Source of the DNA: a virus
Length of the DNA: 30,356 nucleotides
Virus record (IMG/VR): IMGVR_UViG_3300031976_000952
Location: 1 to 30,356 of that record
Reading direction: 5' to 3' (one strand)
Program-made: the position numbers and the translations under genes
Shown: positions 1 to 30,356 of the stretch, piece after piece
How positions within the stretch are numbered: position 1 is the stretch's first letter
Layout of the letters: each line of letters opens with the position of its first letter
Notes under the pieces: generated by a model
Told to the model about the DNA's origin: nothing
Seen by the model: the letters and a program-made list of their open reading frames with translations, nothing else
Databases searched by the model: none

Positions 1-1778
1 GGCAATACTGGCGCTTCAACTGGTGTTTTAGTTGGCAAGGTAATAGGCTCTTGCAGTGCACTAGGGGGAATCGGTGCTTCTTGAGTGACGGGCGAGACTA
101 CGTCATTAGTAGGTTGTGCGATAACTTGTGCTTTTGGTTCTGATGGCGTAAGGCTATTTTGTTGATTAACAGGGTTACTGATTTGCTCAACGGGTTGATA
201 GTCTGCGTAATCACTGGATATTTCCCTGTTCTCCAGCGGTATTTCGGGTTGTAATGAGTCTCGTAACACGTCACCTTCGTAGATCCCCCCCTCTTCAGTC
301 ATGCCACTAGACTCGAAAAGCTGCTCTGTTTGTGCCTGGCTTTCTACTGGACCAGAAAAGTCCATAGGCTGTTCGCCAGTGATTTCCGCTCGTCTTTGAA
401 GCAGTTCATTTCGCTTTGCTTCAAGCTCGGCAAATTCAGGTGGGGATAGATTGTCGCCATTCTCAATCATCCTATTTTCAAGATCCGTGATTTGATCTTC
501 TATTACCTGATAGTTTTGATCTTTCTCGATAAGGCTAAGAGAATCATCTGTATTTCCTACGAGCCTATCCAGCTCGTTTAACAAATTAGCTCGCGTTTGT
601 GCGGCTTGCTCGTACTCTGCATCGGTCATGGTATCCAAGCCGGATTGCATCTGCGTTTCAATTTGATCAATTTGCGCTTGAATTTGATCAACAGGGGATG
701 CTGTGCTGTTATCTACTGGCTGCGTATCCGTGCTAGTGACATCGTCTTTAGGTTGACTAAATCGATTTCGAACAGACCCAGCGCCACCAAAAGCGCCACC
801 AACTGGGCCACCGACCATGGCACCTGTTAGCGCATCGCCAATTACATTATCCATTGTGTTGGTTGGTACCGCTGGATTAACCGCCATATTAGAAATAGCG
901 GTTTGACCACCGCTTTCAACTAACTCTTGCGAGCCTTCTGTAATAGCACCGGTTGCGGCTGCTTTACCGATACCGCCAGCCTCACCACGGAATAACTTAC
1001 CCATTACTGGGCCAAGTGCACCCTGCGTGATCGCACCCATGATGGCACCATCTTTTGCCGCTTCGGTGGCTAGTTCACGAGCTAAATCTTCACGTGCTTG
1101 GTACACAGCCGATTCATGATCTAATCCTCCCTCCCTTAATGATCGATACTTTTCCCTATAAACTGGAGCATTAGCAAGATCCATTAACGATGCATTGGAA
1201 ACGGTCTCGTAAGCTTGGTTACCTGTAGAACCACCAATGCTTGCAGCGCCAACGCCTGCAAAACCTACAACATCAGCACCTTTATCTAGCGCTGTGGCCG
1301 CTTTAGCACTTTTACCTGCAATCCCTGTTGCCTTACCTGCCGCCGAAATAACCTTGGCAGCACCAAGCCCGGGGGCCATTGTTGGTGCAAAGCTACCAAG
1401 ACCACTAATAAAGTTAAGGCCAAAGCCCTTTGCGTTACTACCTTCTTTAAATCCATAACCAGTGATACTGTCATCGTTGGATTCTATGCCAAAGTTTTGA
1501 AACGCCTCGCGACCACTTGATGACATTTGGTCAATTTGATTACCCGCCTGTTTCCGCAAAAAGTTTGCGCCTTTACCTATGGTTTCTGAGCCTGTCGCGT
1601 AGCGAGCACCATCTGCTAAATCTGCCGCACCACTCAGGATGCCGTGTTGAAAAGCATCGACTGAGTCAAGAATGATGCCTTGCTCGCTTTTCGGCTCGTT
1701 TTCGGCTTCTGCTTTTAATCTAAGTTCCTGTCTAATGAGTGCGAGACGATTAATTTCATCAAGTGTAATGTCTTTCAA
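1..1778 (-). CDS. Large ejection/internal virion protein, 3' end beyond window
   Basis: An uninterrupted minus-strand frame runs from a TTG codon at 1778 to the left edge, at least 592 codons with no stop. The TTG start is supported by a GGAG Shine-Dalgarno 8 nt upstream and no good ATG. Residues about 1-35 are charged and helical, 120-335 are rich in Gly/Ala with several hydrophobic stretches, and about 340-590 are Gln/Glu-rich and coiled-coil or disordered. This composition and its place as the last and largest gene of a block after the nozzle and fibre genes fit a DNA-ejection protein of short-tailed phages, which enters the cell envelope. No catalytic motif is visible in the part present; a lytic transglycosylase or other domain could lie beyond the edge. 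The function is inferred from context and composition. Confidence 0.8.
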   Translation of the reverse strand, partial: MKDITLDEINRLALIRQELRLKAEAENEPKSEQGIILDSVDAFQHGILSGAADLADGARYATGSETIGKGANFLRKQAGNQIDQMSSSGREAFQNFGIESNDDSITGYGFKEGSNAKGFGLNFISGLGSFAPTMAPGLGAAKVISAAGKATGIAGKSAKAATALDKGADVVGFAGVGAASIGGSTGNQAYETVSNASLMDLANAPVYREKYRSLREGGLDHESAVYQAREDLARELATEAAKDGAIMGAITQGALGPVMGKLFRGEAGGIGKAAATGAITEGSQELVESGGQTAISNMAVNPAVPTNTMDNVIGDALTGAMVGGPVGGAFGGAGSVRNRFSQPKDDVTSTDTQPVDNSTASPVDQIQAQIDQIETQMQSGLDTMTDAEYEQAAQTRANLLNELDRLVGNTDDSLSLIEKDQNYQVIEDQITDLENRMIENGDNLSPPEFAELEAKRNELLQRRAEITGEQPMDFSGPVESQAQTEQLFESSGMTEEGGIYEGDVLRDSLQPEIPLENREISSDYADYQPVEQISNPVNQQNSLTPSEPKAQVIAQPTNDVVSPVTQEAPIPPSALQEPITLPTKTPVEAPVL

Positions 1779-1794
1779 GGTGTTTTCTCCGAGC

Positions 1795-1817
1795 AAAAAA
1801 AACCCGCGCATGGCGGG
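1795..1817 (-). terminator. Rho-independent terminator
   Basis: On the minus strand a 5-bp GC stem (CCCGC/GCGGG, 5-nt loop) at 1803-1817 is followed by eight T. It lies between the 364-residue protein gene and the TTG-started gene. The same stem occurs at 17648-17662. Confidence 0.75.
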
Positions 1818-1847
1818 CTTTCCTAAGGGGTGTGAGCAAAAAATTTA

Positions 1848-2942
1848 CTATCGGTATAAAAAGTCTTCTGATGGATACTGTTCACCCTGCGGTTGGGCTG
1901 CGTTGGTCTGCTTTAAATCGCTCATAAACTTATCGTATTGCTCTTTCGAGATTTGATTGCGGCTATACATGAACTCGACTGTCTCAATACGGTCTTGAAT
2001 GTCCGCCACTGGAGCCACGTCTGATGCTGTACCTTTACGCTCTTTAGGATACTCAATGTATGATTCACCCGTTTGTGGGTCTGTTTTGGTAATGTAAGGT
2101 CTTTCGCCAATCTGATTGCCTTGCTCATCAAAAAGTTTTTCGACATTAACTTTTGGTGTTCCTGCTTTTGCTTCTCTTGCCTTGGCGGCTCTATTTTTTA
2201 CTCGGTAGTTTAAGCCATCAATCTTTTCTTTATCGTAAGCTTTAACTATTCCGCTGTCGTTAAAAATGGCAATCTCACCATTTCTCATTTCTATTCTAGT
2301 AAAATTTTGCCCTTTATTTTCCAAGAGAGAATTAAGATAGGTTAGCGCGGATTTTTCATCCCCTGATTTGATCAATCCTAAAATCTCGATGTCTCTATTA
2401 TCTAAAGCCTCTTGAGCTTTCATTTTAATTTCTGCTTCATTCCCCGTTCTAAATATTTCCTGCATATGTTGATCGTATGCCTGAGCTTGAAGCGCGAATT
2501 CTTGCTGCTTTTTTCTAAATTCAATTGCTTTGGTCGTGAATTGCTCTTCACCTGATCTTATTTGTTGCCGCTTAATCGTATTACCAAGTCCATAGCCCTC
2601 AGCTAAGCTTTCAGCCCCTAACGCTTTAGCTTCACGCTCTCGGTTGGTTCTTGCTATATTTTGTGCAGAAGCATCATTCCCTTTAATGATTGCATCATAG
2701 CCAGAAATCGTGGCGTTGTTATTTGAGATAACTCCGTCATTTGTTTGTTTATTTGCCCTTGCTAATTTCGATTCATCAGACATGAACTCCTCGGCTTTCA
2801 CCTTTTCAGCCTCAAGAACAGGCACTTGAAGCCCGAACTTTGTCTCCTCACGCCTTTCTTGATTTCGACGCAGCCCAAAGTTTGTGTTGCGTTCCTGACC
2901 TTTTAAAAAACCATCTGCTATATAACCTAGACCAAAACTCAT
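1848..2942 (-). CDS. Candidate ejection/virion core protein, 364 aa
   Basis: The ATG at 2942 is preceded by AGGAG about 9 nt upstream, and the gene begins one base after the stop of the 243-residue protein gene. The protein is highly charged and predicted mostly helical, with long Glu/Lys/Gln/Ala stretches (about residues 35-210) that look like coiled coil. It has no signal peptide and no recognisable enzyme motif. The N terminus (SFGLGYIADGF) is slightly hydrophobic. Position between a T7-gp14-like protein and the very large Gly/Ala-rich protein suggests it is one of the set of internal virion proteins released with the DNA. I do not recognise the family from sequence alone; the role is inferred from gene order. 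Confidence 0.8.
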   Translation of the reverse strand: MSFGLGYIADGFLKGQERNTNFGLRRNQERREETKFGLQVPVLEAEKVKAEEFMSDESKLARANKQTNDGVISNNNATISGYDAIIKGNDASAQNIARTNREREAKALGAESLAEGYGLGNTIKRQQIRSGEEQFTTKAIEFRKKQQEFALQAQAYDQHMQEIFRTGNEAEIKMKAQEALDNRDIEILGLIKSGDEKSALTYLNSLLENKGQNFTRIEMRNGEIAIFNDSGIVKAYDKEKIDGLNYRVKNRAAKAREAKAGTPKVNVEKLFDEQGNQIGERPYITKTDPQTGESYIEYPKERKGTASDVAPVADIQDRIETVEFMYSRNQISKEQYDKFMSDLKQTNAAQPQGEQYPSEDFLYR

Positions 2943-2943
2943 A

Positions 2944-3675
2944 TTAAAATACTCCTAATACACCTTTACCAAATTGAGTAAGCTGAAAGTCTCCACTATC
3001 AGAAGGCTCAAACTTACCTTTATCGTTGTATGAGCCATATGAGCCCATTGCTGCGCCAGCTATCCCCAGACCTAACTGCATGCTGTTAGATGCTTGCTGT
3101 CCATACATGCTGGCACGAAGTCCATAAGAACTTGCTTGGTTAGCGTAGTTGCTTGATGCGCTACTCATTAATCCTGCCGCTGCCGTTGGAAGCCCTTTAC
3201 CAAGACCGACCGCTGCAACCTTTTGGTTGTAGTCCATTTCTTCCGCCTGTGCTCTTGTTGTGTTCTGAGAGTTGGCTTTGGCCACCGCTTTTGAAATGGC
3301 GCTCTTACGCGTGTTTTCAGCGTAGGCGCCTGAATTCGGATTAATGCCCATGCGTTGAAGATTTCGGTTTCGAGAGGCTTCGGCACTATCAAAAGCGGAC
3401 TGAGTAGTCAGCCCAGCTTTTGTGACCATTTCCTGTTGTTCCGCATCAGAAAGCCCTGCATTTGCAACAATCTCTTCCTCAAGAGGACGATATGTTGTTT
3501 TGTAATAGTCGTATTGCTCTTGGGCCATTTCTAGCTGTTGCTGAGCGATAGCGTTTTGAGCTGCAATAGCACTATCTTGCTGATCCATTGCTCTGTTTGC
3601 GTTTTTGCTGGATTTATTAGCCGAGTACAAACCAACTGCACCGCCAACGCCAGCTATTGCTGCACCTACACCCAT
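2944..3675 (-). CDS. Internal virion/ejection protein (T7 gp14-like type), 243 aa
   Basis: The start ATG at 3675 has AGGAG 6 nt upstream and overlaps the end of the upstream gene by 10 nt, suggesting coupled translation. The protein opens with a glycine-rich hydrophobic helix (residues 2-18, GVGAAIAGVGGAVGLYSA). A Gln/Ala-rich helical region follows, with the pattern of small virion core proteins that form or line the ejection channel in podoviruses (NAIAQQQLEMAQEQYDYY near 41-58), and then a Gly/Ser/Ala-rich C-terminal half. Length and layout match the 'internal virion protein' commonly annotated at this place. It probably inserts into the outer membrane or periplasm during DNA entry; this is inferred from the family type, not shown here. 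Confidence 0.85.
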   Translation of the reverse strand: MGVGAAIAGVGGAVGLYSANKSSKNANRAMDQQDSAIAAQNAIAQQQLEMAQEQYDYYKTTYRPLEEEIVANAGLSDAEQQEMVTKAGLTTQSAFDSAEASRNRNLQRMGINPNSGAYAENTRKSAISKAVAKANSQNTTRAQAEEMDYNQKVAAVGLGKGLPTAAAGLMSSASSNYANQASSYGLRASMYGQQASNSMQLGLGIAGAAMGSYGSYNDKGKFEPSDSGDFQLTQFGKGVLGVF

Positions 3676-4376
3676 ATGTTTCTCCTAAAAATGTCTTTGA
3701 CATGGAAGCTTGTCGCTTCAATTTTGATAATTGGATAATCTTTAATACAAATTCGCTTTGCATAAGATTGATGTGATAACTCAGAAAGTAAGAATGCCGC
3801 TTTTTTGTCGTTGCCAGATTCAACAAGGGTCTTAGCAAAAAGAAGGTTTTGAAGATGCCAAGTATCAAGTTCTATGTTTTCACTTTCACAAACAGGTTGA
3901 GTTGAAAGCCACTTATAAAGCGTCAATTCTGACTGGACGGCACTCTGTTTAATTCCTGATATTGTTACTGCGTTTTCTCTAACTCTAAGCGGTTGGTAAC
4001 CAGCAAGGCGCGTGATGAATAAAGCGGGTTTGTTCGATTCTGGCGTAATGCCAATGATTCGGAATGCATCGGTATTTGTGAAAAGCCAGCCAGCCCCTAA
4101 CTCAAGCGCCTCTAAAGCCGTTCTGCCACGACAAAGCGCGGTTAAATTTATATGACCTTCGTATGTTGATGGTGAGCATTGAATACAAATAAAACACCCA
4201 ATATTCGCCCCGTCTTCCGTAACCATGAGTACGATGTTTCTGGCATCTTTCATTATGTTGACTGCTGAAAACTCAGATTTTGCAGGTGAGCTATCATCAA
4301 TGATGCCGCCAAATACAGACGGATCTCTCAATATGGCGTCAATCGCCTCTATGTCATAGGTTCGGCTAACGTTCAT
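3666..4376 (-). CDS. GNAT-like/Gp13-type virion-associated protein, 236 aa
   Basis: The ATG at 4376 follows AGGTG by 5 nt. It is the first gene of the ejection block, just after a terminator and a candidate late promoter. The first 140 residues resemble the acetyltransferase-like fold of T7 gp13-type or DUF2824-type phage proteins: a strand with IGCFICIQ (about 59-66), then a helix ending in GAGWLFTN, then FRIIGITPESNKPALFITRLAGYQPL, which is like the GNAT end motif (N, A and a following aromatic). The canonical acetyl-CoA loop (Q/RxxGxG/A) is not clear, so enzyme activity is doubtful. The C-terminal third is unassigned. In podoviruses such proteins help load ejection proteins into the head; this is a family-based inference. 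Confidence 0.75.
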   Translation of the reverse strand: MNVSRTYDIEAIDAILRDPSVFGGIIDDSSPAKSEFSAVNIMKDARNIVLMVTEDGANIGCFICIQCSPSTYEGHINLTALCRGRTALEALELGAGWLFTNTDAFRIIGITPESNKPALFITRLAGYQPLRVRENAVTISGIKQSAVQSELTLYKWLSTQPVCESENIELDTWHLQNLLFAKTLVESGNDKKAAFLLSELSHQSYAKRICIKDYPIIKIEATSFHVKDIFRRNIWV

Positions 4377-4396
4377 GGTTCACCTTTTTTAGGCAC

Positions 4397-4419
4397 AAAA
4401 AAACCGCCACTTGGACGGT
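4397..4419 (-). terminator. Rho-independent terminator upstream of ejection genes
   Basis: On the minus strand, 4419-4403 forms a 6-bp stem (ACCGTC pairing with GGCGGT, one G-U pair, 5-nt loop) followed by seven T. It lies only about 40 nt downstream of the start predicted from the promoter at 4468-4496, so that promoter would give an RNA of roughly 65 nt unless the terminator is read through. Confidence 0.75.
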
Positions 4420-4467
4420 TTAATTTAAAAAGAATGGGGCTGCACACACTTATGGCAGCATGGGAAA

Positions 4468-4496
4468 ACTATAGCTTATTCGTTATCAATTGTCAG
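4468..4496 (-). promoter_or_regulatory. Candidate late promoter before ejection genes
   Basis: Minus strand: -35 CTGACA (4496-4491), 17-nt spacer, -10 TATAGT (4473-4468), each 5 of 6 to the sigma-70 consensus. The spacer has TGATAA and the start region has TTTTCCCAT, both shared, at the same 18-nt spacing, with the promoter at 23722-23750. An intrinsic terminator follows within about 65 nt. Predicted start near 4461. Confidence 0.6.
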
Positions 4497-4511
4497 CTCG
4501 ATGGTTGTTTA

Positions 4512-5459
4512 TTAAACAATCGCTTTGCATGTTATCGTTCGCGAGCTGAACGCCAATTTATCAGATGGTGGATTAACTACAAAGTTAGCCGGCAAAGAGA
4601 AAGACAGCCCATTGTAATGATTGTAGCTACCTCGATCATGAACGCCATACACATATTGATCATTATTTAATGTGACCGTCACTTTTTTTAAATTACCGTC
4701 TACGCTTTGTTGAATCATGCCGATTGTTTTTGTGCAATTAACCCAGCTGTTTGACTCGGTTCTATATCCTATGACTTCGGTTCTATAAAATGTATTGCAA
4801 ACTCGATAGGGTTCTAGCCTTGATGTGCATACTTGGCCTCCTCCCTGATAGCTGCAAGAATATCTGCCATTTACAACGCCACAAACCATTTTAGGTGGTA
4901 CATAAGAGCAACTTGTGACGTATCGATAGGTTGTATAACATGACTGATACGGCACCTGGCCATAGACGGGTAATTGATACTCTTCGTAATGAGGGTAATA
5001 TTTTAACGATGGACTTTCAGGATTGCTTAAAACATACATATCCTTGTTTGTGTTTATCCCTGATACCGATAGATCACCCGTATTCTTTACATCAAAGTAA
5101 ACATGATCTGAATGAAACTTCTGCTCTCCACTTTCACTATATAGAATAACTCCATACCCTTGTTCTGGAAGCGGAAAAAATGGGACTAAAAAAGCTAACT
5201 CGGCTTTGCCTGCTGAGCTTGCGTAAAGCCTCAATCCAGCCCGTTTGCCATTGCTATAAATATACCCTAAGAACGACACGCCAATGCCAAGATGGCGAAT
5301 GCAGGTTGTTAGGTTTTCATGCTCAAACTCAGTCAACGATACCACTTGATAGCCTGCTGAGAGCTGGACAGTTTTCTTGCCTAGCAACACTATATTTTGG
5401 TATTCGTCATCAAGCTTAACTTGGGTACCATTAATTGTTACTTCAAAACCATACGTCAT
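4512..5459 (-). CDS. Cys/Tyr-rich tail-tip protein, 315 aa
   Basis: The ATG at 5459 has AGGGTG about 5 nt upstream and the gene follows the 115-residue protein gene by 3 nt. The N terminus (MTYGFEV) resembles that of its neighbour (MADYGFV), suggesting a related beta-rich N-terminal module of small tail proteins. From about residue 165 the protein changes character: seven Cys at 174, 184, 193, 202, 211, 221 and 242, spaced mostly 9-10 residues apart and mixed with many Tyr. A beta-rich C-terminal part follows, ending with another Cys. There is no signal peptide. It is the last gene of the tail/fibre run before a terminator. A receptor-binding or fibre-cap role is an inference; I do not know a named family for the Cys-rich part. 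Confidence 0.85.
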   Translation of the reverse strand: MTYGFEVTINGTQVKLDDEYQNIVLLGKKTVQLSAGYQVVSLTEFEHENLTTCIRHLGIGVSFLGYIYSNGKRAGLRLYASSAGKAELAFLVPFFPLPEQGYGVILYSESGEQKFHSDHVYFDVKNTGDLSVSGINTNKDMYVLSNPESPSLKYYPHYEEYQLPVYGQVPYQSCYTTYRYVTSCSYVPPKMVCGVVNGRYSCSYQGGGQVCTSRLEPYRVCNTFYRTEVIGYRTESNSWVNCTKTIGMIQQSVDGNLKKVTVTLNNDQYVYGVHDRGSYNHYNGLSFSLPANFVVNPPSDKLAFSSRTITCKAIV

Positions 5460-5462
5460 AAA

Positions 5463-5810
5463 TCACCCTGGGACAAAACCATAAATGATAATGGCTGATC
5501 GGCTACGCTTAGGGATGGACCACTCTGCAAAACCATCCAGTTTTTGGTCTGGATTCACACCTGGCGAATAGGTTAATACGTTCGTACTCGCGTCAAAGGT
5601 AACTCGATGCGGGTAATGTCTCATGTACGAGTCACCGTCCAGCTGTATAACGGTGATAGCGACCGCGAGATTATCGGGAACAGATACAGTCATGCTGCCC
5701 GAACTGTCCGCTTCAACAGTTAAATCCAGCACCTTCTTTGTGATTCGAGTGCTTAGATTAAAACCTTCTACGCCACTTTGCGTATAAGTAACAAAGCCAT
5801 AATCAGCCAT
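5463..5810 (-). CDS. Small tail protein, YGF N terminus, 115 aa
   Basis: The ATG at 5810 overlaps the last codons of the upstream gene by 8 nt, and no strong Shine-Dalgarno is seen, so translational coupling is likely. The predicted protein is all beta, with alternating hydrophobic strands and a C terminus RSAIIIYGFVPG. It resembles small proteins encoded after J-like tail fibres in lambdoid and related phages (the DUF6453 type), which are thought to sit at the tail tip. It is related at the N terminus to the larger downstream Cys-rich protein. The function is assigned only from position and fold type. Confidence 0.8.
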   Translation of the reverse strand: MADYGFVTYTQSGVEGFNLSTRITKKVLDLTVEADSSGSMTVSVPDNLAVAITVIQLDGDSYMRHYPHRVTFDASTNVLTYSPGVNPDQKLDGFAEWSIPKRSRSAIIIYGFVPG

Positions 5811-6147
5811 TTACAACGCGCACCAAGTCGCTTGCGATTGTGTACTTGTCGTTATGTGATCCTTGTGTCCCAATATCGCTTTTAATTCGTAAGCCATGGA
5901 CGCCTAATGGCAAATTATCGACAAGACTCTGGTTAAACACTATGTCAATTTTCCCCTTCTCATACTGTGAAACCGTTACACTTTCTTGCTCAATCGTGCC
6001 TTGTTTCACTCCTTCCTCGTCCATGATGTCGATGGCAAATGAGAAACTAGAGCCAGTAAAATCAAGCCTGTTTCCCGATTGATCGTTGAACGTGAGAGGG
6101 AACTCTTTCCCTTCACCTTTTACTAAGGTCAAAATAACTTCCGCCAT
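5803..6147 (-). CDS. Small beta-sandwich tail/baseplate-like protein, 114 aa
   Basis: The ATG at 6147 overlaps the stop of the J-like fibre gene (TAATG), with GGGGA just upstream. The protein begins MAEVILTLVKGEGKEFPLTF and continues as short strands with a polar tail. This resembles the BppU N-terminal/immunoglobulin-like sandwich proteins that link fibres in tails, with the typical phrase FSFAIDIMDEEG. It is co-translated with the fibre gene and the next tail-tip gene. A structural adaptor between the J-like fibre and the tail is plausible. The family resemblance is from the sequence pattern only. Confidence 0.8.
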   Translation of the reverse strand: MAEVILTLVKGEGKEFPLTFNDQSGNRLDFTGSSFSFAIDIMDEEGVKQGTIEQESVTVSQYEKGKIDIVFNQSLVDNLPLGVHGLRIKSDIGTQGSHNDKYTIASDLVRVVNG

Positions 6148-8612
6148 TACAATTTCCCCATTTTTACACGCAGTACGCCATTTCTGTCATACACTTTAAT
6201 GCCATTACCGTCTTGCTGGATTCGGCCATCATCGGTGCTTGAATTGATTTCAAAGAATCCGTCTTTTGTTAATCGCCATCCTGACGTTTGATAAAGATAG
6301 TTCGATGATTTGGCGTCTTTTACTGTTAGGTTTTCTGTATCTACAAACTGAGCACCAAGTAATCCCGCTGTGATTTTGTCAGCTGAAATGCTTTCAATCA
6401 TTGCATTTTTAACTACCAAATTAACGATGCTAGCCGCATCCATAACAACCATGCGCTTAGTGGTGCCATCTGGTTGCAATACATCAGCAACGGCAAAATC
6501 CAACGCTTCGGCACCGGGCTTTGAAATGCTAAATTGATCAACATCGAAATGTGCGGCTGTATTTTGTCCGTCTGCGCTAAGTACGAAACCTGAAATTCGT
6601 TTTACACCAAGCGTATCGGTTTGAAATTTCACAGCCCAATTCGCTCGTAAACCATCAATGCTTTCAGCTTGAGTTTGTATGGTGGCAGACTGCTCGTTTA
6701 GGGTGGTTGTGAGTTGATTGATGTTGAGAGCGCGAGCCGATTTCTCGTCCGAAATCGCTTGGCTTAATTCTGTTTTAGTGGCAATAGAGGTACTTTTTTC
6801 TGTTTCGTATTCTGCTTTATGCACCTCAACGGTTTCTGCCAAAGACAATATGCTGTCAGAGAGCGTCCTTTGTGCCTGGGCTATCGATGCACTCGCAGCG
6901 CTTAACCCTGTTTTGTACTCTGATTCGATACGATCAAGGCGGCTAATTTGCACCCTGTCTGCGCTGGCCGATTGGTCAATATTTTTGAGCTGTTGAGCTT
7001 GAGCGTCAAAGCCTGCTTGTTTAAGGGCTGTTATCGCTTGAGATAGGCGCTTAATGCTAGTGCCATCTAATCCAGCCGCTATATCGCTCACTTCCGTTTG
7101 AGTCGCACGCGCATTAATGTCACTTTGCTGGCTCCGAAACTTAGCGTCAATGCTCCCAAATTGCGAAACAGAGCTGTTATAAATATCGTTTTTAGCTTGT
7201 GTAAGCTGGCTCACACTGGCTTTACTTGATAAGCCAGTGCTAGGGTTAGTTAATGACGTTGCGAGAGAATTTAGGCGCTCAGCCGTTGCAGTTTTGTCTG
7301 TAGAATATGATTGCTGCCAATCCGTAAAACTGGATTGAGATAAGTATGTGCTGCCTAACGATTGATATTGGCTTTCTAGCGTGTCTGTTCGAGTAGCTAG
7401 GGCATTAAGTGGTGTGACAACATTATCTGTCACATAAGTTGTTGTCGCCCAATTTGCTGTGTCTGACGCGCTTATCTTAGTGATTACTTGAGCTATAACA
7501 TCGTCATTTGTTGTAATGATGTTAATCGCTTCTTCTACAGCTGCATCCCTAGCAATGCCTAGATCATTTTCAAACTTCGCAGTTAGCGAAACAATAGACG
7601 ATGCTCGCGCCTCGCTTTCACTTGCTATCGCTTCATCAAGTCGAATTATTTGAGCATTAGAAGTGCTTTTTAACGTTTGATACGATGCCGACAGTTCTTG
7701 GTATTGCTGAATGCGTGATACTTCCTCGTTCGAAATACGAGCGAGTGCCTTTAGCTCTCTTGCATCATTACCTACGAGACTTTCAATAGATTGGAGCGCT
7801 TGGAATGATTTAATTCGCTCCTGTGATTCAAGAAGAATGCTGTTAGCTGTCTGTTCGGCTTCTTGCTGTATGTTTTCTATCCGCTCTTGTTTTTCTTGCG
7901 CAATGGCTTCTGAGCGATTCTGAACTTCATTTGAAACCGCAAGCACTCTGTCTGCAATTTCAGACTGAATTACGCCATCGATGGTGGGTATCTTTGCTAT
8001 TTCATCACGAAGGCCTTTTACCAGCTGGCTCGATGTAATTTTGTCATTCAGCGTTTCAAGAACTACTGATGGATCAAGATTGGTTGTCGCGCTAACGCCA
8101 TCCACAGCGTTGTAGTCAGACTTTTTACCAGCATGAGTAACAAAGCGAATCCAGTAGTAAAACGTCCTGCCTGGGTCAACAGCATCCACATAGTATCGAT
8201 AAGCGGGTCTGGCCCCTAAGTCTACAGCGGTAGAAAGGTTGTTTTCTGTGCTGCGCCATATTTCTGTATAGGCGTGATACGGATAGTTTGGCGCGTTCCA
8301 CGTCAAATAGACATTGGCCGTTGTTGGGTTAGCTTGCAGGTTTTCAGGATTTGGCGGGGCCGCAGTAACCAATTGATTGCCAGCCGGTGCGACAATACTC
8401 GCGTACTGCCCTTTACCTCGTTTTGACAAAAGAAACTCGGCCACGCCAGCATCGGTTAAGTCGCGGATCTTTACCGCTCTGTCTAATGGGTCGCCACGGT
8501 CGCCCTGATCAATTTGCATTTGCTCGCGAATGGCATTAAGTATTGTGTTGATGCCTGCAAGCTGGCCAGTAAAGCGAGCTGGCTCAATCTGTGGCCGATT
8601 TGGTTTAACCAT
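6147..8612 (-). CDS. Host-specificity J-like tail fibre (Fn3, coiled coil, DUF1983), 821 aa
   Basis: I choose the ATG at 8612 (MVKPNRPQ) because GGAG lies 7 nt upstream and the gene then overlaps the nozzle gene by 8 nt; an in-frame ATG at 8636 would add 8 residues without a clear ribosome site. After about 85 N-terminal residues comes a fibronectin type III-like domain (about 85-175: NVYLTWNAP, YTEIWRS, YYWIRFVT). A very long Ser/Gln/Ala/Glu-rich coiled coil follows (about 190-640). The C-terminal region (about 650-821: WAVKFQTD, ISGFVL, DKITAGLL, VKDAKSSNYLYQTSGW) matches the DUF1983 tail of lambda protein J-type host-specificity proteins. It should form a trimeric fibre with the binding tip at the C terminus. 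Such fibres are best known from siphoviruses, so its presence here suggests module exchange. Confidence 0.9.
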   Translation of the reverse strand: MVKPNRPQIEPARFTGQLAGINTILNAIREQMQIDQGDRGDPLDRAVKIRDLTDAGVAEFLLSKRGKGQYASIVAPAGNQLVTAAPPNPENLQANPTTANVYLTWNAPNYPYHAYTEIWRSTENNLSTAVDLGARPAYRYYVDAVDPGRTFYYWIRFVTHAGKKSDYNAVDGVSATTNLDPSVVLETLNDKITSSQLVKGLRDEIAKIPTIDGVIQSEIADRVLAVSNEVQNRSEAIAQEKQERIENIQQEAEQTANSILLESQERIKSFQALQSIESLVGNDARELKALARISNEEVSRIQQYQELSASYQTLKSTSNAQIIRLDEAIASESEARASSIVSLTAKFENDLGIARDAAVEEAINIITTNDDVIAQVITKISASDTANWATTTYVTDNVVTPLNALATRTDTLESQYQSLGSTYLSQSSFTDWQQSYSTDKTATAERLNSLATSLTNPSTGLSSKASVSQLTQAKNDIYNSSVSQFGSIDAKFRSQQSDINARATQTEVSDIAAGLDGTSIKRLSQAITALKQAGFDAQAQQLKNIDQSASADRVQISRLDRIESEYKTGLSAASASIAQAQRTLSDSILSLAETVEVHKAEYETEKSTSIATKTELSQAISDEKSARALNINQLTTTLNEQSATIQTQAESIDGLRANWAVKFQTDTLGVKRISGFVLSADGQNTAAHFDVDQFSISKPGAEALDFAVADVLQPDGTTKRMVVMDAASIVNLVVKNAMIESISADKITAGLLGAQFVDTENLTVKDAKSSNYLYQTSGWRLTKDGFFEINSSTDDGRIQQDGNGIKVYDRNGVLRVKMGKL

Positions 8613-10200
8613 TAACAGACTCCATATCATTGCCAAGCATGACTTGCTTTACTGAGTTAGTCCCGCGAAGCTCGACCTCCACAAAGCGCGCTCGTCGCCC
8701 TGCAGGAAAACGAAACGGCTGATCATCCACATAGGTCATCACGGTTTCTTCACCGTCGTAAATAATTGAAATATCAGCAGGATAAGATTCAGCCACAACG
8801 CGACAAACGCTGTATGGCATTAAATTAGGTAGTTGAAATTGTGCCGAGCGCCACGTATAGCTAACAGGCTCACCATGTTGAAAGGAAAGAATATCGCCAT
8901 CTTTGAGTAGATAAAGCGTGTCAGTCGCCAAATCGTTAAAGCCCGAATCAACGTAAAAATCTAACTCAGTTAACGCGCCCGTCTTTGCTGACGGATCTAA
9001 AATATAGCCGCCCTGCTTTCCCCCGTTGTCATAGAAGAATATGTATTTTTCGTCATGGTAATAAGCATGAATGCTTTCAGGCTTTAGCGCCTGCCATTGA
9101 TCACGAGAAAACAGGTCATCACTGATTAACTGAACACCTGAAGCACTTCCTTGCGCCAAACCATCAGGAGACGCATAAATGACGGCATTACCGACATCAA
9201 CCAAACTACGCTTACTAACACAAGATTGGTTGCTGTCCATTTGTTTCAGCTCAATAGATTTAGGTGTCGTACCTAATGCCAAGTAAGGCCTGCCTGTTGT
9301 CACAACCAGCAAACCATAACCAATAGAAGCAATACCAACGATTGGATTTTCAGTAGTGGGCCTATACTCATTCGGCCAAGCATAAGGTAAGAATGGCTCG
9401 GAAAAACACAGCTGGTTGTCATTAAAACCAGCCAGTACACCGTTGGGCATAACAGTCAGCCCTATTAGGTCATCAGGCGGCAAGTCATAGTCGTAAGTTG
9501 ATAGAGCTTCGCCAAGCGCTAACGATGCTGTTGTATCGGCATAACTTGCAACCGACAAGCTTAGCTCTGTTAAAAAATGAAGTTGTGGCGATGCTGTTGT
9601 GCCGCGATAGATCCGCTTTCTTGTGATGTTGTAGTTGCCCGGTGTCGATGTGGGTATATTTGATAGAGTACATCCCTGCTCAGTGCCTAATTCAATGGTC
9701 ACAGGCAACGATGGCGCGCCTTCGTACCCCTCTTCGGTCACAAATGTGACGACATAAACACGGTTCTCACGTTCGAATGCCGTTTCCGGCGCTGCACCTG
9801 TTATATTGCCTGCGGTTATTTGACCGCTTGGCGCAGGAACGCCCAAAGAAAACGAGGCACTTGGATATGGCGCGCTTGCCGTCGCAATGCTTGACGTGGT
9901 GCGCTTTGGCTTCACACCATCCGTCCAATACATTTCACTACGTGCCGAGCCAAATATCTGAGACGGCACCATATCGACGTGAGTGCTGAACTCAAACCAA
10001 TAGGCTGTTTCACCTGGCTGATAACGTGCAATAGACTGAACATTGTTAAGCTGTGTCGACGCAACGAACGCATTGCCTTTCATTGCTTCAAGCTGGCCTC
10101 TTTCGAGTTGTGCGTTCTTAGCGACTTGGGCTAAAGGGGCTAATTTGTGAGGTGCAACAACGGGCGCTATGCCCGCAAAATCTGTGATTCTTAGGGTCAT
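8605..10200 (-). CDS. Tail nozzle-like beta-propeller protein, 531 aa
   Basis: The ATG at 10200 is followed by MTLRITDFAGIAPVVAPHKL; only a weak GGA lies about 9 nt upstream. The protein is beta-rich, with repeated short strands and Gly/Asp turns. Phrases such as PNGVLAGFNDNQLCFSEPFLPYAWP and YASPDGLAQ are typical of the 'nozzle' proteins that cap the tail of short-tailed phages (the T7 gp12/SU10-type tail tube end). The opening 'itdfaGiaP' phrase, in which DNA-exit components bind, is common to these proteins. It lies between fibre-associated genes and the J-like fibre, which overlaps it. It is assigned by pattern and gene order, with good but not complete confidence. Confidence 0.8.
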   Translation of the reverse strand: MTLRITDFAGIAPVVAPHKLAPLAQVAKNAQLERGQLEAMKGNAFVASTQLNNVQSIARYQPGETAYWFEFSTHVDMVPSQIFGSARSEMYWTDGVKPKRTTSSIATASAPYPSASFSLGVPAPSGQITAGNITGAAPETAFERENRVYVVTFVTEEGYEGAPSLPVTIELGTEQGCTLSNIPTSTPGNYNITRKRIYRGTTASPQLHFLTELSLSVASYADTTASLALGEALSTYDYDLPPDDLIGLTVMPNGVLAGFNDNQLCFSEPFLPYAWPNEYRPTTENPIVGIASIGYGLLVVTTGRPYLALGTTPKSIELKQMDSNQSCVSKRSLVDVGNAVIYASPDGLAQGSASGVQLISDDLFSRDQWQALKPESIHAYYHDEKYIFFYDNGGKQGGYILDPSAKTGALTELDFYVDSGFNDLATDTLYLLKDGDILSFQHGEPVSYTWRSAQFQLPNLMPYSVCRVVAESYPADISIIYDGEETVMTYVDDQPFRFPAGRRARFVEVELRGTNSVKQVMLGNDMESVNG

Positions 10201-10216
10201 TAGCGTATTCCGTTAA

Positions 10217-10375
10217 TTATTTGCCGTACTCATCGCACCAAACGGGTGTAATCAGTTCACCAGTACCGTGCGGCTCTGTTACATAGCATATAGGTCGCTG
10301 CGGTGGTGGCTCTGGGGTGAGCATAGTGTTAACTCCCCACGAGATAAAAGAGCCTAGTATTAGAATTTCAAGCAT
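10217..10375 (-). CDS. Small membrane-like protein, 52 aa
   Basis: This short frame starts at ATG 10375 with a perfect AGGAGG 4 nt upstream and ends at TAA 10217, 16 nt before the nozzle gene. Residues 2-20 (LEILILGSFISWGVNTML) are hydrophobic enough for one membrane segment. A proline run (PEPPPQRP) and a short polar tail with two Cys follow (CYVTEPHGTGELITPVWCDEYGK). The terminator just upstream separates it from the preceding gene. I do not recognise the family. The excellent ribosome site and placement argue that it is translated. Confidence 0.7.
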   Translation of the reverse strand: MLEILILGSFISWGVNTMLTPEPPPQRPICYVTEPHGTGELITPVWCDEYGK

Positions 10376-10398
10376 GTAGCCTCCTGTTTTTTTGGCAC

Positions 10399-10417
10399 AA
10401 AAAAACCGCTTTCGCGG
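10399..10417 (-). terminator. Rho-independent terminator
   Basis: On the minus strand, CCGC/GCGG closes a GAAA tetraloop (10417-10406), then seven T. It lies between the 177-residue gene and the small 52-residue gene. The flank after the T-run (GTGCC, then A-rich in the minus sense) resembles the flank of the terminator at 4397-4419. Confidence 0.7.
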
Positions 10418-10498
10418 ACAGTATCACTTCTAGTATGTTTTATTCCGACTTTAAAAATGGACCATGGAATTGCTCTTTACGATCAAATATCTGCAAGA

Positions 10499-11032
10499 TT
10501 AGGCAGTAAAGTCTATGACTGATTGAGGTGTGGCATCAACAACCGCTTGTGATTCAGCTCTTTCTATCTTGTCTTGAGTTATAAGTGGGTTCTCAATAGT
10601 TTCTACCGTCGAAGCTGCATTCATATCGTCCGTGTAAATAGCCACTTCCACAGTTGATTCCAAAGGCTCAATAGCGGTAACCACCACCACTTCCTCCATA
10701 ACGTCCTCCATTTCCATTGTGGTTTCGTTGAGGGTTTGCTCACCCGTAGGTCGCAACTCTTTAATCTCTTCTCTACCGGATGCCAGAGTGTGCTGCGAAA
10801 GGCGCTGTTTAGCTTTTTTATAGGCAGCTAGCTGAATATTAAAGAAATTGTTAGCACGGTTAACATCCGTATCTGACTCAACTTCCGCCATATAGGTTTC
10901 AAAAGCCGGATTATCCTTACGTATGGATCGTTCACGCTGCCAATCTGTAAAAGTATTATTTACATAAGCTTGTGTCCGCTTTAACAATTGCCCCTCTGTT
11001 AGTGGCACATCACCTTTTTTTACAAATATCAT
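10499..11032 (-). CDS. Hypothetical tail/fibre-associated protein, 177 aa
   Basis: The ATG at 11032 forms a 4-nt ATGA overlap with the stop of the upstream gene. The N-terminal 75 residues are helical and basic (GQLLKRTQAYVNNTFTDWQR, AAYKKAKQRLSQHTL). The rest is acidic and rich in Thr/Val/Glu (about 95-177) and probably extended. The length, a charged helix followed by an acidic tail, and placement right after fibre genes recall fibre-assembly chaperones, but no known motif is seen. Function unknown. Confidence 0.75.
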   Translation of the reverse strand: MIFVKKGDVPLTEGQLLKRTQAYVNNTFTDWQRERSIRKDNPAFETYMAEVESDTDVNRANNFFNIQLAAYKKAKQRLSQHTLASGREEIKELRPTGEQTLNETTMEMEDVMEEVVVVTAIEPLESTVEVAIYTDDMNAASTVETIENPLITQDKIERAESQAVVDATPQSVIDFTA

Positions 11033-11322
11033 GCGTAGACTCCTATGACACCAATATCGTTTAAATCTGTCGGTGCTACGTTAAATGTTATTTTGTATAC
11101 TCCTTGGACTGAAGAGACTGTGTACTCGTCTCCGTTGCCTTCCTTTTGTAGTGATCCCGCATTGAACACATGCAATGGCTTCCATCCTGCAGGTAGTTCA
11201 AAATGAACGGCAGAACCGTCACCCACAAACCAAAACTGTTGCTGCGTATACCGGATAGGATTTTTTAGACTGGCCAAAGCCTCTCGGAGGTTAATGGCAG
11301 GCTTGCTCGCTCTTATACCCAT
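11029..11322 (-). CDS. Small beta-rich fibre-associated protein, 97 aa
   Basis: The ATG at 11322 follows the fibre gene's stop by one base, with GGAG about 8 nt upstream, and the gene ends in an ATGA overlap with the next. After a helical N terminus (LREALASLKNP) there are strands with aromatic residues (QQFWFVGDG, HFELPAGWKPLHVF, YTVSSVQGVYKITF). This looks like a compact beta-sandwich of the kind used as a fibre attachment or accessory module. I do not recognise a named family. Confidence 0.75.
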   Translation of the reverse strand: MGIRASKPAINLREALASLKNPIRYTQQQFWFVGDGSAVHFELPAGWKPLHVFNAGSLQKEGNGDEYTVSSVQGVYKITFNVAPTDLNDIGVIGVYA

Positions 11323-11323
11323 T

Positions 11324-14194
11324 TTACTGCTCCACTATAAAACCATTTGATGCTGAAATCGCTGTTGTTACAGCGGCCGTTGTATTGCTAACTCTACGTA
11401 AGCCACTAAAATCCGAACGTCCTGAGCTTGTTCCTACATGAAGTAATTTAGTGTCGTCGTCATAGGCTAAAGCAGTGACCGCATCTGAAGTACCATAAAG
11501 AGTCGCCTTAGCACTCTCTTGGAATAGCACCTTTTCGTCTTCGTAGATTTTCTTGATTTGAGCGTCAGTTGGGGCGGTTGCTGATATCCTAGCTAGAGCT
11601 AGTGGGCTAGATGAAAAATACACTCCATTAATAGAACCTCCTCCAATATCTATGGCAGTATTAGTGAAGGGTAAACCTCCAATATGGTTTGTTGCCTGTC
11701 CTTTAAATTCACCATCGACATATATGCGAGGTTTATATCCATTAGGAACTGCAGGATCTATAACCCAATTAATTACCAAAAAGCTCCATTTACCATCCTG
11801 TAATATGTAGTTAGATAAGTAGTCACTTCCCCATGATGCAGCCCCCACATTCCCATTAAATATGTACATACCTCTGAATGCAGATATTGAATCCGCATCA
11901 CCTGTTGACATAGGCATTTGTGAATAATTACCTGCTGTATATTTAATCCAGCACATCATAGAAAATTCAATACCATTCAGGTCGATAGCATCTTTAGGGA
12001 CTTTTAGATAGTTAGATTTTGACCATCCACTGTAAGCAACTAGATCTGTACCTGTTGCTACAGGAGTTTTATTGATAGTGCCAAATACTTGTAGGCCTTT
12101 GCTATTAACGCTGCGGTCTGGCTCCGATAATCGTACTGACCAACCGCCGATTGTTACTGTACTATCTAACGTATTACCGAATTTAACTATATTTATATTG
12201 GTATCGGTCTGCGTGGCAATGAATGAGAATGTATGAGTGCCTACTATAGATAAGTCACCCAAACTACTTGTAAGATAGTTCGGCGAGATGTGTATACCCC
12301 AAGTTTGATTGGGGCCGCTAGTAGAAATCAGATCAACACTAATAATATACGTTTTACCGATCTCTGTATTTGCAATGAAATAATGATCTGCGTAATAGTT
12401 TGAACCATCTGAGGCAGTTAAAACCAATGCGCCATCTATAATTGATGACTGACCACCTCCTGAATCGACAATATAACTAACGTCATTGCTGGCAAAAGCC
12501 GGGTCAGGCATAAACTCAATCCCAACAGTTGGTGTCACGTCAGTATCAGACAATGCGGCTAGTTTGGTGTCACCATACATCCATCCTGTGTTGTATTTAG
12601 AAGTGATTATTGCCTTATATGCGTTTGGATTAATCTCTCCAACAACCCCTTCGCCTGGTGTGGACTCATAACTGTGTTTGATTAATCCAAGCACCTCCTG
12701 ACCCAGTATAAATCCGTCACTATCTACATCTAAGGCTATAGGTCTAAATGGCTCATTAAACTGGCATGAGGTAGACCATGATGAATCACGAATGAAATGT
12801 TCACATGGGGTTGAGTAACCCTGATCTGAGCTAGGTATCTTGTAAATGTGTACTGCATCGCCTGCACCAGCTTTCCAGCAACTAACTATTTCATCATATT
12901 CATTAAATGTCACAAGGCTGACTGGGTATCCCGTGATATCAACAACACTCCCATCATCCTTAATAACACTCACACCGTTATCTGTGGCTACAGCAATTGT
13001 AGCAATTGGCAAACCTGTAGCGGAGTCAATTGGGGCGCTGGGGAGAACTGTCATTGCTACATCGTTGACTTGAGCGTTGGCTATAGTGTATCTATCGTCA
13101 TCGCTTCCTAAAGCGTAACCGTAGCTATTTCTATCAGCAATACCCGAACCTGAAAATTTGCTGTATATCCCGTTTACGCTGTAATGATATGCAGTATCTT
13201 GGACGAACTTTATCTCAAACAAACCATCCCAAATACCTGAGCTTATACTACCTTTCGTACCAACCGCTAACACACCATTTAACATAGTCAAACATGCAGC
13301 ATGACTGCCACCATCCCCTGTGCCGATCATACGGTAAGTAGCTCTCTCGTCATAGTTGTCAAACACCATCCAGATAGGTAGATCAGGATCATCACCATCA
13401 TAGATAGTAATGTCATAATTCGGGTAGGAACTTGCAACAATCACAGCCACAGAGGGGAACTCTTTACGACTTCCTCTCTTAGAAGTGTTTAATGTTTCGT
13501 TATACCAGCTTGTATACTGTGTACGCTTACGCCATGCACCACCATCTGAATCTTTGCTAGTGTCGTAGACAAATACGTCGACGGCTGTTCCTGAAATTTC
13601 TTTGTCGATTGCGTTATATACGTCAGATAGGTCTGCTTTTTTTGCCTCGTAATCAGCAGCTAAGCCCGATTTTGTTTGCAAATAATCTGATTCGAGTGCT
13701 GCTTTATTTGCGATATACTCGGATTCAAAGTTATTTATATTCTCCGCTGCACTTTGATTTATCAACTCTAAAGAATCACTCATCATTTTTAGAGTTTTAA
13801 TGCTTACGGGTTCGGAATTTTCATCTAGTGGCTGGAATGAAACAGGGGTTGAACCTTCAACGAATTGTCGAAAGCCGGCCATTGTGCTGTTTAGTAAATT
13901 AGAGGCGTTCTGAAAAATGCCAACGACATCGTTGAACTGAGAGCCGGTTGGCTTGACCACCATTTCTATGCTGGTCGCTGTTACTCCGGTATACGGGCGA
14001 ACAAGATAAAGATGCGAGTAAGGGTTGTTTGAGCCATCGTGCATGACAGCGGTACCGTAGCTCACCTCTAAGTTGCCAGTGCCGTTAATAATCGCTTCAA
14101 ACCCTGCTGGCAATTCGCTGGCGGGAACAGCACCATAAACTTTAATCTGATTACTGTTTTGCGTTACATCAACGGTAAATGTAGGCCAAGCCAT
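11324..14194 (-). CDS. Large tail fibre with LamG-like lectin domain, 956 aa
   Basis: The ATG at 14194 lies 3 nt after the adaptor gene stop, with GAGGGG upstream. Residues 1-120 form a beta-rich head-proximal domain (MAWPTFTVDVTQNSNQIKVYG). Residues about 135-195 are a coiled coil with a repeated ESDY/ADYE pattern. About 200-530 is beta-rich with recurring Asp/Gly turns, possibly a beta-propeller (VAVIVASSYPNYDITIYDG, VGTKGSISSGIWDG). About 550-680 looks like a jelly-roll carbohydrate-binding module. About 700-870 carries LamG/concanavalin-A-like phrases (FSMMCWIKYTAG, WSFLVINWV, PRIYVDGEFKG). It most likely binds a surface polysaccharide. No polysaccharidase catalytic signature is clear. 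It is read as the main receptor-binding fibre. Confidence 0.85.
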   Translation of the reverse strand: MAWPTFTVDVTQNSNQIKVYGAVPASELPAGFEAIINGTGNLEVSYGTAVMHDGSNNPYSHLYLVRPYTGVTATSIEMVVKPTGSQFNDVVGIFQNASNLLNSTMAGFRQFVEGSTPVSFQPLDENSEPVSIKTLKMMSDSLELINQSAAENINNFESEYIANKAALESDYLQTKSGLAADYEAKKADLSDVYNAIDKEISGTAVDVFVYDTSKDSDGGAWRKRTQYTSWYNETLNTSKRGSRKEFPSVAVIVASSYPNYDITIYDGDDPDLPIWMVFDNYDERATYRMIGTGDGGSHAACLTMLNGVLAVGTKGSISSGIWDGLFEIKFVQDTAYHYSVNGIYSKFSGSGIADRNSYGYALGSDDDRYTIANAQVNDVAMTVLPSAPIDSATGLPIATIAVATDNGVSVIKDDGSVVDITGYPVSLVTFNEYDEIVSCWKAGAGDAVHIYKIPSSDQGYSTPCEHFIRDSSWSTSCQFNEPFRPIALDVDSDGFILGQEVLGLIKHSYESTPGEGVVGEINPNAYKAIITSKYNTGWMYGDTKLAALSDTDVTPTVGIEFMPDPAFASNDVSYIVDSGGGQSSIIDGALVLTASDGSNYYADHYFIANTEIGKTYIISVDLISTSGPNQTWGIHISPNYLTSSLGDLSIVGTHTFSFIATQTDTNINIVKFGNTLDSTVTIGGWSVRLSEPDRSVNSKGLQVFGTINKTPVATGTDLVAYSGWSKSNYLKVPKDAIDLNGIEFSMMCWIKYTAGNYSQMPMSTGDADSISAFRGMYIFNGNVGAASWGSDYLSNYILQDGKWSFLVINWVIDPAVPNGYKPRIYVDGEFKGQATNHIGGLPFTNTAIDIGGGSINGVYFSSSPLALARISATAPTDAQIKKIYEDEKVLFQESAKATLYGTSDAVTALAYDDDTKLLHVGTSSGRSDFSGLRRVSNTTAAVTTAISASNGFIVEQ

Positions 14195-14197
14195 GGT

Positions 14198-14866
14198 TTA
14201 AGCCCCCTCTTTCATCATTGCGTCGGCTTGCAGCTTTACGCCTAGCGCGTTGCCGTATTTCTGGTAATGTACGCCAGCTCTATTGGCATTTGCTGCGCTA
14301 CCAAGGTCTTTGCTGTATGCGCGTGACAGCATGAAATCGATAATCGCATTAGCATAGGTATCGTCGAGCGGTATCGTCGTTTCATCCGATCCATCTTTGA
14401 TCTGAGTTTCAGGAATGATTATTTCAGCTGGGCAAGTGGAGTAAACAATTTCAACTTGATGGGCTGCGGGGCCATTGTTTGTGGGGCGCGGGTATAGGTA
14501 AAAGGTTTTCGGGTCGCGGTCGTCGTAAACAAAGTGCTCTACTGATGTGCTTGGCTGGCTCTGGTGCCAGTCGGGGCGCGTCGCGTCGAGCGTGGATCGA
14601 TCGATGCGAGTTACAACCTTGCCGCCATTGTTGCGGACGACCTCAATTAGTCTGAGTGCATCACCTGGTAGAGTCTGCTTGCTACTGTCTGGCGTACAAT
14701 CGAAAAAAGTATTCTTTGCGCCTGCGTCCGGTCGATGCAAAACAATGTCTTTGATCGCGTCGTTAAAGTGCTCTAATAGCTCTTTTTCCGTCCACACGAT
14801 GCCTGTTACGTCATTTACGGAGCGCTGCACGCGCTTAATGATGCTTACAACTTTTGTGGTTGACAT
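14198..14866 (-). CDS. Head-tail adaptor protein (DUF6682/SU10-adaptor type), 222 aa
   Basis: The ATG at 14866 has AGGAA about 5 nt upstream. The protein opens with a helical region (VSIIKRVQRSVNDVTGIVWTEKELLEHFNDAIKDIVLHRPDA), then strands with DRDPKTFYLYPRP and HQVEIVYSTCPAEI, then a helical end with DDTYANAIIDFMLSRAYSKD. This is the pattern of phage adaptor proteins that bind below the portal and carry the tail in SU10-like podoviruses. Its place after the capsid-proximal small genes and before the fibre and nozzle genes agrees. Function by family resemblance. Confidence 0.85.
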   Translation of the reverse strand: MSTTKVVSIIKRVQRSVNDVTGIVWTEKELLEHFNDAIKDIVLHRPDAGAKNTFFDCTPDSSKQTLPGDALRLIEVVRNNGGKVVTRIDRSTLDATRPDWHQSQPSTSVEHFVYDDRDPKTFYLYPRPTNNGPAAHQVEIVYSTCPAEIIIPETQIKDGSDETTIPLDDTYANAIIDFMLSRAYSKDLGSAANANRAGVHYQKYGNALGVKLQADAMMKEGA

Positions 14867-14878
14867 GGTGATTCCTGC

Positions 14879-15241
14879 CTAGAAGCCGAACGGCTTAGAT
14901 TGAACGATTATAGGTTTGGTTTTATCACCAATGAGAAAATCCGCTTTTGCTTCTGCTTTTGCTTCAACAAATTTGTTTTGGTGATAGTCGACAAGGTGGG
15001 TCTGTGTCCAAGGCTTACTTGGCATTGCAAACAGACGAGCCTTCACACCATGAGCAATCCCTTCGATGTACTCCAAAAGCTCGTCTGGTACTTCGTTGGC
15101 ACTTAGTGCTGGCGGCTCCGCAATCATTGTCTCTTTACAGAACTCAATAGCGACGTGGATTAACTGACGATCAATAAAGAGCGTCGGACACTGCTGCACA
15201 TCAGGCGCAATATCAATGCGGAACTCAGCCAGCGCAGCCAT
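14879..15241 (-). CDS. Small head/connector-associated protein, 120 aa
   Basis: The ATG at 15241 directly abuts the stop of the upstream gene. The protein has a mixed alpha/beta look: IAPDVQQCPTLFIDRQLIHVAIEFCKET at the start, then a long helix with LLEYIEGIAHGVKARLF, then EAKAEAKADFLIG near the end. Genes of this size between capsid and adaptor in podoviruses often encode connector or head-completion proteins. I do not recognise a named family. Confidence 0.8.
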   Translation of the reverse strand: MAALAEFRIDIAPDVQQCPTLFIDRQLIHVAIEFCKETMIAEPPALSANEVPDELLEYIEGIAHGVKARLFAMPSKPWTQTHLVDYHQNKFVEAKAEAKADFLIGDKTKPIIVQSKPFGF

Positions 15242-15688
15242 TTAGAAATTTGTTTGCACGTTAAAACGAGCAACCTCTTCAGCTTTTTTGCCTATTACTT
15301 TGCCACTACTGTCTTGCACTGGCTTGTAAACAGTTTGGGTGAGCTTTTGAATATGTCGCGCAACAAACTTAGGCACCTCTACTTCAATGCCACGCTTGAT
15401 CTGCCACACGCGACCGTTAATGGCTGGTGTCACATAATCAGGATCATTTTCACCACCTTTGGCAACAGTGATTTTTACCTTTTCTTTTTCAGCTGCTGGT
15501 GTCGCTTTCAGGCTTTCTTGGGCGTCTTTTTCACTGTCTTTTACAGCTTGAATCGCGCCCCATATTTCATCCACTAATGCGGTTTTTGACATGGAGTCAT
15601 CTAACTCCAAATTGTATTCATCAGCACCGATCTGAATAAGCTCGTCTTCTTTTAAAGAGTTAAGTTGCGTTTTTTTATAAGTCGTCAT
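15242..15688 (-). CDS. Hypothetical head protein with SAP/HeH-like N terminus, 148 aa
   Basis: The ATG at 15688 comes after an AAAGG about 8 nt upstream and after the terminator that follows the capsid gene. Residues 5-45 (LNSLKEDELIQIGADEYNLE then SKTALVDEIW) look like a small helix-extended-helix (HeH/SAP-type) domain often found in head-associated phage proteins. A Lys/Glu-rich linker follows, then a beta-rich part (about 75-148: NGRVWQIKRGIEVEVPKFVARHI). The gene lies next to the capsid gene, so head decoration or completion is plausible. Function unproven. Confidence 0.8.
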   Translation of the reverse strand: MTTYKKTQLNSLKEDELIQIGADEYNLELDDSMSKTALVDEIWGAIQAVKDSEKDAQESLKATPAAEKEKVKITVAKGGENDPDYVTPAINGRVWQIKRGIEVEVPKFVARHIQKLTQTVYKPVQDSSGKVIGKKAEEVARFNVQTNF

Positions 15689-15711
15689 GATCTTTACCTT
15701 TCATCAGAAAC

Positions 15712-15738
15712 AAAAAAAGGCCCACAAATGTGAGCCTT
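15712..15738 (-). terminator. Rho-independent terminator after major capsid gene
   Basis: A 10-bp stem at 15717-15738 (AAGGCTCACA with TGTGGGCCTT in the minus sense, one G-U pair, 2-nt centre) is followed by T-residues on the minus strand. It lies between the capsid gene and the 148-residue gene and may limit expression of downstream genes relative to the capsid protein. Confidence 0.8.
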
Positions 15739-15756
15739 ATTAATTGCAATTTACCG

Positions 15757-16740
15757 TTATGCTGTTACAGCGACTTCTACACGAGCCATCCATAGATCGT
15801 TTAAAATAACGGTTGCAGTTCGTGCTTTCCAACCAACAGAGCCACGCTGCCCCAAAGGATCACCGTTAGCAGGCTTAGGATTCACGACCATTGGAGTGAC
15901 AGCGTGCTTGCCTTTAAATGGCACGTTTGCATAAGCGTTTGCGCCTAGATAAAGAACAGGGTAAACGTCGGCTACCATTTCGGAGGTAGAAAGCATGGTA
16001 GACGTTGCTGCCCCAGCATCTTCAAACGGTGCAAAAGAAGAAGAGGTGATATAACGAACATCTTCAACCTTGCCAACTTCACCTTCATATGGGGTCATTC
16101 CAGATCCGTATTTTTCAACTGGTAAAAAGCCTTCCATATCGCGAATATCGCTTTCAGCATCAGTATGGCAAAGGCCAATAAAAGATGCCGCTACCGGCTC
16201 GGTTGAAAAATTAGGTGAAGCAGAGACTTTTCTGGTGATCTTTTTGGCTTTTTGAGCTTTTAAAAAGCGGGTTACCTTACGCTGTAAAGCGCGAGTCAGT
16301 TTGGTATTCACACCGTCGCGAGATGTAACACCTGTCCCTGCATAAAACACACTGGATCCGCCTTTAAGAGCACCGTAGCGAATCAGCTCCATCATTTCGG
16401 CTGCTTGCTCGCTTAGCACTTCCGTAGACTCATTTAAAACAGGGTCTTCGTGAGTGTCCTGAATAACATCAGTCAACTCAATCCAGTCACCATATTGCTG
16501 GGTATGAACTGTAATATCAGTTTTAGTCAAAGTGTTGCCCGATGGAGTAACACCTTCCGCCAACACTTTTGGTGTTGGATCTAACGCTTCATAGCGTCGG
16601 AATATCATAGACTGAGTTGAATTTGATGGAAGTGGCTTGGATTGACCAAACAATTCAAGACACATGTATGGTGCTGCGCGTTTCAATAGGTCTTTTGAGA
16701 CGCGTGCGGCAGTACGTGGAGAAATATCACCGTATTTCAT
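15757..16740 (-). CDS. Major capsid protein, N4-gp56 family, 327 aa
   Basis: The ATG at 16740 has AGGAAG about 7 nt upstream. The protein carries the hallmarks of the N4-gp56 capsid family: RRYEALDPTPKVLAEGVTPSG (about 48-68), DITVHTQQYGDWIELTDVI (about 75-93), then THEDPVLNE, and a long middle helix with EQAAEMMELIRYGALKGG. Length and order fit HK97-fold capsid subunits of this family. It is made after its own scaffold gene and before a strong terminator. Its role is to assemble the head shell around the portal and scaffold. This is a confident family call; the detailed fold is inferred. Confidence 0.93.
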   Translation of the reverse strand: MKYGDISPRTAARVSKDLLKRAAPYMCLELFGQSKPLPSNSTQSMIFRRYEALDPTPKVLAEGVTPSGNTLTKTDITVHTQQYGDWIELTDVIQDTHEDPVLNESTEVLSEQAAEMMELIRYGALKGGSSVFYAGTGVTSRDGVNTKLTRALQRKVTRFLKAQKAKKITRKVSASPNFSTEPVAASFIGLCHTDAESDIRDMEGFLPVEKYGSGMTPYEGEVGKVEDVRYITSSSFAPFEDAGAATSTMLSTSEMVADVYPVLYLGANAYANVPFKGKHAVTPMVVNPKPANGDPLGQRGSVGWKARTATVILNDLWMARVEVAVTA

Positions 16741-16762
16741 AATGGCTTCCTATTATTTGCTT

Positions 16763-17602
16763 TTAGTCGGCTTCATCCCACGCACCATCAAAGTCGTTTT
16801 TCGACACACGGCCTTTTGGTTTGGCTGTGCGCCGAGTCTTTACGACACTCGATGGTTGCTTGGTGGGGGCTGGCTTAGTGGATTCGGATTTGTGTTTTTT
16901 GAAGTCGTCGAGCATGGCGATAACCTGCTCTGGTGTGCCGTTTTGCTGAACGTGAACGTAGTCTTTCGCTTTCTTGTATGGCTGATCATCAATCCATGAT
17001 TGAAAGTCTTCGCTTCCAGCAACGGTTAAAGCGTCTGGGTGTGATGCAGTAATTCGATTGATATGTGCCTCAGCTGCTTCTTGTTGCTGTTTAAGCTGGC
17101 TTTGCGATAATTGCTCTCGAAGTGGTTGAATGTGCTTTTTCAGATAATCGGCAACTTCTGGAAACTCTTCTTCAAATTCGTCAGGGCCGTTGTCGGTATC
17201 CTGCTCGTCTTCAGATTCATTACCTTCTGATTGCTTGCCTTCCTTTTGCTTGCTCTCAAGCGCTTCACGCTCGCGTTTTAATCGAGCTTCATCAGCTTTG
17301 AGGCGACCTTCCCACGACTTTAGGCGCTGCGCGTCTTTGCCATCGGCTGGCTGCTCTGCTTCGTCATCCGTTTCTGTGGACTCGTCCTCGTCCTGATCGT
17401 CTGATTCATCCTCGTCGCTTTCTTCTTCCAATTCGTCCGTGCTGTCTTCGTCGGTGTTGTCGTCTTCGGCTTCTTGGTCAGAAGTATCGTCGTCAACGTC
17501 ATCTTCAAAGTCATCGGTATCAGGTGCATCGTCATTCCACGCATCGTCGAATGCTTTTGCTTCTACTTGGTCAGCGTTTAGTTCAAGTTCATCTTTCGGC
17601 AT
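16763..17602 (-). CDS. Scaffold protein, strongly acidic, 279 aa
   Basis: The ATG at 17602 has GGAG 8-9 nt upstream. Residues about 10-90 are almost entirely Asp/Glu/Ser/Thr. A charged coiled coil (about 90-125, LKSWEGRLKADEARLKREREALESKQ) follows, then a second helical part (about 145-235). The basic C-terminal region ends with RRTAKPKGRVSKNDFDGAWDEAD. An acidic body with a basic coat-binding tail is typical of podovirus scaffolds, and it directly precedes the capsid gene. The C-terminal DFDGAWDEAD echoes the N-terminal AFDDAWNDD. It should be expelled or lost on head maturation; family-based. Confidence 0.88.
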   Translation of the reverse strand: MPKDELELNADQVEAKAFDDAWNDDAPDTDDFEDDVDDDTSDQEAEDDNTDEDSTDELEEESDEDESDDQDEDESTETDDEAEQPADGKDAQRLKSWEGRLKADEARLKREREALESKQKEGKQSEGNESEDEQDTDNGPDEFEEEFPEVADYLKKHIQPLREQLSQSQLKQQQEAAEAHINRITASHPDALTVAGSEDFQSWIDDQPYKKAKDYVHVQQNGTPEQVIAMLDDFKKHKSESTKPAPTKQPSSVVKTRRTAKPKGRVSKNDFDGAWDEAD

Positions 17603-17640
17603 TGCTATTTCTCCGGGCTAGTTTGGTAGTATCCAGATAC

Positions 17641-17662
17641 AAAAAAACCCGCACATGGCGGG
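17641..17662 (-). terminator. Rho-independent terminator before scaffold gene
   Basis: The stem CCCGC/GCGGG (5-nt loop, 17648-17662) is followed by seven T in the minus sense. It is nearly identical to the terminator at 1795-1817 and lies between the small 79-residue gene and the scaffold gene. Confidence 0.7.
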
Positions 17663-17691
17663 TTGTTTGCTGTCCTCTGGCGAGGGGCAAA

Positions 17692-17931
17692 TTAGGTATA
17701 GCTCTGAGTCTGTAGCTCAAAGCTTTTTAAATCTTGTTCGAGTAAATCAATGGTTGAGCGAGTGTGGATGATGGCGCCATGGTAACGATCAATCTCAATG
17801 TGAGTTGCGCCAATACAATCCTCTTTCCACTTCTCTACCGATGCTTTCAAAAGGTCAACGGTAAGGCGCTTAGCGTTATCAGACTCTTTAAGCTTTTTTA
17901 GCGCGTCATTAAAGTCATCATGCTGCGACAT
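17692..17931 (-). CDS. Hypothetical protein between portal and scaffold, 79 aa
   Basis: I choose the ATG at 17931 (MSQHDDFNDALKKLKES), with AGGTG about 6 nt upstream; an in-frame GTG at 17940 is the alternative. The gene overlaps the portal end by 14 nt. The protein is helical and amphipathic, with two short helices (DFNDALKKLKESDN, TVDLLKASVEKWKED) and a third (ARSTIDLLEQDL-like). Small helical genes between portal and scaffold are common in this phage type. I do not recognise a named family. Confidence 0.75.
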   Translation of the reverse strand: MSQHDDFNDALKKLKESDNAKRLTVDLLKASVEKWKEDCIGATHIEIDRYHGAIIHTRSTIDLLEQDLKSFELQTQSYT

Positions 17932-19831
17932 TACTAACACCTACCTGCTTTTGTAGTTGCTGTAATTGCTGAATAAGCGCTTGATTTTCTTGCTGTAGAG
18001 ATTGCAGCTGGTCAGATTCTTCTTTGGTGTACAAAATATCTTCAGGTAGATCCATTGCTTTGACTCGTTCAGCATTAAGCTTCTGGCGATTAACGAAAGG
18101 GGCGTCCATTGGGTTACCAGTTGATACCGCAAATTCGGTAAGCTGCTTACTCTTGATCTCTTTCGCAACGAGAGAAACAGCGCCCAAAGCGGTGACGTTC
18201 ATATCACCTTTAATTTCGCGGTTTGAATTGAACTGCATGTTCCAATTGTACAAAGCGGTCATGGCTGGCTGAGTGATACCCATATCAAAGTTAAGCGCCA
18301 CGTCTTTCACCGTGATTCCTGCCGCACCCATAAGCATGGATAGACCACTAGCCGTATTGCCTGCCCCACCGATCCCTGCATCGTTACCGCCCATGTAGCT
18401 CGGCATAGTGCTCGCTTCGTCACCTAGCTCTTTTGCAAGTTGTGCCAGGTTAAGAAGCTGGCTGGTGTTATTTGGGATAGTGTGAACAGTAAGCGCTTTT
18501 CGATTATCTGAAGAGTTGCCTGTCTTAAACCAAACACGATTTGGGAAAATCTTTGTAGCTTCTGGATTTTTACTTATGTCTAGCACAGTCAAATCAATCT
18601 CGAACTGTGCACCCGATGAAATGGCAGCATTATCAATGCTCATGCGAATCGCAGCATTAAACATGCTTTGAGTGTCAGCAAGGATGGCAGGAAGGCCAAC
18701 GCCAAAAATCCCCGTTTCATCTTTTTCGAAGTAGTAAAAATTAAATGGTCGAGTACCGTGAGCTGTTGGGTTCAATTCGGCTTTGATTACTGTGTTGCCC
18801 AGCACCCACACATTGGCTTCGAACTCATCGTCTATTTCGTCTTCACCAATACCTTTAACCCCCATATCAACGAGGTCTTGGCCGTCTACATAGCCCCAGA
18901 ACTCAAGCACTTCATACTGTTTATTATCGATTGCTGATACTGAGTCTTTGTTACCGTTGATGTAGCGTAATTCTTGCTCATGCTGCTTAGTCTGGCTCTT
19001 GTCACCGTTACGATTCGCGGCAATGTATTCCTTGATCTTCGTCTTATCGAAGTCACCACGTCGGGCAAGCTGGCGAAGGTCTGAGGCTAGCATGGTGTGC
19101 CGCTGAATAACGTACTCGCAGTCTTCTAGCGTCATTGCGTTCATGTCTGGGTAAATATCCCAAATTGGCACGAACTCAAAGTAAGGTTTCATTTCTTCGT
19201 GCTCAACAAGCGTTGCACCATCAGCGGTCTCTATCCAACGCTTTTTCAAGCGTGTCTCAAACAATGGGCCTTTCAAAACACCGGTGCCGAACACATTCCC
19301 GCTATGAATAACGTCTTTGCAGATTTCGCGGTATTTCAGCTCGCTTAACTGATCGTCAATCTCTTCAGACATTCGTTCGACACGATCTTCTGCCGCTTCT
19401 TTAATAACGTCTTCAATCTGATCTGGTGTCGGTGGCTGTGGCGGTAAATCGCTTTGCGATGCGTTTTGAGTGATCCATTCGTTAATGACTTGCTCGCGTA
19501 GTGTTGGATCGATATCAGGAACGGGTGTTGCTTCAAGTCTGTAGTTCTTCTGGCTTCCTGCTGGAAACTGAATATCCATCAAACGAGAATCCATAGCTTT
19601 CACTTTAGATCGAGTAAGGCGAATGAACGTCTTACTCCGACCGTCAGCTATATTCTTAACAACTTCATCATCATAAACGCCTTTGTACTGACGTAGGTCT
19701 TTAAGCCATTGATCCTCGTAATCACGACGCTCACGCTCAGCGGTCGCAAACAAGCCGCGCACTTTGGTACCAAGATTGTCGCTTAGCTCTTCCGACACTT
19801 CTGGGCTTTCAAAATCTGTTGGATTGCTCAT
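17918..19831 (-). CDS. Portal protein, 637 aa
   Basis: The ATG at 19831 overlaps the terminase stop by one base (TAATG), with AGG about 7 nt upstream. The large helical protein has the layout of podovirus portals. An N-terminal acidic region is followed by RRDYEDQWLKDLRQYKGVYD (about 35-54) and a wing with FEFVPIWDIYPDMNAMTLEDCEYV (about 230-250). A clip/stem region has RPFNFYYFEKDETGIFGVGLPAIL (about 360-385), and the C-terminal coiled coil (about 605-630, QSLQQENQALIQQLQQLQKQ) is reminiscent of a barrel extension. It would form the dodecameric entry vertex, bind terminase and scaffold, and seal with the adaptor. Position after the large terminase gene confirms the call. Confidence 0.93.
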   Translation of the reverse strand: MSNPTDFESPEVSEELSDNLGTKVRGLFATAERERRDYEDQWLKDLRQYKGVYDDEVVKNIADGRSKTFIRLTRSKVKAMDSRLMDIQFPAGSQKNYRLEATPVPDIDPTLREQVINEWITQNASQSDLPPQPPTPDQIEDVIKEAAEDRVERMSEEIDDQLSELKYREICKDVIHSGNVFGTGVLKGPLFETRLKKRWIETADGATLVEHEEMKPYFEFVPIWDIYPDMNAMTLEDCEYVIQRHTMLASDLRQLARRGDFDKTKIKEYIAANRNGDKSQTKQHEQELRYINGNKDSVSAIDNKQYEVLEFWGYVDGQDLVDMGVKGIGEDEIDDEFEANVWVLGNTVIKAELNPTAHGTRPFNFYYFEKDETGIFGVGLPAILADTQSMFNAAIRMSIDNAAISSGAQFEIDLTVLDISKNPEATKIFPNRVWFKTGNSSDNRKALTVHTIPNNTSQLLNLAQLAKELGDEASTMPSYMGGNDAGIGGAGNTASGLSMLMGAAGITVKDVALNFDMGITQPAMTALYNWNMQFNSNREIKGDMNVTALGAVSLVAKEIKSKQLTEFAVSTGNPMDAPFVNRQKLNAERVKAMDLPEDILYTKEESDQLQSLQQENQALIQQLQQLQKQVGVSNVAA

Positions 19832-21474
19832 TAATAACCTGCTGTGCTGTCTGCTGACGTATGATAAGCATCGTCAATGATGTGATTTGGAATGTGTATT
19901 TTCGGCATACGCTTAGCCATTTCTTTCGAAATGGCGTAGCTCATGACTCTGTCGTCATATTTGCCTGACTGTGCGCCATAGCTGCCGTTCTCATGGATAA
20001 CGTAGCTTTGGCACTCGTCAACTGTGTCTTTGTTTCGTATTCCGCTTGTGCCATCGCGTAACTCAGACGCTAGGTTGTCGATAATCAACGGTTTCGTTTT
20101 GCTCGTTGTTAGCCAGCCGATACGCTTCATGCTCTTTTCACCGCCTTGGCGTTGAACATCTTCTTCAATATGAAGGTTCGGATAGTCTTTCTTCTGTAGC
20201 GCAGTAAGAGTGGTCAAACCATGATTGTTTCGCTCAACCCCAAGGTAAGCATTGTTGTAGCGCTTACCGAGGTAATAAAGCAGTTCACCGTACCTATCTG
20301 GATCAATGTGGCCGCGCCAATGTGCGACTTGCTCACCTTGTTCATTGAGAATGTCAGCGCTTGAGAAATCCCCCGTTTCAAGTCCTTCGGCAACATCGGC
20401 ACCAATTGCGTAAAGCTTGCCTACTTCGGCTCGCTCCCAAATCGTGAACTCACCCTCTGCATTGAGTGACATACGCCCTGTTTCGGGTGTGACTCGGTAT
20501 CTAGCAAGTGGAACCTTGCAGTCAGCAAAAGCAGCTTCAGTATGGTTCGGGTCAAATACCGGACGGCCCGAGAACAAGAAGGCTTCTTTGATGTAGCACG
20601 GATATTCTTGCTTGAATTTGTCGCGGCTTTTTAACTCGTAGACTTTGTTGCGACGCCACATTAGCTGATCATTGGTTAGCGTGTGGCTGTACTTAGGGCC
20701 GTCTGGATGGTTGCGGCAAAGCTTAACTAAATGGTCTTCTTCTTCGGTTCGCGTAAAGCCTGCTGGTGCTGTTGCTCTGTACTCTGGTTGCCAGTACCAA
20801 GGTACGAAGATCAACTCATACTCGCCATTGCCAGCTAACGCATCTTGCACGTATTCGTAAAATATCCCGCCAGCCCCGTTGGCCGTGGACTCTAAAACGA
20901 CCTCGGAACCTGGCACATCAGGCAATGTTTGCAAGATACCCGCAAGGATTGCATCGGCATTCGGCCAGAAAGCAACTTCCGAACCGTGGAACAGTTGAGA
21001 AGTAAAACCGCGCCCTGTCTCTTTGTTACCTGCTGTGGCTAGCTCAAAGCCTGAATCAAGCTTAGGGAAATTCATTCCCTGTGCTGAGTCCTTACCAGCG
21101 CGAGGCTTGATTAATGGATTGCAGTGCTTGTGATAGCGCTGAATCATTTCAAACAGTTTGCCCGTCGTCTTGGCTTCATGAGACAAGATGAACGCTGAGT
21201 AACCGAAAGTTTGCGTTACCTTTTTATAAAATCGTCCGCCAACATATGTAGAGCCGCCTTGTTGTCGACCTTTGAGCAAGACCTTGCGCACTTTACCAAT
21301 GCGTTTTAGCTGATCTTCTATTTCTTTATGAATATGCTCTTGAGCAGTATTAAATTCGAATGGCTCAATACCACCAGTTTTCGTTTTGATCTTCAGGCAG
21401 CGCTTGGCAAATATAGGATATGTCTTACGCAGCTCTTTTATGAGCCTCCGTCTTTCCGCCCGATCCATCGCCAT
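19831..21474 (-). CDS. terL: Terminase large subunit, 547 aa
   Basis: The ATG at 21474 lies 3 nt after the small terminase gene stop. An ATPase domain is visible: a Walker A-like GRQQGGST (69-76), a region around SEVAFW (165-170) at the Walker B position, and ESTANG (195-200) as the coupling motif. The C-terminal nuclease has the metal-binding acidic residues in IGADVAEG (D360), GVERNNHG (E414) and KYDDRVMSY (D507/D508). Length is normal for the family. It cuts concatemeric DNA and pumps it into the prohead. The gene is followed directly by the portal gene, with one overlapping base. Confidence 0.95.
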   Translation of the reverse strand: MAMDRAERRRLIKELRKTYPIFAKRCLKIKTKTGGIEPFEFNTAQEHIHKEIEDQLKRIGKVRKVLLKGRQQGGSTYVGGRFYKKVTQTFGYSAFILSHEAKTTGKLFEMIQRYHKHCNPLIKPRAGKDSAQGMNFPKLDSGFELATAGNKETGRGFTSQLFHGSEVAFWPNADAILAGILQTLPDVPGSEVVLESTANGAGGIFYEYVQDALAGNGEYELIFVPWYWQPEYRATAPAGFTRTEEEDHLVKLCRNHPDGPKYSHTLTNDQLMWRRNKVYELKSRDKFKQEYPCYIKEAFLFSGRPVFDPNHTEAAFADCKVPLARYRVTPETGRMSLNAEGEFTIWERAEVGKLYAIGADVAEGLETGDFSSADILNEQGEQVAHWRGHIDPDRYGELLYYLGKRYNNAYLGVERNNHGLTTLTALQKKDYPNLHIEEDVQRQGGEKSMKRIGWLTTSKTKPLIIDNLASELRDGTSGIRNKDTVDECQSYVIHENGSYGAQSGKYDDRVMSYAISKEMAKRMPKIHIPNHIIDDAYHTSADSTAGY

Positions 21475-21477
21475 GAC

Positions 21478-22044
21478 TTACAAGCCTTCGGACAATGCTT
21501 CTAAATCATCCTCGTAACTTGAGTCTTGCTGATCGTCTAGGTTGTAAGCTTGGCGCTCTAACTTAATTAAACGCTCTAACGACTGAGTAGCCGAGTTCAA
21601 GCACTTGCCGATGTATTCAAGCGGAATATCTATTTCAATGGGATCGCCATTTGGTGCTAGTACTTTTAGCTTTCCATTGTCTAGCTGCTCTCTCAACTTA
21701 GAGCCGTAGATTCTTACAATGCCCTGATATTCGGCTGTTCTTGTGCGGTGGCTTGTAATCACATCAACAGCAGCATTACTCGCCTCTTCAACGATCTCTT
21801 CATCAGAAAGCGGTGTATTTGGCTCACGTTCTTTGGCTGTGGGGGTTGTTTCTGCCACAGCTTTTGTAAGCTTGGCCTTTGTTGCCTGTTTAACTTTCCC
21901 ACTTAAATCTTTCTGCCAACCGAATTTAGTTGCCCACTTACGAATAGAAGCTTCCGAACAGCCGTGCTTTGTAGAAATCGCACGGTTACTCAGTTGGTCG
22001 GCACGGTAATCCGCTTCGATTGCTTCTAGATCGTACTTAGCCAT
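21478..22044 (-). CDS. terS: Terminase small subunit, 188 aa
   Basis: The start ATG at 22044 (MAKYDLEAIEADYRADQLSNRAISTKHGCSEASIRKWATKFGW) opens with a helix-turn-helix of the HTH_23/terminase_2 type, in which NRAISTKHGC and SEASIRKWATKF are the two DNA-contacting helices. A Lys/Ala linker and a helical oligomerisation region follow (about 70-188). It recognises the packaging site and hands it to the large subunit. The next gene is the large subunit, 3 nt downstream. A weak Shine-Dalgarno (AAGG about 12 nt upstream) leaves the exact start uncertain. Confidence 0.9.
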   Translation of the reverse strand: MAKYDLEAIEADYRADQLSNRAISTKHGCSEASIRKWATKFGWQKDLSGKVKQATKAKLTKAVAETTPTAKEREPNTPLSDEEIVEEASNAAVDVITSHRTRTAEYQGIVRIYGSKLREQLDNGKLKVLAPNGDPIEIDIPLEYIGKCLNSATQSLERLIKLERQAYNLDDQQDSSYEDDLEALSEGL

Positions 22045-22077
22045 TTGTGATTAGTGCCTTTTTGTCAAACCCCATAA

Positions 22078-22110
22078 GAAAACGCCCCAGATACCGAAGT
22101 AACTGAGGCG
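22078..22110 (-). terminator. Rho-independent terminator with UUCG loop
   Basis: On the minus strand the hairpin pairs CGCCTCAG with CTGGGGCG (one G-U), one T-T mismatch, then TAC/GTA closing a TTCG tetraloop; a T-rich stretch (TTTTCTT) follows. It separates the lysis cassette from terS. The packaging site often lies near here, but no cos/pac signature is recognisable. Confidence 0.8.
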
Positions 22111-22128
22111 CAGACTTATAGACTCTTT

Positions 22129-22689
22129 TTACCTTTTAAATATGTTGGCTATGCCGCCCACGGCTTGAGCTATGGGTTGCCCTGTTGCCGCAGCGTAGCG
22201 AGACTGCTTTTCCTTTGTTCTCATGCCAAAATAAGCACGTAAAAGTGCAGTCGGCGTGCCCAACAAAACCAACATTAATTCCCAGCTGTCTTTAAGCTCT
22301 TTTAGCATTGCAGAGTCTTTCATTACGACCGCAATAGCCCAAATCAGCATCATTCCACAAACAGCAATCACTACCGTCCAAGCCATCATATAAGCGATTT
22401 TAGGGCGAGTATTAGCTGTTGGAGACTCGGCTGACACCATTGCCTGCAACTTATCTACAGATGCATTAATCTCTGCCATTTCGAGTTTAAATTGCTCTTC
22501 CGCATACTCACGATCATGAGGATCTAAGCCGTTATAAGCGCTTAAAACGTCTTGCCCTGTTGCCGCCTTCAAATCTAATTGTTTGTCCTCTGGTAAAAGC
22601 ACGTTTACCGCTTTTGCCGCCGCCGCAACGCCTGGCACAAACGCACCCACAACATCTAACGCTCCGCTTAAAAATGTTTTTATGCTCAT
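22129..22689 (-). CDS. Holin, GTA_holin_3TM type, 186 aa
   Basis: The ATG at 22689 overlaps the endolysin stop by 4 nt (ATGA). The sequence has the features of the 3TM holin family used in gene-transfer-agent release: an N-terminal hydrophobic stretch (VVGAFVPGVAAAAKAVNVL, about 13-31), a helical middle part with HDREYAEEQFKLEMAEI (about 78-95), and two strongly hydrophobic segments (IAYMMAWTVVIAVCGMMLIWAIAVV about 118-142, and ELMLVLLGTPTALLRAYFG about 158-176). It should make the membrane hole that releases the endolysin. It lies in a three-gene lysis operon in the order coiled-coil protein, endolysin, holin. Confidence 0.9.
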   Translation of the reverse strand: MSIKTFLSGALDVVGAFVPGVAAAAKAVNVLLPEDKQLDLKAATGQDVLSAYNGLDPHDREYAEEQFKLEMAEINASVDKLQAMVSAESPTANTRPKIAYMMAWTVVIAVCGMMLIWAIAVVMKDSAMLKELKDSWELMLVLLGTPTALLRAYFGMRTKEKQSRYAAATGQPIAQAVGGIANIFKR

Positions 22690-23240
22690 GGTTTGGGTCC
22701 CTCATTTATGAGTGATAGACAATAATGCGCGGTTTCAATCACACGACGAGTCCAGCCAAGGCCGTATGTATTCCAGCTTTTAAGAGCTGCGTAATACATT
22801 TGGCGCTCTGCCATGAATCGTGCGATTAGATAGGGTTGGCTTGCTTGTTGGGCTTTCTTCATAGTGACGGGACCAATGATGCCGTCATCTTTTACGCCCA
22901 ATGCTCGCTGTAATAATAATTTGGCTTGGTGGTTTCCGACATTCACAGCGGTATCAAATAGAGCGGTTGCGATGGCACTAGGCAACTCGTCGCAACGGCA
23001 CTTATCCCAGTACTCACGCTTGTAAATATTTCCGGCATCTTCAAGCGTTAATAACTCGATAGCTTTATCACCATCACCATCACCATCGATATCAGCTAGA
23101 CCGTCAACCTTTCCGTCTCTGCGGTCTGAGATACCAAACTTAGTTTTACCGCCCGGGTCTCGTGGGTCATTTACAAAGCCAGCTTCGTGGATAATTACCA
23201 GTTCAAACGCTTTTTTAAAGTCTTGTGATAGTTGGCTCAT
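22686..23240 (-). CDS. Endolysin, GH108 family, 184 aa
   Basis: The ATG at 23240 overlaps the upstream gene by 4 nt. The N-terminal domain has the GH108 (secretion activator/lysozyme) signature: IIHEAGFVNDPRDPGGKTKFGIS, with Glu19 as the catalytic residue, and WDKCRCDELPSAIATALFDTAVNVG. The C-terminal half (about 105-175) is a peptidoglycan-binding type 3 domain (LLQRALGVKDDGIIGPVTM). An Asp/Gly repeat (DIDGDGDGD, 50-58) lies in a loop and resembles a calcium-binding loop; it is encoded by a short hexamer-like repeat near 23064-23089. No signal peptide is seen, so release depends on the holin. Confidence 0.95.
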   Translation of the reverse strand: MSQLSQDFKKAFELVIIHEAGFVNDPRDPGGKTKFGISDRRDGKVDGLADIDGDGDGDKAIELLTLEDAGNIYKREYWDKCRCDELPSAIATALFDTAVNVGNHQAKLLLQRALGVKDDGIIGPVTMKKAQQASQPYLIARFMAERQMYYAALKSWNTYGLGWTRRVIETAHYCLSLINEGPKP

Positions 23241-23572
23241 AAAAACTTAACCCCCACAGTCACGACACATGAAACAACAGCAGCAACAACCGTAACTACT
23301 TTCCAGCCACCAGTGACATAACCTTTCTGTGTTAGAGAAACAGTCTCAACCACTCGCAAACGCGCCTCATGATCATCGAACTGCTTACCCATTCGCTTTA
23401 AGCCATCATCTTGACGTATGTGTCGTTCTTCTGATCGAGCAACAACCACTGTTAGTTCAGAAACTGACTTCGCCATATCAATCACCGCTGTTCGCAGTTC
23501 CGAGTGCTGAGCGCTCGAAACTTTGCGCTGCTCTTGCAGTTCTCGTAAAAGAAGCTCGTTACCAGTCGTCAT
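23237..23572 (-). CDS. Coiled-coil protein with C-terminal membrane anchor (lysis accessory), 111 aa
   Basis: The ATG at 23572 is preceded by a weak ribosome site (GAAT). Residues 1-80 form a charged helix with heptad-like spacing (LLLRELQEQRKVSSAQHSEL, DMAKSVSELTVVV, DGLKRMGKQFDDHEARLRVVE). Residues about 87-111 form one membrane segment (GWKVVTVVAAVVSCVVTVGVKFL). This layout is that of XhlA-type holin-accessory proteins. It is the first gene of the late lysis operon, immediately after two terminators and the candidate late promoter. A holin, antiholin or anchor role cannot be decided from sequence. Confidence 0.85.
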   Translation of the reverse strand: MTTGNELLLRELQEQRKVSSAQHSELRTAVIDMAKSVSELTVVVARSEERHIRQDDGLKRMGKQFDDHEARLRVVETVSLTQKGYVTGGWKVVTVVAAVVSCVVTVGVKFL

Positions 23573-23587
23573 ATAAATTCCAGAAAT

Positions 23588-23621
23588 AAAAAAGCCGCCT
23601 CACGCTAAAAACGTGGGCGGC
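23588..23621 (-). terminator. Rho-independent terminator, second of a tandem
   Basis: The GCCGCC...GGCGGC stem (23594-23621), with a short bulge and an A/T-rich loop, is followed on the minus strand by six T. It lies just before the first lysis gene, in tandem with the one at 23672-23695. Confidence 0.8.
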
Positions 23622-23671
23622 AATGGAGCTGACTTATGCCAGTCAGAATCAAAATTGGGAGCCAGAAACGC

Positions 23672-23695
23672 AAAAACCCGCAAGAAGCGGGTTTT
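23672..23695 (-). terminator. Rho-independent terminator, first of a tandem
   Basis: The perfect stem AAAACCCGC/GCGGGTTTT (5-nt loop) is followed by T-residues in both directions, so it can act either way. It starts only about 20 nt after the start predicted for the promoter at 23722-23750, so that promoter would yield an RNA of about 45 nt without antitermination. Confidence 0.85.
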
Positions 23696-23721
23696 GGTCG
23701 TAAATCTGGACTATGGGAAAA

Positions 23722-23750
23722 AGGTTAGTTTTTTATTATCAGATTGTCAA
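23722..23750 (-). promoter_or_regulatory. Candidate late promoter (pR'-like)
   Basis: Minus strand: perfect -35 TTGACA (23750-23745), 17-nt spacer, weak -10 TAACCT (23727-23722). It sits directly upstream of two tandem terminators and the lysis genes, as in lambdoid late promoters controlled by an antiterminator. The spacer TGATAA and start-region TTTTCCCAT are shared with the promoter at 4468-4496. Predicted start near 23715. Confidence 0.65.
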
Positions 23751-23789
23751 GAGTCATGATTTTAATATTGTGAAACACCCGACACATCA

Positions 23790-24218
23790 TCAACATTCAC
23801 GAACCAATCCATAGGTCTTAACCATTTTTACCCATTCATTTGGTGACAGAGAATCGCCAGCGGCATCGAAATTTTCTTTATTCGCATAATCAATTAACTC
23901 AACATTATAATATTCACCTTCTTCATCCTCAAAGCCGCCTGAGCTTTCTATGAAGAATTTCATACCCACAGGTTTGCTAGAAATATAGGTATCACCAGTT
24001 TTTGGCTTTAGCTCTCGCTCTTCATTTGTTAATGCTGAGGGATCAAAAATATCCGGCTGCTCACTTTCATCATGCGAATCGAAGAAATCGACCAATGGCT
24101 TTCCTGTTGTTAAAAGCTCATTACGAACTCTATTGACAGTTTGAGCCTTAGTGATACTTTGCTTTCTCTTCAATTCTTGCTGCTTTTTTCGCTTTTGATC
24201 TTTTGTTAACTTAGCCAT
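23790..24218 (-). CDS. Hypothetical protein, 142 aa, candidate moron product
   Basis: The ATG at 24218 overlaps the upstream gene by 8 nt, with AAGGAG 6 nt upstream. The N terminus is very basic (KDQKRKKQQELKRKQ, about 6-20) and the rest is acidic (DSHDESEQPDIFD and FEDEEGEYYNVELIDY). There is no signal peptide or membrane segment. With its partner it forms a short A/T-rich unit with its own promoter and terminators, between the candidate late regulator and the late promoter. Genes in such a place are often accessory (morons). I do not recognise the family, and no function is claimed. Confidence 0.8.
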   Translation of the reverse strand: MAKLTKDQKRKKQQELKRKQSITKAQTVNRVRNELLTTGKPLVDFFDSHDESEQPDIFDPSALTNEERELKPKTGDTYISSKPVGMKFFIESSGGFEDEEGEYYNVELIDYANKENFDAAGDSLSPNEWVKMVKTYGLVREC

Positions 24219-24369
24219 GATGCTCCTTATTGTTACTCAATAGCTTGAGATTATCCTGCAGCCGCTCGATCTGATCGGCCACTTCATGCTGCTTGTCTTC
24301 GGGGATCTGTGAAATGTCTTGAAATGAAATGCGCTCTAAGCTGTCGAGCAATTGCTTTAGTTGTTCCAT
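24211..24369 (-). CDS. Small helical protein of the accessory cassette, 52 aa
   Basis: I start at the ATG at 24369 (MEQLKQLLDSLERISFQDIS) because AAGGAGGA lies 6-7 nt upstream; in-frame upstream codons lack a ribosome site. The protein is predicted to be two amphipathic helices (EQLKQLLDSLERISFQDI and QHEVADQIERLQDNLKLL), suitable for dimerisation. It is overlapped by and probably co-translated with the 142-residue gene. Function unknown. Confidence 0.8.
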   Translation of the reverse strand: MEQLKQLLDSLERISFQDISQIPEDKQHEVADQIERLQDNLKLLSNNKEHHG

Positions 24370-24398
24370 GTGTTCCTCCTTGAACATTACCAATAATT

Positions 24399-24428
24399 AT
24401 TATGTAACTTAAAAATACCATATAACAA
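24399..24428 (-). promoter_or_regulatory. Candidate promoter of the accessory cassette
   Basis: Minus strand: -35 TTGTTA (24428-24423, 4 of 6), 18-nt spacer, -10 CATAAT (24404-24399, 5 of 6). It lies between the terminator at 24432-24467 and the gene starting at 24369, in an A/T-rich tract. It could allow expression independent of the early operon. Confidence 0.5.
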
Positions 24429-24431
24429 TTT

Positions 24432-24467
24432 AAAAAAATACGCAGTGCGCACGGTGCGTACTGCGTA
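24432..24467 (-). terminator. Strong terminator hairpin after the candidate late-regulator gene
   Basis: A near-perfect 14-bp inverted repeat (TACGCAGTGCGCAC against GTGCGTACTGCGTA, one wobble, 1-nt centre) at 24439-24467 is followed by seven T on the minus strand. GTGCGCAC recurs at 24474-24481. It separates the early operon from the accessory cassette. Binding of a dimeric protein to the palindrome is an alternative use. Confidence 0.8.
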
Positions 24468-24484
24468 CAGAAAGTGCGCACTAC

Positions 24485-25384
24485 TCACCTCCATTGATTC
24501 TTAATCAAGGCAAGCTTTTCTAGCGACTCTCTCGCCCACTCATTCAATACACCTGTCATTTGTTCAAACGCATCTTGCCAGCCGTCACGCTTCCAGTTCG
24601 ATTGCGCTACACCTATGCGCCAGCTTAGGTATTCTTGCGTATAAAGCGGTTTGATATGTGTTATGGGCTCTTTATCTTCGCTTGCTGAGAACATGTAAGC
24701 CTGATCCTGATGAGCAAATGATTTCAAAGCAAGGCTTGCAATAACTGAGTGTTTTTCTATTGCTTCAGCACCTGTCTTTGTTTGCCACTCTTTTACTAAA
24801 TGCAGAATAGCAATTGATAGGTTTTTATCTGAATCGGTCGCTAATTGCATATCCCGAATACAGCCGCGAATGTGTTTAACGATGTGGCCCCATTGCGCTC
24901 TTACCTTATCTTTGGGTATCGCCATTGCACCGGCTAACGTAATATCTATGTTTTGCGGCTTACGCCCTTTGTCGCGTTCGAACTCGTATTTGAGTACTTT
25001 CAAGACAACGATGCTCACGCGACTTGTGTAATAGCTGTATTCCTTTGGAAACTTCTCTTTTACTTCTTGAGCTAGCGCGTTGGCGATCTCGTTATGGTGT
25101 TTGTATGTCGGTAGGGAATCTTCGACTTTAGGTGCCCAACAATACATGCCGAATGCTTGAAGGTGTGCGGGTAACTTCGCAATCTCTGATTGTACGCGCC
25201 CTGCTTTTGCCATGTGCATGACTCTCGACGAATTATCAGCGGGGCCGCGAGTTTGTGTTTCGTTCATAACTGGTTTCTGTCTTAGTAAATTGGCATTAGA
25301 TCGATTGATCTCTAGTAGCTGGTCATTTGCACTGCGAGAATAAAACGCATCGTGCCACATTTGTCGAGCTGATAAATACTGCAT
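24485..25384 (-). CDS. Candidate late-gene regulator (Q position), 299 aa
   Basis: The ATG at 25384 overlaps the RusA gene stop by one base (TAATG). The protein is helical and basic, with WHDAFYSRSAND near the start, then HLQAFGMYCWAPKVEDSL (about 74-91), DKGRKPQNIDITLAGAMAIPKDKVRAQWGHIVKHIRGCIRDM (about 138-179) and a C-terminal helical part. There is no obvious zinc finger. Its position as the last gene of the nin-type operon, upstream of the late promoter and its tandem terminators, is that of antiterminator Q in lambdoid phages. I do not recognise the sequence as a known Q family, so the role is an inference from gene order only. Confidence 0.8.
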   Translation of the reverse strand: MQYLSARQMWHDAFYSRSANDQLLEINRSNANLLRQKPVMNETQTRGPADNSSRVMHMAKAGRVQSEIAKLPAHLQAFGMYCWAPKVEDSLPTYKHHNEIANALAQEVKEKFPKEYSYYTSRVSIVVLKVLKYEFERDKGRKPQNIDITLAGAMAIPKDKVRAQWGHIVKHIRGCIRDMQLATDSDKNLSIAILHLVKEWQTKTGAEAIEKHSVIASLALKSFAHQDQAYMFSASEDKEPITHIKPLYTQEYLSWRIGVAQSNWKRDGWQDAFEQMTGVLNEWARESLEKLALIKNQWR

Positions 25385-25794
25385 TAGGCCTCCAATATTT
25401 CTGTGATTGTCACGACTGTCGAGGCCGCTTTACGTGTTGATTTGTGTTGTCTAATGATTGGGCATTCGATAATGCAATTTGGGTTGTCGTCTTCTATTAG
25501 CCCTAAGCCCAATGGATTTTTTTTGGTACAAACAACAAGCGTATCGAACAAAGGTTTAAGTCCACCCATTAAACCATCCCAATCTGCGGTACCAGCACTA
25601 AAGCGATCCACCTCTATCTTGCACATCTGAAAAGGGACTGAGGGGCGGCAGGATTCAGTCATAAGGGCACTACGAATTAGGAGACATAATCTCTCGTGGT
25701 ATTCTTTTTGCTTCGCCCAATGCATGCGCTTCCAAACATTGAGCAGAATCGATGCTTCAGGGATAGTGAACGTCACTTCACGACCGTATTTCAT
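25384..25794 (-). CDS. rusA: RusA-type Holliday junction resolvase, 136 aa
   Basis: The ATG at 25794 overlaps the upstream stop by 4 nt. The protein carries the RusA arrangement of acidic residues: DWDGLMGGLKPLFDTLV (about 75-91), with the Asp and the Lys ahead of FDTL, and LIEDDNPNCI (about 102-111). Length (136) is close to RusA (about 120). It would cut branched DNA during replication and recombination before packaging. Neighbouring DUF1364 and NinB genes support the assignment. The first motif is less perfect than in E. coli RusA, so the subfamily is uncertain. Confidence 0.85.
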   Translation of the reverse strand: MKYGREVTFTIPEASILLNVWKRMHWAKQKEYHERLCLLIRSALMTESCRPSVPFQMCKIEVDRFSAGTADWDGLMGGLKPLFDTLVVCTKKNPLGLGLIEDDNPNCIIECPIIRQHKSTRKAASTVVTITEILEA

Positions 25795-26099
25795 TTTTGT
25801 CCCTTAGCTGCAATCAAACCAGCATCAAAAAGTTTGTTTTGGGTTTCTTCAAGCGCTGAAAGTATGTAAATGGATTTAGTCCCTTCATCCATAACGCCTG
25901 CCCTAGAATCAATCTGGTCGTGACACGAACTACAGGCATACACAGCAAAGCTGTCGTCACACTTCATCGACATACCTATATTTTTACCAACATGAGCCAG
26001 TACCGTCGTTTCAGGATTGAAATTACAATGACCTGGTATTCTGAGTGCGCAATCTTGGCCCCGCGCACTTTTGCGTATTGCATCGGATCGTACCTTCAT
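25791..26099 (-). CDS. DUF1364 protein, putative zinc-binding nuclease, 102 aa
   Basis: The ATG at 26099 makes a 4-nt overlap with NinB. The sequence shows the DUF1364 pattern: KSARGQDCALRIPGHCNFNPETTVLAHV near the start and then ACSSCHDQIDSRAG (about 54-67). The Cys pairs (C17, C25, C55, C58) and His residues (H24, H36, H59) fit a zinc-bound HNH-like fold. It belongs to the recombination genes next to NinB and RusA in many prophages. The enzyme activity is family inference. Confidence 0.88.
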   Translation of the reverse strand: MKVRSDAIRKSARGQDCALRIPGHCNFNPETTVLAHVGKNIGMSMKCDDSFAVYACSSCHDQIDSRAGVMDEGTKSIYILSALEETQNKLFDAGLIAAKGQK

Positions 26100-26551
26100 G
26101 CGACTAGCCCCATTTGCTCGTAATACTTCATAACTGGGTCACTCCAACGCACTCCATGTTCTGAACCAAACGCATAAATTAACTCGAGTAATTCTGAAAA
26201 CTCGGTTTTATTCATAGTGCTTGTGTGTGTTGCGAGAACAACAAAACCGCCATCAATGCCCGGGACTGCTTTCTGCTTTTTAAGTGCAGCGGTAAAAACG
26301 TGCTTCCAATCTTCTTGTGATAACTTTTCGCCATACCATTCCAACTGAGTGGCCACGTCTGTCAGAGTTGCCCACAGTCTCGCGTTCTGACCGTTATTTC
26401 TCTTTTTTCGACCTAATTTAAGAACGACAGGCCCTTTGGTTTCATTCGCATTAATCGCCTTACAAACCAATTCCCAAGCCTGCATCATCTTGGTCCTGAG
26501 ATCGTCTTTTCCATTGATCTCAATCGTTATATCCGCTTTTGCTGCTTTCAT
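26096..26551 (-). CDS. ninB: NinB (Orf family) recombination protein, 151 aa
   Basis: The ATG at 26551 follows AGGTG by 4 nt. The sequence has characteristic NinB phrases: NNGQNARLWATLTDVATQLEWYG (about 53-75), LSQEDWKHVFTAAL (about 78-91), FVVLATHTSTMNKTEFSELLELIYAFGSEHGV (about 103-134) and RWSDP. Length is about that of lambda NinB/Orf (146). It mediates loading of recombinases on single-stranded DNA. It begins the run ninB, DUF1364, rusA, late regulator, joined by overlapping stops and starts. Confidence 0.95.
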   Translation of the reverse strand: MKAAKADITIEINGKDDLRTKMMQAWELVCKAINANETKGPVVLKLGRKKRNNGQNARLWATLTDVATQLEWYGEKLSQEDWKHVFTAALKKQKAVPGIDGGFVVLATHTSTMNKTEFSELLELIYAFGSEHGVRWSDPVMKYYEQMGLVA

Positions 26552-26621
26552 ACTTCACCTGCAATTCAAATCGTAATGTCCGTGGTTTTCGGGACACTAC
26601 GCCCCTTGCCCTGAGTCCCTA

Positions 26622-27419
26622 TCACCAATCCGTGTCATGAATGTTGCCAAGAGCGTCTTGCACACCCTGTCGTCCAGTTTTGATTGCAGCCTGCTGTTGG
26701 GCTGGAACCTGATATTTAATTGAGTTCAACATCCACGTTCGCCATGCCGCTCGCCAATCCTTGAAAAGTGAACCTTTGGCAATGTGGTGATTAGCAAACT
26801 TTTCCGTTTCGAGTTGCCAAGGTGCGGTAATCCCCTTTTCGTTCAGCCAATTCACCATGGTTTGATCAACCGCAAAGTCTTTTGGAAACACACAAGACTG
26901 TTTGGTTTTTGTTGAGGCGTTTGCCGGAGGCGAACTCAAAGAAGTGTTAGGTTCTTTGTTAGGTTCTAAAGTGATAGGTTCTGACCCCCTATTTTGGGGG
27001 TATTTAGTCCCCCCAATTTCGGGGGTATTAGACGGTAAAATTGGAAATATTCCGTTTTTGGGGGTATTAGATTTAATCCCCCCTATTTCGGTTGTATTCT
27101 TTTTTCCCTTCTTTTTAGGTCTTGCTGTCTTTTCTAACTGCTCGTCACGGCCTAAGACACCAACTAACTGATACACTTTTACACGACCAGTATTTCCAAC
27201 TCTTCGACCGGTATCACAAATCAAACCTTGCTCAACAAGTCCCTTAAGTGCTGTATTGACTGTCTTTTCATTAAGCTTTGTGTCTTTAACCATACGAGCG
27301 ATGGAAGGCCAACAAGTGTGGTCTTCTCCCGCTCTATCTGCCATTGAAAGCAGCACAAGCAATTCGGACGATTTGGTTGGGCTGGCTAACCAAGCCCAAC
27401 GCGTTGCATCTACACTCAT
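26622..27419 (-). CDS. Replication protein O-like winged-helix protein containing origin-like repeats, 265 aa
   Basis: I start at the ATG at 27419 (MSVDATRWAWLA) just after the upstream stop; a TTG-started extension to 27470 lacks a ribosome site and would overlap the upstream gene. Residues 1-100 form a winged helix: LLVLLSMADRAGEDHTCWPSIARM and KTVNTALKGLVEQGLI. A Lys-rich part and a repetitive linker follow (about 115-160, with TPKNG, TPEIGG, YPQNRG). The C terminus (about 195-265: QTMVNWLNEKG, DWRAAWRTWMLN) is like DnaT/O-type C-terminal modules. This layout is that of lambda O, whose gene also holds the origin. The repeats in the linker DNA are described at 26985-27098. Confidence 0.85.
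   Translation of the reverse strand: MSVDATRWAWLASPTKSSELLVLLSMADRAGEDHTCWPSIARMVKDTKLNEKTVNTALKGLVEQGLICDTGRRVGNTGRVKVYQLVGVLGRDEQLEKTARPKKKGKKNTTEIGGIKSNTPKNGIFPILPSNTPEIGGTKYPQNRGSEPITLEPNKEPNTSLSSPPANASTKTKQSCVFPKDFAVDQTMVNWLNEKGITAPWQLETEKFANHHIAKGSLFKDWRAAWRTWMLNSIKYQVPAQQQAAIKTGRQGVQDALGNIHDTDW
26985..27098. repeat. Four palindromic repeats inside the O-like gene, candidate origin of replication
   Basis: Repeat units at 26985-27006, 27009-27030, about 27049-27070 and 27078-27098 share CCCCCYATTTYGGGGG and a following TATT; the last two are degenerate. Each is an inverted repeat of C5 and G5 around an A/T core, at spacings of roughly 24, 40 and 29 bases. They lie within the coding part for the linker and are the right kind of signal for iterons bound by a lambda-O-type initiator. 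An A/T-rich tract (27099-27118) lies beside the last unit. Confidence 0.6.
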
Positions 27420-27421
27420 TA

Positions 27422-27697
27422 CTAATGAGCCCCTTTCTCTGATATACGGGCAGGGTTTAATTTGAAACAAACGTCTCTGATGCTTTTCTCGATCTTGATA
27501 TACCCAGCTTGCTCAAGATCTTGAATACACTGGAAAGTCTTTCCAAGATTTAGGCAGCACCGCTTAGCAATATCACCTATTGCTGTATGACAGGTGTTGT
27601 CTTCATCGGCCTCATGGGCCATTTGGGCAAGCATCAACTTGTATTTAGGGTTATCAAATTGAGTGCTCATAACAGTTTGAAGAAGTTGAACGCTCAT
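27422..27697 (-). CDS. Small winged-helix protein, 91 aa
   Basis: The ATG at 27697 overlaps the upstream stop by 4 nt, with GGTGG 5-6 nt upstream. Residues 15-85 form a winged helix: YKLMLAQMAHEADEDNTCHTAIGDIAKRCCLNLGKTFQCIQDLEQAGYIKIE. It aligns by eye with the N-terminal domain of the next gene (LLVLLSMADRAGEDHTCWPSIARM...KTVNTALKGLVEQGLI), sharing the ED-TC step and the two helices. It therefore may be a paralogue or a split-off copy of the initiator's DNA-binding domain. A regulator or partner for replication is possible. Confidence 0.8.
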   Translation of the reverse strand: MSVQLLQTVMSTQFDNPKYKLMLAQMAHEADEDNTCHTAIGDIAKRCCLNLGKTFQCIQDLEQAGYIKIEKSIRDVCFKLNPARISEKGAH

Positions 27698-27843
27698 AAC
27701 ACCACCGCCCTAGTTACTTGTTGACGATCCAGTTTCTTACACGCCCAAAAATGCGCCTTAAACGCCAAAGAACATGGCGCCCAAAACATTAAAAATGCCG
27801 ATAAACTGCGAATTGACTTGAAAAACATCTGTTTAATTTGCAT
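27694..27843 (-). CDS. Small hydrophobic protein, 49 aa
   Basis: The ATG at 27843 (MQIKQMFFKSIRSLSAFLMFWAP) has AAGGA about 7 nt upstream and the stop overlaps the next gene by 4 nt, suggesting a real, co-translated gene. Residues 12-33 (RSLSAFLMFWAPCSLAFKAHFW) look like one membrane segment, followed by a basic tail. An upstream in-frame ATG at 27879 has no ribosome site. I do not recognise the family. Confidence 0.65.
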   Translation of the reverse strand: MQIKQMFFKSIRSLSAFLMFWAPCSLAFKAHFWACKKLDRQQVTRAVVL

Positions 27844-27888
27844 ACTAAATTCCTTAGATACGGTTTTATTTGCATACAAAGCCGAAAG

Positions 27889-27917
27889 AAGCCCAGACCA
27901 CGAATCTGGGCTTTTTT
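27889..27917. terminator. Terminator hairpin between regulator genes and replication genes
   Basis: AAGCCCAGA and TCTGGGCTT (27889-27913, 7-nt loop) pair perfectly. The T-run (27912-27917) lies on the plus side; on the minus side the stem is followed by CTTTC. It could stop antisense plus-strand transcription, or act as a weak tR1-like terminator for the minus operon, where it lies just after the third regulator gene. Confidence 0.7.
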
Positions 27918-27943
27918 ATTGGCTCCAATTTCCCCCAGTCCCT

Positions 27944-28165
27944 CTAATGAAGAACAAAAGGTTCTTTTTTACCCATTAGTGCCTGGCAGTCACTCAAGAG
28001 ATCGAGCAAGAAGCCCTGATCTCGTAGAGCTTCATCCAAGCCGTCTTTAACAAGCAGCTCCATTGCCTCGGTAGGCGTTTGATCCGTCGCACTAGCAAAC
28101 GAATCCAACACCTCCGCATACTCTTCGCTCACTTGAATTAACAAGGGCTGTGTTTCATTGTTCAA
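27944..28165 (-). CDS. Small helical regulator-like protein, 73 aa
   Basis: The start is TTG at 28165 (NNETQPLLIQVSEEYAEVLDSFAS), with a strong AAGGGGG 5-7 nt upstream. The short strand near residues 8-12 (LLIQV) before two helices (EEYAEVLDSFASAT, TPTEAMELLVKDGLDEAL) matches a ribbon-helix-helix pattern. It follows the 75-residue protein in the Cro operon and would be a DNA-binding early regulator. No family name is certain. Confidence 0.7.
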   Translation of the reverse strand: MNNETQPLLIQVSEEYAEVLDSFASATDQTPTEAMELLVKDGLDEALRDQGFLLDLLSDCQALMGKKEPFVLH

Positions 28166-28186
28166 AATATCCCCCTTACGTCCCTT

Positions 28187-28414
28187 CTAGCTGACGTGGA
28201 TAGACGTTAAGATTTCGTTCAAATCACCTGGGCGTAAGCGCTGGATTTGATGCTCGGCCAACGCTCTTAACACGACGTTCTTGGGTACCGGCTCATTGCC
28301 ATTTAACCGAGTTAGCTCGGCCGTAAGCTGCAAGATTTGCCCGTGCACTTCTTCTGTGAAGCGTGGGCGGTAGTCGTGAATGTGTTGTTGGTCTAGTGGT
28401 TTTGGTGCTGGCAT
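28187..28414 (-). CDS. Small early protein, 75 aa
   Basis: The ATG at 28414 has AGGAG about 6-7 nt upstream. The protein is helical with a basic N terminus (DYRPRFTEEVHGQILQLTAELTRLNG), then PVPKNVVLRALAEHQIQRLRP. The layout suggests a small DNA-binding or dimerising regulator, but the motif is not clear. It is the second gene of the Cro operon. Function unknown. Confidence 0.7.
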   Translation of the reverse strand: MPAPKPLDQQHIHDYRPRFTEEVHGQILQLTAELTRLNGNEPVPKNVVLRALAEHQIQRLRPGDLNEILTSIHVS

Positions 28415-28433
28415 AAGTAGCTCCTGTTTTGGG

Positions 28434-28664
28434 TTAAGCCGCCTCTGTGGGCGTTTTAGGGTTTAGCAATTCGTGTGCTGTTACTGCCCCACTCGTTGCT
28501 TTTTCTATTTTTTCTGCGTAATTGGTTTCTTTTGTGTATTCCGTGCGAGGCAATCGCCCCCTTGCAATCCAGCCGTATACGGCCTTACGAGTGATGCCGC
28601 ATATTTCTGCGACTCGCGCTACACGAACGCTGGTTAGCTGATCTTGAATACTTTTAGTCATCAT
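28434..28664 (-). CDS. Cro-like helix-turn-helix regulator, 76 aa
   Basis: The ATG at 28664 is followed by a second ATG and has AAGG about 4 nt upstream. Residues 8-45 form a helix-turn-helix: LTSVRVARVAEICGITRKAVYGWIARGRLP, in which VARVAEICG and RKAVYGWIARG are the two helices and NYAEKIE follows. This is the usual Cro partner of S24 repressors, transcribed away from them. It likely binds the operator between the two genes and turns off the repressor promoter. Confidence 0.88.
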   Translation of the reverse strand: MMTKSIQDQLTSVRVARVAEICGITRKAVYGWIARGRLPRTEYTKETNYAEKIEKATSGAVTAHELLNPKTPTEAA

Positions 28665-28675
28665 AAAACCTTATT

Positions 28676-28693
28676 TGTGTACCTTTTGTACCC
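28676..28693. promoter_or_regulatory. Operator-like site at the Cro promoter
   Basis: TGTGTACC (28676-28683) and TGTACCC (28687-28693) are direct copies on the plus strand separated by 3 nt, overlapping the start region of the promoter at 28694-28722. The same TGTGTACC octamer occurs inverted at 28745-28752, and TGTGTAC recurs at 29627-29633. Binding by the repressor or Cro is inferred. Confidence 0.6.
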
Positions 28694-28722
28694 ATAATAA
28701 CTGGGGACTGACTTTTCCTCAA
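28694..28722 (-). promoter_or_regulatory. Early leftward promoter (PR-like) of the Cro operon
   Basis: Minus strand: -35 TTGAGG (28722-28717, 4 of 6), 17-nt spacer, -10 TATTAT (28699-28694, 5 of 6). It is followed by the operator-like site and the Cro gene start at 28664. No strong counterpart for the repressor promoter is evident; an A/T-rich region at 28729-28756 is the best place for it. Confidence 0.65.
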
Positions 28723-28744
28723 GCCTGTTAAACAATAAACATTT

Positions 28745-28752
28745 GGTACACA
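28745..28752. promoter_or_regulatory. Operator-like half site before the repressor
   Basis: GGTACACA is the exact reverse complement of TGTGTACC at 28676-28683. It lies 21-28 nt upstream of the repressor GTG, within the expected repressor promoter, so occupancy could give autoregulation. Confidence 0.5.
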
Positions 28753-28772
28753 TAATTTTTTGGGAGTTTTTT

Positions 28773-29504
28773 GTGTCGTCAGAACACGCAGAAGCAATAG
28801 CCAGGCGCATAGAAGAACTTAGGGTTAAGAAAGACATTGAGCGCAGAGGCTTAGGCACTCGTTTGAGCGAAATAACAGGAGTTACGCGCAAAGCAGCGAA
28901 TAAGTGGCTAAATGGTGAAAACGCACCGAAAGCGGATCACATTAAAAAAATAGCTCAATTTTTTGACGTAAATACAAGCTGGCTTGAATACGGCGAGAGT
29001 ACAATGGATCGTCCAGCCCAAAGAATTCATCACAGTCTCACCGATACCGAGGCTTATGAGGTGAATGAAGCTGGCGCCACATACGATTTATTTGTCCCAT
29101 ACTTTGAGGAAGTTCAATTGGCTGCAGGAGCAGGCTTAGCATCCATACTTGATAGCGCCACAGAAAAAGTGGCAATACCTATTACTATATTGCAAGAGGC
29201 TGGGATACCAGGGCCTGCCGTCGCAAGCTGCAGGATTTGTGGTGATTCAATGGCAAATAAGATCATGGATGGAGCAAAGGTATTTATTGATACCAGAGAA
29301 AAGCAGATTAACGACGGAAAGATATACGCAATTGATCACGGCGGCATGTTGAGAATTAAATACCTATTCCGTCAGCCGTTTGGTGGCATACGCATTCGCT
29401 CAGAAAATAGTGAAGACTTCCCAGATGAACTCCTAAGCTCAGAAGAGGCTGGGAATATACGAATTATTGGCCGTGTCTTCTGGCAGCTCCCCCCTACCTT
29501 CTAG
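28773..29504 (+). CDS. CI-like repressor, HTH plus S24 peptidase, 243 aa
   Basis: I choose the GTG at 28773 because GGGAG lies 6 nt upstream; the in-frame TTG at 28743 adds ten residues, has no ribosome site and would cover an operator. Residues about 7-75 form the helix-turn-helix domain (IARRIEELR, GLGTRLSEITGVTRKAANKWLNGENAP). The C-terminal half is an S24 peptidase: AAGAG (117-121) as the likely self-cleavage site, Ser159 in CGDSM, and Lys196 in LRIKYL. It should maintain lysogeny and be inactivated through RecA after DNA damage. The Cro-like gene is divergent. Confidence 0.93.
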   Translation: MSSEHAEAIARRIEELRVKKDIERRGLGTRLSEITGVTRKAANKWLNGENAPKADHIKKIAQFFDVNTSWLEYGESTMDRPAQRIHHSLTDTEAYEVNEAGATYDLFVPYFEEVQLAAGAGLASILDSATEKVAIPITILQEAGIPGPAVASCRICGDSMANKIMDGAKVFIDTREKQINDGKIYAIDHGGMLRIKYLFRQPFGGIRIRSENSEDFPDELLSSEEAGNIRIIGRVFWQLPPTF

Positions 29505-29530
29505 TTTCCCCCACACCACTTAAATAAAAA

Positions 29531-29554
29531 CCGCCCATCGAGGCGGTTTTTTTT
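29531..29554 (+). terminator. Rho-independent terminator after repressor
   Basis: CCGCC/GGCGG (29531-29546, 6-nt loop) is followed by eight T on the plus strand, with A-residues before it so that the minus strand is also plausible. It insulates the repressor from the promoter at 29619-29647. Confidence 0.85.
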
Positions 29555-29603
29555 CATTCGTAACCTTTTGATTCACATATAGATTTTAAAAAATATTAAA
29601 TTT

Positions 29604-29646
29604 GGATACTTTTGGTACTTTACATATGTGTACTTGTGATACACAA
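29604..29646. promoter_or_regulatory. Third operator-like cluster (OL-like)
   Basis: GGATAC, GGTAC (29614-29618), TGTGTAC (29627-29633) and the palindrome TTGTGATACACAA (29634-29646) are crowded into about 43 nt over the promoter at 29619-29647. They resemble the sites next to the Cro promoter. This is the arrangement expected if the repressor also controls the alpA operon. Confidence 0.55.
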
Positions 29647-29647
29647 T
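29619..29647 (+). promoter_or_regulatory. Candidate rightward early promoter (PL-like) for the alpA operon
   Basis: -35 TTTACA (29619-29624, 5 of 6), 17-nt spacer, -10 CACAAT (29642-29647, 4 of 6). It overlaps the operator-like cluster and points toward the AlpA-family gene. Predicted start near 29654. Confidence 0.6.
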
Positions 29648-29654
29648 AATTTCC

Positions 29655-29838
29655 ATCGAAGCGGCGAACCGCTCCAGCAAAGACCACCAAGTTGCCAGGT
29701 AAGGCGATAAACCATAGGTGCGAGCTGTGACCGAATCCCCCTCTGAATATGGGGATAGGTGTGATGGGCATGTTTAACCATGTTTTTTCTGAGTACGCAT
29801 TCAGTGAGTGCGCAGCCAGAAAATCACAGGAGGACACC
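29655..29838 (+). other. Structured leader upstream of the AlpA-family gene
   Basis: Together with the terminator and promoter before it, the space from 29505 to 29838 has no gene. The leader shows a 5-bp hairpin AGCGG/CCGCT near 29656-29670, a 6-bp hairpin ATCCCC/GGGGAT (29735-29756), and a CATG...CATG pair followed by six T near 29769-29789. An in-frame ATG at 29749 extends the AlpA frame but has no ribosome site. An antitermination or attenuation role is possible, but no known nut-site consensus is seen. Confidence 0.5.
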
Positions 29839-30054
29839 ATGAACGAAAACAAACCTGTTGCGGTGCTGAATCGCAAAGAAGTGGAGCGACGCACCACGCT
29901 AGCTCGCACAACCATTTACCGAAAAATCAAAGCAAACACTTTCCCGAAACAGATACAGGTAAGCGAAAAGCGCGTCGGCTGGCCTGAAAGCGAGATCGAC
30001 CGCTATTTGGCTAACCCCATGGGATACAAAGCACCCGAATCTGCAACCACATAA
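29839..30054 (+). CDS. AlpA-family phage regulator, 71 aa
   Basis: I choose the ATG at 29839, with a perfect AGGAGG 5 nt upstream. The protein has the AlpA signature: VLNRKEVERRTTLARTTIYRKIKANTFPKQIQVSEKRVGWPESEIDRYL, a winged MerR-like helix-turn-helix in which TTLARTTIYRKIK is the recognition part and RVGWPESEID the wing. AlpA-type proteins activate integrase/excision genes or act as excisionase-like factors. It is the first gene of the rightward operon under the PL-like promoter, so it is an early switch protein here; the exact target is unknown. Confidence 0.92.
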   Translation: MNENKPVAVLNRKEVERRTTLARTTIYRKIKANTFPKQIQVSEKRVGWPESEIDRYLANPMGYKAPESATT

Positions 30055-30064
30055 GGAGTAGACA

Positions 30065-30226
30065 ATGAGCTCAGCAGACGCATTGTTTTTCATTGGCTTC
30101 GCAGTTGGCCTTTGCTTCCTCTTCATCTTCGCTTGGCTGTTCATGATTGTCGGTACAGCAGTGATAGCCATGCACCGAAAGCAAAACGTAAGAGAAGCAA
30201 TTCAACCACTTCTTGATGAATTTTAA
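30065..30226 (+). CDS. Small membrane protein, 53 aa
   Basis: The ATG at 30065 has AAGGAG 6-7 nt upstream, and the frame ends at TAA 30224-30226. Residues 7-34 (LFFIGFAVGLCFLFIFAWLFMIVGTAVI) form one strong membrane segment, followed by a basic-then-acidic tail (MHRKQNVREAIQPLLDEF). It follows the AlpA-family gene by 10 nt and is probably in the same operon. The family is not recognised. Confidence 0.75.
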   Translation: MSSADALFFIGFAVGLCFLFIFAWLFMIVGTAVIAMHRKQNVREAIQPLLDEF

Positions 30227-30257
30227 CATTTACCCCCTTTAGGGACGGATGGACTCG

Positions 30258-30356
30258 ATGAACACACAAAACCCGTTTGACCTATTCGGTGATGCTCACA
30301 CGCAAACCGAATTGCAGCTTTATCAAGCACCGCAATCCGAAGCGCCTGAGTTCGAA
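30258..30356 (+). CDS. Start of an unknown rightward gene, runs off the window
   Basis: An open frame begins at ATG 30258 (MNTQNPFDLFGDAHTQTELQ) and is open to the right edge for 33 codons; an in-frame ATG at 30249 is the alternative, and AGGG at 30241-30244 fits either. The visible part is acidic, Gln-rich and has no motif. It is the third gene of the alpA operon by spacing. Confidence 0.55.
   Translation, partial: MNTQNPFDLFGDAHTQTELQLYQAPQSEAPEFE

Follow-up and report, generated by a model that had tools for sequence, protein, structure and literature searches.

A lambdoid phage of the Marinomonas prophage group with two putative Q-dependent late promoter modules

The window analysed here is the whole 30,356-nt stretch of viral DNA, and it appears to come from a temperate lambdoid phage belonging to a prophage group of marine Marinomonas bacteria. 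Two modules of the P_R'-t_R' type, each consisting of a promoter followed by an intrinsic terminator, are located on its (-) strand (Table 1). The main module lies downstream of a putative Q antiterminator gene that follows NinB, an HNH protein and a gene in the RusA position, and that precedes the late promoter. This gene is conserved in all relatives (48-89% identity), in contrast to the mostly variable genes that separate it from P_R'; the interval 23790-24481 is occupied by largely different genes in relatives, in the manner of a cargo slot. The second module is intergenic, with the preceding gene ending at 4512 and the following gene starting at 4376, past the terminator.

Table 1. Coordinates of the two late promoter modules, the putative regulator gene and the ejection cassette
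Feature	Position	Strand	Remarks
Putative Q antiterminator, 299 aa, phrog_3373 family	24485-25384	(-)	synteny, co-occurrence with modules, family fold
P_R' -35, TTGACA	23750-23745	(-)	invariant, 9 aligned loci
P_R' TGATAA, putative Q binding element	23741-23736	(-)	identical in 8 of 9 aligned loci
P_R' -10, TAACCT, 3/6 to consensus	23727-23722	(-)	invariant, 9 aligned loci; 17 nt from -35
P_R' CCCAT	23717-23713	(-)	presumed start A23714
P_R' CATAGT, putative -10-like pause hexamer	23715-23710	(-)	-1 to +5
Intrinsic terminator t_R', AAAACCCGC-TTCTT-GCGGGTTTT + T	23695-23672	(-)	fold z -5.8; stem survives sequence changes in relatives
P_R'2 -35, CTGACA	4496-4491	(-)	CTGAC in 6 of 6 phages
P_R'2 TGATAA, putative Q binding element in spacer	4488-4483	(-)	-27 to -22 from A4461
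P_R'2 -10, TATAGT	4473-4468	(-)	17 nt from -35
P_R'2 CCCAT	4464-4460	(-)	presumed start A4461
P_R'2 CATGCT, putative -10-like sigma-dependent pause hexamer	4462-4457	(-)	-1 to +5; invariant, 6 phages
Intrinsic terminator t_R'2, AAACCGTC-loop-GGCGGTTT + T tract	4421-4397	(-)	stem kept, loop variable, 6 phages
First gene past second module, head-morphogenesis-like	3666-4376	(-)	phrog_651; sub-threshold Pfam DUF2824 match
Virion structural / DNA-ejection-like protein	2944-3675	(-)	phrog_8003, phrog_21132; ejection assignment weak
Cassette protein, 364 aa, no family match	1848-2942	(-)	homologues come after ejection gene in relatives
Large frame open at record end, likely last cassette gene	3-1811	(-)	603 aa seen

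On the (-) strand the main site reads TTGACA-ATC-TGATAA-TAAAAAAC-TAACCT-TTTTCCC-A(23714)TAGT, and the second site reads CTGACA-AT-TGATAA-CGAATAAGC-TATAGT-TTTCCC-A(4461)TGCT. The second promoter is of the sigma70 type, matching the consensus at 10 of 12 positions (CTGACA-17-TATAGT). The first-pass annotation had reported a distance of exactly 18 nt from TGATAA to CCCAT at both sites, which can be read directly in the sequence, and a terminator behind each promoter, which is borne out by a hairpin followed by T residues whose stem ends 60 nt past the presumed start at the second site and 41 nt past it at the main site. It had also counted TGACAAT among the shared features. This string is indeed present at both sites, but it represents only the -35 and is not part of the fixed element, because the bases past TGACA vary among relatives and the gap to TGATAA differs (1 nt at one site, 0 at the other). 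The element common to both sites runs on in the other direction, into a -10-like hexamer, CAT(AG/GC)T, that the annotation had not named.

TGATAA occupies -27 to -22 at both sites, a position within the promoter spacer, and is invariant or nearly so in relatives. CATGCT and CATAGT both have A at +1 and T at +5. The -10 hexamer is offset by one base between the two sites, and the distance from TGATAA to CCCAT is nonetheless fixed. A constant distance between TGATAA and the putative pause hexamer despite a shifted -10 is as expected for a Q that has to reach RNA polymerase during its pause at CATnnT, and the arrangement of the two elements may reflect the function of Q.

Related phages were located via the neighbouring virion genes, with one more (G045) added from a scan of the genus; they comprise prophages of M. 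polaris (strain DSM 16579), M. piezotolerans and M. hwangdonensis and a metagenomic contig. The main module occurs in each of the five records of the initial comparison; in one of them CCCAT carries a single change. The second module is identical over 29 nt in four of these five, and in the fifth record, from M. piezotolerans, a diverged version, AGATAACAAATAAGCTATGATTTTCTCAT, precedes the ejection genes. This diverged copy carries AGATAA and CTCAT, whereas the main site of the same phage retains TGATAA and CCCAT. When six Marinomonas phages were aligned, the second module was found before the ejection genes in every one, although the six constitute one clade and their conservation does not amount to six independent events. 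A 34-nt block running from TGATAA to GCTGC is identical in five of the six. The stem of t_R'2 is kept in all six, and the bases upstream and those between the start and the terminator vary. The proposal that the shared element would recur in related phages, always ahead of a terminator, therefore agrees with all six. The first gene past the second module is head-morphogenesis-like in the window and in G002 and is a different gene in G001 and G004, which argues that the module is not simply the passenger of one gene. A nucleotide search of the region against the phage collection gave no match.

The two-module arrangement was also recovered by a genome-wide search. The shared-element pattern, allowing up to two mismatches, matched 4 of 49 Marinomonas genomes, and in each it matched exactly twice, on the same strand and 16-19 kb apart, so that the relatives carry two modules per prophage; the reversed pattern, used as a control, matched none of the 49. 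The same four genomes carry a closely related Q gene. A fifth Marinomonas genome has a more distant full-length Q, and two others have short fragments of the Q gene and no module. In the virus record that matches the fifth genome, L070 (G427), Q is 45% identical and a diverged main site is found at about 6618-6700, where TGGTTA replaces TGATAA and CACAT replaces CCCAT; these changes possibly co-vary with its Q. A matrix scan of the late region of this record detected the main site and no second site. The same type of scan revealed no third module in the window, which is a phage fragment. Matches to the strict pattern in viral contigs L008, L009 and L012 were set aside as chance occurrences, with no obvious terminator in the bases inspected.

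The resemblance of the two sites had been called unlikely to be chance. From the window alone this statement receives only modest backing, and it is conservation in relatives that secures it. Among 400 windows simulated with a first-order Markov model, an identity of 20/29 to the main 29-mer arose in 46, and the score attained with a matrix built from the main site only was reached in 9. Taken by themselves, these frequencies would allow the second module to be an ordinary promoter-like sequence with an accidental likeness to P_R'. However, none of the 400 simulated windows combined the 20/29 identity with a -35 matching at 5/6 and placed at the right distance. All six phages, moreover, have the module in the same place, and no other occurrence was found in the 49 Marinomonas genomes at the stringency of the pattern. 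The probability of an accidental likeness is accordingly next to negligible.

No regulator had been named by the first-pass annotation, and the gene at 24485-25384 is proposed here. Its product has no match in Pfam or NCBIfam and belongs to phrog_3373, an unannotated family present in Pseudomonas and marine phages, for which a function can now be proposed. Weak matches to phrog_304, "anti-termination protein Q-like", were obtained for 5 of the 23 family members (best E 1.2e-4). In Pseudomonas phages the homologues are placed likewise, behind NinG or RusA and ahead of holin/terminase genes. An AlphaFold model of the window's own protein, based on five close homologues, was of poor quality (pLDDT 47); from a deeper alignment of the family, a distant member was modelled at pLDDT 82.5. 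The best PDB matches to this model are lambda Q and AlpA, with Z values of 10.4, 10.0, 8.8, 8.8, 7.2 and 7.1 (lambda Q, 10.4 and 10.0; AlpA, 8.8) against 4.5 for the next unrelated fold, where a VIA-align Z near 10 can reflect a common arrangement of helical proteins. The match to 21Q is weak (Z 3.8) and clearly poorer than those to lambda Q and AlpA, and the Foldseek E-values are not significant (0.25 at best). The top match in a viral library is "Antitermination protein Q". Because the fold, the genomic position and the adjacent promoter agree, the gene likely encodes a phage Q antiterminator. The earlier suggestion that one late regulator acts at both sites is supported by several observations: in the Marinomonas genomes paired modules are found only with a closely related Q gene, TGATAA-N18-CCCAT is kept, and the predicted family fold and the gene position are both those of a Q.

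Comparable modules accompany more distant members of the family. Directly after the Q homologue, phiPSA1 has TTGACT-17-CATCAT-TTTGCCATATT and AUS531phi has TTGACG-18-TATCGT-TTTGCCATTGT, each followed by a terminator, and another group of the family has TTGACAATTGATTA...TACCCT-TTnAGG-TAAGCT, again followed by a terminator. These cases indicate that a promoter, a -10-like hexamer 5-6 nt past the -10 and a terminator accompany the putative Q family in these phages. TGAT(A/T)A recurs in the promoter spacer of one distant group. For other family members, no such module was recognised by eye in the sequence that follows the gene. With the pattern TTGAC...CCAT, one module each was found in phiPSA1 and AUS531phi and no second, and in two records that encode a related Q the number of modules equals the number of Q copies.

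The reading that we favor, with a probability of roughly 0.8, is that the window holds a late regulon with two Q-dependent P_R'-t_R' modules, of which the second, 19 kb downstream, feeds the ejection cassette. At each module, sigma70 RNA polymerase would start at the A of CCCAT, which places the predicted start of the second transcript at 4461, and would then pause at the -10-like hexamer CAT(AG/GC)T. In the absence of Q, transcription would end at the intrinsic terminator 41-60 nt further on. Q, once made from the gene at 24485-25384, would bind TGATAA in the promoter spacer and load onto the paused polymerase, rendering it resistant to terminators. P_R' (23750) would start the whole late operon, and P_R'2 (4496), inside that operon, would start additional Q-modified polymerases immediately before the ejection cassette. 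The binding, pausing and read-through are all predicted from sequence, as is the presumed benefit of earlier or more ejection protein. A likely benefit of P_R'2 would be that expression of the distal ejection genes does not have to rely on polymerases that have travelled 19 kb. A more specific version of this reading is also considered probable, if with slightly less assurance: a single Q, from a sequence family not yet recognised as Q, loads at both promoters, with P_R'2 lying 16-19 kb within the operon that P_R' drives, and the ejection cassette is separately boosted.

The shared spacer element could instead serve a regulator of initiation: the two sites would be sigma70 promoters with a common site for an activator or repressor, and the terminators would end the upstream transcription unit. 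This is improbable given that in every phage, and at both sites, the terminator comes after the start point of the promoter, that a -10-like hexamer is found at -1 to +5 at both, and that the regulator belongs to a family with a Q-type predicted fold. A promoter followed 60 nt later by a terminator, with no reading frame between them, is what a small-RNA gene would look like, and the window's RNA folds better than shuffled sequences (z -2.3). The second module might then produce a regulatory RNA of about 60 nt with no read-through into the ejection genes. The sequence from about +12 to the terminator is variable, however, and G001 and G003 lack the 5' hairpin GCTGC...GCAGC; the conserved parts are the promoter, the pause hexamer and the terminator stem, which are those in common with P_R'. 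Moreover, a short RNA made without Q is expected from any P_R'-t_R' module, and a dedicated small-RNA gene is thus quite improbable.

The exchange of the first gene past the module between phages, as often seen with cargo genes, raises another possibility, namely that the promoter is constitutive or active during lysogeny and drives a cargo ("moron") gene without any relation to the late regulator. A terminator between promoter and gene, and virion genes coming next, do not fit this scheme, and neither the element shared with P_R' nor the co-occurrence with Q would be expected from it; we regard it as very unlikely.

The textbook lambdoid late operon, as in lambda, 21 and 82, has a single P_R'-t_R' module. 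The system proposed here shares with these phages the sigma70 promoter, the spacer binding element, the -10-like pause sequence, the intrinsic terminator and a regulator gene that ends the delayed-early operon (PMC6606751), and differs from them in having two modules, the second nested in the late operon, and a Q of a different sequence family. Q proteins and AlpA depend on two DNA elements, one in the spacer to which the protein binds and one resembling a -10 that brings about a sigma-dependent pause (PMC6606751; PMC9371919). For AlpA the pause hexamer, at -1 to +5, is CACGAT, in which A+1 and T+5 are essential (PMC9371919). CATGCT and CATAGT stand in the same register. The position of TGATAA at -27 to -22 overlaps the region used by 21Q and AlpA, although 21Q has two direct-repeat TGAGCA subsites and only one clear copy of TGATAA is seen here.

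The closest precedent that was found is AlpA of Pseudomonas aeruginosa, one Q-like antiterminator with two promoters, each followed by terminators, and with a spacer element, GGGACG (PMC7969949). Unlike the regulator proposed here, AlpA targets an operon for host cell death and one further chromosomal locus rather than one phage late operon; its binding sequence differs from TGATAA, and no sequence similarity was detected between AlpA and the protein of gene 24485-25384. GafZ of the Caulobacter gene transfer agent is similar in that an antiterminator loads between the -35 and the -10 to serve a phage-like structural cluster (PMC11150451), but it acts at only one promoter, together with GafY and IHF. 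Mu C and other regulators of phages also govern several late promoters each (PMC4461284), but by activation at initiation and not by antitermination. In the open literature searched, a phage with two Q-dependent late promoters is nowhere described, and this is weak evidence of novelty.

A conserved second gate within a late operon would offer a way to ask, in a natural setting, whether transcription by Q-loaded polymerase fades over long distances, or whether the timing or dose of ejection proteins has to be set separately. The two promoters also form a matched natural pair with little in common beyond what the regulator should need, leaving TGATAA and CATnnT as the likely binding and pause elements.

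Further strong intrinsic terminators are located inside the late operon on the (-) strand, at 17664-17646 and 15738-15717, and passage of these by unmodified polymerase is not expected. The terminator tails at 4385-4407 and 10387-10409, both intergenic in the late operon, are 96% identical over 23 nt, and only the one at 4385-4407 is associated with a promoter module. Each of the overlapping frames 27422-27697 and 26622-27470 matches replication initiation O-like families in their N-terminal part, and the O-like replication gene 26622-27470 (-) contains three CCCCCnATTTnGGGGGTATT-like repeat copies at 26985-27098 that are possibly origin iterons.
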